A model generated the notes under the pieces. That model did not search any database, was not told the origin of the DNA, and saw only the letters and a list, made by a program, of their open reading frames with translations. 64,000 bases of DNA from Thermoactinospora rubra (GTDB lineage: Bacteria > Actinomycetota > Actinomycetes > Streptosporangiales > Streptosporangiaceae), in assembly GCF_002093975.1 (NCBI RefSeq), contig NZ_KZ084327.1, positions 1 through 64,000 on the forward strand, given 5' to 3'. Both the position numbers and the translations under genes were made by a program. Position 1 is the first letter of the stretch. The number at the start of each line of letters is the position of its first letter. Positions 1-64,000 of the stretch are shown here, piece by piece.

Positions 1-43
1 GACCTCCCGCGGCGGGCTGGCGGTCAACGTCATCGAATGCTGA
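1..43 (+). CDS. 3' end of a gene entering from the left (partial)
   Basis: Reading from base 2, thirteen sense codons (ending GLAVNVIEC) lead to a TGA at 41-43. Too little remains to name a product. It is included because the frame is open and codon use is typical, and the next gene lies on the other strand. The frame could equally be chance. Confidence 0.35.
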   Translation, partial: TSRGGLAVNVIEC

Positions 44-67
44 CGGCGTCACCGATGCGCGTGGCGG

Positions 68-175
68 TCACCGGTCGCCGTCCAGCGTGGACCGGCGTGA
101 GCGGGTGAGCCTCATGATCGCCCATATGCCGATGAGAGCGATCAAGATGTCGAGCAGCAGGATGGAGACAACCAC
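68..175 (-). CDS. putative single-span membrane micro-protein (35 aa)
   Basis: From a GTG at 175 the frame encodes about 35 residues: one hydrophobic helix (roughly residues 2-22, rich in Ile and Leu) followed by a basic tail with several Arg. This is the normal topology of a type I or tail-anchored micro-protein. A GGAAGGA sits 9 bases upstream of the GTG. The frame is also open to an ATG at 250, but that start has no ribosome site and the extra residues come from an unusually AT-rich stretch that more likely holds the promoter. No family is recognised. Confidence 0.45.
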   Translation of the reverse strand: MVVSILLLDILIALIGIWAIMRLTRSRRSTLDGDR

Positions 176-420
176 GATCCGGGGTCCTTCCAAACCGGAT
201 AATTCTACCTCAAAGGTTCTTAACAGTATCTTATTCTCAAAGCAACCCATAGGGGGTCGATCGTTGGCTTCCCGGGTGTGGAACTCCGTCCCTCGTCATC
301 CGGTTTAGCCCGGATGGCAGGCGGTAGAGGCCAGGGAGTCCACCCAACGAGGACGGCCACTGATCATCTCATCCCGTGGATGCCCGAGGGCTGTCCTCAC
401 CGCCACGGAGGAGAAGATCC

Positions 421-582
421 ATGCTGGTCGTGGCACTGGCCACCCCTGTGGTGGTCTTCCTCTGGCTGATGCTCATGCAGGTCCTGGAGGACAGGCTGCT
501 GCCCGTGCACGCGCCGCTCCAGCGCGAGGGGCCCGCTCCGGAGCCGGCGGGCGCCGCCGACCGGGAGGTCCCGGTCCCCTAG
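421..582 (+). CDS. small membrane protein, 53 aa
   Basis: A short gene starting at the ATG that follows a clear GGAGGAGA ribosome site. An in-frame ATG 45 bases earlier lacks one. Residues 1-20 form one hydrophobic helix (LVVALATPVVVFLWLMLM), followed by an acidic, Pro/Ala-rich tail. Function is unknown. It may be an exported or membrane-anchored peptide. It lies alone between genes on the opposite strand. Confidence 0.5.
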   Translation: MLVVALATPVVVFLWLMLMQVLEDRLLPVHAPLQREGPAPEPAGAADREVPVP

Positions 583-591
583 CGAGCGAGG

Positions 592-1317
592 TCACCCCCG
601 CAGCCAGGTCCACACGCCCACCCGGACCCCTACGCCGGGGGAGGCCAGCACGCTCGCCGGCTCGCCGAGGTCGGGCAGGCCGGCCGCCCGTGTCAGGTCC
701 TGGTCCAGGTCGAGCAGCCGCGCGCGGTGCAGCGGCCAGGGCGGATGCTCCACGTCGGCGGCGGCCAGCCGCCCCGCCACGAGGGAGAACAGCCGGTACC
801 TCGCGGTGAGGAAGTGCGTCAGCTCATCCTGCTCCTCGCCCTTGAGGGGCTCCCCGACCTCCACCCGGGCGTCGCAGCGGGCGCCGGGGCTGCCGGGCCA
901 GCGGCGGCGCGACCGGTAGGTCAAGCGGCCGTCGGCGGCCTGGACCGACATCGAGGACCAGTGGTACGGCAGCCAGTACCCGGCCCGGCCGCTCAGCGCG
1001 GCGGGCAGCAGACCGGCGTCCAGCGAGAAGAACCAGATGCCGCTGCGTCCCCGCGAATCGCGCGCGTAGGTGCGCAGGTTCGTCTCGGGGAAGGACGACA
1101 CCCACGGCAGCGCGGGCAGCCCGGGGACGCGCACGTTGCGCATGTGGAACGGCGTCAGGCCGACCCAGGCCGCGCCGTCGAAGGTCTCCACCGTCAGCTC
1201 GCCGGGCACGAACGCCTGGACGTCCGGCACCGGCAGCCGCCAGTGGATGAAGGTCATGGCCGACCAGTCGTGGCACATGATCGGCCAGGCGACCCGAGGT
1301 GAAGGAGGAGCCTGCAT
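592..1317 (-). CDS. DUF2071 (YqjF-like) protein
   Basis: A 241-residue protein matching the DUF2071/YqjF family of single-domain acetoacetate-decarboxylase-like folds. Family hallmarks are the opening WPIMCHDWSAM, the segment LTPFHMRNVRVPGLP and SSFPETNLRTYARD. No catalytic role is established for the family and none can be claimed here. The ATG has GGAG six bases upstream. It is transcribed away from the CAP-domain gene. The roughly 200-base gap between them is AT-rich, with a TATATA on the minus strand that could be the -10 of this gene. Confidence 0.85.
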   Translation of the reverse strand: MQAPPSPRVAWPIMCHDWSAMTFIHWRLPVPDVQAFVPGELTVETFDGAAWVGLTPFHMRNVRVPGLPALPWVSSFPETNLRTYARDSRGRSGIWFFSLDAGLLPAALSGRAGYWLPYHWSSMSVQAADGRLTYRSRRRWPGSPGARCDARVEVGEPLKGEEQDELTHFLTARYRLFSLVAGRLAAADVEHPPWPLHRARLLDLDQDLTRAAGLPDLGEPASVLASPGVGVRVGVWTWLRG

Positions 1318-1514
1318 GGAGTGCTCCTACCCTGGCGCGGGCTCCCTACAGGTGGACATTTCCCGCTATATATGCCGTTTTGCGTGTTTTGTTGGCATTT
1401 TGTAGGAGTGCTGTAAGCGCCTGCCGATCCAATGCCGGCTCGAAGCCATGCAGCGTGCCGGTAGGGGGCCGGAGAGTCACGCGGCTTCGGGAAGAACGAT
1501 CTCTCGGGAGAACC

Positions 1515-2456
1515 ATGAAGAAGCCGGCCACAGGCCTGCTCACGGCCGCTGTCACGGGAGCGGCGGCCCTTTCACTGACCGCCACGACCGCCAGCGCCAC
1601 GACCGCCAGCGCCACGACCGCCAGCGCCACGACCGCCAGCGCCACGACGGGCGGCGCCACGACCGCCCAACCGGCCGCGGCGACGACGAGCGATGTCAGG
1701 TATTGGGGGCCGTACTACGCCGCGAACAAGATGGCCATGGCCAGAGGCATGATCCGCGTCATCACGCACGAGGGCGGCGGCACTTACGCCGCCATCCGGG
1801 TCACCCTGCGGGACATGGACACCCGCTCCTCGGAGCAAGGCGGACAGTGCGCATACGTGAAAATCCAGTGGAGCGACGCCAACGGGAACAGGCGCGGATA
1901 CCGCAGCCAGTACCTCTGCGGCGATCACGCCACGAAGAGCTACCAGATCGGGGCGAAGGACGTGGGCACGGTCCGCGTCCAGGTCTGCTCCTACAACGAG
2001 GCGACCAAAGGCGTCACGGGATGCGATGGGTCGCATGTGATCTACCGGGCGTCCCCGCAGACGTCCGGGGGGAGCGAGGCCGCCTTCGCCGCCGAGGTCA
2101 TCAAGCTGACGAACCAGGCCCGCGAAGCGGCGGGGTGCGCACGGCTGGCCCAGGACTCGCGGCTGCGGGCCGCCGCGCAGGGGCACTCCACCGACATGGC
2201 GGGCAAGGGATACTTCAGCCACACGTCGGCCGACGGCCGCACCCCGGCCCAGCGGATCGCGGCCGCGGGATACGCTCCGGTCTCCGCCTGGGCCGAGAAC
2301 ATCGCGAGGGGTCAGAGCAGTCCCGCCGAGGTCGTCAAGACCTGGCTGGAAAGTCCCGGCCACGCGGCCAACATCAAGAACTGCGCCCTGACCCACATCG
2401 GGGTGGGCTACGACGCGCGAGGCTCCTACTGGACCCAGGTCTTCGGGCGCCACTGA
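1515..2456 (+). CDS. secreted CAP-domain (SCP/PR1-like) protein
   Basis: A 313-residue exported protein. Residues 1-28 are a Sec signal peptide ending in ASA, followed by a Thr/Ala linker. A middle domain (about 65-180) contains four or five Cys and is not recognised. The C-terminal CAP domain (about 195-313) has the typical helix LTNQAREAAGC, the HSTDMAGKGYFSH segment with its conserved His, AENIA, and the HAANIKNC segment. CAP proteins of this YkwD type are common in actinobacteria and lack a settled biochemical role. The ATG at 1515 follows GGGAGA. Upstream in-frame starts would destroy the signal peptide. The signal-peptide boundary is duplicated by a tandem repeat (see 1581-1640). Confidence 0.88.
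   Translation: MKKPATGLLTAAVTGAAALSLTATTASATTASATTASATTASATTGGATTAQPAAATTSDVRYWGPYYAANKMAMARGMIRVITHEGGGTYAAIRVTLRDMDTRSSEQGGQCAYVKIQWSDANGNRRGYRSQYLCGDHATKSYQIGAKDVGTVRVQVCSYNEATKGVTGCDGSHVIYRASPQTSGGSEAAFAAEVIKLTNQAREAAGCARLAQDSRLRAAAQGHSTDMAGKGYFSHTSADGRTPAQRIAAAGYAPVSAWAENIARGQSSPAEVVKTWLESPGHAANIKNCALTHIGVGYDARGSYWTQVFGRH
1581..1640 (+). repeat. 4 x 15-bp tandem repeat in the signal-peptide region of the CAP gene
   Basis: Four identical copies of GCCACGACCGCCAGC start at 1581, 1596, 1611 and 1626, with a degenerate fifth after them. They encode ATTAS repeated. Each copy recreates an Ala-Ser-Ala type signal-peptidase site, so unit gain or loss would keep the frame and move the cleavage point. 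Confidence 0.97.
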
Positions 2457-2460
2457 CGGT

Positions 2461-2502
2461 GTGAGATCCGAGCTGTGACATCCGACCTGTGACATCCGAC
2501 CT
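2461..2502 (+). repeat. 3 x 14-bp tandem repeat downstream of the CAP gene
   Basis: Units are 2461-2474, 2475-2488 and 2489-2502. The last two are identical (GTGACATCCGACCT) and the first differs at two positions. They lie between the stop codon and the hairpin at 2500-2536. Confidence 0.95.
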
Positions 2503-2536
2503 GCCCCGGTGTCGTCCGCGAGCGAGCCGGGGCAGG
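2500..2536 (+). terminator. terminator-like hairpin after the CAP gene
   Basis: CCTGCCCCGG at 2500-2509 pairs perfectly with CCGGGGCAGG at 2527-2536: a 10-bp GC stem with a 17-base loop. It has no U tract, which is usual for actinobacterial terminators. It sits between convergent genes and could serve both. Confidence 0.6.
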
Positions 2537-2632
2537 CGCCTGCGCGGGCCCACCCTCGAGACTTCGAGCTCCTCGAGATCGGCGACCCGCCGGGCCGATC
2601 GACGTGCGGGGATCCCCCGGAGCGGAACCCGG

Positions 2633-2863
2633 CTAGGGCGCCCTCGTCGGAGAGGCGGTGGCCGTGGGGGTGGGCGCGGTCGTCGTCGACGTGCCGCCGT
2701 CGGAGGCGGCGAGCACCAGCACCCAGGCCCCGACGGCCGTCAGTGTCATGGCCGCGGCCGTGCCGTACAGGACTCTCCGGACCGCGCGCCCGCGCCGCTC
2801 GCGCCGCAGGGCTTCCTCGCGCCGCTGAGCGGCACGCCTGAGCTTCACCTTTCGTTCTGACAT
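2633..2863 (-). CDS. small single-pass membrane protein, 76 aa
   Basis: The product opens with a strongly basic stretch (KVKLRRAAQRREEALRRERR), then one membrane helix (about residues 31-51), then a short Ser/Thr/Pro-rich tail. By the positive-inside rule the basic end is cytoplasmic and the tail outside. The chosen ATG has GGGAG five bases upstream; a GTG two codons earlier is possible. No family is recognised. Confidence 0.6.
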   Translation of the reverse strand: MSERKVKLRRAAQRREEALRRERRGRAVRRVLYGTAAAMTLTAVGAWVLVLAASDGGTSTTTAPTPTATASPTRAP

Positions 2864-3118
2864 GGACACTCCCGAAACATCCCGCGGGCGTCACCCTAGG
2901 CCGGAGCGCGTAATGCGGAGCTAAGCGCTCACCGGTCCGGCAGCGCGTCGCGGGCCGTACGCTCCTCCAAACCGGGGAAGTTGTGGCACAGTGGAAACCG
3001 GAAGCTCGGCAAGTCGCGGGCGGGATGATCACAACGCGGGACGGCTGGGACGGACAACCGCCTTCCGTGCACCGACATCCCGAGGATGTCACGGCAGGCG
3101 ACAGCAGGAAGGCCCAGC

Positions 3119-3523
3119 GTGGATCCCACACCTCCGTCACGCCCCGCCCCATCCTCCCTCCGGGTCTGCGTCCAGGCCTGGCCCGAGGCGTCCGCGACGG
3201 TGGTGACGTTGTTCGGCGAGCTGGACTGGACGACCATCGACGTGTTCGCCGCCGAGCTGGCGCTGGTGCCCGGCGAGCCCGTCCCTCCCCGGATCGTGCT
3301 GGATCTGGCCGGCCTGGACTTCTGCGACTCCGCCGGTCTCAGCGCGCTGATCAAGGTGTGGAACGGCGTCCAGCAGTCCGGAGGCGCCCTGGTGATGGCG
3401 GGCGTGCGCGGCCGGTGCGAGCGGCTGTTCCAGGTCACCGGCCTAAGCCGGGTCTTCGCCTTCTACCCGACCGTCGCCGACGCCCGCGGCGCCCTGGGAG
3501 CGCCGCCCGTCGAGCCCGTCTGA
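3119..3523 (+). CDS. STAS-domain anti-sigma-factor antagonist
   Basis: A 134-residue single STAS domain of the SpoIIAA/RsbV type. The family phosphosite is visible in LDLAGLDFCDSAGLSAL, with Ser71 as the likely phosphorylated residue. In this family the unphosphorylated form binds an anti-sigma kinase and frees a sigma factor. The GTG at 3119 is preceded by AGGAAGG six bases upstream, which decides the start over longer in-frame options. No kinase partner or sigma factor gene is nearby, so the partner is unknown. The 3' end runs into a small gene on the other strand. Confidence 0.85.
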   Translation: MDPTPPSRPAPSSLRVCVQAWPEASATVVTLFGELDWTTIDVFAAELALVPGEPVPPRIVLDLAGLDFCDSAGLSALIKVWNGVQQSGGALVMAGVRGRCERLFQVTGLSRVFAFYPTVADARGALGAPPVEPV

Positions 3524-3655
3524 CGGGCGGCCGGCGGGACGGTCGTGCGGGTTTTCGCCGCTTCGGGTCTCCAGCTGGTCGATGATGGCGTGCGCGAGCG
3601 CGCTGCGGGCCCGCAGCCACTCCTCCAGGGTCTGCTCGGCGGGTCGGCGGGCCAT
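3443..3655 (-). CDS. short hypothetical protein coupled to the YihY gene
   Basis: A 70-residue frame whose ATG shares a base with the stop of the upstream YihY-type gene (TGATG), which implies translational coupling. The first 40 residues look protein-like (a Glu/Leu/Ala helix, EQTLEEWLRARSALAHAIIDQLE). The last 27 lie opposite the STAS gene and may be read-through rather than selected sequence. Function is unknown. Confidence 0.45.
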   Translation of the reverse strand: MARRPAEQTLEEWLRARSALAHAIIDQLETRSGENPHDRPAGRPSDGLDGRRSQGAAGVGDGRVEGEDPA

Positions 3656-4632
3656 CACGACTCCATCTTCCGGGTGTCGCGCGGTTCCACGTACGGCTCC
3701 CGCTCCGGCGGGTGACCGGCCTCGATGGCCCGGCCTCGGGCGAGCTCGGCGTCGAACTCCACGCCGAGCAGCACGGCGATGTTGGTGATCCACAGCCAGA
3801 CCAGGAACACGATGACGCCGGCCATGGCGGCGTAGGTCTTGCTGTAGGAGCCGAAGTTGGCCACGTAGAACCCGAACGCCGCCGAGGCCAGCACCCACAG
3901 CGCCACCGCCAGCATGCTGCCGGGCGTGACCCAGCGGAAGCCCGGCTGCCTGACGTTGGGCGCGGCCCAGTACAGCAGCGCCAGGATGAGCGTCACGATG
4001 ACCACCAGGGCGGGCCACTTGGCGATGCCCCAGACGGTCAGCGCGACCTGGCCGATGCCCAGCACGCGGCCGGCCTGGTCGGCCAGCTGCCCGGTGAACA
4101 CCACGGCCACCGTGCCGGCGGCCATCAGGATCACCAGGACGGTGGTGATGGCGACGCGCAGCGGCAGCGTCTTCCAGATGGGCCGGCCTTCCTCCATCTC
4201 GTAGACGATGTTGCCCGCGCGGATGAAGGCGCCCACGTAGCCGGAGGCCGACCAGATGGCGACCGCCAGGCCGATGACGGTGGCGATGCTCGCGGCGCGT
4301 GGCTGGCCCTGCAAGCCCTGCAGGACCTGGCTGAGGATGCTGCGGGCCGGTCCGGGGGCCAGCGCGCCGACGTTGTCCAGCAGCGGCTGGGTGGCGACCG
4401 GGCCGAAGAAGCCCAGCAGCGAGATCGCGGCCAGTAAGGCGGGGAACAGGGACAGCACGCCGTAGTAGGTGAGCGCGGCGGCCCAGTCGGTCAGCTTGTC
4501 GTCTTGGAACTCCTTGACGGTGCGTTTGAGCACCCCGATCCAGGACGGCTTGGCCAGATCGGTGGGACCTTCCGGAGGCCGCCGGCGATCGGCGAGCCTG
4601 CCGTCCGGGGATCGCCTGTTGGACGAAGGCAT
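3655..4632 (-). CDS. YihY/virulence factor BrkB family membrane protein
   Basis: A 325-residue protein of the YihY/UPF0761 family, often misnamed ribonuclease BN. About six membrane helices follow the family's amphipathic entry segment (FQDDKLTDWAAALTYYGVLSLFPALL). Other family features are the GPARSILSQVL region, YVGAFIRAGNIVYE and the C-terminal FLVWLWITNIAVLLGVEFDAE. The molecular function of the family is unsettled. The ATG at 4632 has AGGAAGGG nine bases upstream. A longer in-frame ATG lacks one. Confidence 0.88.
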   Translation of the reverse strand: MPSSNRRSPDGRLADRRRPPEGPTDLAKPSWIGVLKRTVKEFQDDKLTDWAAALTYYGVLSLFPALLAAISLLGFFGPVATQPLLDNVGALAPGPARSILSQVLQGLQGQPRAASIATVIGLAVAIWSASGYVGAFIRAGNIVYEMEEGRPIWKTLPLRVAITTVLVILMAAGTVAVVFTGQLADQAGRVLGIGQVALTVWGIAKWPALVVIVTLILALLYWAAPNVRQPGFRWVTPGSMLAVALWVLASAAFGFYVANFGSYSKTYAAMAGVIVFLVWLWITNIAVLLGVEFDAELARGRAIEAGHPPEREPYVEPRDTRKMES

Positions 4633-4798
4633 GGTCGTCGGCCCTTCCTGACGAGGATCTCCCACCACGGGATCCCCTGCGGGCTACCCGTCAGGAGCGG
4701 CTTCAGGCATGGGCGGCGGCCACGCCGCGGAGACGTTCCCCGCAATCCGGAAGAATGCGGTTACAGCGGATCAGGACTCGAGGCAGGGACGGGCGCGC

Positions 4799-5632
4799 AT
4801 GGACAACGTGGTGGGAACGGTCGCGGCACTGTGCCGCTACCCGGTCAAGTCCATGCTCGGCGAACGGCTGGCCGCCGCCGAGGTCACCGAGCGCGGCCTG
4901 GCCGGCGACCGGCGTCTTGCCGTCCTGGACCGGGAGACGGGCAAGATCGCCAGTGCCAAGAATCCGCGGCTGTGGCGGGCCCTGCTGACCTGCGCCGCAT
5001 CGCTCACCGAAGACGCCACGCGAATCACCGGGCCGGACGGCAAGACGCTGTGGAGCACGGACGCCGACGTCGACGAGGCGCTGTCGGCCATCCTGGGACG
5101 GGCCGTCACACTGACCGGCACGCCGCCGCCGCGGGCCACCCTGGACCGCGCCCAGCCCGACCGGGTGCTGCGCGAGGGCCTGGACGCCGACGTGCCGGCC
5201 GCCGTCGTCCAGGTCGGCTCGGCGTCTCCCGCGGGCACGTTCTTCGACTTCGCGCCGATCCACCTGGTGACCACCTCGACGCTGCGCCGGGTGGCCGCCC
5301 TGAGCCCGCGCGGGGCCGCCGAGGCCGAGCGGTACCGCCCGAACCTCGTGGTCGACACGGACGGTGAGGGCTTCGTGGAGCACGAGTGGGTCGGCCGGGA
5401 GCTGCGCGTCGGGGACGGGCTCACGCTGCGGGTGGTCGCCTCGACGCCGCGCTGCGCGGTGCCGACGCTCGCGCACGGCGGCCTGCCGCGGGACCCGTCC
5501 GCCCTGCGGGTGCTCGCCGCCCACAACCGCGTCCCCGCCATGCCCGGCCGCGACCCCGAACCGTGTGCCGGGGTGTATGCGCAGGTACTGCGGGGCGGAC
5601 GGGTCGAGGTGGGGGACGTCGTGCGCCGGTGA
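4799..5632 (+). CDS. MOSC domain-containing protein
   Basis: A 277-residue protein with an N-terminal MOSC_N beta-barrel (residues 5-110, CRYPVKSMLGERL and RGLAGDRRLAVLD) and a MOSC domain (about 140-275). The conserved Cys lies in TPRCAVPTLAHG. The family is related to the C-terminal domain of molybdenum cofactor sulfurase and to mARC enzymes, which act on N-hydroxylated compounds. Which reaction applies here is unknown. A purine-rich AGGCAGGGA lies upstream of the ATG. The gene stands alone. Confidence 0.87.
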   Translation: MDNVVGTVAALCRYPVKSMLGERLAAAEVTERGLAGDRRLAVLDRETGKIASAKNPRLWRALLTCAASLTEDATRITGPDGKTLWSTDADVDEALSAILGRAVTLTGTPPPRATLDRAQPDRVLREGLDADVPAAVVQVGSASPAGTFFDFAPIHLVTTSTLRRVAALSPRGAAEAERYRPNLVVDTDGEGFVEHEWVGRELRVGDGLTLRVVASTPRCAVPTLAHGGLPRDPSALRVLAAHNRVPAMPGRDPEPCAGVYAQVLRGGRVEVGDVVRR

Positions 5633-5644
5633 CCGGCGCGGCCG

Positions 5645-6310
5645 TCAGTCGAGGCGCGGGACCACGATGGCGGTGAGGAGCAGGCCCCGCTCGCCCAGCC
5701 AGCGGCCGGAGAAGCCGCGAAGCTCGCGGCCGTTCACCGCCGGCCCGCCGACCAGCAGGCGGGCGGAGAACCGCCCCGCCGGGTCGACGGTGACGTGCGC
5801 GTCCTCGAAGCCCAGCCGGCGGCCCGTGAGCGGGAACCACGCCTTGTAGACGGCCTCCTTGGCGCAGAACACCAGCCGGTCCCAGCGCACCTGCGGCCGC
5901 TCGGCCAGCAGCCGGGCGATCTGGGCCCGCTCCTCGGGCAGGGAGACGGCCTCCAGGACGCCTCTGGGCAGGGGCTCGTCGGGCTCGGCGTCGATGCCCA
6001 CGGCGGCGGTCCGCGCGGACTCGCCCAGCACCGCGCCGCGGTACCCCGCGCAGTGCGTGATGCTGCCGACGACGCCGGCGGGCCAGCGCGGCTCGCCGCG
6101 CGGCCCGGGAAGCACCGGCGCGGGCGGCCTGCCCAGCAGCTCAAGGGCTCGCCGGGCGCAGGCGCGTCCGGTGACGAACTCCCTGCGCCGCTTGTCGACG
6201 GCCTTGCCGATCACGGCCTCCTCCTCGGGGAAGAGGATCCGCTCGCCGGGATCCACGTCGTCGAAGGTGTCGGCGGACACGACGAAGGGGGGCAGGATCG
6301 CCTCGATCAC
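5645..6310 (-). CDS. 4'-phosphopantetheinyl transferase (EntD/Sfp superfamily)
   Basis: A 221-residue enzyme that moves phosphopantetheine from CoA to a Ser on carrier proteins of PKS, NRPS or fatty-acid synthases. The metal and catalytic motifs are intact: GIDAEP (Asp107, Glu109) and FCAKEAVYKAWFP (Glu152, Lys156). The upstream SITHCAGY segment is typical of the EntD-like group that primes secondary-metabolite carriers. No carrier gene is in the window, so it is probably a general-purpose activating enzyme acting in trans. Confidence 0.92.
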   Translation of the reverse strand: MIEAILPPFVVSADTFDDVDPGERILFPEEEAVIGKAVDKRRREFVTGRACARRALELLGRPPAPVLPGPRGEPRWPAGVVGSITHCAGYRGAVLGESARTAAVGIDAEPDEPLPRGVLEAVSLPEERAQIARLLAERPQVRWDRLVFCAKEAVYKAWFPLTGRRLGFEDAHVTVDPAGRFSARLLVGGPAVNGRELRGFSGRWLGERGLLLTAIVVPRLD

Positions 6311-6374
6311 GCCCTGATCGTAAAGCGGCCGGGAAGGCGGTGGCGTCTCGGAGCCGGCGTCTCGGAGCCGGCGT

Positions 6375-6773
6375 CTAGGAGGTGGCCGCGAACGAGTGGT
6401 GCTCGTGCGCCACCACCCACCGGTCCCGCTCCTTGCGCAGCCCGAGCGTCAGCCGCAGGCGGCTGTCCGGCCGCTCGGCGAGCTCCTCCGGAGTGCCGCA
6501 CCGCAGCAGGGCGTAGGCGTAGGCCACCGTGTCCCCGGCGGTCACGTCGAGGGACACGATCTCGAACCGCGCCCCCTGCCGCAGCCACTCGAAGAACGGC
6601 GGCCACGTCGCGCGATAGGCCTCGATGCCCCGCACGCCCTCATGCGGCGGCGGCACGTCGAACATGACGATGTCGGCGGCGTGGTGCGCCAGGACCCCCT
6701 CGAGGTCGCCCCGGCGCACCGCCGCCGCCCAGTCCTCGATCAGGGTGCGGATCTGCTTGTCGTCCTCGGACAT
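6375..6773 (-). CDS. SnoaL-like (NTF2 fold) protein
   Basis: A 132-residue NTF2-like domain: an N-terminal helix (IRTLIEDWAAAVRRGDLEGVLAHHA), DIVMFDVPPP, then a curved sheet ending in WVVAHEHHSF. This subgroup (SgcJ/EcaC or CaMKII-association-like) is usually annotated as a ketosteroid-isomerase-like hypothetical. Catalysis is not shown. AGGAGG precedes the ATG by five bases. The 3' flank has a 14-bp direct repeat (CGGAGCCGGCGTCT twice, about 6348-6375). Confidence 0.8.
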   Translation of the reverse strand: MSEDDKQIRTLIEDWAAAVRRGDLEGVLAHHAADIVMFDVPPPHEGVRGIEAYRATWPPFFEWLRQGARFEIVSLDVTAGDTVAYAYALLRCGTPEELAERPDSRLRLTLGLRKERDRWVVAHEHHSFAATS

Positions 6774-6843
6774 GCCGGCCTCCTGTGAGATGTCCGTCCT
6801 ACCGGGACGGACTCGCCGGGGCCGGGAAACTCATCGGCGCGCG

Positions 6844-7350
6844 TCACCCTTGGTAGACGATCACCACGCGCCGGTTCCTGGCCCTGCCCGCCGGGTAGTC
6901 CTTGCCGTCGCGGGTGTTGGGCGCGATGGGCCGGGCTTCGCCGTACCCCACGGCGACGATCCTGACGCCGCCGCCGGTCAGCCGGTCCAGCTCCTGCTTG
7001 ACCCGCAGCGCGCGCAGGCGCGACAGGCGCAGGTTGTAGGCGGGCGTGCCGAGCGCGTCGGTGTGCCCCTCGACCCGGACCGTCCCCCGCAGGGCGGGCG
7101 CCAGCGCGGCGATCTCGCGCTTGGCGGCCTCGGTCAGCTCGGCCTTGCCGAAGGCGAACAGCACGTCGGAGGAGATCGTCACCCGGGTCCGCCCGTTCTG
7201 CGAGACCTGCGAGCGCAGCGACTGCACCGGCAGCTCCAGGCCGCGGACCGACTCCTCCATCGCCAGCGGCCTGATCGACTCCTGGAGCGCGGAGTCGGGC
7301 ACGGGGGCGGGGTCCAGCAGCGCCAGCGCGAGCAGGACGTGGCCGATCAC
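6844..7350 (-). CDS. OmpA-like peptidoglycan-associated protein
   Basis: A 168-residue protein with an N-terminal hydrophobic export segment (VIGHVLLALALL) and a C-terminal OmpA-like domain (about 60-168). Features are TISSDVLFAFGKAELT, VEGHTDALGT, LSRLRALRVKQEL, GYGEARPIAPN and ARNRRVVIVY. Such domains bind peptidoglycan, here presumably outside the membrane in a monoderm. The GTG start overlaps the stop of the lipoprotein gene by four bases (GTGA), so the two are coupled and probably act together at the cell wall. Confidence 0.83.
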   Translation of the reverse strand: MIGHVLLALALLDPAPVPDSALQESIRPLAMEESVRGLELPVQSLRSQVSQNGRTRVTISSDVLFAFGKAELTEAAKREIAALAPALRGTVRVEGHTDALGTPAYNLRLSRLRALRVKQELDRLTGGGVRIVAVGYGEARPIAPNTRDGKDYPAGRARNRRVVIVYQG

Positions 7351-7958
7351 GAGCTCACCGGGACATCGCGGAAGGGCGCCCAGTCGGAGACGTGCACGTC
7401 CATCGACGTCACGTTCTCCGGCGGGGCCGCGAACGTGTAGGTCATGACGAGCTGCTGGCCGACCAGGATGTTCGTCCACACGTCGTCCGGCTTGAGCTCC
7501 TTGCCCGCCGAGTCCTTGACCACCATGTGCCGCTTGAGGTTGACCGTGTCGATCAGCGTCACCTCGAAGCTCTTGTCGCCCACGATGTCGTACGGGCTGA
7601 CCTTCCTCTCCTTCGGCTCCACGCCGGAGGGCAGCCGTGGCGTGAGGGAGAAGACCAGGTCGACGAGCTTGCCGCGGCGGGTGAGGCTGTGCACGGCGAC
7701 GTCGACCTTCCCCTGCTCCTGGAACGGCGAGTCGTAGGTGGCCTTCGCCAGCACGGTGGCCGGGTCCGTCGTGACCGCCCTGCCGTCGGAGTCCTGCTGC
7801 TCGGCGTCCTTCTTCGGTTCGGTGTCCTTCTTCGGCTCTGCGTCCTGCGGCGACTCGGCGGCGGGCGGCGACGCGCCCTGCCCCGGCAGCAGCCCGCATC
7901 CCGACGACGCCGTCACCATGGCCATCACCACGCCGGCGCTCACGAACAGACTTCTCAA
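7347..7958 (-). CDS. lipoprotein coupled to the OmpA-like protein
   Basis: A 203-residue predicted lipoprotein. From a TTG at 7958 (GGAGG eight bases upstream) the signal segment leads to a lipobox-like SSGC, then an acidic, Lys/Pro-rich linker with EPKKD repeats. A globular domain follows, resembling secreted beta-sandwich DUF4352-like proteins (VAVHSLTRRGKLVDLVFSL to the end). A GTG five codons earlier is an alternative start but overlaps the ribosome site. The shared operon and coupled translation suggest a partner of the OmpA-like protein. Exact function is unknown. Confidence 0.72.
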   Translation of the reverse strand: MRSLFVSAGVVMAMVTASSGCGLLPGQGASPPAAESPQDAEPKKDTEPKKDAEQQDSDGRAVTTDPATVLAKATYDSPFQEQGKVDVAVHSLTRRGKLVDLVFSLTPRLPSGVEPKERKVSPYDIVGDKSFEVTLIDTVNLKRHMVVKDSAGKELKPDDVWTNILVGQQLVMTYTFAAPPENVTSMDVHVSDWAPFRDVPVSS

Positions 7959-7989
7959 CTCGACATCCTCCACGATCAGGGACAGGTGA

Positions 7990-8190
7990 TCACTTGGGCC
8001 GCCCAGTCCGGCTCGCGGTGGCCCAGCGGAAGACGGTCCGCCCCTCCTGCCGGAACCGCGGCTCCCAGCCGCCCTCGATGCGTGCGGCGTGGCCCGGCGA
8101 AGCGTCGCCGCCGCGGATGGCCAGGTCGGCGTTGGTGGGCACTCGCTCGGGCTGGTAGTGGCCCACCGAAACCACTCGCGATCCGGACAT
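7990..8190 (-). pseudogene. internally deleted ketosynthase III (FabH-like) remnant
   Basis: The 66-residue frame begins like FabH (SRVVSVGHYQPERVPTNADLA). It then jumps to a segment that matches the region before the catalytic His in actinobacterial KAS III (FRQEGRTVFRWAT), and ends in unrelated residues. The active-site Cys region and most of the roughly 330-residue enzyme are missing. An AAGGGAGG ribosome site four bases from the ATG and a -10 (TATAGT) remain, so a short peptide may still be made. It is divergent from the TetR gene across an operator and may lead the lipoprotein/OmpA operon, which starts 31 bases downstream. Confidence 0.6.
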
Positions 8191-8215
8191 ATCGCCTCCC
8201 TTGCGCCGAGGACTA

Positions 8216-8239
8216 TAGCGTCCGAACGATCGGTCGCTA
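8216..8239. promoter_or_regulatory. TetR-type palindromic operator
   Basis: Two 12-base arms, TAGCGTCCGAAC and GATCGGTCGCTA, match at 10 of 12 positions. The site lies between the divergent TetR gene and the FabH remnant. It overlaps the minus-strand -10 (TATAGT, 8217-8212) and abuts a plus-strand TAAACT (8238-8243) placed so that transcription would begin at the TetR GTG. One bound dimer would block both promoters. Confidence 0.7.
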
Positions 8240-8249
8240 AACTCGGGAC

Positions 8250-8861
8250 GTGAGTCCACGCCGATCAGCGGCGCAGGCGCGGAACACGCGGGCGGCCATC
8301 GTCGCACGCGCGATGGCCGTCGCCTCCGTCGAGGGCCTGGAAGGGCTCACCATCGGCCGCCTGGCCGACGACCTCGGGCTGAGCAAGTCGGGGCTGCTCG
8401 GCCACTTCGGCAGCAAGCAAGGGCTCCAGCTGGCGGTCGTCGAGGCGGCGGCGGAGGTGTTCCGGCGCGAGGTCGTCGCGCCCGCGTCCGGGAACGCTCC
8501 CGGGCTGCCCCGGCTGCGCGCCCAGTGCGAGGCGTGGATCTCCTACCTGGAGCGTGCGGCGTTCCCCGGCGGCTGCCTGCTCACGGCGGCCGCGGTGGAG
8601 TTCGACGACCGGGACGGCCCGGTGCGCGAGGCCGTGCTGGCGCAGCAGGACGCCTGGCTGGCGGAGCTGCGGAGCCAGGGCGAGCGGGCGGCCCGCTCCG
8701 GCGACCTGCCGGCGGGCGCGGACCCCGAGCAGCTGGCTTTCGACCTGCTCGGCGTCATGCTGGCGCTCAACCAGCGCCTGCGCCTGCACCGCGACCCGGA
8801 GGCGCCGCGCCGCGCCCGCCGGGCCGTCGACCGGCTGCTCGGCGCTCGCGAGCCGGCGTGA
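8250..8861 (+). CDS. TetR/AcrR family transcriptional regulator
   Basis: A 203-residue repressor. The N-terminal helix-turn-helix (about residues 10-57) reads ARNTRAAIVARAMAVA, LEGLTIGRLADDLGLSKSGLLGHFGSK. The C-terminal ligand domain begins around 75 and includes GGCLLTAAAVEFDDRDGPVR, typical of the YxaF/LmrA-like C-terminal group. The GTG start has no ribosome site and lies six bases after a -10-like TAAACT, so the mRNA is probably leaderless. The adjacent palindrome makes autoregulation likely. Its ligand is unknown. Confidence 0.88.
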   Translation: MSPRRSAAQARNTRAAIVARAMAVASVEGLEGLTIGRLADDLGLSKSGLLGHFGSKQGLQLAVVEAAAEVFRREVVAPASGNAPGLPRLRAQCEAWISYLERAAFPGGCLLTAAAVEFDDRDGPVREAVLAQQDAWLAELRSQGERAARSGDLPAGADPEQLAFDLLGVMLALNQRLRLHRDPEAPRRARRAVDRLLGAREPA

Positions 8862-8959
8862 CCCGGCTCCTCACCGCTCGTGACGGCCCGGCGCAACGTC
8901 TTTCGGTGGGGCGAAGGCCGCGCGACCATGGAGGAGTATCCGCCTGGAGGAGGCCCGCG

Positions 8960-9235
8960 ATGAGCCGCTACAGCGGGCCGGCCACCCTGGTGACCGGGGC
9001 CGGCGTGGAGATTGCCGTGGAGGTCGACCTGGAGGAGGAGCCGGGGGCGCCGAGCCGCTGGCGCGGCCGGGCCGTGACCGACGACCCAGCCGGCCTCGAT
9101 CCCTCGGACGACGTCGGGAACGCCGTGCTGCGCCTGCCCGACGGGCGCGCGGGCCGGGTCGTGGTCGCGCACGTGGCGTTCGGGCGTCCCGTCACGATCG
9201 AGCTCGCCGGGGGAGGCCCGCCGCCCTTCGGCTGA
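8960..9235 (+). CDS. small conserved hypothetical protein, 91 aa
   Basis: The ATG follows an excellent GGAGGAGG. The product looks like a compact beta-rich domain: MSRYSGPATLVTGAGVEIAVEV, a central WRGRAV, then VLRLPDGRAGRVVVAHVAFG and a C-terminal GGGPPPFG. The pattern recalls small DUF4873-like proteins of actinomycetes, but I cannot assign it firmly. No Cys, no membrane helix. A hairpin follows directly at 9236-9253. Confidence 0.7.
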   Translation: MSRYSGPATLVTGAGVEIAVEVDLEEEPGAPSRWRGRAVTDDPAGLDPSDDVGNAVLRLPDGRAGRVVVAHVAFGRPVTIELAGGGPPPFG

Positions 9236-9253
9236 CCGGCCCGGAAAGGCCGG
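9236..9253 (+). terminator. short GC hairpin after the 91-aa gene
   Basis: CCGGCC at 9236-9241 pairs with GGCCGG at 9248-9253 across a six-base loop, starting immediately after the stop codon. It is a plausible terminator, followed by AT-richer repeats. Confidence 0.5.
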
Positions 9254-9259
9254 CACAGA

Positions 9260-9291
9260 AACCGACGCGGAAAAGAACCGACGCGGAAAAG
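9260..9291 (+). repeat. 2 x 16-bp perfect tandem repeat
   Basis: AACCGACGCGGAAAAG occurs at 9260-9275 and again at 9276-9291, with a degenerate third copy after it. It sits in a 180-base non-coding gap between convergent genes. No function is evident. Confidence 0.95.
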
Positions 9292-9414
9292 ATTCGGCGC
9301 GGCCTTCCGAAGGTGATTCCACCTGTGGCGGGGATCCAGCGGAGGGGATTCCCTCAGTCCAAGGTGGACGCAGTGAAGGCCGCGCAGGGGTGTCGTACCC
9401 GGCCGGATGGCGCT

Positions 9415-9828
9415 CTAACGCTCTCCGGCCTCCTGCATCTCCCTCGCGAGGGCGGTCAGCATGGCCAGCGCGTGGTCCCAGTTCTCGGCGCTCCACGGCG
9501 GGACGTCGAAACCCGTCTCGACCACCCGCACCCGCGTCCGGCCGCCCTCCCCGGTCAGCGTGAGCGTCACCAGCGTGGTGCGGTCGTCCTGCACCGAGTG
9601 CCCGGGCGCCAGGCACCACCGCCACGACAGCAGGCGCGGCGGATCGACGCGCTCGACGACGCCGTTGATGATGTCCTCGGCCCCCAGGTCGAACCGGGCG
9701 GGCGCGCCCTCCCTGAGCTCCATGGCCGCGCCGGGGAACCAGCGGGCGAGCGACGCCGGACTGGCGATCAGATCCCAGACCCGCTCCACCGGGGCCGCGA
9801 TGGCGATCTCGCGCTCGATCCTGTCCAC
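9415..9828 (-). CDS. SRPBCC (AHSA1-like) domain protein
   Basis: A 137-residue START/Bet v1-like fold of the AHSA1 group: IEREIAIAAPVERVWDLIASPASLARWFPG at the start, LSWRWC in the middle, and TTLVTLTLTGEGGRTRVRVVETGF then the long C-terminal helix. These proteins bind hydrophobic ligands in a deep cavity. No ArsR partner is adjacent, unlike the second copy at 17282. The GTG is chosen because GGAGGAGG lies just upstream. Confidence 0.82.
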   Translation of the reverse strand: MDRIEREIAIAAPVERVWDLIASPASLARWFPGAAMELREGAPARFDLGAEDIINGVVERVDPPRLLSWRWCLAPGHSVQDDRTTLVTLTLTGEGGRTRVRVVETGFDVPPWSAENWDHALAMLTALAREMQEAGER

Positions 9829-9982
9829 TCGGGCCTCCTCCGGCCGCAATCCCCTCAAGGGGAGCGTAGGCCCGCGGCGGGCGGCCCCTCAACGAAGCGG
9901 CGGTCAGCCTTTGGTGAAGGTGAGGCGACGGTGAAGGTGGGGCGATGCCGTACCGGAAAGGCGCCGTGACCGGACGCGCGGG

Positions 9983-10018
9983 CAGCCGGTGGCCGGGACG
10001 CGCCCGGGCCACCGGCTG
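9983..10018. terminator. strong hairpin between convergent genes
   Basis: CAGCCGGTGGCC at 9983-9994 is a perfect 12-base match to the reverse complement of 10007-10018. Three more pairs form across a one-base bulge. It lies just beyond the stop of the glycosyltransferase gene and is a likely factor-independent terminator for it. Confidence 0.65.
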
Positions 10019-10028
10019 GACAGGGCCG

Positions 10029-11090
10029 TCAGGCGGCCAGGGAGGCGACCAGGCTCTCGTTGACCACCTGCTCGTAGACCTTCTCGTACCCCTCGGCCAT
10101 GCTCGTCGCGTCGAAGCGCAGCTCCACGTGGGTACGGCAGGCGGCCGGGCGCAGCGCCCCGGCGGCCTCGACCGCGGCGGGCAGCTCCTCGGCCCGGGTG
10201 CAGACGATGCCCGTCACCCCGTCGTCGACCACCTCGGGCACCGAGCCCCTGCGCAGCGCGACCACCGGCGTGCCGCAGGCCATCGCCTCGATCATGACCA
10301 TGCCGAAGGGCTCCTCCCACTGGATCGGGAAGAGCAGGCAGCGCGCGCCGGCCAGCAGCTCGCGCTTGAACGTGCTGTCGGCCTCGCCGACGTACTCGGC
10401 GTCCGCGCCCAGGCGCGGGCGGATGAACGTGTCGAAGTACTCGTGCTCGGCCGGCTCGTTGATCTTGCCGGCCAGGACGATCCGCCGGCCCGCCGCGCGG
10501 GCGGCGTCGATGGCCAGGTGGGCGCCCTTGTCGGGGCTGAACCGGCCCAGGAACAGCGTGTAGTCGTCCTTGTCCTCGCGGAAGGGGAAGGTGGACACGT
10601 CGACGGCGTTGTGGACGGTGCCCACCCAGTTGAGGCCGGGGGCGCGCAGCTGCTGGGCGTCGGAGATCGACACCAGGCTGATCGAACGGCCCAGCAGGCG
10701 GTAGTACTCGGCCAGCTCGCCCTCGGCCGGGCCGTGCATCGTGACCACCGTCGGCGTGGCGCGGTTCACGGCCAGGAGAGGACCGGCCAGCGAGTGGTCG
10801 TGCACCACGTCGGCGTCGAGCTCGTTGAGGATCTTCGCCACGGACGCGGCGTGGACGACCTCGGGCATCGGCTCACCCAGCCGCGAGGAGGGCGGCTCCT
10901 CGTAGGTGGCGACGAAGTCGGCGGGCGTGCCCGAACGGCCGGCGCCGATGAGGGTGACCTGGTGGCCTCGCCGTACGAGGGCGCGGACGAGGTCGTTGAG
11001 CACAGCCTCGATGCCTCCGTACGCGCGTGGCGGCACCTCGAACCACGGGGGCGCCACCATCGCGACGTGCAGCCGAGACCGTCCGGGCAT
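10029..11090 (-). CDS. GT4-family glycosyltransferase
   Basis: A 353-residue GT-B glycosyltransferase. The N-terminal acceptor domain carries PPRAYGGIEAVLNDLVRALVRRGHQVTL. The C-terminal donor domain carries FLGRFSPDKGAHLAIDAA, then the GT4 nucleotide-sugar signature FPIQWEEPFGMVMIEAMACGTPVVAL with the paired Glu of the EX7E motif. There are no membrane helices. Acceptor and sugar cannot be told. The ATG at 11090 has GGAGA five bases upstream; another ATG two codons earlier overlaps that site. It is divergent from the NEW3-domain gene across a promoter-rich gap. Confidence 0.9.
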   Translation of the reverse strand: MPGRSRLHVAMVAPPWFEVPPRAYGGIEAVLNDLVRALVRRGHQVTLIGAGRSGTPADFVATYEEPPSSRLGEPMPEVVHAASVAKILNELDADVVHDHSLAGPLLAVNRATPTVVTMHGPAEGELAEYYRLLGRSISLVSISDAQQLRAPGLNWVGTVHNAVDVSTFPFREDKDDYTLFLGRFSPDKGAHLAIDAARAAGRRIVLAGKINEPAEHEYFDTFIRPRLGADAEYVGEADSTFKRELLAGARCLLFPIQWEEPFGMVMIEAMACGTPVVALRRGSVPEVVDDGVTGIVCTRAEELPAAVEAAGALRPAACRTHVELRFDATSMAEGYEKVYEQVVNESLVASLAA

Positions 11091-11121
11091 GATCATCTCC
11101 TCTCAAAGCTCCACATGCACC

Positions 11122-11150
11122 TTGCGTAAAGCTGCATCCAGGATTATAAG
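11122..11150 (+). promoter_or_regulatory. sigma-70-type promoter of the NEW3/ABC operon
   Basis: TTGCGT (11122-11127), a 17-base spacer and TATAAG (11145-11150) fit the vegetative consensus well. The expected start near 11157 leaves a leader of about 70 bases. The opposite strand also reads TATAAT at 11148-11143, but without a good -35. Confidence 0.6.
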
Positions 11151-11225
11151 TTCTCTCAAACTAAAGAGACAGAGTTGGTTCTCCCATCAACAGGGAGACT
11201 CCGACCGAACGGACGGCTGGTCACG

Positions 11226-12359
11226 ATGTCGCTGCTTCGCCTCCTGCCGTGCGCTCTGGCGGCCCTGCTGGGCGTGACCGTCCTCGCCCCCGCGGCGCAC
11301 GCGCAAACGCTCACGTTGTCCACGCCCTATCCCTCGATCGAGGTGGAGCCGGGCGAGACGGTGTCACTGGACGTCGAGGTCAAGGGATCGCCGCCCGGCC
11401 GGGCCGACCTCGACGTGGACGCGCCCAAGGGCTGGAAGCACAGCCTGCGCGGCGGCGGTTTCGTGGTCTCCAGCGTGCACGCGGGCAGCGCCGAGGTGAC
11501 GCTGGACGTCACCGTCCCGGCCGAGGCCAAGGGCACCCACGAGGTCACCGTCACCGCCCGCGGACGCGGCGGCGAGCGCGCCCGGCTGCCGATCACGATG
11601 GCGGTGCGCGGCGGCGAGGAGGCCGGCGTGCGCCTGGAAGCCGAGTTCGGCAAGCTCACCGGCAAGCCGGGCGACACCTTCAGCTACAACGTCACGCTCC
11701 GCAACGGCGCCCCCAAGGCCATCACCTTCGCCCTGGCCGTCCGCGGCCCCTCGGGCTGGAACGTCTCGGCCAACCCGGCCAGCCAGGCCCGCGCCACCAC
11801 CGTCAAGGTCGACGGCGGCAGCACGGCCGCCCTCACCGTCACCGCCGACCCGCCGGACGGCGTCACCGCCGGCGGCTACCCCATCCAGCTCGGCGTCACC
11901 GGCGGCGGACGCCAGGCGGCCATCGAGCTGACCGCCGAGGTGACCGGCACGGTCGAGATGGAGCTCGGCACCCCCGACGACCGGCTCAACGCCTCCGGCT
12001 CCACCGGGCAGCAGACCCGCGTGTCCCTCGTCCTCACCAACAAGGGCTCGGCGCCCCTGACCGGCGTGACGCTGTCGGCCTCGCCGCCCAGCGGCTGGGA
12101 GGTGAAGTTCGAGCCCGAGACCGTCGACGTCGCGCCCCGGCAGACCGCCCGCGTCACCGCGCTCGTCACCCCCTCCGACGACGCCGTGACCGGCGACTAC
12201 ATGGTCACCCTCACCGCCGACAAGGACGGCACGCGCTCCTCGGCCGACATCCGTTTCACCGTCGAGACCTCACGCTGGTGGGGACTGTTCGGGCTGCTGG
12301 TCATCCTGGCCGTGGCCGGCGGGCTCTGGTACGTCTTCCGCACCTTCGGACGCCGCTGA
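11226..12359 (+). CDS. NEW3-domain surface protein with C-terminal anchor
   Basis: A 377-residue exported protein: signal peptide 1-22 (ending AHAQ), about three immunoglobulin-like NEW3/CARDB-type repeats (about 25-130, 135-235, 240-350), and a final membrane helix (about 355-373) with a short RR tail. Repeated motifs include PSGWNVSANP and PSGWEVKFEPE followed by a proline-rich strand. It is the first gene of an operon with an ABC ATPase (12-base gap) and an ABC-2 permease. This arrangement is seen in archaea and actinobacteria, where the surface protein may be a partner of the transporter. The ribosome site is weak. Confidence 0.82.
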   Translation: MSLLRLLPCALAALLGVTVLAPAAHAQTLTLSTPYPSIEVEPGETVSLDVEVKGSPPGRADLDVDAPKGWKHSLRGGGFVVSSVHAGSAEVTLDVTVPAEAKGTHEVTVTARGRGGERARLPITMAVRGGEEAGVRLEAEFGKLTGKPGDTFSYNVTLRNGAPKAITFALAVRGPSGWNVSANPASQARATTVKVDGGSTAALTVTADPPDGVTAGGYPIQLGVTGGGRQAAIELTAEVTGTVEMELGTPDDRLNASGSTGQQTRVSLVLTNKGSAPLTGVTLSASPPSGWEVKFEPETVDVAPRQTARVTALVTPSDDAVTGDYMVTLTADKDGTRSSADIRFTVETSRWWGLFGLLVILAVAGGLWYVFRTFGRR

Positions 12360-12371
12360 CATGGAGCCGAC

Positions 12372-13316
12372 ATGGTCGACACGGACGCCCCCGTCATCTC
12401 CATCCACCGGCTGACCAAGCGGTACGGCCCGGTCACCGCCGTGCGCGAGCTGGACCTGGAGGTACGGCGGGGCGAGGTCTTCGGCCTGCTCGGGCCCAAC
12501 GGGGCGGGGAAGACCACCACCATCCTCACGCTCCTCGGCCTCGCCGAACCCACCTCGGGCACCGTGCGGGTGCTCGGCCTCGACCCCACCCGCGAGGCCG
12601 TCAAGGTCAAGCGGCAGGTCGGCTACGTGCCCGACAGTGTCGGCTTCTACCCCGGCCTCACCGCGCGGCAGAACCTCCGCTACACGGCCCGGCTGAACGG
12701 CCTGCGCGACGTCGAGGACCGCATCACCGAGGTGCTGGAGCAGGTCGGCCTCGGCCACGCCGCCGACGCCAGGGCCGGCACCTTCTCCCGCGGCATGCTG
12801 CAACGCCTCGGCATCGCCGACGCGCTGGTCAAGAACCCCTCGGTGATGATCCTGGACGAGCCGACCATCGCCATCGACCCCGAGGGCGTCCGGCAGGTCC
12901 TCTCGCTCATCCGCACCCTGCGCGAGGAGCACCGGATGACCGTGCTGCTGTCCTCCCACCTCCTCTACCAGGTGCAGGAGGTCTGCGACCGGGTCGGCAT
13001 CTTCGTCAAGGGCCGCCTGGTGGCCGTCGGCTCGGTCGCCGAGCTGGCCGACCGCCTGTCCGAGGGCCGCGTCGTCGTCGAGGTGGGCGTCGCCGGCGAC
13101 CCCGACGCCGCCGCCCGCCGCCTGGCCGAGGTGGACGGCGTCCAGGAGGTGTCCAGGGAGGGCGACCTCCTGCTGGCCGTCTGCGGCGGCCAGTCCCGCG
13201 CCCGGATCGCCGGCGCCCTCACCGGCGCCGGCCACACGCTGCTGCACCTGCGGCAGCGCAGCAGCCACCTGGACGAGATCTACCACAGGTACTTCCACCA
13301 TGAACGGACCGAGTAA
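12372..13316 (+). CDS. ABC transporter ATP-binding protein
   Basis: A 314-residue ATPase of the DRA/CcmA-like exporter group. It has Walker A GPNGAGKT (41-48), a signature-like SRGML in [15 protein letters not shown], Walker B VMILDEP, and SSHLL before the switch His. The D-loop area reads TIAIDPEG where TxGLDP is usual, a mild variation. The tail (about 230-314) is the family's regulatory extension. Its stop overlaps the permease start by 17 bases. It powers the adjacent permease; the substrate is unknown. Confidence 0.92.
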
Positions 13317-14235
13317 GGGCTGGTGGGTGGTCGCGCGCAAGGAGATCGCCGACCACCTGCACTCGGCGCGCCTGGCCGTCGTCGCCGCGCTGCTGTCCCT
13401 CAGCGGGATCGCCGCCGTCTACGCGGCCGGCGGCCGCATCAGGGACGTCGCCGCCCAGGCCGGCGACGACCCCGCCCTGTTCCTCAAGCTGTTCACCGTG
13501 GCGATCGAGAACACCCCGTTCGCCTTCGTCAACTTCGTCGCGCTCATCGGCCCGCTGCTGGGCATCGCCTTCGGCTTCGACGCCGTCAGCTCCGAACGCG
13601 CCCAGCGCACCCTGCCGCGGCTGCTGGCCCAGCCCATCCACCGCGACGACGTCGTCAACGGCAAGTTCGTGGCGGGGCTGGCGGTCATCGGCGTCCTGCT
13701 GGCGGCGCTGATGGCGCTGGTGGCCGCGATCGGCATCGTCCGGCTCGGCATCGTGCCGCGCGCCGAGGACGTGGGGCGGCTGCTGGTCTACCTCGTCGTC
13801 TCGATCGTCTACATCGGCTGCTGGCTGGCGTTCGCGCTCATGCTGTCCATCGTGCTGCAGCGCGCGGCGACCGCGGCGCTGACCGCGATCGGGACGTGGC
13901 TGGTGTTCTCGCTGCTGGCCGCGTTGCTGGCGCAGATCCTCGCCGGGGTGTTCGCCGAGCCCGGCACGGTCGAGCACGCGGGGTTGGAGCAGGCGTTCGG
14001 GCGGGCCTCACCGGCCATCGTGTACGAGGAGGTCACGGCCGCGCTCCTCACGCCGGAACTGCGCACGCTCGGGGTGATCCTGCCCGAGCAGGCCTTCCGC
14101 GCCGTGCCCGGCCGCCTGCCGCTGGACGAGAGCCTGCTGCTGGTCTGGCCGCAGATCACGGGCCTGGTGGCGCTGGCGGCGGTGCTGTTCGGCGTCGCCT
14201 ACGTGGCGTTCCTCCGCCAGGAGGTGCGCGTCTGA
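13300..14235 (+). CDS. ABC-2 type permease
   Basis: A 311-residue membrane protein with about six helices. It has a large extracytoplasmic segment after helix 1 ([22 protein letters not shown]) and the ABC-2 feature [31 protein letters not shown], which contacts the ATPase. Related NosY/GldF-like permeases share this form. It forms the transporter with the ATPase encoded immediately upstream. A cupin gene on the other strand ends 12 bases away. Confidence 0.9.
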
Positions 14236-14247
14236 CGGGCTCTGGGG

Positions 14248-14625
14248 TCACCGTACGGCGTAGCCGGGCACCGAGGGCCAGCGGACGGTCAGCACGAGGG
14301 AGTCCTCCTCCGAGTGCCAGGAGTGGTCGACGCCCTCGCCCCAGACGACGTAGTCGCCCTGCCGGGCCAGCAGGACGCTGCGTCCCGGCAGCTCGACGCG
14401 GAACCGCCCGCTGATCAGCATCAGCATCGCGGTGCGCGTCTCGCCCGTGACCCATCGCGCCCGCCGTTCTCCCGCCGGGTGGCGGCCCCACTTCACCTCG
14501 ACGTCGCGGCTGTGCCGTACGTCGTCCGGGGGTTTGAAGTGCCCCAGCAGCCACCCGCGGTCACCGGGGGCGTCGGCGTCGGCGTTGCCCACGTAGACGT
14601 TGCCCACACGGACGTCGTCAGTCAT
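14248..14625 (-). CDS. cupin-fold protein
   Basis: A 125-residue single cupin barrel. The strands run from VEVKWGRHPAG through MLMLISGRFRVELPG to GDYVVWGEGVDHSW, with the classical metal-binding His spread across the two cupin motifs only partly present. No activity can be assigned. The ATG at 14625 has no obvious ribosome site and could be leaderless. Confidence 0.7.
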   Translation of the reverse strand: MTDDVRVGNVYVGNADADAPGDRGWLLGHFKPPDDVRHSRDVEVKWGRHPAGERRARWVTGETRTAMLMLISGRFRVELPGRSVLLARQGDYVVWGEGVDHSWHSEEDSLVLTVRWPSVPGYAVR

Positions 14626-14735
14626 GAACGCCGACCCTACCGCCCGCCCGTCGGTCCCCGAAAGCGGCACAAGCAGCGAAAAGCTTTGCCATTGGCGGTG
14701 CTGGTGTGGCCGATGGTGCGGGGTAGAACGCGGCC

Positions 14736-15221
14736 ATGGGCACACTACGACACGCGCTGGCCGTGGCGGTCGTCCTGCTGGCCGTCACCGCCGCGCCCGC
14801 GGCCGCGGACAGCGTGAAGGTCAACCCCTACCGCGCCGAGCCGGGCGACTCGGTGCGGATCGTCGTCTACGGATGCGAGGACGCCGACCAGGTCTTCGCC
14901 GTGTCGAGCGTCTTCGAGGAGGACGTGGAGCTGGTGCCGACGGGCGACTTCTGGTCCGGAGCCGCCGAGGTGAACCGGGACGCCCGCACGGGACGCGCCT
15001 GGGTCGAGGTGGGCTGCGACGACGAGGCCGAGGTGCTGGAGGGATCGTTCGTGGTCGTCGACGGCTTCGGGCCCGACACCGGGAGCGGCGGGCTGGCCAT
15101 GGGCGCCGAGGACCACTCCGGGCTGGCGTGGGGGGTCGCCGTCATGGTGGCCGCGGGCGCCGCGGTGGTCGCCGTGTCCGTGCTGGCGGGCCGCCGCCGT
15201 GCGGCCAGGATGCGTGGCTGA
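14736..15221 (+). CDS. secreted protein with C-terminal membrane anchor, sortase partner
   Basis: A 161-residue protein with a signal peptide (1-24, ending AAA-D), an extracytoplasmic beta-rich domain with two Cys (GCEDAD and VGCDDE, probably a disulfide), a Gly-rich linker, a membrane helix (about 130-152) and an RRRAAR tail. No LPXTG-like motif is visible. It is always-adjacent architecture for class F sortases in actinobacteria. The stop overlaps the sortase start region, so the genes are co-translated and probably work together at the surface. Confidence 0.78.
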   Translation: MGTLRHALAVAVVLLAVTAAPAAADSVKVNPYRAEPGDSVRIVVYGCEDADQVFAVSSVFEEDVELVPTGDFWSGAAEVNRDARTGRAWVEVGCDDEAEVLEGSFVVVDGFGPDTGSGGLAMGAEDHSGLAWGVAVMVAAGAAVVAVSVLAGRRRAARMRG

Positions 15222-15849
15222 GGCGCGCCGCCTGGCGGGCGTCCTGCTGCTGCTCGCCGCGGCGGTCGCCTGCAAGGCGGACGGCGCGGCCCGGCTGTCC
15301 CTGCCGGTCGTGGTGCAGGCGAGAGCCTGGCCGCGCCCCGCGGCGCAGGCGAGGGCGCAGTGGGCCCGCCCCGTGCGCGTGCTCGTGCCGCGGGCGGGCG
15401 TCGACGCCCCCGTGATCGGCCTCGGCGGCGAGGACGGCCACCTGGGCGCCCCACCGGCCGGCGAGGCGAACCTGGTCGGCTGGGACCGGCAGGGCCCGGC
15501 GCCCGGCGACCCCGGCGCCGCCGTCCTCGTGGGCCACCTGGACACCCGCGCCGGCCCCGCCGTCTTCGCCCGGCTGCGCCAGGTCAGGCCCGGCGACACG
15601 GTCGCGGTGGTCCGCTCCGACGACCGCGTCGCCGTCTACCGCGTGACCGGCTCGCAGGAGGCGGGCAAGGAGGACTTCCCGGTGCGCAGGGTCTTCCGGG
15701 CCTCGCCCAGGCCCGCCATCCGGCTCGTCACCTGCGGCGGCCGGTTCGACCGCGTGCGCCACGCCTACGAGGACAACCTCATCGTGTACGGCGAGCACGC
15801 CGGAACCTACCGCCTGGCCGATCTCGTCGAGCGTCCCGGCGCGGCCTGA
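15214..15849 (+). CDS. class F sortase
   Basis: A 211-residue transpeptidase-like protein. A hydrophobic N-terminus (LAGVLLLLAAAVAC) acts as signal or anchor and ends in a possible lipobox. The sortase barrel follows: VRVLVPRAGVDAPVIGLG, then catalytic His108 in VGHLDT, Cys174 in LVTCGG, and an Arg in FDRVRHAYEDN. Class F enzymes are the common actinobacterial group, with loosely defined substrates. The GTG at 15214 is preferred because AGGA lies just upstream and it overlaps the previous stop; a GTG 15 bases earlier is possible. Confidence 0.88.
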   Translation: MAEARRLAGVLLLLAAAVACKADGAARLSLPVVVQARAWPRPAAQARAQWARPVRVLVPRAGVDAPVIGLGGEDGHLGAPPAGEANLVGWDRQGPAPGDPGAAVLVGHLDTRAGPAVFARLRQVRPGDTVAVVRSDDRVAVYRVTGSQEAGKEDFPVRRVFRASPRPAIRLVTCGGRFDRVRHAYEDNLIVYGEHAGTYRLADLVERPGAA

Positions 15850-15852
15850 CGG

Positions 15853-16647
15853 TCAGTCCCACCAGAACGACCAGGCGTGCCGGCCGACGATCTCCTCGGC
15901 GTACCCGCGCAGGTCGCCGCTGCCCTGCAGGATGTTGTCGGGGCAGAACGCCCAGTGCTCGGCGGCCACGTGGACGGCGTGGTCCAGGTCGGTCGGCGGG
16001 GCCGCCACGCTCATCTCGAGCGTGTTGAACCCCAGGCACACGACCCGGGCGCCGAACCTGTCCTCCCAGCTGCGCACCACGGCCGCCATCGGGACGATCC
16101 ACTCGTTGTGGTGCAGGGGGCCCTGCCAGCCCAGCGTCACCAGGGCGTCCGCGCCCCTCGCCCCGGCGGCCAGGCCGATCGGCATGCCGCGCTGGGCGAG
16201 CTCCTTGGCGTACCACTCGGCGACCAGGTCGGGGTCGGCGGCGAGCACGCCGGCCTCGGCCAGCCCCGGGCACAGCGCGCCGAACGGCTCGATCTCGCCC
16301 AGCGCCTCCTCCGGCGCCTGCGCCACCCACTCCTGCCAGACCTCGGCCATGAAGCCCTCGGCGGTGAAGTGGTCGATCAGCATCGGGTCGTCGGGCGCGA
16401 CGCGGGCCACCGACCAGGGCTGGGCCGACTCCTCCAGCAGCAGCGGCCACAGCCCGGAGCGCGGGTGCTCGGCCCGCAGCGCCGCCCACAGCGCGCCGGT
16501 GGCGGGCGTGTGGCTCATCCAGAAGGCCGGCCGGCCGTCGTCGGCGCACATCACCTCGCCGGGGGGCAGGTCGGCAGCGAGTGCCCGCCCCTTGCCGCCG
16601 TCGGCGAACAGCCGGCGCAGGTCCGGTGGCAGCTGGTGATCGTCCAT
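15853..16647 (-). CDS. DUF4253 domain protein
   Basis: A 264-residue protein whose C-terminal half is a clear DUF4253 domain (from about residue 150: ALVTLGWQGPLHHNE, VVRSWEDRFGARVVCLGFNTLEMSVA, HVAAEHWAFCPDNILQG). The family is found in actinobacteria, sometimes near toxin-immunity loci, and has no established role. The ATG at 16647 lacks a good ribosome site. The stop nearly touches the convergent sortase gene. No toxin gene is next to it. Confidence 0.83.
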   Translation of the reverse strand: MDDHQLPPDLRRLFADGGKGRALAADLPPGEVMCADDGRPAFWMSHTPATGALWAALRAEHPRSGLWPLLLEESAQPWSVARVAPDDPMLIDHFTAEGFMAEVWQEWVAQAPEEALGEIEPFGALCPGLAEAGVLAADPDLVAEWYAKELAQRGMPIGLAAGARGADALVTLGWQGPLHHNEWIVPMAAVVRSWEDRFGARVVCLGFNTLEMSVAAPPTDLDHAVHVAAEHWAFCPDNILQGSGDLRGYAEEIVGRHAWSFWWD

Positions 16648-16701
16648 GTCCAGGCATATCGTAGTGGCCCGGTCCGGCGCGATCCTGGACAATGGGGGGC
16701 C

Positions 16702-17295
16702 GTGATCCCCTATGACGCGATCCTGTGCGACTTCGACGGCGTGCTGCGCCACCACGACCTGTCGGTCCAGGCCGACATCGAGCGCCGGTACGGCATGGCC
16801 TCCGGAACCCTGCTGGGAGTCGCCCTGGCGCCCGAGGTCGTGACCCCGGCGATCCTGGGACGGATCACCGAGGAGGAGTGGCGCGCGGCGATCGCCGAGG
16901 CGCTCGGCGGCGACGAGCGCGCCCGGCGGATCGCGGCGGAGTTCGCCGAGGTTCCCTCCTGGATCGACGAGGAGGTCAGGAGCCTGCTGGCCAAGGCGCA
17001 GGAGCACGTCCCGATCGTGCTGGTCACCAACGCCACGACGAAGCTGGAGGAGGACCTCGAACGGCTGGGCCTGGCCTACTTCGCCGACGCCGTGGTCAGC
17101 AGCGCCAGGGTCGGCGTGGCCAAGCCCGACCGCCGGATCTTCGAGATCGCCGCGAAGGAGGCCGGAGCCGCGCCCGAGCGGTGCCTGTTCGTCGACGACT
17201 CGCCGGCCAACGTCGAGGCGGCCAGGGCGCTCGGCATGACCGGCGTCCACTTCACCTCTGTCGCCGACCTGGCCACCGCTCTCAGGCTCGGGTGA
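16702..17295 (+). CDS. HAD-family hydrolase
   Basis: A 197-residue haloacid-dehalogenase-fold phosphatase. Motif I is CDFDGVLR with the nucleophile Asp, motif II VLVTNAT, motif III the Lys in VAKPDRRIFE, and motif IV VDDSPANVEAA. The small helical cap marks it as the class of epoxide-hydrolase-N-like or HAD-IA-v3 phosphatases. Substrate is unknown. The GTG follows a GGGGGG tract. The last 14 bases overlap the SRPBCC gene on the other strand. Confidence 0.88.
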   Translation: MIPYDAILCDFDGVLRHHDLSVQADIERRYGMASGTLLGVALAPEVVTPAILGRITEEEWRAAIAEALGGDERARRIAAEFAEVPSWIDEEVRSLLAKAQEHVPIVLVTNATTKLEEDLERLGLAYFADAVVSSARVGVAKPDRRIFEIAAKEAGAAPERCLFVDDSPANVEAARALGMTGVHFTSVADLATALRLG

Positions 17296-17704
17296 GCGCC
17301 CGCTCCAGCGAGCGGAACACGTGCGAGCGCCAGCCGCGGCCCATGTTCCTGAAGGCGAAGGCGTGCACCGGATCGTCCAGGTCGAAGCCATCGTGGACCA
17401 GGAACAGCCGGGTGCCCCGGCCCTCGGGCACGAGCGTCCACGTCACGACCGTGTCGAGCGCGTCGTCGCCCCACCGGATGCTCAGCCGCCGCTCCTGCTC
17501 GATCTCCAGCACCTCGCAGTGGATGACGCCGTCGAAGCCCACCGCCGGGATGGGCTCGGCGGTGAAGGTGAAGCGGTGCCCGGCGACCGGCTTGAAGTCG
17601 TTGGGCATCAGCCAGCGGGCCAGCAGATCCGGATCGGTGAGCGCCCGCCACACCTTGGCCGGCGGGTGCGGCAGGAACTCGTCGACCTCGATCGCGTGAC
17701 TCAT
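17282..17704 (-). CDS. SRPBCC (AHSA1-like) protein in an ArsR operon
   Basis: A 140-residue AHSA1 fold: VDEFLPHPPAKVWRALTDPDLLARWLMPNDFKPV, then TVVTWTLVPEGRGTRLFLVHDGF and a C-terminal helix. It is the last gene of a tightly packed operon; its ATG overlaps the ArsR stop by four bases (ATGA). ArsR-AHSA1 pairs are widespread and the AHSA1 member is thought to bind or act on the small molecule sensed by the regulator. That link is inference here. Confidence 0.87.
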   Translation of the reverse strand: MSHAIEVDEFLPHPPAKVWRALTDPDLLARWLMPNDFKPVAGHRFTFTAEPIPAVGFDGVIHCEVLEIEQERRLSIRWGDDALDTVVTWTLVPEGRGTRLFLVHDGFDLDDPVHAFAFRNMGRGWRSHVFRSLERALTRA

Positions 17705-18006
17705 GACTCGTCCTCCTCCAGGACGGCCCGCAGCCCGGCGAGCTTGTCACGCCAGAACCGCTCGTACGGCCCCAGCCACTGCGACAGCTCGCGGAACGGC
17801 TCGGCCTCCAGCCGATAGAGCCGCCGCCTGCCGTACCGCCGCTCGCTGACCAGGCCGGCGTCCCTGAGCACCTTGAGGTGCTCGGAGACGCTGGGCCTGC
17901 TCATCGAGAAGTTGGCGGCCAGCTCGCCGGCCGACCGCGGCCGCTCCAGCAGCAGCTGGACGAGCTCGCGGCGGACCGGGCTGGCCAGCGCGCCGAAGAC
18001 GTCCAT
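17701..18006 (-). CDS. ArsR-family transcriptional regulator
   Basis: A 101-residue winged-helix repressor: FGALASPVRRELVQLLLERPRSAGELAANFSMSRPSVSEHLKVLRDAGLVSERRYGRRRLYRL, followed by a dimerisation helix with PYERFWRDKL. It has none of the Cys pairs of metal sensors, so it belongs to the non-metal group usually encoded with AHSA1 proteins. Its ATG shares a base with the VOC stop (TGATG). The doubled palindrome upstream of the operon is its probable operator. Confidence 0.92.
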   Translation of the reverse strand: MDVFGALASPVRRELVQLLLERPRSAGELAANFSMSRPSVSEHLKVLRDAGLVSERRYGRRRLYRLEAEPFRELSQWLGPYERFWRDKLAGLRAVLEEDES

Positions 18007-18365
18007 CACCACTTCTCGGTCAGGACGATCTCGTTGCCGTCGGGGTCGGCGAAGGTGGCCTGCCGTCCCCAGGGCAGCCGGTCGGGGCCGTCGACGGCCA
18101 CGCCCGCCTCGCGCAGCGTCGCGCAGTCGGCGTCGAGGTCGGAGCTCTCCAGCATCAGCCCCCGCATGCCGCCGGGGGTCGCGCCGGGGAGGGCGGCCAG
18201 GACGATGCTGGTCGCCGCGCCCTCGGGCGCCACCTGGAGCCACCGCATCGGGCCGTCGCTGTTGTCGGCCAGCACCTGGAAGCCGAGGGTGCCGGCGTAG
18301 AAGGCCTTGGCGGCGTCCTGGTCGGAGACGGGCACGGTCAGCACTTTCACCTGAGTGATGGTCAT
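18006..18365 (-). CDS. VOC-superfamily (glyoxalase/bleomycin-resistance-like) protein
   Basis: A 119-residue vicinal-oxygen-chelate protein made of two beta-alpha-beta-beta-beta units: VKVLTVPVSDQDAAKAFYAGTLGFQVLAD and GLMLESSDLDADCATLREAGVAV to FADPDGNEIVLTEKW. The second unit ends with the conserved metal-ligand-type Glu. Reaction or ligand is unknown. It is the first gene of the VOC-ArsR-SRPBCC operon. Its ATG lies where transcription is expected to begin, so the message is probably leaderless. Confidence 0.88.
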   Translation of the reverse strand: MTITQVKVLTVPVSDQDAAKAFYAGTLGFQVLADNSDGPMRWLQVAPEGAATSIVLAALPGATPGGMRGLMLESSDLDADCATLREAGVAVDGPDRLPWGRQATFADPDGNEIVLTEKW

Positions 18366-18372
18366 AGAGCCG

Positions 18373-18402
18373 ACAATATGTAGGAGAATTCCTACCTGTC
18401 AA
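18373..18402 (-). promoter_or_regulatory. promoter of the VOC-ArsR-SRPBCC operon
   Basis: On the minus strand TTGACA (18402-18397) is a perfect -35, followed by an 18-base spacer and TATTGT (18378-18373). The expected start, about seven bases on, coincides with the ATG at 18365. Confidence 0.75.
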
Positions 18403-18420
18403 CCGTAGGAGATTTCCTAC
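18380..18420. promoter_or_regulatory. two ArsR-type operators, GTAGGA-N4-TCCTAC
   Basis: Two 16-base inverted repeats of form GTAGGAGAWTTCCTAC lie at 18380-18395 and 18405-18420, spaced 25 bases start to start. The first fills the gap between the -35 and -10 of the operon promoter; the second lies just upstream of the -35. Both have perfect six-base arms. The second overlaps the last codon of the tenA remnant. Confidence 0.85.
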
Positions 18421-18711
18421 GCTTCCATGGCCATGTCGAAGAACCGGCGCTCCAGCGCGACGGCCCGGCGGAAGACCGCCAGCACGTCGTCACGGTGCGC
18501 CGGTCCGACCCGGTCCAGCTCGCCGCGCAGGAGCCGGCGCAGGCCACGGCGGCCCCCGGCAGGGCGGTGAAGGAGTCGACGGACTGGAAGTCCTGCATCA
18601 GGTAGCGCCGCATGCCGGCCTCGCCCTTGAGGATGGCCGGCGAACGGGTGCCCGGCCACCGCCTCCCAGTCCTGCGCGCACTGCTCGCGCAGCCAGCCGG
18701 TGAATCTCATG
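18417..18711 (-). pseudogene. tenA/thiaminase II-like pseudogene
   Basis: Three pieces of a TenA-type protein survive. MRFTGWLREQCAQDWEAVAGHPF is in one frame. GEAGMRRYLMQDFQSVDSFTALPGAAVA is in a second frame. The C-terminal piece (DDVLAVFRRAVALERRFFDMA) is back in the first. A TenA protein has about 220 residues; only about 95 codons remain, with a frameshift after HPFAG and the central hundred residues gone. TenA enzymes salvage thiamine pyrimidines. Nothing functional is expected from this copy. Confidence 0.72.
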
Positions 18712-18751
18712 CCGCCATTTCGGCCGCGGCTGTGCTGCGGTGCTGTTGTGT

Positions 18752-18787
18752 CCTTCCGGTACGGCCCGCGCCCGCCGTACCGAAAGG
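18752..18787. repeat. long palindrome CCTTCCGGTACGGC-N8-GCCGTACCGAAAGG
   Basis: Fourteen-base arms (18752-18765 and 18774-18787) pair with one mismatch across an eight-base loop. It lies between the TIGR03118 gene end and the tenA remnant. It could terminate the TIGR03118 transcript, but the same GGTACGGC/GCCGTACC core recurs at 34825-34859 and 29645-29662. Confidence 0.75.
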
Positions 18788-18820
18788 GGCCGGTCGGGCC
18801 GTCCCAGGGAGACGGGCGGG

Positions 18821-19945
18821 TCAGTAGCCCCCGGGCGGTTCCTGGGACTGCCGCTGGTTGCCGGACTGGGACTGGGACGGCGAGGAGGAGGGAGTCGGCT
18901 GGACGGCGGGGCCGGAGCCGGCGGGACGGATCATGCCGACCAGGCCGTGCTTGGCGCCGTCGATGCCGGCGGCGAACCACAGGGCGTTCGTGCCGCCCGT
19001 CTCGGCGGTGCCGGGCTCCAGGTCCCACAGGCCGGGCAGGACGATCTTCTGGCCGTTCGCCTGGCGCAGCGGGCCCAGGTGCCGGCCGCGCTTGAACACG
19101 TGGACGGTGCCGTCGCCGAAGTTGCCGATCAGCAGCGCGCCGGAGTAGGCGCCGAAGTCACGAGGCGCGAGCGTCACGGCCCACGGCGCGTTGAGCGGGC
19201 CGCGCCCGATGCGGCCGGTGAGGCGGCCCTCCTCGGTGAAGCGGCTGACGAACCCCTTGCCCCGGCCGGGCACGGCCTTGCCGGTGTTCGGGTCGCGCAG
19301 GGCGTAGGAGACCCAGACCGCGTCGTTGATCACCGAGACGTTGAAGGGGTGGTAGTTGTCCGGGAGGAACGGGTCGCGGAACTGCCAGCGGGCCAGCCGT
19401 ACCCGGCGGAAGTCGTCGTCGAAGGCGTGGATGCGGCCGCCTGCGAAGTCGGCGGCCAGCAGGAACCTGCCCTCGTCGGTCTCCAGCATGGCCAGGCCCT
19501 TGTAGTCGGCGCCGCGGGTGAAGGCCCCGATGACGGCGTTGGCGGGGTCGGCCTCGGCGTTCCACCCGGTGATGGCGCCGCTGGGGCTCGCGAAGATGAA
19601 CGTGGCGGGCTTGCCCTTGACGGTGAAGCCCTCGCCGGAGGTGTTGGCGACCTGGCCGGTGGGCGCGCCGCCGGGGACGGCCACCTCGGTGGCCTCCTTC
19701 CTGCCCTGGCCCGAGTAGACCGTCGCGGTGCCGGTGCCCGTGTTGGCCACCCACAGGGTCTTGCCCATGGCCAGCCCCCAGGGGTTGACGACCTTGGGAT
19801 CGTGGACCGCGGCTTTGCCCTTGACGTCCGAGACCAGATTGACCACCTCGAACCTGGCCCGCGTCGTGGTCGCCTCGGCGGGGGGTGCGAGGAGAGCCCC
19901 GAGGGCGATCGTCGCAGCGCAGAGCGTCATGATGCGGTGCTGCAT
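18821..19945 (-). CDS. secreted TIGR03118-family beta-propeller-like protein
   Basis: A 374-residue exported protein: signal peptide 1-25 (IMTLCAATIALGALLAPPAEA), then repeated blades such as NLVSDVKGKAAVHDPKVVNPWGLAMG, LWVANTGTGTATVY and LNAPWAVTLAPRDFGAYSGALLIGNFGDGTVHVF, then a Ser/Gln/Pro-rich tail. The sequence fits the TIGR03118 family, of unknown function and probably a propeller. AAGGAGG precedes the chosen ATG; longer in-frame starts would bury the signal peptide. It may bind a surface ligand, but nothing shows which. Confidence 0.87.
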   Translation of the reverse strand: MQHRIMTLCAATIALGALLAPPAEATTTRARFEVVNLVSDVKGKAAVHDPKVVNPWGLAMGKTLWVANTGTGTATVYSGQGRKEATEVAVPGGAPTGQVANTSGEGFTVKGKPATFIFASPSGAITGWNAEADPANAVIGAFTRGADYKGLAMLETDEGRFLLAADFAGGRIHAFDDDFRRVRLARWQFRDPFLPDNYHPFNVSVINDAVWVSYALRDPNTGKAVPGRGKGFVSRFTEEGRLTGRIGRGPLNAPWAVTLAPRDFGAYSGALLIGNFGDGTVHVFKRGRHLGPLRQANGQKIVLPGLWDLEPGTAETGGTNALWFAAGIDGAKHGLVGMIRPAGSGPAVQPTPSSSPSQSQSGNQRQSQEPPGGY

Positions 19946-20020
19946 CCGTGCCTCCTTGGTATGCGCTTGTGACGCGAGATACGCGAGAGGCGTATGGGCG
20001 GTTCGGTATCGTCGGAAATC

Positions 20021-20314
20021 GTGAGCGAACCCATCCAGTACCAGAGCAATCGGGACGAGGCCGCGGCCAAGCGGTCGCAAGCCGCGAAGTTCGACGAATG
20101 GGCCGAGAAGGCCGCCGGGCTGGTCGAGGGGATCTCACGCCAGCTGGACGGGCAGGACGTGTGGAGCGGGCCCGCCGCGGACGCCTGGGAGGCGGAGCTC
20201 AACGGCCCGAGCGGCATCACCCGCGAAATCCGGAAATATCCGGAGGCGTACCGGACGACGGCCCGCAACATGCGGGAGACCGCCAGGAAGCTGATGGAAA
20301 CGCCCGGCGCCTAG
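20021..20314 (+). CDS. WXG100-like helical protein
   Basis: A 97-residue helix-turn-helix protein. A first helix ([31 protein letters not shown]) leads to a turn with the W-x-G motif ([14 protein letters not shown]) and a second helix ([29 protein letters not shown]). This is the layout of ESX/type VII substrates. There is no tandem partner, no YxxxD/E signal that I can see at the end, and no EccC-type ATPase nearby. The GTG at 20021 is chosen over a longer ATG start; neither has a strong ribosome site. Confidence 0.65.
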
Positions 20315-20351
20315 ACGGATACCTTCCGCCAGTCCAGGGCATTCCGCTCCC

Positions 20352-21113
20352 ATGACCGCATCTCCTGTGAACGCGTCTTCCGCGAACACGCCCCCCAGGA
20401 CCGCGCTCGGCATCGACATCGGCGGCTCGGGCGTCAAGGGCGCGCCCGTCGACGTGACCACCGGTTCGCTCACCCAGGACCGGCTGCGCATCCCCACCCC
20501 GCAGCCGGCCACCCCCGACGCCGTCGCCGCGGTCGTCAGGGAGATCGTCAAGCACTTCGCGTGGACCGGGCCGGTGGGCGTCACGTTCCCCGGCGTCGTG
20601 GTCGACGGCGTCGTCCGCACCGCCGCGAACGTGGACCGCTCCTGGGTGGGGGTGGACGCCCGCGCGCTCTTCGACGGCGCGGCGGTGCTGAACGACGCGG
20701 ACGCCGCCGGGATCGCGGAGATGACCTTCGGCCAGGGGCGCGGCCGTACCGGGACGGTGCTGGTGCTCACCTTCGGCACCGGCATCGGCAGCGCGCTGTT
20801 CGCCGGCGGCGTGCTGGTGCCCAACACCGAGCTCGGGCACCTGGAGCTGCACGGCAGGGACGCCGAGCACCGAGCCTCCGACCGGGCCAGGGAGGAGCAC
20901 GACCTGAGCTGGGAGAAGTGGGCCGAGCGGGTGGAGGAGTACCTGCGCCACGTGGAGATGCTCTTCTCCCCCTCGCTCATCGTCATCGGCGGCGGCGTGT
21001 CGAAGAAGGCCGACAAGTTCCTGCCCCACATCGGCATCGACACCCCGGTCGTGCCCGCGGCCCTGCAGAACCAGGCGGGCATCGTCGGCGCCGCCATGGC
21101 CGCGTCTCGGTGA
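20352..21113 (+). CDS. ppgK: polyphosphate glucokinase
   Basis: A 253-residue ROK-family kinase that phosphorylates glucose with polyphosphate or ATP, the main glucokinase of many actinobacteria. The phosphate motif is [11 protein letters not shown]. PpgK-specific sequence includes [37 protein letters not shown] (catalytic Asp), [21 protein letters not shown] and [21 protein letters not shown]. It opens 37 bases after the WXG100-like gene and is followed by a strong hairpin. Confidence 0.95.
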
Positions 21114-21161
21114 CGCCCGCGGGGATATTGGGATGCGGGCCGTCCCCGCGTGGGGCACGAT

Positions 21162-21199
21162 GGGCGGTTGGCTCCCCTCACGGGGAGGGGGAACCGCCC
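21162..21199 (+). terminator. long hairpin between ppgK and hrpA
   Basis: GGGCGGTT (21162-21169) pairs with AACCGCCC (21192-21199), and inside it CTCCCC (21172-21177) pairs with GGGGAG (21182-21187). The structure ends 20 bases before the helicase ATG. It could end the ppgK message or regulate the helicase. Confidence 0.6.
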
Positions 21200-21218
21200 G
21201 CATATCCTTGAAAGCAAC

Positions 21219-24200
21219 ATGGGAACATCCGACCTTCACTCCCGCCTGTCCGATCGCCTGTCTGAGCTGATGCCGCGCGACCAGCGGCGGATCCGGCGCA
21301 GGCTCGACGGCGTGCGCAGGGTGCGCAGCCGGGAGGCGCGGGAGAAGATCACCGCGGAGATCCTGGCCGACGTGGAGCGGGCCGAGCAGCGGGTGGCCCG
21401 GCGCCGCGAGGCCGTACCGGCCGTGACGTATCCGGAGAACCTGCCGGTCTCCCAGCGCAAGGACGACATCCTCGAGGCCATCCGCGACAACCAGGTCGTG
21501 ATCATCGCGGGCGAGACCGGGTCCGGCAAGACCACCCAGATCCCGAAGATCTGCCTGGAGCTCGGCAGGGGCGTGCGCGGGGTGATCGGCCACACCCAGC
21601 CGCGCAGGATCGCCGCCCGCACGGTGGCCGAGCGCGTCGCCGAGGAACTCGGCACGCCGCTCGGCGAGGTCGTCGGCTACAAGGTCCGCTTCACCGACAA
21701 GGCGAGCGACCGGACCCTGGTCAAGCTCATGACCGACGGCATCCTGCTGGCCGAGCTGCAGCACGACCGGCTGCTGGAGCAGTACGACACGATCATCGTG
21801 GACGAGGCGCACGAGCGCAGCCTCAACATCGACTTCATCCTCGGCTACCTCAAACAGCTCCTCCCCAGGCGCCCCGACCTCAAGGTCATCATCACCAGCG
21901 CCACCATCGACCCCGAGCGCTTCTCCAAGCACTTCGACGGCGCGCCGATCATCGAGGTGTCCGGCCGGACCTACCCGGTGGAGGTCCGCTACCGGCCGCT
22001 GGGCGAGGACGACGACCAGACCCAGGGCATCCTGGAGGCCTGCCGGGAGCTCATCGCCGAGGGCCCCGGCGACATCCTCGTCTTCCTCAGCGGCGAGCGC
22101 GAGATCCGCGACACCGCCGACGCGCTGGTCAAGGCGGACTTCCGCAACACCGAGGTGCTGCCGCTCTACGCCCGCCTGTCGGCCGCCGAGCAGCACCGCG
22201 TCTTCCAGCCGCACACCGGCCGCCGCATCGTGCTGGCCACCAACGTCGCCGAGACGTCGCTGACCGTCCCCGGCATCAAGTACGTCGTCGACCCCGGCTT
22301 CGCCCGCATCTCCCGCTACAGCAACCGCACCAAGGTCCAGCGCCTGCCGATCGAGCCCATCTCGCAGGCCAGCGCCAACCAGCGCAAGGGCCGCTGCGGA
22401 CGCACCTCAGACGGCGTCTGCATCCGCCTGTACGAGGAGGAGGACTTCCTCAAGCGGCCGGAGTTCACCGACCCGGAGATCCTGCGCACCAACCTGGCCA
22501 GCGTCATCCTTCAGATGACCGCCATCGGCCTGGGCGACATCGAGGCGTTCCCGTTCGTCGAGCCGCCGGACCGCCGCCAGATCAAGGACGGCGTCAACCT
22601 GCTCCACGAGCTGGGAGCCTTCGACGCCGACGGGAACATCACCCCGATCGGCCGCCGACTGGCCCAGCTGCCGGTCGACCCCCGCCTGGCGCGCATGGTG
22701 CTGGAGGCCGAGAAGAACGGCTGCCTGCGCGAGGTCATGGTCATCGCGGCGGCGCTGTCGATCCAGGACCCGCGCGAGCGCCCGGCCGACAAGCAGCAGC
22801 AGGCCGACGAGAAGCACCGCAGGTTCGCCGACCCGGAGTCGGACTTCCTGACCTACCTCAACCTGTGGAACTACCTGCGCGACAAGCAGAAGGAGCTGTC
22901 CTCCAGCGCCTTCCGCCGCATGTGCAAGGCCGAGTTCCTCAACTACCTGCGCGTGCGCGAGTGGCAGGACATCTACAGCCAGCTGCGCCAGACTCTCGGC
23001 GCCGACCTCGACAGCACCCCGGCCGAGCCGTACCGGATCCACGTGTCCCTGCTGGCGGGACTGCTGTCGCACATCGGCGTCAAGGACGTCGTGGACAGGC
23101 AGCAGGGACCACGCCGGCCGCTGACCGAATACATCGGCGCGCGAAACGCCCGCTTCGCCATCTGGCCCGGCTCCGCGCTGGCCAAGAAGCAGCCCGCCTG
23201 GGTGATGGCGGCCGAGCTGGTGGAGACCTCGCGGCTGTGGGCGCGGATCAACGCCAGGATCGAGCCCGCCTGGGTCGAGCCGCTGGCCCAGCACCTGGTC
23301 AAACGGACCTACTCCGAGCCGCACTGGGACAGGGAGCAGGGCGCGGTCATCGCGCTGGAGAAGGTCACCCTGTACGGCGTGCCGCTCGTGACCGGCCGCA
23401 AGGTCAACTACGGCCGCATCGACCCCGAGACCTCCCGCGAGCTGTTCATCCGCCACGCCCTCGTGCAGGGGGAGTGGGACACCCACCACGGGTTCCTCCG
23501 CGAGAACCGACGCCTGCTGGAGGAGGTCGAGGAGCTGGAGAACAGGGCGCGCCGCCGTGACATCCTCGTCGACGACGAGACCCTGTTCGACTTCTACGAC
23601 CAGCGCGTCCCCGCCGAGGTGGTCTCCGCCCGCCACTTCGACGCCTGGTGGAAGAAGGTCCCCGACAAGTCGCTGCTGACCTTCACGCCCGAGATGCTGG
23701 TCAACCAGGGCGCCGACGTCAGCAAGCGGGACTACCCCGACACCTGGCGGCACCTCGGCCAGCGGATGCGGCTCACCTACCAGTTCGAGCCCGGCGCCGA
23801 CGCCGACGGCGTGACCGTCCACGTCCCGCTGCAGATGCTCAACCAGGTCAGCTCCGAGGGCTTCGACTGGCAGATCCCCGGCCTGCGCGAGGAGTTGGTC
23901 ACCGAGCTGATCCGGTCGCTGCCCAAGAACCTGCGCCGCAACTTCGTGCCGGCGCCCAACTACGCCCGGCAGGTGCTGGCAGGCGTGCGGCCGGGGGAGG
24001 AGCCGCTGCTGGACGCGCTGGAGCGGGAGCTGCTGCGGCTCACCGGCGTGCGGGTGCCGCGCGAGGCCTGGCAGCTCGACCGGATCCCCGACCACCTGCG
24101 CGTCACCTACCGCGTCGTCGACGAACGCAAGAAGAAGATCGCCGAGGACAAGGACCTGGAGGCGCTGAAGAAGCGGCTGGCGCCCAGGCTGCGGCAGCGC

Positions 24201-25070
24201 CTGTCGGCCGCCGCCGACGACCTGGAGCGCTCCGGGCTGCGCACGTGGAGCTTCGGGACCCTGCCCAAGGTGTTCGAGCAGGGCCGCATGAAGGGCTACC
24301 CGGCGCTGGCCGACGACGGCGACTCGGTCTCCGTCAAGATCTTCGAGACGGAGGCGGAGCAGCGGCGGTCGATGTGGACGGGCACGCGGCGGCTGCTCCT
24401 GCTCAACGTGACCAACCCGTCCAAGACGCTCCTCGGCACCCTGTCCAACCAGGCCAAGCTCGCGCTGTCCCGCTCGCCGCACGGCGGCGCGGTCGCGCTG
24501 TTCGACGACGTCGTCAACGCCGCCGTCGACCAGCTCATGGCCGACATGAGCGGCCCGGCCTGGGACACGGCCGGCTTCGACCGGCTCCTCCAGCACGTGC
24601 GGGCCGAGCTCTACGACACCGCGGCAGGCATCCTGGCCAAGGTCGAGCAGATCCTCGCCACCTGGCACGCGATCGGCACGCGGCTGGAGTCGATGCGGCC
24701 CGGCGACTCCACCCAGGACATCCGCCACCAGCTGGACGGCCTGGTGTATCCGGGCTTCGTCGCGGCGACGGGCGCGGCGCGGCTGCCGGACGTCGCACGG
24801 TACCTGCGCGCGATCGACCGGCGCCTCACCAAGCTGCCGGAGGAGCCGTGGCGCGACGTGGAGTGGATGGACCGGGTGCACAAGGTCGAGGACGACTACC
24901 ACGACCTGCTGGAGAAGCTGCCCCCGCAGCGGCGGGGCGACCCGGACGTGGTGGAGATCCGCTGGATGATCGAGGAACTGCGCGTGAGCTTCTTCGCGCA
25001 GACGCTGGGCACGCCGATGCCGATCTCCGAGAAGCGGATCGCGAAGGCGATGGAGAAGATCACGTCTTGA
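21219..25070 (+). CDS. hrpA: ATP-dependent RNA helicase HrpA (DEAH box)
   Basis: A 1283-residue DEAH/RHA helicase, the full length for bacterial HrpA. Motif I is [10 protein letters not shown] (about 98-107), motif II DEAH (195-198), motif III SATID, motif [14 protein letters not shown] and motif [11 protein letters not shown]. The HA2 and OB regions follow (about 500-750), then the long C-terminal DUF3418 domain (about 690-1283). In E. coli the orthologue resolves stalled or collided ribosomes; the same job is likely here. The ribosome site is weak. The end overlaps the Uma2 gene by 11 bases. Confidence 0.96.
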
Positions 25071-25641
25071 AGACGGACGTGTCGAGCTCGAAGTCGACGG
25101 GCTTGGGAAGGCGGAGCGGCATGCCCATCTCGACCTTGGTGACCGTCTTGTAGGCGCCGTCGATGAGATCGCTGTAGACCGTGACGCTGGGCGGTGCATC
25201 GAGCGGGTCGATCAGCAGATAGATCGGGACTCCTCCGTCGGCGTACATGCCGGGCTTCTCGTTCCGGTCGTAGTCCTTGCTGCCAGGTGAGACAACTTCC
25301 GCTACGAGGATCAGACCGGAGGAGATGAATTCTCTCTCGCCCCAAAGCGGGCAGTCACGCGGCGCGAGAACATAGTCCGGCTCGACAGGGTCCCGCGTCC
25401 CCTCGATGCAGACGCCGACGTTTCCCGGGTAGCCGCGCCATCCGTGCTGGCGGCGAAGCGGTAGCAGCTCATCGTGCAGATTGTTGGCCGCGTCGCCGTG
25501 CGGGGGAGGACCGAGCGGACTCACGATCAAGTTTCCTTTGATGACTTCGGCCCGGAAGCCGGGCATTTCGGGGAGGACGTCGAACAGCTCTCTGGCCGTG
25601 TGCGCGGTGACAGGGGACTTACGTCGCAAAGCCTTAACCAT
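25060..25641 (-). CDS. Uma2-family (PD-(D/E)XK nuclease-like) protein
   Basis: A 193-residue Uma2 protein: FRAEVIKGNLIVSPLGPPPHGDAANNLHDELL, then VEPDYVLAPRD, LVAEVVSPGSKDYDRNEKPGMYADGGVPIYLLID. The Asp of EPDY and the Glu of AEVVSP are the restriction-endonuclease-like active-site residues. The family is hugely expanded in cyanobacteria and actinobacteria without a known target. Codon use here is less GC-rich than its neighbours, a hint of recent arrival. AAGGGA lies nine bases before the ATG. Confidence 0.88.
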   Translation of the reverse strand: MVKALRRKSPVTAHTARELFDVLPEMPGFRAEVIKGNLIVSPLGPPPHGDAANNLHDELLPLRRQHGWRGYPGNVGVCIEGTRDPVEPDYVLAPRDCPLWGEREFISSGLILVAEVVSPGSKDYDRNEKPGMYADGGVPIYLLIDPLDAPPSVTVYSDLIDGAYKTVTKVEMGMPLRLPKPVDFELDTSVFKT

Positions 25642-25720
25642 CGGGACATATCCCTTCGTGACCGTTCGAGCACCCTCAGTATTCCACAAGGCACCGGGAG
25701 TCGTCGCCTACACTGGGCAG

Positions 25721-26365
25721 GTGATCAAGGCGGTGGTGTTCGACGTCGGCGAGACCCTGATCGACGAGACGAGGATCTGGTCGCGCTGGGCCGACCGGCT
25801 GGGCGTGACCCGGCTGACGTTCATGGGCGTCATCGGCGGGATGGCGGCGCTGGACCGCTCCTACGCCGACGCCTTCCAGGTGGTCCGTCCCGGCATCGAC
25901 ATCGACGCCGAGGTTGCCGCCTGGGCACGCGAGGAGCCCGGCAGCCTGCGCAACCGCTTCGACGCGGACGACCTGTACCCCGACGTGCGGGAGGCCCTCC
26001 AGGCGTTGCGTGACGCGGGCCACCAGGTGATCATCGCGGGCAACCAGCCGGTCGAGGCGTACGACGCGCTGGCCGCGATGGGCCTGCCCGCCGACTCCAT
26101 CCACACCTCGGACGGCTGGGGCGTGGCCAAGCCCCAGCCCGAGTTCTTCGCCAAGGTGGCCGCGGTGGCCGGGCGGGAGCCGCGGGAGATCCTGTACGTC
26201 GGCGACCGGCTCGACAACGACGTGCTGCCTGCCAAGCAGGCGGGCATGCGGGCCGCGCTGCTGCGCCGGGGCCCGTGGGGCTACCTGCACGCCGAGCGGC
26301 CGGAGGCGGCGCGGGCCGACATGGTGGTCGGCGACCTGCACGCGCTGGTGCGGGCGCTGGTCTGA
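25721..26365 (+). CDS. HAD-family hydrolase
   Basis: A 214-residue HAD phosphatase: motif I VFDVGETLID, motif II VIIAGNQP (Asn/Ser position shifted to Gly-Asn), Lys in VAKPQPEFF, motif IV GDRLDNDVLPAKQAGM. The cap is helical. It is only distantly related to the HAD at 16702. The GTG at 25721 lies six bases after a -10-like TACACT (25709-25714) and has no ribosome site, so it is probably leaderless. Substrate is unknown. Confidence 0.86.
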   Translation: MIKAVVFDVGETLIDETRIWSRWADRLGVTRLTFMGVIGGMAALDRSYADAFQVVRPGIDIDAEVAAWAREEPGSLRNRFDADDLYPDVREALQALRDAGHQVIIAGNQPVEAYDALAAMGLPADSIHTSDGWGVAKPQPEFFAKVAAVAGREPREILYVGDRLDNDVLPAKQAGMRAALLRRGPWGYLHAERPEAARADMVVGDLHALVRALV

Positions 26366-26462
26366 CGGCGGCAGCCGTACTGCCAGGCACGGTTCTGACA
26401 GACGGCAGCCGTACCGCGAGGCACGGCCCTGACGGCGCCGGCCGCCGTACCGCAAGGCGCTG
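26362..26462. repeat. three imperfect ~33-bp tandem copies between convergent genes
   Basis: Copies begin with CTGAC at 26362, 26395 and 26429. Each contains a form of GCCGTACYGCNAGGC. They fill the whole gap between the HAD and hemerythrin stop codons, the first copy including the HAD stop. Confidence 0.85.
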
Positions 26463-27068
26463 CTACGAGCGCTGCTTGATCGCCTTCTCCAGCTGCTGCT
26501 TGGTCATGGACGAGCGCCCCGGGATGTCGAGCTTCTTGGCCCGCTCGTACAGCTCGTCCCGGGTCGGCGAGGACTGCGCCCCCTTCGCCGCCCCCTTCGC
26601 CGTGCCTTTCGCCGCGCCCTTGGCCGAGGGCCTGCCGTCGCCCCGCAGCGCCCGCAGCTCCTCGTCCTCCCGCTGCTTGAACGCCCTGCCCAGCTCCTCC
26701 AGCCGCTTCTTGCTCAGGCTCCTGGCCAGCTCCGGGAGGATCTCCTTCTCCTCCTCCTCGACGTGGTGCCGGACGGCCTCGACGAGCTTGGCCAGCGTGT
26801 CCTCGAACGCCGGTCCGGCCGGGTCGGCCTTCTTCAGCGCGTCGAGGAGGATCTCGGCCTTCTTGTGCTCCTCCAGGCCGTGGTGCGCCTCCTGGTTCTC
26901 GATCGCGCCGTAGACGCGATCCTCCTCGGCGCGCGCGTGCGCGGTCAGCAGCGCGTGCAGCTCCTTCACGAGGGCGGCCCGGTCGCCCTCGTCCTTCTGG
27001 AGGCGCTCGAACAGCGTCTCGACCACGCGATGGTCATTGGTGATGAGTGTGACGACGTCGGTTGCCAT
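26463..27068 (-). CDS. hemerythrin HHE-domain protein with a Lys-rich tail
   Basis: A 201-residue protein. Residues 1-140 form a four-helix HHE hemerythrin-like domain with iron-ligand candidates in LITNDHRVVETLF, HALLTAHARAEEDRVY, AHHGLEEHKKAE and VRHHVEEEEKEILPEL. A low-complexity linker of Lys/Ala/Gly repeats (KGAAKGTAKGAAKG) follows. A final 35-residue helix-extension-helix unit (TRDELYERAKKLDIPGRSSMTKQQLEKAI) resembles the Rho N-terminal/SAP-like fold. The combination suggests an oxygen- or redox-responsive protein that may touch nucleic acid; this is inference. Confidence 0.85.
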   Translation of the reverse strand: MATDVVTLITNDHRVVETLFERLQKDEGDRAALVKELHALLTAHARAEEDRVYGAIENQEAHHGLEEHKKAEILLDALKKADPAGPAFEDTLAKLVEAVRHHVEEEEKEILPELARSLSKKRLEELGRAFKQREDEELRALRGDGRPSAKGAAKGTAKGAAKGAQSSPTRDELYERAKKLDIPGRSSMTKQQLEKAIKQRS

Positions 27069-27091
27069 GCCTGTCGCGACTACCCGGCAGG

Positions 27092-28636
27092 TCAGCGTCC
27101 AATCGCGGCGCCGATGACCGAGCGCGGATCCGCCGCGCCCGCGAGCGTCCCGTCCGGCCGCACGTCGACGAGGTGCGCGTGACCGAAGGTCGAGCCGTAC
27201 GGCATGGCGGTCACGGTGTGGCCGCGCTCCCGCAGCCCCTCGCCCCAGGGAGCCTCCGCCTCCAGTTCGACGGTGGTCTCGTCGGGTGCGCGCCAGGTGT
27301 CGAAGCCGGTGGCGCCAGAAGCGAGCCGCCAGCGCGGGGCGGCGATCGCCGGGCCGGGGGCCTCGCCGTACCGCAGCAGCCGGGTGATCACCTGGAGCAG
27401 GATCTGCGGCTGGGCGTCGCCGCCCATGGTGCCGACCACCGAGCGGAGCGAGCCGTCGGGGCGGGTGATCAGCGCGGGGGCGAGGGTGTGCGGGGGACGC
27501 CTGCCGGGGCCGTACTCGGCCGGGTGCCCGGGTTCCAGCGAGAAGCCGATGCCGCGGTTGTGGAGGTTGATCCCGGTGCGCGGCTCGAACAGCAGGCTGC
27601 CGAAGCCGGAGGCGTTGGACTGGATGAGCGACACGCCCATGCCCTCGCCGTCCACCACGCACAGGTACGTGGTGTCCCCGTCGGCGTTCGGCGGGGACAG
27701 CAGCCGTCTGGCCGCGGGGTCCACCATCGCGCGGCGGCGGGCGATCTCCTCCGCGGTCACCAGGCCGGCGGCGTGCTCGTGGAGGACCTTGAGCCGGTCG
27801 TGGCCGGCCGCCCTGGACGCCTCGGCCAGCAGGTGGGCGAACAGCGGGTCGTCGGGCGAGTCCGGCAGGTCCAGCCCGTCGGCGATGCCCAGGGCCAGCA
27901 GGAGCAGGTAGCCCTGCGAGTTGGGCGGGACCGACCACACCTCGTGGCCGAACGCCCGCACGCCGATCGGCGTGACCCAGTCGGCCAGCGGCCGGGCCAG
28001 GTCCGCCTCGGCGTACTCGCCCGCGCCCAGCTCCAGCAGCCCCTGGCCGAACTCGCCCAGGTAGAAGCCCTTGCGGCCCTCGGCGGCGATCGCCTCTAAC
28101 GCCCTGGCCACGCCGGGGCGCCGCATCGGGTCGCCCGCGGCGCGGACCCCGGCGAAGTCGGAGCCGCCCCGCTGCGCCGCGACGATCTGCGCCCCGGGCG
28201 CGAGGAGCGGCGAGGCCGGGAAGCCGTCGCGGGCCAGCCTGATCGCGGGTTCGAGCAGCTCACCGAGGGGGAGCCGGCCGTAACGCTCGTGCAGCGCGAT
28301 CCAGCCGTCCACGCAGCCGGGCACCGGCACCGAGCGGATGTCGTTGAGGTGCGGCATGCGGTCGTGCCCTTCGGCGCGCAGCCGCTCGGGGTCGGCGCCC
28401 GAGCCCGCCCGGCCCGAGGCGTTCAACGCCGTGACGGCGCCTTCGTGGTGGACGAGCGCGAACAGGTCGCCGCCCATGCCGCACATGTGGGGGGCGGTGA
28501 CGGCGAGCACGGCGTTGGTGGCGATGGCGGCGTCGGCGGCCGACCCGCCCCGGTCGAGGGCGACGATCCCGGCGGCCGAGGCCAGGTGGTCGACGCTGCA
28601 CACCATTCCATGGCGGGCGTATCGGGTGTTCTGCAC
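27092..28636 (-). CDS. gamma-glutamyltransferase family protein
   Basis: A 514-residue Ntn-hydrolase of the GGT family. The large-subunit region shows GGSAADAAIATNAVLAVTAPHMCGMGGDLFALVH. The cleavage site and nucleophile are in ADGDTTYLCVVD, Thr322 being the likely catalytic residue released by self-processing. GTMGGDAQPQ near the C-terminus is typical of the small subunit. There is no signal peptide, so it is probably cytoplasmic. True GGT activity on glutathione-like substrates is not certain: many actinobacterial paralogues are acylases. Confidence 0.9.
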   Translation of the reverse strand: MQNTRYARHGMVCSVDHLASAAGIVALDRGGSAADAAIATNAVLAVTAPHMCGMGGDLFALVHHEGAVTALNASGRAGSGADPERLRAEGHDRMPHLNDIRSVPVPGCVDGWIALHERYGRLPLGELLEPAIRLARDGFPASPLLAPGAQIVAAQRGGSDFAGVRAAGDPMRRPGVARALEAIAAEGRKGFYLGEFGQGLLELGAGEYAEADLARPLADWVTPIGVRAFGHEVWSVPPNSQGYLLLLALGIADGLDLPDSPDDPLFAHLLAEASRAAGHDRLKVLHEHAAGLVTAEEIARRRAMVDPAARRLLSPPNADGDTTYLCVVDGEGMGVSLIQSNASGFGSLLFEPRTGINLHNRGIGFSLEPGHPAEYGPGRRPPHTLAPALITRPDGSLRSVVGTMGGDAQPQILLQVITRLLRYGEAPGPAIAAPRWRLASGATGFDTWRAPDETTVELEAEAPWGEGLRERGHTVTAMPYGSTFGHAHLVDVRPDGTLAGAADPRSVIGAAIGR

Positions 28637-28757
28637 GCCTCAGAGCGTACGGCTAGGCGCTCCCGGCCTGGACGCGGGGACGCCAGGCGGTACGGACGCG
28701 CAGGCCGGTCCGGGAAGGGAAATGCCGGGTCACCGGACGCCCTGGTTTCGGGCATGA

Positions 28758-28776
28758 ATTCCGGCATGACCGGAAT
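28758..28776. promoter_or_regulatory. perfect 7-bp inverted repeat ATTCCGG-N5-CCGGAAT
   Basis: Arms are at 28758-28764 and 28770-28776, in the 245-base gap between two divergent genes (GGT-family and P450-like). It could be an operator. The rest of the gap contains a doubled GTCACCTC (about 28803-28821) and nothing else that I recognise. Confidence 0.4.
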
Positions 28777-28881
28777 GTGAGGCGGGTCGCGGAGGCCACA
28801 CCGTTGTCACCTCGTGTCACCTCGCCCCGCGCGTGTGATTCGAGAGCCGTGGGTAGGGAGCCGGTGAGTGGGGGAGGGCTT

Positions 28882-29733
28882 ATGGCAGGATTGTCGCGAT
28901 TTTCAGGATTGTCAGGGTGGAAGCCGCTCCGGCAGCGGGGCGCGTGGAGCCGGGGCCGCCCGGTGGTGGCGACGTCACCCGAGGACGCCGCGCGGGCGCA
29001 CACCGGCCCGGAGTTCGCGCGCGTGCCGCCCCGCCGCGCGCACGGCGGCGACCTGCCCGCTCCCGCCGCCGTCCGCAGGGCGATGCGCGAGCTGCTGGAG
29101 GAGGTCGGCGAGGGACTGCTGACCAGGAGGCAGCTGGACGCCGCCCTCGCGCGGGCCGGCGTGCGCGAGCCGATGGCAGGCGACGCGGTCGCGCAGACCC
29201 TCGCGCTGCTGGCGTGCCACGCCCACGAGTGCGTCCTGGCCGCCAAGGAGATCGCCGCCGGGCGCGGCACGTCGTACCTGCGCGCCTGCCTGATCGAGGG
29301 CCTGCGCCTGTGGCCGCCGGTGCGCCACCTCACCCGCGTGGTCGACGTCCCGGTCGACTGGCACGGCGTACGGCTGGAGCCCGGCACGACCGTGCTCGTG
29401 CCGGTCGAGCTGCTGGGCGGGGGACGCGAGTTCGCGCCGGAGGAGTGGATCGGCTCCGGGCCCACGCCCCTGGACGGCTGCCCCGGCGCGGAGGACGCGC
29501 TGGAGGTGGGGCAGGCCGCACTGGCCGAGCTGCTGCGCGAGCGCGGCTACGAGCTGCTGGACGCCGACCTCGGACCGGGACGGCCGCTGCCGGCCAGGCT
29601 CGACTCGCGCCGCCTCCGGTTCGCCGTGCACCGGGTGGGTCGGGCCGTGGTACGGCATGCCGTACCGGCCGGGGCGGTCCCGCGGCAGCGCGTGGACGAC
29701 TCGGCGCACGCGGCCGCCCGGCCTGCGTCGTAG
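28882..29733 (+). CDS. truncated cytochrome P450-like protein
   Basis: A 283-residue protein matching the C-terminal half of a P450. It keeps the K-helix ExxR (LIEGLRLWPP), a meander-like segment (EFAPEEWIGSG) and a Cys in DGCPGAEDALEVGQAALAELL at the heme-ligand position. It lacks the FGxGxR lead-in and about the first 120 residues of a normal 400-residue P450. The I-helix has LLACHAHEC where AGxET is expected. GGGGGAGGG precedes the ATG. Either a decaying gene or a non-catalytic derivative; heme binding is doubtful. Confidence 0.7.
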   Translation: MAGLSRFSGLSGWKPLRQRGAWSRGRPVVATSPEDAARAHTGPEFARVPPRRAHGGDLPAPAAVRRAMRELLEEVGEGLLTRRQLDAALARAGVREPMAGDAVAQTLALLACHAHECVLAAKEIAAGRGTSYLRACLIEGLRLWPPVRHLTRVVDVPVDWHGVRLEPGTTVLVPVELLGGGREFAPEEWIGSGPTPLDGCPGAEDALEVGQAALAELLRERGYELLDADLGPGRPLPARLDSRRLRFAVHRVGRAVVRHAVPAGAVPRQRVDDSAHAAARPAS

Positions 29734-29854
29734 CCACGGGCGGCCAGCCATCTTCCCCGGCCGGGTTGGGATCCGTGCCGGGTGTGGGTGGCGGGTGCGC
29801 CCGGTGCCTGCCTGTGCGGGAAGGCTCCGGGCGCACGGAGGGGCGACCCGGAGG

Positions 29855-30418
29855 TCAGCCCTGGCCGGGTGGGCGCGCGGCCTGGCCGGTGGTCTGTGCC
29901 GCCCCGGCCGCGGTGTCCCGCACCTGCTGGGCGGCCTCCTGGACCGTCGCCCTGGCCTCCTGTCCCAGCGAGCCCACGGACTCCTTCAGCGACTCGGCCA
30001 CCGGCTCGACGTACTCGCGAGCCTGCCGCGCCGCCGCCCTCTCGGCCCTGGTCTCGGGGATCACCGCGGCGGCCAGCAACCCCACGCCGAAGGCGACGAG
30101 CCCGGCGGCCAGCGGGTTGCCCTCGGCCTGCCGCACGATCTCACCGGGTGCCCGGCGGACCGCCTCGCCCGCCTGCGCGACGCCCTGCCGTACCGTGCCG
30201 GACATCTCCGAGGCGGTGCCGCGCGCCTGGGCGGTCGTCTCCTCCGCGGTGCCCATGACGCGGTCGCGCAGCTCGCGGAGGCCGGAACGCACGCGCTCGG
30301 CCCGCCGCCTGACGATCCGGCGCGGGCTGGTCCGGTCGGCCAGCCGCTCGACGTCGCCGGCCAGCTCGGCCCTGGTCTGGGCGATCTCCTGCCTCATCTG
30401 TTCAGATCGCGTGCCCAT
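29855..30418 (-). CDS. DUF3618 membrane-associated protein
   Basis: A 187-residue protein. The N-terminus (EQMRQEIAQTRAELAGDVERLADRTSPRRIVRRR) is the DUF3618 signature. Long amphipathic helices follow, then one hydrophobic segment (NPLAAGLVAFGVGLLAAAVI, about 98-117) and a further coiled tail ending in Gln/Pro/Gly. It is the third gene of an operon and overlaps the holin-like gene by 25 bases. The family occurs with Holin-X proteins across actinobacteria and is probably an envelope scaffold. Confidence 0.85.
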   Translation of the reverse strand: MGTRSEQMRQEIAQTRAELAGDVERLADRTSPRRIVRRRAERVRSGLRELRDRVMGTAEETTAQARGTASEMSGTVRQGVAQAGEAVRRAPGEIVRQAEGNPLAAGLVAFGVGLLAAAVIPETRAERAAARQAREYVEPVAESLKESVGSLGQEARATVQEAAQQVRDTAAGAAQTTGQAARPPGQG

Positions 30419-30789
30419 CGCGCGTCCTCCTTGAGCGTTTCGATGGTCTGCTCCGGCTTGGGCGAGACCTCGCGCATGCGGGTGCGCCCCGTCACGAACA
30501 GGACCGCGCCGGCGACGGCCCACACGGCCGCCACGAGGAGCGCGGCCCAGGCCGCGTCCATCACGTTGGCCAGGCCGAACACGGCGGCCAGGCTGACCAG
30601 CACAGCCGTCATCAGGCCCGCGAAACCGGCCGCGCCGAGCAGCGTGGACGCCTTGGCGGCCTTGCCCGCCTCCTCGCGGAGCTCGGTCTTGGCCAGCTCC
30701 ACCTCCTGGCGGAACAGCTTGGCCAGGTCCTGGCCGATCTCGCCGACGAGCTCGCCGATCGAGCGCCCGCCGGGCTCCTCGGCCGTCAT
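30394..30789 (-). CDS. phage-holin-like (Actinobacterial Holin-X) membrane protein
   Basis: A 131-residue protein of the PF07332 family: an amphipathic entry (SIGELVGEIGQDLAKLFRQEVELAKTELREE) and two membrane helices (about 47-70 and 82-103). Despite the name this family is chromosomal and not lytic; there are no phage genes here. Its ATG overlaps the stop of the upstream gene by four bases (ATGA). It is part of the DUF3618 operon. Confidence 0.87.
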   Translation of the reverse strand: MTAEEPGGRSIGELVGEIGQDLAKLFRQEVELAKTELREEAGKAAKASTLLGAAGFAGLMTAVLVSLAAVFGLANVMDAAWAALLVAAVWAVAGAVLFVTGRTRMREVSPKPEQTIETLKEDARWARDLNR

Positions 30790-31646
30790 GACCGGCCACC
30801 GGGGTAGGGCGGGCCGCCCGGGGCAGGCGGCTGTCCCTCTTCGGGCGGGCCGCCGGTTTCCGCCGGACCGCCGGCCGTGGCGGGACGGCCCGGCTCGGAC
30901 ACGTAGCCGGGCCCGGCCGGGTACCCGGGTCCGGCGGCCGGCTGGCCCGGCGTGGCCGTCCCGGTGCCAGCCTCGGCTCCGGTTCCAGCTCCAGCCCTGG
31001 TCTCAGCTCCGGCTTCGGTCCCAGCCCCGGTTCCGGTGTACGGCGTGGCGGACCCGGTGTCGGCGAACGGGGAGCGCCCCGGGGGCCCGGTCGCCTCCCG
31101 CTCGGCCCGCGTGACGCCCGTCGCCCCCAGGTCGCCGCCCTCGAAGCCGCCCGCGCCCTCCTGCTGCTCCTGCCGTTCCTGCTGCTCCCGGGCCAGCCTC
31201 GCGCTCGCCCTGGCCACGCGGCCCACGACGAAGCCCGCCGCCAGCGCGGCCGCCAGGAACAGCCCGGGACGCCGCCTGGCGAAGCGCTGCAGGTCGTCGG
31301 TGAGTCCGGACAGGCCGCGCTCGTCGAGGTAGTCGGCGGCGCGGCGGCCCTGCTCGGCCACGCGCCGCACGACGCCCTGGACGGGCGAGTCCGGCTTGCC
31401 CATGTCGGTCATGGTGTGCAGGTCCTCCGCCCACTGCCGGATGGCCTGGGCGGCCCGCCTGCCCTGGGAGTCGGCCTCGTCGCGGACGCGCTCGCGCAGC
31501 CGGCCGACGGCCTGGCCGGTCTGGTGGCGGAGCTCGCCGGTCACTTCCCGCGCCTGCTCGCGCACGGTCCCGGCCGTCTCCGCCGCCGCCTGCTTGGTGC
31601 GCTCCATCGCGCCCGGGCCCTCGGCTCGCGTTGGATCTTCGCTCAC
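30786..31646 (-). CDS. helical membrane protein with Gly/Thr/Pro-rich tail, operon leader
   Basis: A 286-residue protein, first gene of the DUF3618 operon. Residues 15-95 are predicted coiled helices (KQAAAETAGTVREQAREV, TGQAVGRLRERVRDEAD). One membrane segment follows (LFLAAALAAGFVVGRVARASARL, about 125-145). The last 110 residues are low-complexity repeats of Gly, Thr, Ala and Pro. The GTG is set by AAGGAGG five bases upstream. It resembles the apolipoprotein-like helical proteins often found beside Holin-X genes. Function is unknown. Confidence 0.8.
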   Translation of the reverse strand: MSEDPTRAEGPGAMERTKQAAAETAGTVREQAREVTGELRHQTGQAVGRLRERVRDEADSQGRRAAQAIRQWAEDLHTMTDMGKPDSPVQGVVRRVAEQGRRAADYLDERGLSGLTDDLQRFARRRPGLFLAAALAAGFVVGRVARASARLAREQQERQEQQEGAGGFEGGDLGATGVTRAEREATGPPGRSPFADTGSATPYTGTGAGTEAGAETRAGAGTGAEAGTGTATPGQPAAGPGYPAGPGYVSEPGRPATAGGPAETGGPPEEGQPPAPGGPPYPGGRS

Positions 31647-31704
31647 CGGTGCCTCCTTGGATTGGGGATGCCCGTGGCTACCCCGCAAGGCGGGCAAGCA
31701 ATCC

Positions 31705-32649
31705 TCAAGCGCTCCTGACCTGCCCGCCCGTCACCGTGGCCAGGCACGGCGCCCCTTCCAGGAGCTCGGAGTACGGCACGCGGCCCCGGATCCCGAAGAC
31801 GGCGAAGTCGGCCCGGCTCCCCGGCCCGAGGCAGCCGATCCGGCCCCGGCCCTCGGCCATGCCCAGGGCCCGCGCGCCCGCCAGCGTGGCCGCCTCGACG
31901 AGCCTGCGGTCCAGCTCCGCCGTACCGGACCTGACGTGCCGGGCGAGCGCGAGCGGGTCGCCGCCGCCCAGGGCGAAGCCGTCCCCGCCGTCCAGCAGGT
32001 CCTCCAGCAGCGCGCCCGCGGCCCGCGGCGTCACCGCGGCCACGACGGTCCTGCGCAGGCGCAGCAGCTTGCGCTCGCCGGGGTCGAGCTGCCTGGCGCA
32101 CACGACGTGGCAGTGGGGGCCGAGCACGCCCGTCTCGTCCAGCACGGCGGGGGAGTGGCGTTCCAGGTCGGCCAGCAGGCGCAGGCCGAAGGTGCGCGCC
32201 AGCACCGCGACGTCCTCCAGCACCAGCGGGTCGGGGGAGCGGGCGGCGATGCCGACGGGGTGCTCGGCCTCCCGGACGGCGGTGATCAGCGCATCCCGCT
32301 CCGACTCCTCCCACGCCCGCTCGCCGGGGCAGTCCACGGGGAGGTACACCAGGCCGGGCACGCCGGAGGCCTCGCCCAGCGAGGCGCGCGCCGTCACCCC
32401 GGGGGCGGGCGGTCCCTGCCCGAAGGCGTCGACGAGGCCGGCGACGATCGCGCCGGTCCAGCGGACGTGGTCGCGGACGGGACAGGACGCGAGCAGGTCG
32501 CGGACCGGCCCCACCCGCAGCACGCGGCTCCCCCGGACGGCGACGGCCCCGTCACGCACCGGGTCGCCGCGCACGGGCAACACGAGCGCGGCCGAGTGCA
32601 GCACGACGGGCTCGGTGGCGCGCGTGCCGAGGACCCTTCCAGCCGCCAT
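31705..32649 (-). CDS. amidohydrolase-like protein lacking the HxH metal motif
   Basis: A 314-residue protein with the outline of an imidazolonepropionase/cytosine-deaminase type amidohydrolase: an N-terminal sandwich strand (VLHSAALVLPVRGDPVRDGAVAVRGSRV) and a C-terminal ARALGMAEGRGRIGCLGPGSRADFAVFG. Where active enzymes read NAHxH there is VDAFGQG, so the first metal pair is lost. The His expected before the second half is at GPHCHVVCARQLD. It is therefore probably not a normal hydrolase. Start ATG is set by GGGAG five bases upstream. Confidence 0.72.
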   Translation of the reverse strand: MAAGRVLGTRATEPVVLHSAALVLPVRGDPVRDGAVAVRGSRVLRVGPVRDLLASCPVRDHVRWTGAIVAGLVDAFGQGPPAPGVTARASLGEASGVPGLVYLPVDCPGERAWEESERDALITAVREAEHPVGIAARSPDPLVLEDVAVLARTFGLRLLADLERHSPAVLDETGVLGPHCHVVCARQLDPGERKLLRLRRTVVAAVTPRAAGALLEDLLDGGDGFALGGGDPLALARHVRSGTAELDRRLVEAATLAGARALGMAEGRGRIGCLGPGSRADFAVFGIRGRVPYSELLEGAPCLATVTGGQVRSA

Positions 32650-32742
32650 GTGATCTCCCGAGGTCATTAAACCGGGCGGTGCTCCCCATGGCCATCGGTC
32701 GCGGATTGATCTCCCAAGAAAGCGTCTATAACGTCAAAAATC

Positions 32743-34818
32743 GTGAAAAAGCCGATGCTGCTGGCCGTGGTCTTCCTCTTACCACTGTCCCTGGCAGCCA
32801 CCCCCGCCTCCGCAGACCCCGACCCCGACCCCCGGCCTCCCTGGCGCCAGGACCACTGGCCGCAGACCCAGCCCTGGCAGCGAGACGAACCGCCCGCGCA
32901 GACCCTGCGCACCCCGTCCCCCGCCCCCATCGACCCGCAGAACTGGGTCAACCCCGACCACATGACGTGGGCGGACTACAAGAAGATCCCCGGCACCAAC
33001 TGGGCCGACCCGAACGTCAAGGGCTCGGTGCGCACCTTCAAGGGCGCCCTGGTGCTGCTGGACTACCCCAACCAGCCCTTCGTGGTCACCCAGCCCCAGG
33101 GCTCGACGATCTACGCCAACCCCAGCGCCGAGGCCCACGACATCCCCCGCGACCAGGTCGCCAAGTTCTACCAGGACTTCCTCAACACCCCCGGCGAGCT
33201 CAACCGGGGCCACACCATCCACGAGTACTGGATGGAGGACTCCGGCGGCCGCATCGGCGTGGAGCTGACCGGCTTCGGCCCCTACACCATGCCGGGCAAG
33301 GACCACGAGTACGCCATGGAGTACCAGCGCGACTCCTGCCCGGCCGGCGACACCTGCACGCGCAACCTGCGCACCGACGGCCACGCGGCCTGGCTGGCCG
33401 CCGTGGGCGAGGAGGTCGTCAAGCAGTACGACTTCGTCTTCTACCTCAGCGCCGGGCAGGACGAGTCCTCCACCTGGCAGGAGTTCGGGATGATGAAGTT
33501 CCCGAACAAGGAGGCCGTCCCCGACGAGTGGGGCCCGCCGGACGAGAGCCTGCCCAACTGGTCGCCCACCCGCTACGTGGAGTGGACCTCCTGGCAGGCC
33601 GGGTCGAACTTCTGGCCCAACGCCCGCTTCGGCGTCGACTCCGTCCAGGCGGAAAGCTCCGGCATGGCGGTCTACGCCCACGAGCTGAGCCACATCCTCG
33701 GCATCGCCGACAACTACAACAACCCCTACGCGGTCCCGCCACGGCGCGCCTACACCGGCATCTGGGAGATGCTCAGCCGCGGCAGCTTCAACGGCCCGGG
33801 CGGCCCGCACAGCCGCTGGCTGATCCCGCCCACGGCCGGGGCGTCCATGGGCGCCCAGCACATGCTGCGCAACAAGATCAAGCTGGGCATCGTGGACGAG
33901 AAGAACGTGCTGCGCCTGTCCCGGGAGGCGCTCGACGAGTCCGGCGTGGTGATCGCCAGGGTGACGGCGCGAGCCGTACAGCCGGGCGAGAACGGCCTGG
34001 CGGGCGTCAACGTCGCCTTCGACACCGGCGACAGGTCCCCGGCCTGCGACTGGCGGACCGACCCGCTGTGCGACGGCGGCGGCTACGAGAACTACACCGT
34101 CGAGGTCGTCGACCGGATGGGCACCGACTCCTTCACCCCCGACTCGGGCGTGCTGCTGGCCAAGACCAAGAACGAGGACCGGGCGCCGTTCGAGTGGGTG
34201 ATCGACGCCAACCCGCAGGACATCGGGATGACCGACTACGTCCTGCCGGACGGCACGCGGGTGCCGATCACGATCGGCGACTACCGGCAGCTGGCCGACG
34301 CGCTGTTCCACGCGGGCACCGACTCCGGCAGCGAGTACGAGTACGTCGACCAGGCCAACCGCCTGCACTTCTACGTCGTGGACGTGCACCGCGACCGGCG
34401 GGGCATCCTGTCCTACACCGTCGCGATCCGCTCGCTCGACGGCTCCGGCCCGCACCGGCGCGGCCTGCGCCTGCTGCCCGCGGCGGGCGTGCCGGGCCGC
34501 GACGGCGTGTCCACCTGCCGCTTCCCGCTGGTCAACACCGGCAGGACCGCGCCTGTCCAGGCCGCGCACCCGGAGGACGTCTCGGCCTACCTCGGCGGGG
34601 ACGTCTACCGGCTGTCGGCCACCGTGGAGGGCCGCGGCTGGTCGGCGCGGCTGCCCAACGCCCTGGCCGCCGTGGACGCCCGCGGGCACGAGCTCGTCAC
34701 CGTCCACGCGGTCCGGTCGGACGGCGGCAGCCGCCTGGCCACGGTCAGGCTGACCGCCACGTCGGAAAGCGACCCGACCAAGACCATGACCGCCACTTGT
34801 CATGTAGTCGGGATATAG
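32743..34818 (+). CDS. secreted M6-family (immune-inhibitor-A-like) metalloprotease
   Basis: A 691-residue exported zinc peptidase. Residues 1-25 are a signal peptide (MLLAVVFLLPLSLAATPASA), followed by an Asp/Pro/Arg-rich propeptide. The catalytic domain (about 95-420) carries HELSH (His313, Glu314, His317) followed by GIADNY. A beta-rich C-terminal domain runs to the end. It resembles M6/InhA-type enzymes, which degrade host or matrix proteins. The GTG has no ribosome site and lies ten bases after a -10 (TATAAC, 32727-32732), so the mRNA is nearly leaderless. A 13-bp hairpin follows the gene. Confidence 0.9.
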   Translation: MKKPMLLAVVFLLPLSLAATPASADPDPDPRPPWRQDHWPQTQPWQRDEPPAQTLRTPSPAPIDPQNWVNPDHMTWADYKKIPGTNWADPNVKGSVRTFKGALVLLDYPNQPFVVTQPQGSTIYANPSAEAHDIPRDQVAKFYQDFLNTPGELNRGHTIHEYWMEDSGGRIGVELTGFGPYTMPGKDHEYAMEYQRDSCPAGDTCTRNLRTDGHAAWLAAVGEEVVKQYDFVFYLSAGQDESSTWQEFGMMKFPNKEAVPDEWGPPDESLPNWSPTRYVEWTSWQAGSNFWPNARFGVDSVQAESSGMAVYAHELSHILGIADNYNNPYAVPPRRAYTGIWEMLSRGSFNGPGGPHSRWLIPPTAGASMGAQHMLRNKIKLGIVDEKNVLRLSREALDESGVVIARVTARAVQPGENGLAGVNVAFDTGDRSPACDWRTDPLCDGGGYENYTVEVVDRMGTDSFTPDSGVLLAKTKNEDRAPFEWVIDANPQDIGMTDYVLPDGTRVPITIGDYRQLADALFHAGTDSGSEYEYVDQANRLHFYVVDVHRDRRGILSYTVAIRSLDGSGPHRRGLRLLPAAGVPGRDGVSTCRFPLVNTGRTAPVQAAHPEDVSAYLGGDVYRLSATVEGRGWSARLPNALAAVDARGHELVTVHAVRSDGGSRLATVRLTATSESDPTKTMTATCHVVGI

Positions 34819-34824
34819 AGTAAA

Positions 34825-34859
34825 GGTTGGGTACGGCGACCGTAAAGCCGTACCCAACC
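34825..34859. terminator. perfect 13-bp hairpin GGTTGGGTACGGC-N9-GCCGTACCCAACC
   Basis: Arms are 34825-34837 and 34847-34859 with no mismatch and a nine-base loop. It starts seven bases after the protease stop and ends 20 bases before the next GTG. It has no U tract. It shares its GGTACGGC core with the palindrome at 18752-18787. Confidence 0.7.
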
Positions 34860-34878
34860 AGGTGAATTAGCATGAGAC

Positions 34879-36894
34879 GTGACTTCGAGCTGGGCGCGCG
34901 AAGGTAACCTGCCGGCGGACCTGACGACCTTCGTCGGCCGCCGCCGGGAGGTCGCCGAGCTCGCCCGCATGGTTCGATCCTCCAGGCTGGTGACCCTCAC
35001 CGGCGCCGCCGGTGTGGGCAAGACCCGCCTGGCCCTGCACGTGACGCGGATGATCCGCGCTGAGTTCCCCGACGGGGCCTGGATGGTCGAGCTGTCCGCC
35101 CTGCAGGATCCCGGGCTGCTCGCCCACACGGTCTGCACGACGCTCAGGACGGCCGGCCAGGCCGCCCGCTCGCCCGCCGGCGCGCTGGCCGGCCACCTGC
35201 GCGACAAGCGCCTGCTGCTGGTGCTCGACACCTGCGAGCACCTGGCGGAGGCCTGCGCGGGGCTGGTGAGGCGGCTGCTGGCCGAGGCCCCGGGCGTGAC
35301 CGTCGTGGCCACCAGCCGCCGGCCCCTCGGCCTGGCGGCCGAGATCGTCTACCCGGTCGGCCCGCTGCCCGACGCCGACGCCCTGGACCTGCTCTTCGAC
35401 CGCGCCCCGGTGGCCGTCCGCACCTCCGAGGCCACGCTGCTGGTCCGCAGGCTCGACGGCATCCCGCTGGCCATCGAGCTGGCGGCGGTACGGCTGCGCA
35501 CCATGACGCTCGCCGAGATCGTCGAGCGGCTGGGGGACCGGTTCCAGCTGCTGCACGGCGACCTGGAGGGCCCGCCGCGCCACCAGACCATGCGCACCAC
35601 GATCGGCTGGAGCCACGAGCTGTGCGAGCCGCTGGAGCGGCTGCTGTGGGCCAGGCTGTCTGTCTTCAGCGGCGACTTCGACCTGGAGGGCGCCCAGACC
35701 GTGTGCGGCGACCGGCGGCTGCCGCCCGGCAGGTTCCCGGCGGCGCTGGACGGCCTGGTCGCCAAGTCGATCGTGCAGCCGCTGCCGTGCGGCCGCTACC
35801 GCATGCTGGACCTGGTCCGCGAGTACGGCGCGCAGTGGCTGCGCCGGCTGGGCGAGGAGGGCCTGATGCGCTTCGCCCACCGCGACTACTACCTGGGCCT
35901 GGCGCGCCAGTTCGACGACGAGTGGTTCGGCCCCGACCAGGTCGCCTGGTGCCGCCGGATGCGGGCCGAGCTGCCGAACCTGCGCGCCGCCCTGGAGTTC
36001 TGCCTCACCGACGCCGACGAGCCCGACGTGGGGCTGGAGCTGGTGGCCAGGCTCGCCTTCCTGTGGATCGCGGGCGGCCACCTCGCCGAGGGGCGCCACC
36101 ACGTCGACCGCGCCCTCGCCCTGGCCGACACCCCGCCCGAGGCCTGCCATCGGGCCCTGTGGGTGGGCGCCTGGCTGGCCACCTTCCAGGGCGACCTGGA
36201 CCGCGCCGACGACCTGTCCGGCGAGTGCCTGGTCAGGTCCGTCGCCACGGGCGACGCCGACGGGGCCGGATGGGCGACGTGCTGCGCGGCGATCACCGCG
36301 GTGTACTCGGGGCGGATCACCGAGGCGCTCGCCCTGTACGACCGGGCCGAGTCCTTCCACCGCCGGGCGGGCGACCGGGGCGCGGGGCTGGCCCACATGC
36401 TCATCGGCAAGGCGTTCGTGCTGTGCGAGCTGGGCCGTCCCGGCAACGCCCTGGCCTACCTCGACCGGCTGCGGACGCTGTGCCGTACCAGAGGAGACCT
36501 GTGGATGGACTCCTACGGCGAGTGGCTGCGGGCCCTCATCGAGCTCGGGCGGGGCGAGGCGGAGGCGGCCGACCGGCACGCCAGGGCGGCCCTGCGCGTC
36601 AAGGCCCGCCTGCACGACACGCTCGGCATGGCCACCGCGCTGGTGGCGCTGGCCGGCAGCGCCCTGGCCCAGGGGCAGGCCGAGCGCACGGCCCGCCTGC
36701 TCGGGATCGGCGCGCTCGTCGAGCACACCTACGGCCTGCGCCTGGGCAGCACGCGGCTGGGCGACATCCGGCGGCGCGCCGACCGCGAGGCCCGTGCCCT
36801 GCTGGGCGACTGCGACTTCGCCACCGCCTACATGGAAGGCTTCTCCCTCACTCTCGATCAAGCAGTGGCCTACGCGGCAGAATCGAAGACATGA
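34879..36894 (+). CDS. STAND ATPase with helical-repeat C-terminus (no DNA-binding domain)
   Basis: A 671-residue STAND/NB-ARC-type signalling ATPase. The start (WAREGNLPADLTTFVGR) and Walker A GAAGVGKT (42-49) are typical of the AfsR/LuxR-associated group. Walker B is LLLVLD (112-117), with TSRRPLG as sensor, GIPLAIELAA and IGWSHELCEP motifs. Helical TPR-like repeats follow (about 340-650). Related regulators carry a LuxR or SARP DNA-binding domain; this one has none. Its stop overlaps the next STAND start (ATGA). It is closely similar to the protein at 43381. Confidence 0.88.
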   Translation: MTSSWAREGNLPADLTTFVGRRREVAELARMVRSSRLVTLTGAAGVGKTRLALHVTRMIRAEFPDGAWMVELSALQDPGLLAHTVCTTLRTAGQAARSPAGALAGHLRDKRLLLVLDTCEHLAEACAGLVRRLLAEAPGVTVVATSRRPLGLAAEIVYPVGPLPDADALDLLFDRAPVAVRTSEATLLVRRLDGIPLAIELAAVRLRTMTLAEIVERLGDRFQLLHGDLEGPPRHQTMRTTIGWSHELCEPLERLLWARLSVFSGDFDLEGAQTVCGDRRLPPGRFPAALDGLVAKSIVQPLPCGRYRMLDLVREYGAQWLRRLGEEGLMRFAHRDYYLGLARQFDDEWFGPDQVAWCRRMRAELPNLRAALEFCLTDADEPDVGLELVARLAFLWIAGGHLAEGRHHVDRALALADTPPEACHRALWVGAWLATFQGDLDRADDLSGECLVRSVATGDADGAGWATCCAAITAVYSGRITEALALYDRAESFHRRAGDRGAGLAHMLIGKAFVLCELGRPGNALAYLDRLRTLCRTRGDLWMDSYGEWLRALIELGRGEAEAADRHARAALRVKARLHDTLGMATALVALAGSALAQGQAERTARLLGIGALVEHTYGLRLGSTRLGDIRRRADREARALLGDCDFATAYMEGFSLTLDQAVAYAAESKT

Positions 36895-39488
36895 CGGGGC
36901 CCTTGCCTTCGCCGCCCGAGGAACGCCGCCCGGCACGCCGTCGCCGCGTCTTCCTGGCGGCTCCGGTCGCGGCCGGCGCGGCCGCCGCCGCGGCGAGCAT
37001 CCTGGCGGCGGCCCTGGAATGGGACATCCCGACCGGTGCGAAGATCGGCGTCACGCTGGGCGCCGCCCTGCTCGTCGGCCTGACCACCTGGGCCACCACC
37101 ACCTTCTCGCCCAAGGCCGCCCCCCGCGGCGAGCCCGCCACGCTCCCGCCGGACCAGTGGCCACCGGCGCCCGAGCACTTCACCGGCCGCCGGGAGGCCC
37201 TGGCCGAGCTGCGCCGCGTCTTCACCGAGCGGCGCCGCTCCAGCGAGCCGGTCCCGCCGCTGGTGGTCTCCGTGTACGGCAGGGCCGGCGTGGGCAAGTC
37301 GGCGCTGATGGCCAGGTTCGGCCAGGAGCTGGCGGACTGGTTCCCCGACGGCCGCCTCTACGCCGACCTGCGCGGCGTGGCCGCCTCGCCGGTGCGCCCC
37401 GACGAGGTGCTGACCGGCTTCCTGCGCGCGCTCGGCGTCCGCCTGACCACCGACCCCGGCGGCCCGGACGAGCTGCGCAAGCTCTGGCTCACCTGGACCA
37501 AGGGCCGCAGGATCCTCATCGGCCTGGACAACGCCCACGACGGCGACCAGGTCAAGCCGCTCATCCCGGCCGAGCCGGGCTGCGCCGTCCTGGTCACCTC
37601 GCGCCAGCCGCTGTTCCTCATGAACGCCCACGACACCCAGCTGCCCGTCTTCAGCGAGGCCCAGGGCGTGGAACTGCTGGCCAGGCTGGCCGGCGGGGCG
37701 CGGGTGGCCGACGACCTGGCCTCGGCCAAGGAGATCGTCCGGCTGTGCGACCACCTGCCGCTGGCGATCGGCATCTGCGGCGCCCGCCTGGCCACCCGCT
37801 CCACCTGGACGCTGCGCGGGCTCGCCGGCCGCCTCGCCGACGAGCGCCGCCGCCTGGACCACCTGCAGCTGGCCGGCTCGATCGACAAGAGCGTGCGCGC
37901 CTCCGTCCAGCTCAGCTACGACGACTGCACCGGGCTGCAGCGCCGCCTGCTGCGCCTGATGTCCGCGCTGACCGCGCCCGACGTCCCCGGCTGGGTGGCG
38001 GGGGAGCTGCTGGACGTCTCCGAGCTGGACGGCGCCGACCAGCTGGAGGCGCTGATCGACGCCCAGCTCGCCGAGTGCTCCGGCACCGACCCGACCGGCG
38101 CCATGCGGTACCGCCTGCACGACCTGGTCCGGGTCTTCGCCCTGGAGCTGGCCGAGGAGGACGAGGAGGAACGCCGCCGCGCCGCCGTCGAGAGGGTCCT
38201 GTACGCCTACCGCCGCCGCGCCGAGGAGCACGCCCAGAACCGCTGGCCGCAGGACTGGGGCAGGGCGGGCCGCGGCGTCCAGCCCAGCGGTGTCCAAAGC
38301 GGCGGTGTCCATGCCGGCGTCCATGCCGGTGTCCATGCCGGCGACGTCCAGGCCGGCGCCGCCGACTGGCTCAACGCCGAACGGCTGGCCATGGTGGCCA
38401 TGGTGCAGCTGGCCCGCGACCTGAAGGCGTGGGAGCTGGCCTGGGGCCTGGGACGGGCGTTCTGCTCGCTGTGCCACTCGTTGCGCGCCTACTGGTCGGA
38501 CTGGCGGACGGTGGCCGAGATCTCCTGCGAGGCGGCCGAGCGCATGGGCGACCGGCGCGCCCTGGCGATCTCCTTACTGGACCGGTCGGCCGCGCTGGCC
38601 GGGTTCGGCGCCCACGAGACCGGCAGGATCGGCGCCGAGCAGGCGCTGGAGATCTTCACCGACCTGGGGGAGGCCTGGTGGGCGGCCCGCGCCATGCGGA
38701 CGGTCGGCATGAGCCTGGTCAGCGACGGCCACCTGGACCGCGCCCAGGGCTACCTCATCGGGGCGATCACCGGCTTCCACGACGAGGGCGACGAGTGGTG
38801 GACGGCCCGCACCCGGCGCAACCTGGCCGAGCTGCGCCTGCTGCAGGGGCACTACGACGAGGCGCGTGAGCTGCTGGAGGACGCGCTGGCGGTGTTCAAG
38901 CGCGACGGCAACCGCTACTCCGAGGCCCAGACGCTGCGCGCCTACGGCGAGGTGCTGGCCGCGCAGGCGCGCCGCTGGCATCGGGAGGGCCGGACGCGGG
39001 CGGCCGAGGAGCTGTTCACCAAGGCCGGCTTCAGCCTGGACCGGGCCGCCGAGATGTTCCGCCGGCGCGGCGAGCTGTGGGAGGAGGCCCGCTGCCTGCG
39101 GGCCGCCGGGTCGGTGGGGGACCCGGTCAACGGGCTGGCGGAGCTGGCCTTCGTCCAGCGGGCCGAGGAGATCCTCGCGGCGCTGGGCGACTCGTGGGGC
39201 GTGGCACGGACCACCCTGTCCACGGGCCGGGCGCTGGCCCGGCTGCGCCGGTTCGGGGAGGCCGAGCAGACCATGCGCCGGGCGGTCGAGGCCTTCGAGG
39301 AGCTTGGCGACCGCTCCTGGACGGCACGCAGCCTGGTCTACCTCGGGGAGATCATGGTGGAGGCGGGCGAGCCCGCCCGCGCCGTCGCGCCGCTCCACCA
39401 GGCCAGGGACCTCTACCGCAGCCTGGGCAACGAGGCCGAGATGCGCAGGACGCTCGAAGTGCTCAGGCGGGCCGAAGGCCTCACGTGA
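36891..39488 (+). CDS. membrane-anchored STAND/TPR ATPase
   Basis: An 865-residue NB-ARC-like protein. Two membrane helices (about 21-41 and 52-70) are followed by the ATPase (Walker A GRAGVGKS, 130-137; LIGLDNAHD as Walker B; TSRQPL; LPLAIGICGARLA). A winged-helix-like region and many TPR-like helices (about 500-865) come next. A Val/His/Gln/Gly repeat linker (about 460-490) is encoded by a short tandem repeat. It is translationally coupled to the preceding STAND gene. It might act as a membrane sensor for that pair; partner and signal are unknown. Confidence 0.88.
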   Translation: MTGPLPSPPEERRPARRRRVFLAAPVAAGAAAAAASILAAALEWDIPTGAKIGVTLGAALLVGLTTWATTTFSPKAAPRGEPATLPPDQWPPAPEHFTGRREALAELRRVFTERRRSSEPVPPLVVSVYGRAGVGKSALMARFGQELADWFPDGRLYADLRGVAASPVRPDEVLTGFLRALGVRLTTDPGGPDELRKLWLTWTKGRRILIGLDNAHDGDQVKPLIPAEPGCAVLVTSRQPLFLMNAHDTQLPVFSEAQGVELLARLAGGARVADDLASAKEIVRLCDHLPLAIGICGARLATRSTWTLRGLAGRLADERRRLDHLQLAGSIDKSVRASVQLSYDDCTGLQRRLLRLMSALTAPDVPGWVAGELLDVSELDGADQLEALIDAQLAECSGTDPTGAMRYRLHDLVRVFALELAEEDEEERRRAAVERVLYAYRRRAEEHAQNRWPQDWGRAGRGVQPSGVQSGGVHAGVHAGVHAGDVQAGAADWLNAERLAMVAMVQLARDLKAWELAWGLGRAFCSLCHSLRAYWSDWRTVAEISCEAAERMGDRRALAISLLDRSAALAGFGAHETGRIGAEQALEIFTDLGEAWWAARAMRTVGMSLVSDGHLDRAQGYLIGAITGFHDEGDEWWTARTRRNLAELRLLQGHYDEARELLEDALAVFKRDGNRYSEAQTLRAYGEVLAAQARRWHREGRTRAAEELFTKAGFSLDRAAEMFRRRGELWEEARCLRAAGSVGDPVNGLAELAFVQRAEEILAALGDSWGVARTTLSTGRALARLRRFGEAEQTMRRAVEAFEELGDRSWTARSLVYLGEIMVEAGEPARAVAPLHQARDLYRSLGNEAEMRRTLEVLRRAEGLT
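38274..38356 (+). repeat. 12-bp minisatellite within the STAND gene
   Basis: GGYGTCCATGCC is repeated three times (38304-38315, 38316-38327, 38328-38339), with diverged copies on both sides. It encodes GVHA units between the ATPase/winged-helix part and the TPR part. Unit changes would keep the frame. Confidence 0.9.
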
Positions 39489-40344
39489 GGCTGTCGCGCA
39501 TGAGGTGACCCGCGGCCAGCTTGGCCTGGTCGATGCTCTCCTCGAACAGCTTCCTGGCGTTGGCCGCCTGCTGGGCCAGCTCCCTGATGTGGGCGCGGGC
39601 CAGGTCGTCCTGCACGGTGTCGGCCACCAGCCGCTGGTAGTCGTGCGTGCGCGCGGCCAGCTCCTCCAGCCGGCGGTGGACCTGGAAGACCTCGTCGGCC
39701 TTGCGCACCTGGGCGGCGTACCTCTCCAGCTGCTTGACCCGCTTGGACAGGGAGGTCCAGGCGGCGTCCAGCGCGGTGCTGTAGGGCTTGAACGCCTCAT
39801 CCAGCGCGGGCGGCAGTTCCTTCGGGACGAGCTTGCGGTGCTCCCGGTGCATGGCGCTCAGCCGGGCCAGCCGGGTGGCGATCTGCCACACCTCCTCCGG
39901 CAGCGTCACCCTGTTGTCAATCGTGTCGATGTAGCCGGCCCTGTTGACCTCCGAGCCGAGGACGGCGTCGACCGCGTCCTGCGCCCGGCGCAGCAGCTGC
40001 TGGCAGGGGTAGTCGAGGTCGGTGGGCAGCACGTAGCGGTCGGCGTGCTCCCAGGCCAGCCGCAGCCGCTTGCTGGTGCCGCCGTTGACGGCCGCCAGGC
40101 GCAGCAGCAGGAACACCGACATGCCCAGCCCGCCGAGGACGACGCCGCCCGTGCCGGCGATCATGAAGATCAGCAGCAGGAAGGCGGGCACGGCGAACAC
40201 CAGCCCCGGATTGCTCCCCGTCCTCGGCTGGCGGCCCTGCCTGGCCTGGAGCAGGACGGACGGACTCTCGCGGAGGACGACTGAGACCTGCGGATGCAGG
40301 GAAGGATCTATGACCAGCCGCGGCGGCAACCTTCGCGGATCCAC
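39481..40344 (-). CDS. membrane protein with coiled-coil cytoplasmic domain
   Basis: A 287-residue protein. A Pro/Arg-rich N-terminus is followed by two membrane helices close together (about 50-66 and 68-85, FAVPAFLLLIFMIAGTGGVVLGGLGMSVFLLLRLAAV). A long helical region (about 100-280) of coiled-coil character then holds RRLEELAARTHDYQRLVADTV and QAANARKLFEESIDQAKL. No known domain is recognised. It converges on the membrane-anchored STAND gene, overlapping it by eight bases. GGGAGG lies four bases before the GTG. Confidence 0.78.
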   Translation of the reverse strand: MDPRRLPPRLVIDPSLHPQVSVVLRESPSVLLQARQGRQPRTGSNPGLVFAVPAFLLLIFMIAGTGGVVLGGLGMSVFLLLRLAAVNGGTSKRLRLAWEHADRYVLPTDLDYPCQQLLRRAQDAVDAVLGSEVNRAGYIDTIDNRVTLPEEVWQIATRLARLSAMHREHRKLVPKELPPALDEAFKPYSTALDAAWTSLSKRVKQLERYAAQVRKADEVFQVHRRLEELAARTHDYQRLVADTVQDDLARAHIRELAQQAANARKLFEESIDQAKLAAGHLMRDSLT

Positions 40345-40408
40345 CTGACCTCCCTTCGCCACTCTCCCTTCATACTGCGTTATGGAACGCCCGGTTAGGG
40401 TGGGACCG

Positions 40409-41203
40409 ATGAAGAACATCGACAGATGGGTGGATCTGGAAGGCGCCGCCAACGTCCGCGACCTGGGCGGCCTGCCGACTGCCGACGGCGCGGTCACGCG
40501 CTTCGGCCGGATCCTGCGTTCCGACAACCTCCAGGGCCTGACGCCGTCCGACGTCGACCGGCTGGTGGGGGAGTTCAAGGTGCGGCACGTGGTGGACCTG
40601 CGGTCGGTGGCCGAGGTGGCGCTCGAGGGACCGGGCCCGCTGACGTCGGTCCCCGAGGTGCGCATCCACCACCTGACCCTGTTCGCCGAGGGCGGCCGGC
40701 ACACCGACGTCGAGGCCGACGTGATCGACGCCGACAAGGTGCTGCCGTGGCAGAAGCGCTCCTCCGGCGACGCGGAGCTGCGCGTGACCGGCTTCTACTA
40801 CGGCTACCTGCGGGACCGTCCCGACGCGGTCGTCGAGGCGCTGCGGACCATGGCGCTGGACGACGGGGCGGCCATCGTGCACTGCGCCGCGGGCAAGGAC
40901 CGCACGGGCGTGCTGTGCGCGCTGGCCCTGGAGGTGGCGGGCGTCACCCGCGAGGCGATCGTGGCCGACTACACCGCGACGGGGGAACGGCTCGAGCGCG
41001 TGCTGGCCAGGCTGCGGGCGAGCGAGACCTACCGCGCCGACCTGGACTCGCGCCCGGCCGACGACCACATGCCCCGCCCGCAGTACATCACCCACTTCCT
41101 GGGCGTGCTGGACGATCGGTTCGGCGGGCCCCTGGCGTGGCTGGAGCGCCACGGCTGGACCGACGCGGACACCGGCGCCCTGCGCTCGCGCCTGCTGGAC
41201 TGA
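40409..41203 (+). CDS. tyrosine-protein phosphatase (PF13350 type)
   Basis: A 264-residue protein phosphatase. The N-terminal ANVRDLGGLP and GRILRSDNLQGLT, and the P-loop VHCAAGKDRTGV with Cys159 and Arg165, identify the Y_phosphatase3 family, which includes the secreted PtpB of mycobacteria. The variant Lys in HCAAGKDRTG suggests a broad specificity that may include phosphoinositides. There is no signal peptide. Start is the ATG at 40409, with GGTGGGA upstream, rather than an ATG 27 bases earlier. Confidence 0.92.
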   Translation: MKNIDRWVDLEGAANVRDLGGLPTADGAVTRFGRILRSDNLQGLTPSDVDRLVGEFKVRHVVDLRSVAEVALEGPGPLTSVPEVRIHHLTLFAEGGRHTDVEADVIDADKVLPWQKRSSGDAELRVTGFYYGYLRDRPDAVVEALRTMALDDGAAIVHCAAGKDRTGVLCALALEVAGVTREAIVADYTATGERLERVLARLRASETYRADLDSRPADDHMPRPQYITHFLGVLDDRFGGPLAWLERHGWTDADTGALRSRLLD

Positions 41204-41244
41204 CGGCTGGGCCGACGGCTGGACCGATGGCGTCGAGGGAGGGC

Positions 41245-42135
41245 CTAGTCGCGGTCCTCCCGCTCGGCCAGGAAGCGCTCGAACTGCGCGGCCAGCTCCT
41301 CGCCGGTGGGCATCGGCGTCGAATCGGCCAGCAGGTTCTCCTTGTCCGCCCCGCCGGCGAACGCGTCGTACTGCTGTTCCAGGCCCACGATCGCGGCCGA
41401 CAGCTCGCTGGAGGCCCGGATCTGCTCCTCGATCTCCGCGTTGGTGCGCTCGGCCATCTCCCGCAGCGGCTCCATCGGGAACACCAGCCCGGTGCTGCGG
41501 GTGATCGCCTCCAGCGCGGTCACCGCGGCCTGCGGGTACTCGGCCTGGGACAGGTAGTGCGGCACGTGGACGGCGAAGCCGAGGGCGTCGCGGCCCTGGG
41601 CGCCCAGCCGGAACTCCAGCAGCGCGGCGACGCTGCCCGGCACCTGGACCCGCCCGAAGGCGCTGGTCTGCGGGGCGATCAGCTCCGGACGGCTGGCATG
41701 CGCGGTCACGCCGAGGGGGCGGGTGTGGGGGACGGCCATGGGGATGCCGTGCGCGGTGACCAGCCTGCTCACGCCGAGCTGGGCGGCGAGCTCGCCCACC
41801 GCCGCGGTGAAACGCTCCCACTCGCGGTCCGGCTCCGGGCCGCTCATCACCAGGAAAGGCCTGCCGGTCACGTCCCGCGTGGCGTAGACGGCCAGCTCGG
41901 GGCTCTCGCACGCGACCCAGCGGTCGGTGTCGAAGGTCATGATGGGCCGCCGGGACCGGTAGTCGAGCAGCCGGTCGACGTCGAACGTGGCAACCGTGCG
42001 GTGCTCGAGCTCGGCGAGCAGGTGGCCGACCGCCAGGCGACCGGCCCCGCCCGCGTCGACGAAGCCGTCGAAGTGGTACACCAACACCGGCTCGTCCAGC
42101 TCGGGCGCGTCCGCTGCGAGCGTGTACAGATCCAT
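41245..42135 (-). CDS. PAC2-family protein
   Basis: A 296-residue PAC2 protein, a family named after a eukaryotic proteasome-assembly chaperone and conserved in actinobacteria. It shows PVLVYHFDGFVDAGGAGRLAVGHLL, VATFDVDRLLDYRSRRPIMTFD, RLVTAHGIPMAVPHTRP and VPGSVAALLEFRLG, then a helical tail with EQIRASSELSAAIVGLEQQYDAF. In actinobacteria its role, perhaps linked to proteasome or ATP-grasp ligase function, is unsettled. No proteasome genes are in the window. Confidence 0.9.
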   Translation of the reverse strand: MDLYTLAADAPELDEPVLVYHFDGFVDAGGAGRLAVGHLLAELEHRTVATFDVDRLLDYRSRRPIMTFDTDRWVACESPELAVYATRDVTGRPFLVMSGPEPDREWERFTAAVGELAAQLGVSRLVTAHGIPMAVPHTRPLGVTAHASRPELIAPQTSAFGRVQVPGSVAALLEFRLGAQGRDALGFAVHVPHYLSQAEYPQAAVTALEAITRSTGLVFPMEPLREMAERTNAEIEEQIRASSELSAAIVGLEQQYDAFAGGADKENLLADSTPMPTGEELAAQFERFLAEREDRD

Positions 42136-42367
42136 CTCAGCCTTTCGTCAAGTTCTCCTCTTCCGAAACCTACGACGAGCCAGAACGATTCCATACCTAC
42201 ACCAGTGATCATGACTGGGGCACCTGAGCCGGGAATTCGCGACCTGGACGCTCGCCCTGACACGGTCCGCATGTCCGGCAATAATGAGCATGTTCCGGAC
42301 ATGAGTTATAAATAGCCGAAAAGTGACGAGTGTGGCGACTTGAACGTTCCAACGTCATGCTGGGGAA
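42136..42367. other. AT-richer divergent regulatory region (PAC2 / terpene synthase)
   Basis: The 232-base gap is visibly poorer in GC than its flanks. It contains CCAGT-N7-ACTGG (about 42205-42221), the long palindrome described separately, and a TATAAA (42307-42312) that could be the -10 of the terpene synthase gene. No ribosomal RNA, tRNA or open frame is recognised. Confidence 0.6.
42270..42303. promoter_or_regulatory. operator candidate CATGTCCGG-N16-CCGGACATG
   Basis: Perfect nine-base arms (42270-42278, 42295-42303) are separated by 16 AT-rich bases, and end three bases before TATAAA on the terpene synthase strand. The spacing would place the half-sites about 2.5 helical turns apart, as for a dimer-of-dimers or a looping regulator. 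Confidence 0.55.
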
Positions 42368-43366
42368 GTGGCTACTACTCCTGCGCATACATTAAGTAGG
42401 CGACCACTCACCATTCCGCCGCTGCCCTGTCCGTTCCCGAGCGAGATCAACCCGCATGCCGTCGAGGTCGACGCCGAGAGCCATGCCTGGCTGGCGGCCT
42501 CGGGGATGCTGGCGGGAACAGGGACGATCGACCACTTCCGCCGGTCGAAAATCGGCATCCTGGCGGCACGCACCAACCCCACGGTGCCCCGCGAAAGCCT
42601 CCGGCTGATCAACGACTGGTACAACTGGCTGTTCGCGTTCGACGACGCCTTCTGCGAGGGCGACCAGGTCGGGAACCGGGCCTCCGCACTGGCCCGGGCG
42701 CTCCCGCCGCTGCTCGAGATCCTCGACGGAGGCGGCGAACCCGAGGACCCCTTCGGCCGATCCCTGAAGGAACTTCTGCATCGCATCTCCGACAGCGCGA
42801 CCCCCGCCCAGGTCGACCGGTGGCGCACCACCGTCAAGGAGTACCTCTTCGCCCAGGTCTGGGAGGCGGCCAACCGGGAGATCGACCTCATCCCCACACC
42901 CGACGACTACATCCTCATGCGGCGCATCACCGGCGCCACCTACACCTGCTTCGCCCTCATCGACGTCGGCGGCGGCTATCGCCTGGAGGCCGAGGAGTGG
43001 CATCACCCGGACGTGCGGGCGCTGTCCGACCTCGCCTGCGACCTCATCGGCTGGGACAACGACCTGCTCTCCTGGGCCAAGGAGCGCGGCAGGGACAAGG
43101 CCCGGCACAACCTCGTCACCGTGCTGGCCACCCATCGCACCCGCGGCGTCCAGCGGGCTCTGGAAGAGGTGGCGGCCATGCACAACGCGGCGATCGCGGC
43201 CTTCATCGCGCGGAGGGCGGCACTGGAACGCTGGGCTTCGATCGTCGTCCGCCGCTACGTCCGCGGGCTGGAGCACTGGGTCCGCGGGCACATCGAGTTC
43301 TCCCTCGAAAGCGCGCGCTACATCCAGGCCTGGCCCACAGGCACCCGCTGGCCTCAGGCCGGCTGA
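42368..43366 (+). CDS. class I terpene synthase
   Basis: A 332-residue bacterial terpene cyclase, full length for the family. It ionises a prenyl diphosphate and cyclises it. The aspartate-rich motif is DDAFCE (Asp92, Asp93, Glu97), the NSE triad NDLLSWAKE (Asn231, Ser235, Glu239) and the C-terminal RY pair Arg317-Tyr318. All metal-binding motifs are intact, so the enzyme should be active, most likely on farnesyl diphosphate. The product cannot be told. The GTG follows GGGGAA. No prenyl transferase or P450 is directly adjacent; the nearest full-length P450 is at 49621. Confidence 0.93.
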   Translation: MATTPAHTLSRRPLTIPPLPCPFPSEINPHAVEVDAESHAWLAASGMLAGTGTIDHFRRSKIGILAARTNPTVPRESLRLINDWYNWLFAFDDAFCEGDQVGNRASALARALPPLLEILDGGGEPEDPFGRSLKELLHRISDSATPAQVDRWRTTVKEYLFAQVWEAANREIDLIPTPDDYILMRRITGATYTCFALIDVGGGYRLEAEEWHHPDVRALSDLACDLIGWDNDLLSWAKERGRDKARHNLVTVLATHRTRGVQRALEEVAAMHNAAIAAFIARRAALERWASIVVRRYVRGLEHWVRGHIEFSLESARYIQAWPTGTRWPQAG

Positions 43367-43380
43367 CCTGACCCGCCGGG

Positions 43381-45489
43381 TCAGGCCGAGAACGGGGCGT
43401 CCAGCTCGCCCAGCGCGAGCGCGGACGCCTCGTCGATGTCCAGCCTCGCGCCTTCCTCGAACGCCTGCTTGTAGGCGTCCTCACCGATGGCTCGCAGGCA
43501 CTCCTTGACGCACCGCTCGTGATCGGAGGTGAGGAAGGGGGCGCCGAGCATGGGCAGGCCGGAGCTCTTCCAGTTCTGGTGTAGCGCGCCCAGCAGCCTG
43601 GCGGCCAGCTCGATGCGGCTCATGGCCGTGTAGATCCGCGCCATCGTCTCCAGCACGAGCAGCGTGCCGAGGGTGTCGTGGAAGTGCCGCTTGATCCTCA
43701 GCCCCTCCTGGGCGCTGTTCAGCGACTCCTCGACCCTTCCCGACCCCAGCTGCACGATGCACAGCGCCCACAGCGCGTAGGAGCTCAGCCACAGCTCGCC
43801 GCGCTCGTGGCAGACCGTCAGGCAGTCCCTCAGCAGCGACTCGGCCTCCATCAGCTCGCCCTGCGCCGACAGCACCAGGGACAGCTCCACGATGGCCGGC
43901 AGCAGGCCCGGGTTGAGCTCCTTGTTGTCGGTGTTGAACTCGATCGCGACGCCCAGCAGGGCGCTGGCCTTCTGCAGGTCGCCCTGCAGGAGCGCGGCGG
44001 TGCCCTGCATCTTCGACGCCAGGATCACCGCCCTGGAGTCGCCGACCCTGACCGCCTCGGTGCTGCACAGCTCGGCCGCCTCCTGCGCGCCCGCGCTGTC
44101 GCCCTGCGCGCTGCGCACGTAGGACAGCACCCACAGCGCCTTGCACCGTTCCTTGCTGGGCGTGGGATTGGCCTGCAGCGCCCGCTCCAGGTACGCGCGT
44201 CCCTCCCGGACGAACCCGCAGCACACCCACATGAACCACAGCGACGACAGCAGCTTCAGGGCCAGCAGGGACTCGCCCGGGCTGTGCAGCGCGTGCTCCA
44301 GCGCCACCCGCACGTTGTCGTGCTCCTGGCGCATCCGGACGAACCAGTAGATCTGCCGTGGCCCGGACCAGGCGTCCTCGCTGCGTTCGGCCAGGCTCAG
44401 GTAGTACTCCAGGTGCCGGTGGCGGATCGTCTCGGTCTCGCCGAGCTTGTCCAGCCACTCGGCGCCGTACTCGGCGAGGGTGTCGATCAGCTTGTAACGC
44501 ACCCCGGCGTGGTTGCTGGCGATGAGCAGCACCGACTTCTCCACCAGCCCGCTCACCAGGTCGGTGATGTCCTCTGAGCGCAGCCGCGCGTCGGAGCAGA
44601 CGAACCGCGCCGCGTCCAGCTCGAAGTCGCCGGCGAACACCGACAGCCGCGCCCACAGCAGCCGCTCCTCCGGCGCGCACAGCTCGTGGCTCCAGCCGAT
44701 GGCCGCGCGCAGCGTCTGGTGGCGCGGCAGCGCCGTACGGCTGGCGCCGGCCAGCAGGCTGAACCGGTCGGTCAGCAGGGCGAGGATCTGGTCCACCGAC
44801 AGGGCGCGCAGCCGGACGGCGGCCAGCTCGATCGCCAGCGGGATGCCGTCGAGGCGGCGGCACAGCTCGGCCACCGAGCCGATGTTGTTCTCATCCAGCA
44901 CGAAGTCGGGCACCACGGCCCCGGCGCGGGAGGCGAACAGCTGCACCGACTCGTTGGTGAACAGGCTCTCCGTCGGGTCGTCGCCCGGCACCTGCAGCGG
45001 CGGCACCGGCACCACGTGCTCGTACGGCACGTGCAGCGACTGGCGGCTGGTGGCCAGGATGCGCAGGTTGGGGTTGGCCTCCAGCAGCTCCTCCACCAGC
45101 TCGGCGCAACCCTGGATGAGGTGCTCGCAGGTGTCGAGGATGAGCAGCATGTCACGCTCGGCCACCCACTCCGACAGCGACTCGGAGGGGGCGCGGGAGG
45201 AGTTGTCGGCGATGCCCAGCGAGGAGGCGATGGTCTGCTTGACCATCCCGGCGTCCTGCAGCCGGGCCAGGTCGGCGAACCACACGCCGTCGGCGTACTG
45301 CCCGCGCACCTGGTGCGCCAGCCGCAGCACCGTGCGGGACTTGCCGACCCCGCCGATTCCCGTGACGGTCACCAGCCGTGACTGGCTCAGACTCCGCTTG
45401 AGGTTGGCGAGTAAGCGCGTCCGTCCGACGAAGCTCGTCAGCTCCGCGGGGAGATTGCCTTCTCGCCGCCAGCCGGATGCGGTGGCCAT
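43381..45489 (-). CDS. STAND ATPase with TPR-like C-terminus (paralogue of 34879)
   Basis: A 702-residue STAND protein. N-terminal WRREGNLPAELTSFVGR, Walker A GIGGVGKS (44-51), Walker B MLLILD (about 114-119), TSRQSL, GIPLAIELAAVRLRALSVDQI and IGWSHELCAPEERLLWARLS match the protein at 34879 closely. TPR-like helices run from about 350 to 690. Like its paralogue it has no LuxR or SARP DNA-binding domain. It converges on the terpene synthase gene (15-base gap). GAGG lies six bases before the ATG. It might control terpene synthesis, but this rests only on position. Confidence 0.88.
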   Translation of the reverse strand: MATASGWRREGNLPAELTSFVGRTRLLANLKRSLSQSRLVTVTGIGGVGKSRTVLRLAHQVRGQYADGVWFADLARLQDAGMVKQTIASSLGIADNSSRAPSESLSEWVAERDMLLILDTCEHLIQGCAELVEELLEANPNLRILATSRQSLHVPYEHVVPVPPLQVPGDDPTESLFTNESVQLFASRAGAVVPDFVLDENNIGSVAELCRRLDGIPLAIELAAVRLRALSVDQILALLTDRFSLLAGASRTALPRHQTLRAAIGWSHELCAPEERLLWARLSVFAGDFELDAARFVCSDARLRSEDITDLVSGLVEKSVLLIASNHAGVRYKLIDTLAEYGAEWLDKLGETETIRHRHLEYYLSLAERSEDAWSGPRQIYWFVRMRQEHDNVRVALEHALHSPGESLLALKLLSSLWFMWVCCGFVREGRAYLERALQANPTPSKERCKALWVLSYVRSAQGDSAGAQEAAELCSTEAVRVGDSRAVILASKMQGTAALLQGDLQKASALLGVAIEFNTDNKELNPGLLPAIVELSLVLSAQGELMEAESLLRDCLTVCHERGELWLSSYALWALCIVQLGSGRVEESLNSAQEGLRIKRHFHDTLGTLLVLETMARIYTAMSRIELAARLLGALHQNWKSSGLPMLGAPFLTSDHERCVKECLRAIGEDAYKQAFEEGARLDIDEASALALGELDAPFSA

Positions 45490-45610
45490 GGGCAGCCTCA
45501 CGAGGGGTAGGCGACTCCTGCCCTCGCATGGTACCCCGCCCCTCCTTGACTGTCCCTTGACACAGGCGGTGGCGGGGGTGGAGTTTTCTACCTCCGGATA
45601 CCATGTGCCG

Positions 45611-45727
45611 GTGAGCGATTTTCTCCCGGAGCAGACTTCCGACGACACCGACCTCGGCTGGGGCGAGTGGCGCGAGGACGACTCCGTCGCCTTCCACCTG
45701 GACAACAGGCCGCCCCACTGGGGTTAA
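45611..45727 (+). CDS. 38-residue acidic micro-protein
   Basis: From the GTG at 45611 the frame encodes SDFLPEQTSDDTDLGWG, then EWREDDSVAFHLDNRPPHWG. The pattern PEQTxDDTDxGWG followed by RPPHWG at the C-terminus recalls short conserved actinobacterial peptides that I have seen only as unnamed hypothetical proteins. It is strongly acidic, with no membrane helix. There is no clear ribosome site. It is divergent from the STAND gene and converges on the exporter permease. Confidence 0.65.
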   Translation: MSDFLPEQTSDDTDLGWGEWREDDSVAFHLDNRPPHWG

Positions 45728-45734
45728 GACACCG

Positions 45735-46571
45735 CTAGGAGACGACGTCCTTGCGGCGGAAGCGGCGGAAGGCGACGGCGATGAGGATCGCCGCGTAGGT
45801 CACCGAGATCGACGCGCCCTTGGCCATGCCGCCGAAGTCGAGCTCCGGCGCGAGGGCGTCGAGCCAGGCGGTGTTCCAGAAGGTGGGCAAGAACTCGCGC
45901 AGCGTCCCCAGCGCCTCCACCGCCTGCAGGATCGTGCTGACGATCCACAGCCCCACCGCGCCGCCGACCGCGCCTAGCGGCGAGTCGGTGACCGTGGACA
46001 GCAGGAACGCCAGCGCCGCCACCACCAGCTGGCTGACCAGGGCGTAGCCGATGACGATGCCGAAGCGGGGCAGCACGTCCAGCGCCGGGATGGTCTCGCC
46101 CGTGCCCGGCACCTGGATGTCGGACCAGCCGAAGGCCAGCGTCCCGGCCGCCAGCGCCATCAGCGGCAGGCTGATCACCGCGGCCGCCGAGTAGCCGAGC
46201 GCGACGATCAGCTTCTGGCGCAGCAGCCGGTCGCGCGGCACCGGTGCGGCCAGCAGGTAGCGCAGCGACGACCAGTTCGCCTCGCTGGCCACGGTGTCGC
46301 CGCAGAACAACGCCACCGCCACGACCAGCAGGAAGCTCGCCGACACCGACAGGGCGAAGGCCGCGAAGTTCAGGCCGCCGGCCGTGGCCAGGTCGGAGAT
46401 GCGCAGGCTGTTGCCCTGCGGGTTGTTCGACTGGGGCCCCACCTTGAAGGCGATCACCAGGATCCAGGGCAGCGCGAGCAGCAGGCCGAACATCACCATC
46501 GTGCGGCGCCGCTTGAACTGCCTGACGATCTCCACCCGCAGCGGCAGGGTACGGCCGGCGACGTAGGTCAT
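45735..46571 (-). CDS. ABC-2 permease partner of the hydrolase-ATPase fusion
   Basis: A 278-residue membrane protein with about six helices (residues about 27-43, 65-92, 110-140, 160-185, 195-220, 250-270). ASEANWSSLRYLLAAPVPRDRLLRQKLIVAL is the ABC-2 feature that meets the ATPase. It is translated from an ATG overlapping the fusion gene's stop by four bases (ATGA). The two proteins should form the transporter. Substrate is unknown. Confidence 0.9.
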   Translation of the reverse strand: MTYVAGRTLPLRVEIVRQFKRRRTMVMFGLLLALPWILVIAFKVGPQSNNPQGNSLRISDLATAGGLNFAAFALSVSASFLLVVAVALFCGDTVASEANWSSLRYLLAAPVPRDRLLRQKLIVALGYSAAAVISLPLMALAAGTLAFGWSDIQVPGTGETIPALDVLPRFGIVIGYALVSQLVVAALAFLLSTVTDSPLGAVGGAVGLWIVSTILQAVEALGTLREFLPTFWNTAWLDALAPELDFGGMAKGASISVTYAAILIAVAFRRFRRKDVVS

Positions 46572-49132
46572 CGTTGCTCCCCGATGAGGTCCAGGAACAC
46601 GTCCTCCAGGCGCGGGCCGTGCCCGTTGGAAGAGGGCCCGTCAGACGAGGCCAGCAGGCGGCTCACCGGGCCCTGCGAGACCAGCCGGCCCCGGTGCATG
46701 ACCACGACGTGGCTGCAGGTCTGCTCCACCTCGGCCAGCAGGTGGCTGGAGACGATCACCGTGCGCCCGTCCCGCGCGTAGCGCTTGAGCACCTCGCGCA
46801 TCTCCCTGATCTGGGGCGGGTCCAGGCCGTTGGTGGGCTCGTCGAGGACCAGCAGGTCCGGCAGGCCGAGCATCGCCTGGGCGATCGCCAGGCGCTGGCG
46901 CATGCCCTGGGAGTAGGTGCGCACGGGGCGCTCGACGGCCGTGCCGAGGGCCGCGATCTCCAGGGCCTCGTCCATGTGCGACTCCTCGGCGGGACGGCCG
47001 GTCGCGGCCCAGTACAGCTCCAGGTTGTCCCGCCCGGACAGGTGCGGCAGGAAGCCGGGGCCCTCCACGAAGCAGCCCAGGCGCGACAGGACCGGGGCGC
47101 CGGGGGTGACGGGCTCGCCGAAGATGCTGATCTCCCCGGCGTCGGGGTGGATGAGGCCCATCATCATCCGCATCGTCGTGGTCTTGCCCGCGCCGTTGGG
47201 TCCCAGCAGGCCGAGGACCTGGCCCTGCTCGACGTGGAAGGACAGGTCGTCGACCGCCTTCTCGCCGTTGCGGTAGGCCTTGGTGAGGCCGGTGATGACG
47301 AGCGGGTGCGGGGCCTCGCCGGCGTCCCCTCCCGCCGCCCCCGGAGTCCGCCGGGGCACGGGGACGAGGGGGGAGGCCGGGGTACGGCGGGGCCGGACGC
47401 GGCCGGTGGCCAGCAGGAGCGCGGCCACGGCGACGGCGGCCAGCGGCATCGCCCACGTCCACCACGCGATGCCCGCCGGGCCGGCGGTCAGGGCCGCGAC
47501 CGTGGGCACCGACATCGCAGGGGAGGCCAGCGCCACCCGGTAGGTCGCGGGCTCGTCCGGCGTGGCGTACCCCATGTCCGTGGTCGTCACCGCCAGCCGC
47601 AGCCGGTGGCCCACGGCGAACAGGTGGTCGACCGCCGGAAGCGTGACGGCGACCTCGGCGCTGCCCGCGCCCTCGGGGATCCGCACCCGCAGCGGCGCGA
47701 CGAGCCCCGACGGCAGGTTCGGCGGCTGCATCGAGTCGGCGACGTCGTAGAGCTTGGCGAACAGCGTGACCTCGCCCGAGCCGGACACCCGCAGCCGGAC
47801 CGCGGGGCTCCCGGTCAGCTGCAGCGGCCGGGACAGCGGCGCCGACTCGAAGACGGCCGTCTGGCCGGGCATGTCGAGCGACAGGCTCACGTTGCCCTGG
47901 CTGAGCGCCGCGCCCACGCCCGGCAGGGTCGAGATCGAGGCCGGCGCGCCGCCCGGCGGGTTGACGATGTTCTGCTCCGGCCCGGACAGCGGCACCGCCG
48001 TCGTCGCGGTCCCGGCCAGCCCCGGGTAGGCCCGCGCCGAGGGGTGGAGCCGGATCCGCTGCCGGGTGCCGGGGTCGCGTCCGCCGTCCCTGGTGATCGT
48101 GAACGCCTCCGCCGCCGCGGGCTCCTCGCGGCGCAGCCACCGGTCGAGCCAGGCCTTGCTCTGCTCGTAGAGCCAGTCGGCCTCGCCGTTGCCGCCGTCG
48201 TGCCCGCCGTCGAACCACATCACCCGGACCGGCCCGGCGACCGCCCTGGCGTTGGCGTCGGCCTGGGCGAGGGTGAACAGCGAGTCGCGCTGCCCCTGGA
48301 TGAGCAGGGTGGGCGCCTTGATCCTGCCCTGCACCGAGACCGGGCTGGAGCGGCGCAGCAGCGCCACCGCCTCCGGGGTGGCCCGGCCGGTGGCGCCGAT
48401 CGTCTGGTAAACGTCGCAGATCTCGGGCAGGAAGCGGCCGCAGCGCGCCTCCTCGGGCGACAGCGGCCGGCCGGGGCGGGCCGAGAAGGCCTGCAGGCCG
48501 TTTTGCACCACGCCGCCGCGGCCGAAGAAGAACCCGGCCCAGCCGCGCTTGAACACCCCGGTTTCCGGCCCCTGCCCTGCGGCGTCGGGGAAGAGGGCGT
48601 CGGCCAGGTCGTGCCAGGTGATCTGCGGCACGATCGCGTCGACGCGGGCGTCGTGGGCGGCGGTCATCAGCGCGATGGCCCCGCCGTACGAGCCGCCCAC
48701 CATGCCGACGCGCGGGTCGCCCTGCGCGTCGAGCAGCACCTCGGGCCGCCGGGCCAGCCAGTCGATGAGCTGCTTGACGTCCTTGACGTCGTAGTCGGGC
48801 GAGTTGAGGGTGATCTGCCCGGTCGAACGGCCGAAGCCCCGGGCCGACCAGGTCAGGACGGCGTAGCCGTCACGCGCCAGCCGCAGCGCCTCGGCCCGCA
48901 CGCTGTCCTTGGACCCGCCGAACCCGTGGGCGAGCAGCACGGCCGGGACCCGGCCGCCGCCCTCGGGCGCGAAGAAGGTGGTGTCGATCTCGACCCGCTG
49001 ATCGTCCTTCGGGCCGTCGACCACCGTGATGCGCTGCTCGGCACGCCGCACGCCGGGAGCGGACGGCCACAGCAGCCACACCGAGACCCCGAGCACGACG
49101 AGCGCGACGACCAGCATGGCCGCTCGTCTCAT
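46568..49132 (-). CDS. fusion of an extracytoplasmic alpha/beta hydrolase to an ABC ATPase
   Basis: One 854-residue chain. Residues 5-23 are a membrane helix or signal anchor. An X-Pro dipeptidyl-peptidase/CocE-like hydrolase follows (about 35-335) with Ser148 in GGSYGG, Asp283 in QGQRDSLF and His311 in DGGHDGG. A jelly-roll domain comes next (about 370-540), then a second membrane helix (556-577). The ABC ATPase follows: GPNGAGKT (644-651), signature SQGMRQ (741-746), LLVLDE (760-765). By topology the hydrolase faces outward and the ATPase inward. The frame is unbroken. The coupled permease gene completes the exporter. Confidence 0.93.
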   Translation of the reverse strand: MRRAAMLVVALVVLGVSVWLLWPSAPGVRRAEQRITVVDGPKDDQRVEIDTTFFAPEGGGRVPAVLLAHGFGGSKDSVRAEALRLARDGYAVLTWSARGFGRSTGQITLNSPDYDVKDVKQLIDWLARRPEVLLDAQGDPRVGMVGGSYGGAIALMTAAHDARVDAIVPQITWHDLADALFPDAAGQGPETGVFKRGWAGFFFGRGGVVQNGLQAFSARPGRPLSPEEARCGRFLPEICDVYQTIGATGRATPEAVALLRRSSPVSVQGRIKAPTLLIQGQRDSLFTLAQADANARAVAGPVRVMWFDGGHDGGNGEADWLYEQSKAWLDRWLRREEPAAAEAFTITRDGGRDPGTRQRIRLHPSARAYPGLAGTATTAVPLSGPEQNIVNPPGGAPASISTLPGVGAALSQGNVSLSLDMPGQTAVFESAPLSRPLQLTGSPAVRLRVSGSGEVTLFAKLYDVADSMQPPNLPSGLVAPLRVRIPEGAGSAEVAVTLPAVDHLFAVGHRLRLAVTTTDMGYATPDEPATYRVALASPAMSVPTVAALTAGPAGIAWWTWAMPLAAVAVAALLLATGRVRPRRTPASPLVPVPRRTPGAAGGDAGEAPHPLVITGLTKAYRNGEKAVDDLSFHVEQGQVLGLLGPNGAGKTTTMRMMMGLIHPDAGEISIFGEPVTPGAPVLSRLGCFVEGPGFLPHLSGRDNLELYWAATGRPAEESHMDEALEIAALGTAVERPVRTYSQGMRQRLAIAQAMLGLPDLLVLDEPTNGLDPPQIREMREVLKRYARDGRTVIVSSHLLAEVEQTCSHVVVMHRGRLVSQGPVSRLLASSDGPSSNGHGPRLEDVFLDLIGEQR

Positions 49133-49188
49133 GCCGCGAGCCTAGGGGACGGAGCTGAGAGGATGCTGAGACGATCTCAGCCGAGCAC

Positions 49189-49596
49189 TCAGCCGAGCAG
49201 CGCGTAGACCGTGGAGGCGCGGGCCGCCGGTCCCGGCGCGCCGTCGGCCGTGAGCGTCACGTCGCAGAACGCCAGGGTACGGCCCAGCTTGGTGATCCGC
49301 ACGTCGACCACGACGTCCTTGCCCGCCACCGGCCGCTCGAACGTGGTCGACTGCTGCACCGTCGTCATGGGCACGAACCCGCCGCGGGCCGCGGAGATCG
49401 CGATGACGGTCGCGGTGTCGGCGGCGGCCATCATCGCCTGACCGCACAGCCCGCCGCCCTCCCTGGCCAGCCGATCCGACCAGGGCAGCCGCACGACCGC
49501 GCGGTGGTCGCCGACCTGCTCGACGCTCAGGCCGAGGTCCTGGATCCATGGTGCGAAGTGGTCGCGGAGTATCGCCTGCCCCTCTTCTGGCGTCAT
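49189..49596 (-). CDS. PaaI-type hotdog thioesterase
   Basis: A 135-residue hotdog-fold protein: DLGLSVEQVGDHRAVVRLPWSDRLAREGGGLCGQAMMAAADTATVIAISA and TTVQQSTTFERPVAGKDVVVDVRITKLGRTLAFCDVTLT. Members hydrolyse aryl- or acyl-CoA thioesters. The catalytic Asp/Asn position before the central helix reads GGLCGQAMMAAAD. The ATG at 49596 lies only a few bases from the P450 start on the other strand and has no ribosome site, so promoters must sit in the neighbour's coding sequence. Confidence 0.82.
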   Translation of the reverse strand: MTPEEGQAILRDHFAPWIQDLGLSVEQVGDHRAVVRLPWSDRLAREGGGLCGQAMMAAADTATVIAISAARGGFVPMTTVQQSTTFERPVAGKDVVVDVRITKLGRTLAFCDVTLTADGAPGPAARASTVYALLG

Positions 49597-49620
49597 GTAA
49601 TGATGATGCACTCTGGGCTC

Positions 49621-50868
49621 ATGGGTGTGGAGAGGGTCTTCCTGCCGTCCACCTACGCCTCCGGCGTGCCGTACGAGCTGTTCGCGCAGTTGCGCGCCAC
49701 CGAGCCGGTCTGCTGGATACCCGAGCCCGCGGTCGGCCCGTGGAAGGCGGGGCCGGGCTACTGGGGCGTGTTCCGGCACGCCGACGTCAAGCACGTGCTG
49801 CGCACGCCCGAGGACTTCTCCTCCCACCTGGGCGCGACCCAGATCCGCGATCCCGACACGCCGCAGGACCTGGCGTTCGTGCAGCGCATGATGCTCAACA
49901 CCGACCCGCCGGAGCACTCCAGGCTGCGCCGCATCGTCGCGGGGGCGTTCACGCCGCGTGCCGTACGCGCCCTGGAGCGGACCATCGCCGAGCGGGCGGC
50001 GACGCTGTTCGAGGCGGGGGAGTGCGACTTCGTCGAGGTGGCCGCCGACCTGCCGGTGTGGACGCTCGCCCACGTCATGGGCGTGCCGCAGGAGGACAGG
50101 CGGCTGCTGTACGACTGGGCCTCGCGCGTGATCGGCTACCAGGACCCCGAGTACGCCGGGCTGTCCACCGCCGAGGGGCTCAGCCCGATCGGGCGGCTCG
50201 CGCTCGCGCAGCGGGTCAGGCTGGAGCCGGGCATGAACCCGCGCTCGAGGGCGGCGCTGCGCGACATGTTCGCCTACGCCCACGCGCTGGCCCAGGCGCC
50301 CCTGGACGAGGAGTCGGTGATGGCGGCGATGCTGCGCGGCGGTCTCACCGAGGCCGAGTTCGAGAACATGTTCTTCCTGTTCGCGGTGGCCGGGAACGAG
50401 ACCCTGCGCAACGGCATCCCGGGCGGGCTGCTGTGCCTGCTGGAGCACCCGGACCAGTTCGAGCGGCTGCGTGCCCGCCCTGACCTGCTGGACTCGGCGG
50501 TGGAGGAGATGCTGCGCTACTGGCCGCCGGTGATGGACTTCCGCCGTACGGCGACGCGGGACCTGGAGCTGGGCGGCAAGCGGATCAAGGCCGGTGACAA
50601 GGTCGTCGTCTACCACGCCTCGGCCAACCGGGACCCGGCCGTCTTCCCCGACCCGGACGTCTTCGACATCGCCCGGCAGCCCAACGACCACGTCAGCTTC
50701 GGCTTCGGCCCCCACTTCTGCCTGGGCGCGCACCTGGCGCGCGTCCAGATGCGCGCCGTCTTCAGGGAACTGCTGGCCTGGCGGGTCGAGCTGCTCGCCG
50801 AGCCGGTGCGGCTGGTCTCGAACTTCCAGAACGGCCTGAAGCACCTTCAGGTCAGGCTGAGCCGGTAG
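49621..50868 (+). CDS. cytochrome P450 monooxygenase
   Basis: A 415-residue class I P450. I-helix FAVAGNETLRNGIPGG (AGNET), K-helix ExxR in EMLRYWPP, and the heme signature FGFGPHFCLGAHLAR with Cys367 are intact. Closest in style to CYP125/CYP142-like or CYP124-like actinobacterial enzymes (HADVKHVLRTPEDFSSHLG, NTDPPEHSRLRRIV), which oxidise steroid side chains or branched lipids; the substrate is an inference. The ATG at 49621 is preferred; three consecutive ATGs at 49600-49608 are alternatives and would abut the thioesterase start. Confidence 0.9.
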   Translation: MGVERVFLPSTYASGVPYELFAQLRATEPVCWIPEPAVGPWKAGPGYWGVFRHADVKHVLRTPEDFSSHLGATQIRDPDTPQDLAFVQRMMLNTDPPEHSRLRRIVAGAFTPRAVRALERTIAERAATLFEAGECDFVEVAADLPVWTLAHVMGVPQEDRRLLYDWASRVIGYQDPEYAGLSTAEGLSPIGRLALAQRVRLEPGMNPRSRAALRDMFAYAHALAQAPLDEESVMAAMLRGGLTEAEFENMFFLFAVAGNETLRNGIPGGLLCLLEHPDQFERLRARPDLLDSAVEEMLRYWPPVMDFRRTATRDLELGGKRIKAGDKVVVYHASANRDPAVFPDPDVFDIARQPNDHVSFGFGPHFCLGAHLARVQMRAVFRELLAWRVELLAEPVRLVSNFQNGLKHLQVRLSR

Positions 50869-51127
50869 AGCGACTCCTCGACCTCGAGGTCGTGGTGCGT
50901 CATGGTGCGCCCGGTGAAGGCGAAGCCGTACCGCTCGTAGAACCGGCGGCCCTGGGCGTTGCCCGACGCCACCCACAGCACGACCTCGGTGAACCCCTGG
51001 GCGCGCAGCCGCTGGACCGCCTCGTCCATCAGCGCCCGCCCGGCGCCAGTCCATCGTGCATGCGGACGACCGCCTCCTGATCCACGGCCAGGCGGTCGAA
51101 GACGTTGTCCGGTTCCGCGGGCCTCAT
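50847..51127 (-). pseudogene. GNAT acetyltransferase remnant
   Basis: The 60-residue frame ending at 50847 is the C-terminal part of a GNAT domain (MDEAVQRLRAQGFTEVVLWVASGNAQGRRFYERYGFAFTGR, the acetyl-CoA and beta-bulge region). Upstream residues (MRPAEPDNVFDRLAVDQEA) are in another frame, and the first half of a normal 150-residue domain is missing. It overlaps the P450 3' end by 22 bases. Probably a dead or truncated gene. Confidence 0.6.
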
Positions 51128-51332
51128 TGCAATGGAATGGTCTAAGCTCGGGGACGTCCCGCGATAGCCAAGCGGGGCATGCTGGACGGCCGCCGGGCGG
51201 GCGGTTGCTGCGCGGGAAGGGCTACGCGATGGCGGGCCGGTGCACCGCGAACCACCAGACCCGACCACGGCGGGAGCTGGAATCCCTCTCGTTCAGGAGG
51301 GAGGACGTCAAGGAACGCTAAAGTAGCGCCTC
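51128..51332 (+). other. structured 205-base non-coding stretch before the polytopic membrane gene
   Basis: It holds several short palindromes: GGGACGTCCC near 51152, CGGTGCACCG near 51238, TCCCTC-N8-GAGGGA (51283-51302) and CGCTA-AAG-TAGCG (51317-51329). A -10-like TAAGCT lies near 51143 and a TAAAGT at 51319-51324. No protein frame is convincing. It might be a long leader RNA, but I can match it to no known riboswitch or ncRNA. Confidence 0.4.
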
Positions 51333-52493
51333 GTGAAAGCTCTGATCAGGTGGTTTTCGCCCTACTGGACGCGGGGCCCGGCCGGGCGCGAGACGCCGCC
51401 CGAGCTGTTCCGCGTCCTGTACCTGGGCTGGCTCGTGGCGCTGAGCCTCAAGCTGCTCGGCTCGGCCTGGGACGTCTCGTGGCACTTCAAGTGGCTGCGC
51501 GACGACCTGGCCCCGCCCCACCTGCTGAACTCCGCCGGAACGGTCATCGCCCTGGCCCTCACGATCATCCACGGCTACACCGGGTACGGCGTGGACAGGA
51601 CGGCGCTGCGGCTCATCCAGTGGGGGACCGGGATCTTCCTGGTCGCCGTGCCGCTCGACCTGATCAACCACCGGATCAACGGGCTCGACATCACGTCCTG
51701 GAGCCCCTCGCACATCCTGCTCTACGTCGGCACGTTCTTCATGATCGCCGGCGTGATCCGCGGCTGGCTCCTCGGCGGCGGGTCCAAGCTCGTGCTCGGC
51801 GCGTTCTTCGCCTTCTTCCTGGAGAACGTCCACTTCCCCGAGCAGCACCAGGAGTACGGCGTGCTGTCCATCGGGGCGTGGGACAACGGCGTGGCCTACG
51901 CCGAGCCGATCCTGCAGAACTTCGCGGCCGACCAGATGGGCCGGCCCGTCGACCGTGTCATGATCGTCAACTTCTCGCTGCCGGTGCCCGACTGGCTGTA
52001 TCCGGTGTACGCGGTCATCGCCGGCATGGCGGTGCTGACGGTCGCGCGCATGGTCATCGGCCGGTTCGGCGCGGCCACGCTGGTCGCGGCCGGGTACGTC
52101 GGGTTCCGCACGCTGATCTGGCCGCTGCTCACGGCCGGCGGCTTCCCGCCGTCCGCGGTGCCGTACTTCCTGCTGGCCGGGGGGCTGTGCGTGGACCTGG
52201 CCTTCGCGCTGCGCCACCCCGTCGCGCGGGCGGTCGCGGGGTCGCTGCTGGCCACCGCCGGGGTCTACGGCGTGCTGGCCGTGCAGAGCGCGGTCATGGG
52301 CCAGGTGTACGGCACGCTGAAGGGCCAGACCGGGCTGCTGGGCGCGCCGCCCCTGGCGCCCGGGTCGGCCGTCTACGCCGGAGCGGGGCTGCTGGCGGTG
52401 TGGCTGGCGTGCGAGTGGTTCGTCACGCGCTTCGGGCTGCGCGCCGAGGATCAGCCGATCGAGGCGCGGGTGATCGCCACGGCGACGCCGTAG
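51333..52493 (+). CDS. polytopic membrane protein of unknown function
   Basis: A 386-residue protein with about nine or ten helices. Early sequence (WFSPYWTRGPAGRETPPELFRVLYLGWLVALSLKLL, SAWDVSWHFKWLRDDLAPPHLLN) is rich in Trp and charged loops. Several His lie near membrane boundaries (SWHFKW, PPHLLN, PSHILLY, ENVHFPEQHQE), possible metal or heme ligands. Its 3' end overlaps copD by 43 bases on the other strand. The facing copper genes make a copper-related job conceivable but unproved. The GTG has no ribosome site and may be leaderless. Confidence 0.75.
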   Translation: MKALIRWFSPYWTRGPAGRETPPELFRVLYLGWLVALSLKLLGSAWDVSWHFKWLRDDLAPPHLLNSAGTVIALALTIIHGYTGYGVDRTALRLIQWGTGIFLVAVPLDLINHRINGLDITSWSPSHILLYVGTFFMIAGVIRGWLLGGGSKLVLGAFFAFFLENVHFPEQHQEYGVLSIGAWDNGVAYAEPILQNFAADQMGRPVDRVMIVNFSLPVPDWLYPVYAVIAGMAVLTVARMVIGRFGAATLVAAGYVGFRTLIWPLLTAGGFPPSAVPYFLLAGGLCVDLAFALRHPVARAVAGSLLATAGVYGVLAVQSAVMGQVYGTLKGQTGLLGAPPLAPGSAVYAGAGLLAVWLACEWFVTRFGLRAEDQPIEARVIATATP

Positions 52494-53464
52494 GCCAGGC
52501 CCATCACGGTCACCTCGGCCGCCGCCCACGCCACGACGGGGGTGGCGGCCCCGCGCATCAGGCGGAAGCGGATGTTGGCCGCCAGGGCGGCCAGGGCGAC
52601 CGTCAGCGCCACCTTGGCGACCACCAGCACGCCGTAGTCGGTGGTCAGCAGCGCGCCGGGCAGCTCGCCGCCGGGCGTGAGCGCCATCGTGCCCAGGCCG
52701 CTGACCAGGCCGGACAGGGTCACCAGCGCCAGGCAGAGGGTGGCGAGCCTGGAGAACTTCGGCAGCACGTCGGCCAGCAGCGGGCGGGCGAAGGCCACGA
52801 CGGCGATCAGGCCGCCGGTCCACAGCGCCGCGCCCATCACGTGCAGCTCCATGGAGATCATGAGGGGGTCGTGCCAGACCGAGTCGACGGCGTGGCCGGT
52901 CACGGGGATCGGCAGCAGGCCGAACAGCGCCACCACGACGCGCAGCTCGGCGGGCACCTTCTCGCCGAACCGGACCGCCATGAGGCCGATGCCGGCGGCG
53001 GCCAGCGCGCAGGCGGCGCTGAACAGCAGGCCCTGGCCGGCGCCGACGCCGTCCACGTAGGCGGCGATCATGCCGAGGGTCGGGACGCCGCCGGGGTTCA
53101 GCTCGGCGGTCTGGAGCACGATCGCCAGCAGGGCGCACAGCGCCCACGCCCACGCGGCCTGCACCGCCAGCGGGCGCACGCGGCGCATCACCGGCTCGGT
53201 GCGCCCGGGGTCGTCGAAGCCCAGCAGCTTGGGCAGCACGCTCAGGCCCACCACGCCCACGGCGGCCGCGTCGAGCAGCGCGCGCACGACCGGCAGGCCG
53301 TACTCCACCACCGTCCCGGGCATGGGGATGCCGGGCACCGCCTCCTGCCCGTTGAGCGTGCTGGCCACGACGGCGGCCACCACGGCACCGCCCAGGAACC
53401 CGCCCACGACCAGCCCGGCCGGCCCGGTGGCCCGCTCCTTCGCCGCCGTCGCCTGCCCGCTCAC
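52451..53464 (-). CDS. CopD-family copper resistance membrane protein
   Basis: A 337-residue membrane protein with about eight helices of the CopD/YcnJ group. Likely copper ligands are His in VTGHAVDSVWHDPLM and LHVMGAALWTGGLIAV. It is coupled to the CopC gene by a four-base overlap (ATGA). CopC hands copper to CopD for import, or both serve delivery to enzymes; the direction is not shown here. Confidence 0.9.
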   Translation of the reverse strand: MSGQATAAKERATGPAGLVVGGFLGGAVVAAVVASTLNGQEAVPGIPMPGTVVEYGLPVVRALLDAAAVGVVGLSVLPKLLGFDDPGRTEPVMRRVRPLAVQAAWAWALCALLAIVLQTAELNPGGVPTLGMIAAYVDGVGAGQGLLFSAACALAAAGIGLMAVRFGEKVPAELRVVVALFGLLPIPVTGHAVDSVWHDPLMISMELHVMGAALWTGGLIAVVAFARPLLADVLPKFSRLATLCLALVTLSGLVSGLGTMALTPGGELPGALLTTDYGVLVVAKVALTVALAALAANIRFRLMRGAATPVVAWAAAEVTVMGLAYGVAVAITRASIG

Positions 53465-54132
53465 GCCCGGGCCTTCCCATCCCGCTCGCCGTCCCCCGGC
53501 GCCCGGCCCTCGGCCCGTACGGCTGGCACCGCGGCCCCGGATGATCCCTCCCGGTCCTCAGCCCGTGCGGCCGGGGCCTGCGGAGCGCCGCCCGAGCGCC
53601 GCAAGGCCACCACCGTGCCCAGCCCCAGCACCACGAGCGCCCCGGCGATCCACACCACGGCCATCCCCGCGCCCCCGTTGGCCGCCGCCTCGGCCGCCTC
53701 GGCGGCCGGGTCGGGCGCCTGGTCACGCGCCGGAGCGCTCGCTGGAGCGCTCGCCGAGGGCGCCGGACTCGCCGCCCCGCCCGCGAACGTGAACGTCACC
53801 TTGCCCGACACCGGATGCCCGTCCGACGACAGCACCCGATACCCCACCACGTACTTGCCCGGCCGCACCAGCGGCCTGACCCTGACGCTCACCCGCTCCT
53901 TGCCGACCGTCGCCTCGCCGTCCGCCCACGCCGACCCGTCGCTCCCGGTCACGGTCACCTTCGCGTACCCCTGCCGCACCGCCGCGCTGAAGACCAGCGT
54001 GACGGTCGCGGGCGGCTCCTCCAGCCGCGCCCCGTCCTTGGGATCGCTGTCCACCAGCACGTCGTGCGCCCACGCCGTACCGGGAACCCACGACACCAGC
54101 GCCAGCAGGACCACCGCGAGCAACCGCCGCAC
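53461..54132 (-). CDS. CopC-domain copper-binding protein
   Basis: A 223-residue exported protein. From the GTG at 54132 (GGGGAGG upstream) the signal peptide ends at TAWA, leaving HDVLVDSDPKDGA as the mature start, whose first His is the family's copper ligand. GYRVLSSDGHPVSGKVTFTF supplies the second His. A Ser/Ala/Pro linker leads to a membrane helix (about 160-178) and an acidic cytoplasmic tail. A TTG 21 bases earlier is possible but would lengthen the signal peptide and hide the ribosome site. Confidence 0.9.
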   Translation of the reverse strand: MRRLLAVVLLALVSWVPGTAWAHDVLVDSDPKDGARLEEPPATVTLVFSAAVRQGYAKVTVTGSDGSAWADGEATVGKERVSVRVRPLVRPGKYVVGYRVLSSDGHPVSGKVTFTFAGGAASPAPSASAPASAPARDQAPDPAAEAAEAAANGGAGMAVVWIAGALVVLGLGTVVALRRSGGAPQAPAARAEDREGSSGAAVPAVRAEGRAPGDGERDGKARA

Positions 54133-54182
54133 AGCCGTTGACCTCCCCCTCAACCGTGCACAACCCGTCTATGGTCCCACTT

Positions 54183-54950
54183 ATGACAGACCTCTTCGGC
54201 GGGGCTGCGCCCTACTACGCCAAATACCGCCACGCCTACGGCGAGGCCGCCATCGCGCACCTGGCCGCCGCGCTGGGCCGCGACAGCCGGGTCCTGGACC
54301 TCGGCTGCGGCCCCGGCACGGTCGCGATTCCGCTGTCCGCGTACGTCAGGGAGGTGCTCGCGGTCGACCCCGACGAGGGGATGCTCGCCGAGGGCAGGCG
54401 CCTGGACCCCGGCACCGGCACGATCCACTGGATCCGCGCCGACTCCACCATGCTCCGCGAGCTGCCGCCGTTCGACCACGTGGTGATGGGCCGGTCGTTC
54501 CACTGGATGGACCGGCGCGCCGTCCTGGCGGACCTGGACGAGCTGCTGCCGCCCGGCGGCGCGGTGGCGCTGATCGGCCCGGGACGCGAAGGCTGGAAGC
54601 CGGCGTGGGAGCCGATCACCCGCCGGGTCCGGGAGGAGTTCGGCCTGACCGAGATCCACTCGCCCGACTCCTACCAGGGCAGCGGCGAGCACCACCACGA
54701 CGTGCTCGCCCGGTCGGCCTTCAGCCGCCTGGAGGCGGCCTCCTTCGAAGACGTCCTCGAACGCGACGTCGACGACGTGACGGGCCTGCAGCTGTCGCTG
54801 TCCTACTCCTCGCCCGCCCGCCTCGGCGACCGCCTGGACGCCTTCGTCCAGGCGGTACGGCGGGCGCTGCTGGAGGCCAACCCCGAGGGGCGCTGGGTCG
54901 AGCGGATCAGGACGGAGGTGCTGGTGGCGCGCCGACCGGCCGGGGGATAG
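54183..54950 (+). CDS. SAM-dependent methyltransferase
   Basis: A 255-residue class I methyltransferase (UbiE/Coq5-like fold). The SAM site is VLDLGCGPGTVAIPL, then the acidic strand VLAVDPDEGML. FDHVVMGRSFHWMD and LLPPGGAVALIG mark the core. Substrate is unknown. The ATG has no ribosome site; TATGGT (54170-54175) ends seven bases before it, so the message may be leaderless. It is divergent from the copper genes. Confidence 0.85.
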   Translation: MTDLFGGAAPYYAKYRHAYGEAAIAHLAAALGRDSRVLDLGCGPGTVAIPLSAYVREVLAVDPDEGMLAEGRRLDPGTGTIHWIRADSTMLRELPPFDHVVMGRSFHWMDRRAVLADLDELLPPGGAVALIGPGREGWKPAWEPITRRVREEFGLTEIHSPDSYQGSGEHHHDVLARSAFSRLEAASFEDVLERDVDDVTGLQLSLSYSSPARLGDRLDAFVQAVRRALLEANPEGRWVERIRTEVLVARRPAGG

Positions 54951-54985
54951 CATCCGCTCACCCCCCGATCTTGAGGCGAGGCCCC

Positions 54986-56230
54986 ATGAGCCTGGACGTC
55001 CCCGCCGCGCTGGCCGAGCCCACCCGGCGCGTCGGCCCCTGGTGGATCGCCGGCATCGCGCTGGCCAACCTGGCGCTGTACATGGGCTACATGGCCCCGC
55101 TCCAGATCCTCCTGCCCGAGCAGGTCGCCGCGGCCGCGCCGGGCTGGAAGGAGGAGGCGCTGGCCTGGGTGACCGGCCTGGGCGCGCTGGTGGCCATGGT
55201 CGGCAACCCGGTGGCGGGCGCGCTGTCGGACCGGACCACCTCCCGGTACGGCAGGCGGCACCCGTGGACGCTCGCCGGGGCGCTGCTGGGCGGGGCGGCG
55301 CTGGCGTTCCTCGCGGTCCAGGAGTCGGTCGTGTGGATCGCCGCCGGGTGGTGCCTGGCGCAGGGCTCGCTCAACGCCATGCAGGCCGCGCTGACGGCCG
55401 GGGTGCCCGACCACGTGCCGGTACGGCAGCGCGGCGAGGTGTCGGGGTGGATCGGCGTGCCGCAGACGCTCGGCGTGGTGCTGGGCGTGGTGCTGGTGAC
55501 GGCCGTGGCCACGACCACGACGTCCGGGTATCTCCTGGTCGCGGCCCTCATCCCGCTGCTGGTGCTGCCCTTCGTGCTCACCACGCCCGACCCGCGCCTG
55601 CCGTACCGGCAGCCCTTCGCCCTCCGCGAGTTCTGGATCAGCCCCCGCGAGCACCCGGACTTCTTCTGGGCCTGGTTCACCCGCTTCCTCATGAACCTGG
55701 GCAACGCGCTGGTCATGCTGTACCTGCTGTACTTCCTGACCGACGCCGTCGGCTACGAGCGGCTCTTCCCCGGCGAGCGGGCCGCCGACGGCCTGCTCAA
55801 GCTCGTGCTGATCTACACGGCCGCCGTGGTGCTCACCGCCGTGGCCGCGGGCGTCGTGTCCGACCGGCTCGGCCGCCGCAAGGCGCTCGTCACCGTCTCC
55901 GGCCTGATCAGCGCCCTGCCCGCGGTCGCGCTCGCCCTCTGGCCCACCTGGCCGCTCGTCATGGCGGGCGCGGGCGTGCTCGGCGTCGGGTTCGGCGTCT
56001 ACATGGCCGTGGACAACGCGCTGGTCACCCAGGTCCTGCCCGCCGCCGCGGGACGGGCCAAGGACCTGGGGATCATCAACGTCGCCAGCTCCGGGCCCCA
56101 GGTGGTCGCCCCGGTGCTCGCCGGGCCCATCGTGGCGGGCCTGGGCGGCTACCCGGCGCTGTTCCTCACCTCGGCCGCGCTGGTGCTGCTGGGCGCGGCG
56201 CTGGTGTGGCGCATCCGCCGGGTGCCCTGA
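54986..56230 (+). CDS. MFS transporter
   Basis: A 414-residue major-facilitator protein with 12 helices. The loop 2-3 motif reads GALSDRTTSRYGRRHPW and loop 8-9 SDRLGRRKALV. The family resembles the GPH/SLC45-type sugar or drug exporters. It starts 36 bases after the methyltransferase stop and may share its transcript. The substrate is unknown. The last 82 bases overlap the GlxA-type gene on the other strand. Confidence 0.89.
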   Translation: MSLDVPAALAEPTRRVGPWWIAGIALANLALYMGYMAPLQILLPEQVAAAAPGWKEEALAWVTGLGALVAMVGNPVAGALSDRTTSRYGRRHPWTLAGALLGGAALAFLAVQESVVWIAAGWCLAQGSLNAMQAALTAGVPDHVPVRQRGEVSGWIGVPQTLGVVLGVVLVTAVATTTTSGYLLVAALIPLLVLPFVLTTPDPRLPYRQPFALREFWISPREHPDFFWAWFTRFLMNLGNALVMLYLLYFLTDAVGYERLFPGERAADGLLKLVLIYTAAVVLTAVAAGVVSDRLGRRKALVTVSGLISALPAVALALWPTWPLVMAGAGVLGVGFGVYMAVDNALVTQVLPAAAGRAKDLGIINVASSGPQVVAPVLAGPIVAGLGGYPALFLTSAALVLLGAALVWRIRRVP

Positions 56231-57201
56231 GCCGCCCGTGGCCCGGCCTGGAACGCCTGGCGGTAGGCGCCGGGCGTCGTGCCGAGGGCGTTGAGGAAGC
56301 GCCTGCGCAGGTTGGTGGCCGAGGAGAGGCCGACGCGGCGGGCGACGGCGTCCACGGGCAGGTCGGAGGACTCCAGGAGGTCCCGGGCCGCGGCGATCCG
56401 CTGGGCGAGCAGCCACTGCCCCGGGCTGGTGCCGAGCTGGTCGGCGAACCGCCGGGTGAGGGTGCGCGCCGAGACGCCCGCGCGTGCGGCCATGGCCTCG
56501 ACGGTCACCGGTTCGCCGAGTCGCTCGGTGACCCACTCCAGCAACGGCGCGAGCGTGCCGTCGACCTGGGCGGGGTGGGGCGGCGCCGAGTACTGCGCCT
56601 GCCCGCCCTCGCGGTGGGGCGGCATGACCATGGTCCGGGCGACGTGCGCGGCGTACCGGGCGCCCTGGTCGCCGCGCAGCAGGTGCATGCACAGGTCGAA
56701 ACCGGCCCCGGCACCGGCGCTGGTGGCGATGTCGCCGTGGTCCACATACAGCGGATTCGGGTCGACCTGGACGCGCGGGAAGCGCGCGGCGAGCTCGTCG
56801 GCCAGCGCCCAGTGGGTGGTCGCCCGCCGCCCGTTCAGCAGGCCGGCGTGCGCCAGCGCGAAGGCGCCGGAGCAGATGCTGACCACCCGCGCTCCGCGGG
56901 AGTGCGCGCGGCGCAGCGCCCCGACGACCGCGGGTGAGGGCGGCTCCGTGACGGGCAGCCAGCCCGGGACGACCACGGTGTCCGCCCGGTCGAGCGCGTC
57001 CAGCCCGCGGGTCACGACCATGTCGTACCCGGCGTACGTCGCGACCGGGCCGGGGCGCTCGGTGCACACGCCGAAGGAGTACCGCGTCGGGAGTCCTCGC
57101 CGCTCGACCCCGAACACCTGGGCCGCGCAGGCGAGCTCGAAGGTCGACTGCGGCGGGCGGACGAGCGCCACGACGCGATGCATGGCAGGAAAGTACCGCA
57201 T
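56149..57201 (-). CDS. GlxA-type transcriptional regulator (DJ-1/PfpI + AraC HTH)
   Basis: A 350-residue regulator. The N-terminal DJ-1/PfpI-like domain (about 8-170) contains the nucleophile-elbow-like VSICSGAFALAHAGLL. The C-terminal AraC domain (about 210-310) has VEAMAARAGVSARTLTRRFADQLGTSPGQWLLAQRI and a second helix-turn-helix (VDAVARRVGLSSATNLRRRFLNALGTTPGAYR). The ATG at 57201 has GGAAAG five bases upstream. It is divergent from the cupin gene 52 bases away, which it may control. Confidence 0.9.
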   Translation of the reverse strand: MRYFPAMHRVVALVRPPQSTFELACAAQVFGVERRGLPTRYSFGVCTERPGPVATYAGYDMVVTRGLDALDRADTVVVPGWLPVTEPPSPAVVGALRRAHSRGARVVSICSGAFALAHAGLLNGRRATTHWALADELAARFPRVQVDPNPLYVDHGDIATSAGAGAGFDLCMHLLRGDQGARYAAHVARTMVMPPHREGGQAQYSAPPHPAQVDGTLAPLLEWVTERLGEPVTVEAMAARAGVSARTLTRRFADQLGTSPGQWLLAQRIAAARDLLESSDLPVDAVARRVGLSSATNLRRRFLNALGTTPGAYRQAFQAGPRAAQGTRRMRHTSAAPSSTSAAEVRNSAG

Positions 57202-57253
57202 GATGTCTTTCCTGACACTCGGCGGGGCGGCGGCCGGTCGCCAAGCTGGTCCC

Positions 57254-57586
57254 ATGACGACAGGACAGAACACCTCCGCCTATGTGTGGTCCACCGTCCA
57301 GGACGCCCCGGTCCGCGAGCTGTTCCCGGGCATCCGCGCGCGCCTGCTGTGGACCGGGGACAACGGCGCGAAGGCCGCCGTGCTGGAGATGGACGCGAAC
57401 ACGTGCTGGCAGGGAGTCGACGTCCACGAACCGGGTCCCGAGGAGGTCTTCGTGATCTCCGGTGTCTTCAACGACGGCGAGCGGGACTACCCGGCCGGCT
57501 CCTTCATCCACGCGCCCGCGGGTTCCTCGCACGTCCCGCAGACGAGGACGGGCTGCACGCTGTTCCTCTTCTACCCCGAGGGGTAG
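57254..57586 (+). CDS. ChrR-like cupin protein
   Basis: A 110-residue cupin resembling the C-terminal domain of ChrR-type anti-sigma factors: ARLLWTGDNGAKAAVLEMDANTCWQGVDVHEPGPEEVFVISGVFNDGERDYPAGSFIHAPAGSSHVPQTRTGCTLFLFYPEG. The His and Glu of DVHEPGPEEVF and His of SSHVPQ are probable metal ligands. It lacks the zinc-binding anti-sigma domain, so it is a free-standing cupin, perhaps a dioxygenase or sensor. Regulation by the divergent GlxA-type protein is likely. Confidence 0.83.
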   Translation: MTTGQNTSAYVWSTVQDAPVRELFPGIRARLLWTGDNGAKAAVLEMDANTCWQGVDVHEPGPEEVFVISGVFNDGERDYPAGSFIHAPAGSSHVPQTRTGCTLFLFYPEG

Positions 57587-57592
57587 ACCGCC

Positions 57593-58381
57593 TCAGGATC
57601 GGTCGCTCCCGCCCAGCCGCCGGGCGGCCAGGCCCGCGACCCGCACCGCGGCCGACGGCGCCAGCCGTACGGCACGCCAGGCCAGCCGGCTCGAGGCCGG
57701 GGCCACGATGAGCGCCTTGTTGCGCGCCACGCCCCGGATGATGTCCAGGGCCAGCGCGTCCACCGAGTACAGGCGGCCCTGGATGGAGAGCGCGTGGTGG
57801 CGGGCGTTCCGGGAGGCGTCGGTCTGCGGCAGCCCCGGGTTGGCGTGGTCGAGCAGCGGGGTGTCGGTGAAGCCGGGACAGACCACGCTGACCCTCACCC
57901 CGTGCCGGGCCGCCTCGGCACGCAGCGCCAGGGACAGGCCGACCACCGCGTGCTTGGTGGCCGTGTAGGGGATCATCATCGGCGCGGGCACCAGCCCGGC
58001 CAGTGAGGCGGTGTTGACGATGTGGCCGAACCCCTGGGCGATCATCACGGGGTAGGCCGCGTGCACGCCGTGGACGACGCCGCGGAGGTTGACGTCGATC
58101 GTGCGGTTCCAGTGGTCGAGGGTGAGCTCCTCGGCGCCCCCGCCCACGGCGATGCCCGCGTTGTTGAACATGAAGTCGAGGCGGCCGTGCCGGTCCCTGA
58201 CCTGGCCGACCAGGTCGGCGACGGCGGTCGCGTCCGTCACGTCGAGCTTGACCGACTCGACCGCGGAGTCGTCGGTGCCGTTGAGGTCGGCGACGGTGAC
58301 CCTCACGCCGCGGCGCGCCAGCTCCCTGGCGACCGCGCGGCCGATGCCGGAGGCGCCCCCGGTGACGACGGCGGTCCTCAT
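57593..58381 (-). CDS. short-chain dehydrogenase/reductase
   Basis: A 262-residue SDR. The cofactor motif TGGASGIG (7-14), NNAG, and the active-site Ser and YTATK (Tyr-x-x-x-Lys) are intact. VADLNGTDD after strand 2 suggests NAD(H) preference. The ATG overlaps the diiron gene stop by four bases (ATGA). The pair probably acts on one substrate, perhaps a lipid or steroid-like alcohol. Confidence 0.92.
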   Translation of the reverse strand: MRTAVVTGGASGIGRAVARELARRGVRVTVADLNGTDDSAVESVKLDVTDATAVADLVGQVRDRHGRLDFMFNNAGIAVGGGAEELTLDHWNRTIDVNLRGVVHGVHAAYPVMIAQGFGHIVNTASLAGLVPAPMMIPYTATKHAVVGLSLALRAEAARHGVRVSVVCPGFTDTPLLDHANPGLPQTDASRNARHHALSIQGRLYSVDALALDIIRGVARNKALIVAPASSRLAWRAVRLAPSAAVRVAGLAARRLGGSDRS

Positions 58382-59340
58382 GCGATGCCCATCGCGGCCC
58401 ACAGGCGGCGGCTGACAGGGTTCATCAGGCCCAGCTCCGCGCACAGCTCCCTGGTCTTGCCCACCGACTCGCGGATCTCCCGCCGGGCCGCCGGGTTCTT
58501 GCGGTAGACCTCCTCGACGACGTGGTCGGGGATGCGGAAGTGCCGGATCATGGAGCCTGGCGGGGCCAGCATGATGCGCGCCATGATGCCCAGGATGACG
58601 GGGGAGGCCAGGCTGAGCAAGAAGCGGCGGTGGCGCGGCATCCGCGGCACCCGCCGGCGCAGGTAGTGCCGGGCGAAGGAGATGTGCCGGGCCTCCTCGG
58701 CGATGTGGATGCGCATGATCGTCTCTTCCAGCGGGTGGTGGCGGTGGCCGTCCTTGAGAACCTTGCGCTGGACGTGGTCGATCGGGTCCTCGCCGCCGAG
58801 GACGAAGATGAAGAACAGCTCGGTGGAGATGAGCGGGATCCAGGGCGTCACCTGGGCGATGAGGGACAGCGGTCCGGGCATGCCGCGGATGGGGAGCTTC
58901 GTGCGGTTCACGAACTCCTGGAACATCATCCCGTGATGTCCCTCTTCGATGGTCTCGTGGTAGACGTAGCGGAACTCCGGCGAGCCGTTCGGCAGCCGGT
59001 AGGCGTAGTTCAGCAGGCCGCGCTTGAGCAGGTTCTCGAACTGCAGGCCGATCTTCATCGCGGTCGCCACGCGCCACAGCCCGATCTTCGCGCGCACCTC
59101 GGGCGGCTGGGCGCGATACCAGGGATGCCTGCCGAGCTTGTCGACCTCGGGCAGCTCCCACCGGGGGTCGTCGTGGCGGATCTGGAAGTCGGGGTCGTCC
59201 CAGGGGATGTCCCGGTAGGGCTCCCAGTGCTTGTCGACCGAGGCCTTGGAGAGGCGTTCGATGACCGCCTCGTAGGCGCGCCTGTCGGCTACGGACTCGT
59301 CGCTTTCCCTGGCTGCTGTCGAGCTTGGTGCAGGTGTCAT
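58378..59340 (-). CDS. AurF-like diiron oxygenase
   Basis: A 320-residue protein of the PF11583 (AurF) family. Iron ligands are visible in the helical bundle: Glu102 in QFENLL, the EExxH motif in ETIEEGHHGMMF (Glu133, His136), and AEEARH with Glu216 and His219. AurF itself oxidises an aromatic amine; many relatives are membrane-associated and uncharacterised. GGAG lies seven bases before the ATG. A palindrome precedes the gene. It is coupled to the SDR and may hydroxylate a substrate that the SDR then oxidises. Confidence 0.9.
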   Translation of the reverse strand: MTPAPSSTAARESDESVADRRAYEAVIERLSKASVDKHWEPYRDIPWDDPDFQIRHDDPRWELPEVDKLGRHPWYRAQPPEVRAKIGLWRVATAMKIGLQFENLLKRGLLNYAYRLPNGSPEFRYVYHETIEEGHHGMMFQEFVNRTKLPIRGMPGPLSLIAQVTPWIPLISTELFFIFVLGGEDPIDHVQRKVLKDGHRHHPLEETIMRIHIAEEARHISFARHYLRRRVPRMPRHRRFLLSLASPVILGIMARIMLAPPGSMIRHFRIPDHVVEEVYRKNPAARREIRESVGKTRELCAELGLMNPVSRRLWAAMGIA

Positions 59341-59362
59341 CGCTGTGCTCCTCTCGCCTGGT

Positions 59363-59376
59363 ATTGTACGAACAAT
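59363..59376. promoter_or_regulatory. TetR-type palindrome ATTGT-ACGA-ACAAT upstream of the diiron gene
   Basis: Five-base arms (59363-59367, 59372-59376) flank ACGA, giving 12 of 14 symmetric bases. On the minus strand it overlaps TACAAT (59368-59363), a near-perfect -10. A regulator bound here would block transcription of the diiron-SDR operon. No regulator gene is adjacent. Confidence 0.55.
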
Positions 59377-59413
59377 CCAATAGGCGGGGAAGCGTGAGCG
59401 GTGTCACACCTCG

Positions 59414-60766
59414 TTACCTCTCGGCCGGCGGCAGCCGCAGGACGAAGCGGGCGCCGGTGTCGGAGTCCTCGATGGTCAGGGTGCCGTGGTGGGCGTGGGC
59501 GATCTCGCGGGCGATGGGCAGGCCGAGGCCCGTGCCGCCGGCGTCGCGGTTGCGCGAGGCGTCCAGCCGGGTGAAGCGGCGGAAGACGACCTCGCGCTGG
59601 TCGGGGGCGATGCCCGCGCCGTCGTCCAGCACCTCCAGCACGGCCTTGCCGCCCGAGCGCGCCACCGTGACCGTGATCTGCGACTCGGCGTGCCGCTCGG
59701 CGTTGTCCAGCAGGTTCGTCAGCAGCCGCGCCAGCTGGAGCCGGTCGCCCCTGATCAGGACCTCCGGCTGCAGGTCGCGCTTGATCTCCTTGGGCGCCTT
59801 GTAGGGCCTGCGGCGGTCCAGCTCCTCGGCGACGAACCGGGCCAGGTCGATGGGCTCGTTCTTGACCGGGGCCCCGGCGTCGAGCCTGGCCAGCGTGAGC
59901 AGGTCGGTGACGATGGCCTGGAGCCGGTCCAGGCTCTCCAGCAGCGCGCGGCCCGTGTGCTCCCAGTCGGCGTCCTCCGGGTGCAGCATGGCCTCCTCGA
60001 CCTGGGCCCGCATCGCCGTGATGGGCGTGCGCAGGTCGTGGGAGGCGTCGGAGGCGAAGCGGCGTTGCTGCTCGACCGCCTGTTCCAGCCGGTCCAGCGT
60101 GGCGTTGGCGGTCTCGGCCAGCGCGCGGATCTCGTCGTCGGTATCCGGCACGGGCACGCGCTGGCCGAGGTCGGTGGCGGTGATGTCGGCCAGCTTGGCG
60201 CGGATGGCGTCCACGGGGGCCAGCGTCCTGGCGACGGTCCGCGAGGTGCCCCACCAGGTCACCGTCACCAGCGCCCCGGACAGCCCGAGCATGAACACGA
60301 TCAGGAGCGGGTGGACGTACCAGGGGACCGCGTAGTCCAGCGCGTACACGTACCAGTCGCCCTCGTCCTGGTAGATGCGGAAGACGGCGGCCATCATGCA
60401 CTCGCCGGGGTAGGCGGCCAGGTCGCACTGGACCATCGTCCGGCTGGCCTGGTCGGCGGACGGCAGGATGGTGGTGATGGGCGGCCTGCCCGCCACGTTG
60501 GGCGAGGAGGCGACGACCTTGCCGTAGGCGTTGAGCACCTGGACGGCCTCGACGTCGGTGGGGATGTCGGTGCCGAGGTCGCCCCGCTTGACCAGGTGCA
60601 CGACACGCAGGGCCTCGCTGAGGGTCTCGTTGGTCCGGTACTCCTCGGCAGCCGAGCGCACGCCGTACAGGACGAGCGAGTCGACGGCCAGGCAGAGCAG
60701 AGCCATGGCGATGCTGGCCAGGAGTGCCAGACGTACGCGCACCGACTTCCCGAACCGTGTGATCAC
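59414..60766 (-). CDS. sensor histidine kinase
   Basis: A 450-residue kinase. Two membrane helices (about 12-35 and 151-173) enclose an extracytoplasmic sensor of about 115 residues that contains two Cys (MVQCDLAAYPGEC). A HAMP (about 174-228) is followed by the phosphoacceptor His243 in FASDASHDLRTPIT and the ATPase lid (LLTNLLDNAERHAE, VLDDGAGIA, TGLGLPIA). It is of the HPK1/EnvZ-PhoR type. No response regulator gene is next to it on either side. Confidence 0.93.
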   Translation of the reverse strand: MITRFGKSVRVRLALLASIAMALLCLAVDSLVLYGVRSAAEEYRTNETLSEALRVVHLVKRGDLGTDIPTDVEAVQVLNAYGKVVASSPNVAGRPPITTILPSADQASRTMVQCDLAAYPGECMMAAVFRIYQDEGDWYVYALDYAVPWYVHPLLIVFMLGLSGALVTVTWWGTSRTVARTLAPVDAIRAKLADITATDLGQRVPVPDTDDEIRALAETANATLDRLEQAVEQQRRFASDASHDLRTPITAMRAQVEEAMLHPEDADWEHTGRALLESLDRLQAIVTDLLTLARLDAGAPVKNEPIDLARFVAEELDRRRPYKAPKEIKRDLQPEVLIRGDRLQLARLLTNLLDNAERHAESQITVTVARSGGKAVLEVLDDGAGIAPDQREVVFRRFTRLDASRNRDAGGTGLGLPIAREIAHAHHGTLTIEDSDTGARFVLRLPPAER

Positions 60767-60926
60767 CCTTCTCCCCCTGGTAACCAGGTGATCACACTAG
60801 GTCAGGCTTTCCCTAATTAAGGGAGATTCGGTCATAAAACCTGACAAAAGACCACAGAATAGAGCTCTATACGGGTCTCTCTTGGCTCATTAGAGTAAGT
60901 GAGCACTGATGACCTTGGGAGCCCAG

Positions 60927-62081
60927 GTGAACCTTGACGAATACCGAGCTCAGGCGCGGCGCTGGCTGGAGGAGAACGCCCCGGACGAGGTGATCGGCGT
61001 CGAGGAGGCCAAGGCGTTCATGGCCCGGCTCCACGACGCGGGATACTCGGGAATCGGCTGGCCCGGGCAGTGGGGCGGCCAAGGGCTCACCCAGGCGGAG
61101 GAAAGAGCCTTCGCCGAGGTGGCGCGCGACTTCCGGCTGCCCACCGCGTACTTCTCCATCGGCCTGGGCATGTGCGGCCCGGCGATCCTCGACCGCGGCA
61201 CCGACGAGCAGCGCCGCCGGTGGATCCGGCCGCTGCTGCGCGGCGAGGAGATCTGGTGCCAGCTGTTCTCCGAGCCCGGCGCGGGCAGCGACGTGGCCGC
61301 CGTCCAGACGCGGGCCGTACGGGACGGCGACGGCTGGGTCGTGGGCGGGCAGAAGGTGTGGACCACCAACGCCCAGTACGCCACCTGGGGCCTGCTGCTG
61401 GCCAGGACCGACGTCGAGGTGCCCAAGCACAAAGGCCTGACCATGTTCGCCGTCGACATGCGGCACCCCGGGGTGACCGTCCGCCCGCTGCGCGACATGA
61501 CCGGGCGCGCCCACTTCAACGAGATCTTCTTCGACGACGTCCCGATCCCCGACTCCGACCGGATCGGCGGGGTGAACGACGGCTGGAGCGTCGCGGTCAC
61601 CACGCTCCTGCACGAGCGGCTGTCGATCTCCGCCGGGGTGGGGATGAGCGGCCAGAGCGAGAACCCCGCCTCGTTCGAGGCGCTGCGCAAGGCCGTCGAC
61701 ACCGCCGACCCGCTCGTGCGCGACCAGCTGGTCGAGCTCTACATCCGCTCGCAGGCCCTGCACCTGTTCAACCAGCGCCTGGCCCAGGAGACCAAGGCCG
61801 GGATCTTCCCCGGCGCCCGGGGCAGCGCGGCCAAGCTGCTGCTCGCCGAGCTCACCCTGTTCCAGGCCGACCTGGCGACCTCGCTCGTGGGCCCCGAGGC
61901 CGTGACCGGCGACCACCCGCTGGGCTTCGCGCTGTCGTTCGCCCCCGGCATGGCGCTGGGCGGCGGCACCAACGAGATCATGCGCGGCATCGTCGGCGAC
62001 CGCGTGCTGGGCCTGCCGCCCGAGCCTCGCGTGGACAAGACCGTGCCCTTCAAGGACCTGAAGGTGGGGACCCAGGCGTGA
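60927..62081 (+). CDS. acyl-CoA dehydrogenase, subunit 1
   Basis: A 384-residue ACAD. Sequence includes GIGWPGQWGGQGLTQAEE, the FAD-binding LFSEPGAGSDVAAVQT, GQKVWTTNAQYATWGLLLART and the C-terminal GGGTNEIMRGIVGDRVLGLP. The GTG at 60927 is preferred because GGGAG lies five bases upstream; an ATG 18 bases earlier has a poor site. It is translationally coupled to a second ACAD (GTGA). Paired genes of this kind encode alpha2beta2 dehydrogenases that act on steroid or polyketide-like CoA esters in actinobacteria. Confidence 0.92.
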   Translation: MNLDEYRAQARRWLEENAPDEVIGVEEAKAFMARLHDAGYSGIGWPGQWGGQGLTQAEERAFAEVARDFRLPTAYFSIGLGMCGPAILDRGTDEQRRRWIRPLLRGEEIWCQLFSEPGAGSDVAAVQTRAVRDGDGWVVGGQKVWTTNAQYATWGLLLARTDVEVPKHKGLTMFAVDMRHPGVTVRPLRDMTGRAHFNEIFFDDVPIPDSDRIGGVNDGWSVAVTTLLHERLSISAGVGMSGQSENPASFEALRKAVDTADPLVRDQLVELYIRSQALHLFNQRLAQETKAGIFPGARGSAAKLLLAELTLFQADLATSLVGPEAVTGDHPLGFALSFAPGMALGGGTNEIMRGIVGDRVLGLPPEPRVDKTVPFKDLKVGTQA

Positions 62082-63103
62082 ACCTTCTCCTCAGCCAGGA
62101 GCAGCGGGACCTGCGCGCGGCGGTGCGGTCCTTCCTCGACGGGAACTCCCGGCCGCGCGAGGGCTACGACCCGGCCGTCTACCGCCGCCTGGGCGGCGAG
62201 CTGGGCCTGTCCGGGCTGATCGTCCCCGAGGAGTACGGCGGAGCCGGCGCGGGCTACGCCGAGCTGGCCGTCGTGCTGGAGGAGACCGGCGCCGCGCTGC
62301 TGCCGGGCCCGTTCCTCGCCACGGTCTTCGCCACGATCGCCCTGACGCGCGTGCCGGACAAGGAACTGCTCACCGCGATCGCCGAGGGCCGCCTGGTCGC
62401 GACCGTGGCGCAGCCGCCGCGGGATGAGGACGTGCGGCTCGAGGGCGACCGGATCGCCGGCACGCTGGGGCGGGTCTTGGGCGGCATGGAGGCCGACGTC
62501 CTGGTCGTGCCCGCGGCATCCGGCGACGAGATCGTGATGGCGGCGGTCGAGCTGGACGATCCCGGCGTCAGCCGTACGGAACTGGCCACCCTGGACATCA
62601 CGCGCGGCCAGGCGGGCGTCCGGCTCGACGGCGCCCGCGCCCGGGTGCTCGGGCCGCGGCCGCGCGAGGGCATCCTCGACCGGATGTGCGTGGCGCTGGC
62701 CGCCGAGCAGCTGGGCGTGATGCGCGCCGCGCTGGAGGCCATCGTCGCCTACGCCAAGGTCCGCGCCGCCTTCGGCCGCCTCATCGGCTCCTACCAGGGC
62801 GTCAAGTTCAAGCTCGCCGACATGCACTGCCAGGTGGAGCAGGCCGAGTCCATCGTGCGCTACGCCGCCTGGGCGGCCGACGAGTCGCCGGGGGAGCTGC
62901 CGAAGGCCGCGGCGCTGGCCCAGGCGTACGTGGGCCGGGCCTGCTTCGAGGTGGCCCGCGACCATCTGCTCCTGCACGGCGGCATCGGCTTCACGTGGGA
63001 GCACGACGCCCACCTGTACTACAAGCGCGCCAAGGCGGACGAGGTCATGCTCGGCCCGCCCCGCGTCCACCGCACCCGCCTCGCGGACCTTTTGGAGCTG
63101 TGA
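62078..63103 (+). CDS. acyl-CoA dehydrogenase, subunit 2
   Basis: A 341-residue ACAD, shorter than usual and diverged in its middle domain. QLLSQEQRDLRAAVRSFLDGNSRP-like entry, LGLSGLIVPEEYGGAGAGYAELAVVLEETGAALLPGPF, then YAKVRAAFGRLIGSYQGVKFKLADMH and the C-terminal LLLHGGIGFTWEHDAHLYYKRAKADE. It is coupled at both ends: GTGA with subunit 1 and TGATG with the acyl-CoA synthetase. Catalysis and FAD binding are probably shared with subunit 1. Confidence 0.9.
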   Translation: MNLLLSQEQRDLRAAVRSFLDGNSRPREGYDPAVYRRLGGELGLSGLIVPEEYGGAGAGYAELAVVLEETGAALLPGPFLATVFATIALTRVPDKELLTAIAEGRLVATVAQPPRDEDVRLEGDRIAGTLGRVLGGMEADVLVVPAASGDEIVMAAVELDDPGVSRTELATLDITRGQAGVRLDGARARVLGPRPREGILDRMCVALAAEQLGVMRAALEAIVAYAKVRAAFGRLIGSYQGVKFKLADMHCQVEQAESIVRYAAWAADESPGELPKAAALAQAYVGRACFEVARDHLLLHGGIGFTWEHDAHLYYKRAKADEVMLGPPRVHRTRLADLLEL

Positions 63104-64000
63104 TGAGCGCCGACGTCAGCAGTCTGCCCGGGTTCTACGCCATCGCCGCCGCCGACCCCGACCGGCTCGCGGCGATCGACGCCGACGGCACGCGCACCAC
63201 CTACGGGCGGCTGCTCCACCGCGTCAACCAGGTCTCACGCGGCCTGCGCGCCCGCGGCCTGCGGACCGGCGACGTGGCGGCGGGCATCCTGCGCAACGGC
63301 GTCGAGCAGGTCGTCATGCTGCTGGCCACCGGCCAGATCGGCCTGTACTACGTGCCGATCAACTGGCACCTGACGCAGCCGGAGATCGACTACATCGTCG
63401 CCGACTGCGACGCCAAGGTGGTCGTCACCGAGGGCGTCACCGCCGAGCTGGCCGAGGGACAGCCCGGCACGGCGCCCGAGGGCAGGACCGCCGGGGCGGT
63501 CATGTGGTACACCTCCGGCACCACCGGCTTCCCCAAGGGCGTGCAGCGGCCGCTGCCCGGCGCCGAGCCGGAGGCGATCGTCCCCCTCTACACCTGGTTC
63601 CTGGGGGAGGTGTGCGACCTGCGGCCCGGCGACGCGGTCCACCTGGTCACCTCGCCGATGTACCACTCGGCCCCGTGCGCGCACACCATGTTCGCCCTCC
63701 ACCTCGGGCACACCCTGGTCATCGCGCCGCGCTTCGACCCCGAGCCGATCCTGGAGCTGATCGGCCGCCACAAGGTCACCAACGCGATGATGGTGCCCAC
63801 GATGTTCCACCGGATGCTCCAGCTGCCGGAGGAGGTCAGGAGCAGGTACGACGTCTCCTCCCTTCAGCAGGTGATCCACACCGGCGCGGCCTGCCCGGTC
63901 GCCGTCAAGAAAGCGATCATGGACTGGTGGGGGCCGGTGCTGTACGAGTACTACGGCTCCACCGAGTCCACCATCGCCTTCGCGGTCAAGCCGCGGGAGT
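63103..64000 (+). CDS. acyl-CoA synthetase (AMP-forming), 3' truncated by the window
   Basis: The first 299 codons of an adenylate-forming ligase. The N-terminal domain shows TRTTYGRLLHRVNQVSRGLRARGL, YYVPINWHLTQPEIDYIVADC, the P-loop WYTSGTTGFPKGV, YHSAPCAHTMFALHLGHTLVI and the start of YEYYGSTES (motif A5). FadD-type enzymes activate fatty or steroid-derived acids. The ATG shares a base with the dehydrogenase stop. The ligase makes the CoA ester that the dehydrogenase pair would oxidise. Confidence 0.92.
   Translation, partial: MSADVSSLPGFYAIAAADPDRLAAIDADGTRTTYGRLLHRVNQVSRGLRARGLRTGDVAAGILRNGVEQVVMLLATGQIGLYYVPINWHLTQPEIDYIVADCDAKVVVTEGVTAELAEGQPGTAPEGRTAGAVMWYTSGTTGFPKGVQRPLPGAEPEAIVPLYTWFLGEVCDLRPGDAVHLVTSPMYHSAPCAHTMFALHLGHTLVIAPRFDPEPILELIGRHKVTNAMMVPTMFHRMLQLPEEVRSRYDVSSLQQVIHTGAACPVAVKKAIMDWWGPVLYEYYGSTESTIAFAVKPRE

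Follow-up and report, generated by a model that had tools for sequence, protein, structure and literature searches.

The window, the whole 64,000-nucleotide stretch of Thermoactinospora rubra contig NZ_KZ084327.1 analysed here, carries on its reverse strand a two-gene module in which a serine hydrolase and an ABC ATPase share one polypeptide and are followed by an ABC permease. The fusion gene is a single unbroken open reading frame of 854 residues, and its coordinates, strand and length are exactly those given in an earlier note on this DNA. Along the chain, an N-terminal helix is followed by a CocE/NonD-type alpha/beta hydrolase, a PepX_C beta-domain, a second membrane helix and the ABC ATPase. 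The features are as follows:

46568..49132, (-) strand: fusion gene, 854 aa, comprising N-terminal helix, CocE/NonD-type hydrolase, PepX_C-like beta-domain, membrane helix and ABC ATPase
49067..49132, (-) strand: residues 1-22, hydrophobic signal-anchor helix (hydropathy 4-22; AF2 helix 2-20)
48200..49030, (-) strand: residues 35-311, alpha/beta-hydrolase catalytic core (PF02129 at 47-291; TIGR00976; HGFGG at 69-73; S148 in GGSYGG, D283, H311)
48416..48442, (-) strand: C231-C239 cysteine pair, probable disulfide (invariant, 35 of 35 orthologues)
47546..47878, (-) strand: residues 419-529, PepX_C-like beta (jelly-roll) domain (PF08530; strands in the model)
47402..47467, (-) strand: residues 556-577, second membrane helix, followed by the invariant R578 and positive charge (AF2 helix 557-576)
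47306..47401, (-) strand: residues 578-609, disordered linker (pLDDT <50 at 577-605)
46571..47305, (-) strand: residues 610-854, ABC ATPase, NosF/DrrA/LanF-like, with complete motifs and E690 at the Q-loop position (PF00005 at 628-768)
45735..46571, (-) strand: ABC-2 (type V) permease, 278 aa, NosY-like fold, 4-bp overlap with the fusion gene (PF12679/PF12730)

All three domains are recognised by Pfam in the one chain (Peptidase_S15 at residues 47-291, PepX_C at 419-529 and ABC_tran at 628-768), and the permease matches ABC2_membrane_2/4 (PF12679/PF12730). An AlphaFold2 model of the fusion chain, built on an alignment of 35 orthologues (mean pLDDT 87.7), contains the hydrolase, the beta-domain and a well-formed ATPase. 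The strands modelled in the PepX_C region and the helix modelled at 557-576 agree with the jelly-roll domain and the crossing helix at 556-577 that had been proposed from the sequence, and the N-terminal hydrophobic helix (2-20), which was absent from that earlier list, would be the export element of the hydrolase. The four-base overlap between the permease and fusion genes that had been read from this locus is exact, and an overlap of exactly four bases at the permease start is found in 87 loci; through it, the permease is translationally coupled to the fusion gene.

An assembly error, a frameshift or a chance joining of two genes, the first concern raised by the earlier note, is excluded because the frame is uninterrupted in the genus and the fusion recurs in the class and the phylum. 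All 37 genomes of the genus, the window's own and 36 relatives, have the fusion, never with an internal stop; match identities in these relatives equal those of named Nonomuraea loci. Matches were obtained in 19 of 98 genomes sampled across the class, these being the window's own, two with a stand-alone hydrolase only and 16 with the fusion; the fusion is thus found in 16 of the 97 non-own genomes of this spread sample. It is also found in 7 of the 118 other genomes of a phylum sample, several of which belong to families outside the class. Some of the fusion-bearing class matches are single-contig streamlined genomes of 1.3-1.4 Mb. Moreover, the proposed triad (Ser148, Asp283 and His311) and the residues of an ATPase that had been described as complete (Walker A K650, signature G743, Walker B D764/E765 and H-loop H797) are identical in all 87 distinct orthologues, and the loss of the triad that had been considered for the orthologues is seen in none of them. 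No re-split version was found within the fused group in the genus, class and phylum samples or in the hydrolase tree.

A literature search, with most subscription journals outside its reach, found no publication on the fusion or its function. In Tsukamurella tyrosinosolvens the two-gene module lies on a 386-kb plasmid (L165:6959-10218), with the same 4-bp overlap, amid sulfur-acquisition and phenylacetate genes. This copy is annotated merely as 'alpha/beta fold hydrolase', then 'ABC transporter permease', and the proteins are therefore present in databases without a named architecture, as had been suspected. Four MAGs titled Bifidobacterium breve (L100, L104, L106 and L108) encode a fusion protein 47-48% identical to the query, as in Nanopelagicales MAGs; L106 groups in the tree with genomes of other families, and the species labels look wrong.

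Across 80 loci, the gene most often kept near the fusion is the permease (77), and after it a STAND-TPR regulator (56), a terpene synthase (43) and a P450/thioesterase (24-27). When flanks were compared, no conserved neighbour besides the permease was found in distant lineages, and no peptide gene either. Since the permease alone is common to distant lineages, the substrate is not readable from the neighbourhood. Membership of a biosynthetic cluster was rejected, the P450/thioesterase being present at only 24-27 of the 80 loci and distant lineages keeping the permease alone, as was a role as a defence system, for which PADLOC gave generic ATPase matches only. A viral fold search likewise returned only generic ABC and alpha/beta-hydrolase matches.

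In the window itself, the gene at 43381-45705 (-) encodes a STAND ATPase/TPR regulator-like protein with no Pfam DNA-binding domain, and a gene of this kind adjoins the module in 56 of the 80 loci (Streptosporangiaceae). The terpene synthase at 42368-43366 (+), a neighbour shared by 43 of the 80 loci, is a near match to 4-epi-cubebol synthase (350.8 bits for NF042951, short of the cut-off of 500). A cytochrome P450 gene (49504-50868, (+)) and a 4HBT thioesterase gene (49189-49548, (-)) are adjacent and divergent, and the assigned P450 start overlaps the thioesterase gene. Farther along, at 52451-54153 (-), an exported protein and a multi-helix membrane protein are encoded in tandem and look CopC/CopD-like by eye.

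The sequences argue strongly for a hydrolase outside the membrane and an ATPase inside, because four lines converge on this arrangement. The N-terminal helix is hydrophobic (hydropathy 4-22; AF2 2-20) and in some orthologues resembles a cleavable signal peptide. The net charge around the second helix averages -0.4 before it and +2.0 after it in 35 orthologues, with R578 invariant. C231 and C239, which probably form a disulfide, are the sole cysteines of the whole hydrolase region in 35 of 35 orthologues. Finally, secreted-looking stand-alone relatives of the hydrolase stop where the second helix of the fused form starts. The claim that an outward hydrolase and an inward ABC ATPase share one chain is most likely right, and an inward-facing hydrolase is disfavoured by the cysteine pair, the export helix and the secreted relatives.

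The hydrolase scores above both curated cut-offs of its group, with 85.4 for PF02129 (cut-off 23) and 106.2 for TIGR00976 (CocE_NonD, NCBIfam; cut-off 66.3). Among solved structures, the 'Lipase' PaL (PDB 8yzn, 8yzo) ranks first in both the sequence-profile and the fold comparison. The next solved matches by sequence are esterases, cutinases and PET hydrolases, not peptidases, and those by fold are CocE and X-Pro peptidases. In the HGFGG motif, on the strand before the nucleophile, F71 is retained in 34 of the 35 fused rows and replaced by Leu in one. Tyr44 of CocE helps form the oxyanion hole; the corresponding S15/CocE tyrosine is absent from the fused hydrolase, and a canonical S15 protein encoded by the same genome, compared by eye, has RSPY. 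Given the missing tyrosine and the resemblance to lipases and esterases, ester or acyl hydrolysis is favoured over removal of a dipeptide or leader. We place moderate confidence in this prediction of ester/acyl rather than peptide chemistry, against which counts that Pfam and NCBIfam place the hydrolase in S15/CocE, among whose members are peptidases and amidases.

By fold and motifs, the ATPase and the permease constitute a type V (ABC-2) system, for which transport itself is a prediction. The permease model (pLDDT 88.7) has an ABC-2 fold of about six helices, and its best fold match is NosY of the NosDFY complex, with further matches to PmtCD and ABCG. Solved matches of the ATPase are ABCA, NosF and TM0544, NosF being 38-39% identical in the fold alignment. 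Type V systems, as defined in the ABC classification, include importers (PMC8386196), which would count against assuming that the ABC part exports.

Among the unfused ATPases of the window's own genome, the closest is 53% identical to the fused ATPase and lies in a three-gene operon on contig 21 (L167:1590-4586). This operon encodes an exported DUF2092/LolA-like protein, an ABC ATPase and a type V permease, and is present in all five genus genomes checked. The exported protein scores 23.8 bits for DUF2092 (cut-off 21.2) and below the cut-off for LolA_like, so that the LolA-like call is a weak one; the operon is possibly a lipid or lipoprotein system of actinobacteria. From the likeness to NosFY and from this operon with its exported protein, the shared theme appears to be an ABC pair with an extracytoplasmic partner, which in the fusion is a fused enzyme.

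The reading we prefer, with confidence a little short of even, is a two-gene membrane machine in which an outside ester/acyl hydrolase is tethered to an ABC transporter that handles an acylated or amphiphilic substrate. The fused chain would be exported N-terminus first, its ATPase remaining in the cytoplasm, and a serine hydrolase of the esterase, lipase or acylase type would be held outside between the two anchoring helices. Two fused chains and two NosY-like permeases, the stoichiometry that we infer, would bring a pair of hydrolases to the outer face of the membrane. The ABC part would extract an acylated, lipid-like molecule from the membrane or move a molecule across it, and the hydrolase would cleave an ester or acyl bond of the molecule handled by the transporter, the fusion holding the enzyme next to the transporter in a 1:1 ratio. 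The substrate type and the direction of transport are the weak elements of this scheme. The architecture, the intact catalytic and ATPase motifs, the coupling to the permease, the single fusion branch described below and the long conservation are observed. The anatomy described in the earlier note is correct, and better supported than that note could know, and substrate processing at the membrane is a reasonable hypothesis.

NosFY has NosD/NosZ as its target, and FtsEX has cell-wall hydrolases; NosFY with its extracytoplasmic partner is understood as a case of mechanical coupling, not of simple export. The main rival to the tethered arrangement is accordingly mechanical, with ATP hydrolysis moving no substrate and instead driving a transmembrane conformational change by which the external hydrolase is opened, closed or loaded. 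We consider it less likely than tethering, and on the whole rather unlikely. NosY as the best match of the permease and NosF as a top match of the ATPase speak for it. The linker between the second membrane helix and the ATPase, which varies from 13 to 122 residues among orthologues, bears on it in both directions: it is only 13-22 residues in 29 of the 35 orthologues, but it reaches 113-122 residues in some Nonomuraea and is disordered in the model. Long or disordered linkers would allow no direct rod-like transfer of force, and coupling would therefore need to go via the permease.

A role in self-protection, in which the hydrolase inactivates an ester or amide toxin or antibiotic at the cell surface and a DrrA/LanF-like ABC part removes that compound from the membrane, is distinctly unlikely. 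Among NCBIfam models, the ATPase does score best with subunits for lantibiotic protection and for daunorubicin resistance, though well short of the cut-off in each case (for the lantibiotic immunity ATPase model TIGR03740, 180.5 against 309.75). A Glu occupies the Q-loop position (E690) in 34 of 35 orthologues, an E-loop being a possible link to lantibiotic immunity ATPases, and many hosts of the fusion belong to what we take to be antibiotic-producing genera. However, the curated resistance cut-offs are missed, the module is found in streamlined genomes of 1.3-1.4 Mb and, within the genus, it is universal whatever the neighbouring clusters.

Peptide maturation during export, with removal of a leader or N-terminal dipeptide in a mirror image of the peptidase-containing ABC transporters (PCATs) that are the precedent for cleavage fused to export (PMC10986499), has the Pfam name Peptidase_S15 on its side but is improbable, the S15/CocE tyrosine being absent, esterases and lipases lying nearer by sequence than peptidases, and no peptide gene being linked to the module as a conserved neighbour. 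The earlier note had suggested that the exported molecule is processed as it leaves, for example by removal of a leader peptide or an acyl group; the leader-peptide part is not supported by this evidence, and the acyl part may be right. Both self-protection and peptide maturation rank below the tethered arrangement.

Stand-alone hydrolases of Actinomycetota (L134, L135, L151-L159, L163 and L164) are 29-42% identical to the fused hydrolase and have the same triad, and several begin with a signal-peptide-like stretch. None carries an ABC ATPase in its chain, no matching ATPase or permease was found in the flanks examined, and L134 and L135 are without the second membrane helix. A hydrolase tree was built from 35 fused and 13 stand-alone sequences, leaving out the S15 paralogues of the window's own genome for their long, misleading branches; in it, a single branch with support 100/100 parts the fused from the stand-alone forms. 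When compared in a second tree with 19 further ATPases from the genome, those of the fused chains likewise cluster together (SH-aLRT 97). Both trees are unrooted, so they show that a single fusion event would suffice and not in which direction it went. In L155 and L158, a stand-alone-type hydrolase makes up the C-terminal portion of an open frame that is far longer (962 and 949 aa, respectively; each frame begins at the edge of its locus), and these may be fusions other than the hydrolase-ABC type.

Mere co-localisation, in which hydrolase and transporter have different targets and the fusion only anchors a once-secreted hydrolase and matches expression, would suit the secreted stand-alone relatives without an ABC neighbour and the tolerance of long flexible linkers, but it is very unlikely, given that fusion and permease have stayed together in practically all members throughout the phylum and that no re-split form was found in the fused group.

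Whatever its mechanism, the module probably has a role basic to the actinobacterial envelope and independent of any single antibiotic cluster, since every sampled genome of a large genus retains it, as do some streamlined genomes of 1.3-1.4 Mb. A bolder reading, doubtful but worth stating, is that of an Actinomycetota-wide, ATP-powered extracytoplasmic hydrolase, in which a NosFY-like motor would drive or load the fused surface esterase or acylase on envelope lipids or acylated molecules. An outside enzyme joined to the motor would in any case offer a simple, built-in way of asking whether ATP hydrolysis powers or gates chemistry beyond the membrane.

Comparison with known systems sets the module apart from each of them. 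With NosDFY it shares a NosF- and NosY-like pair (~20-39% identity) and an extracytoplasmic partner beside that pair. NosD, however, is a separate protein with a fold other than that of a hydrolase, whereas here the ATPase carries its partner, a serine hydrolase, on the same chain; no NosD partner or nitrous-oxide-reductase context was found among the scanned neighbours (terpene synthase, P450, thioesterase, PAC2 protein and regulator). Like the CocE/NonD hydrolases, the fused form has a catalytic domain and a PepX_C beta-domain, the Ser-Asp-His order and scores above both curated cut-offs, but it differs in the Phe of HGFGG, the two anchoring helices and the fusion to an ABC ATPase. The match to PaL (8yzn/8yzo) spans the catalytic and beta domains, although PaL is ~20% identical to the fused hydrolase and is itself unfused. 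The stand-alone secreted hydrolases have the homologous domain with the same triad but neither an ABC ATPase in the chain nor ABC neighbours, both of which the fused form has. PCATs resemble the fusion in carrying a hydrolytic enzyme on an ABC transporter chain, cleavage by their C39 peptidase being tied to export (PMC10986499). C39 is a cytoplasmic cysteine peptidase whose chain also includes a membrane domain and an ATPase. No Pfam match to a C39 domain was found in the fusion chain; its serine hydrolase probably lies outside, and its type V permease is encoded by a gene of its own. Enzyme-ABC fusions are thus already known, but the described case has its enzyme inside the membrane, and the one reported here has it, most likely, outside.
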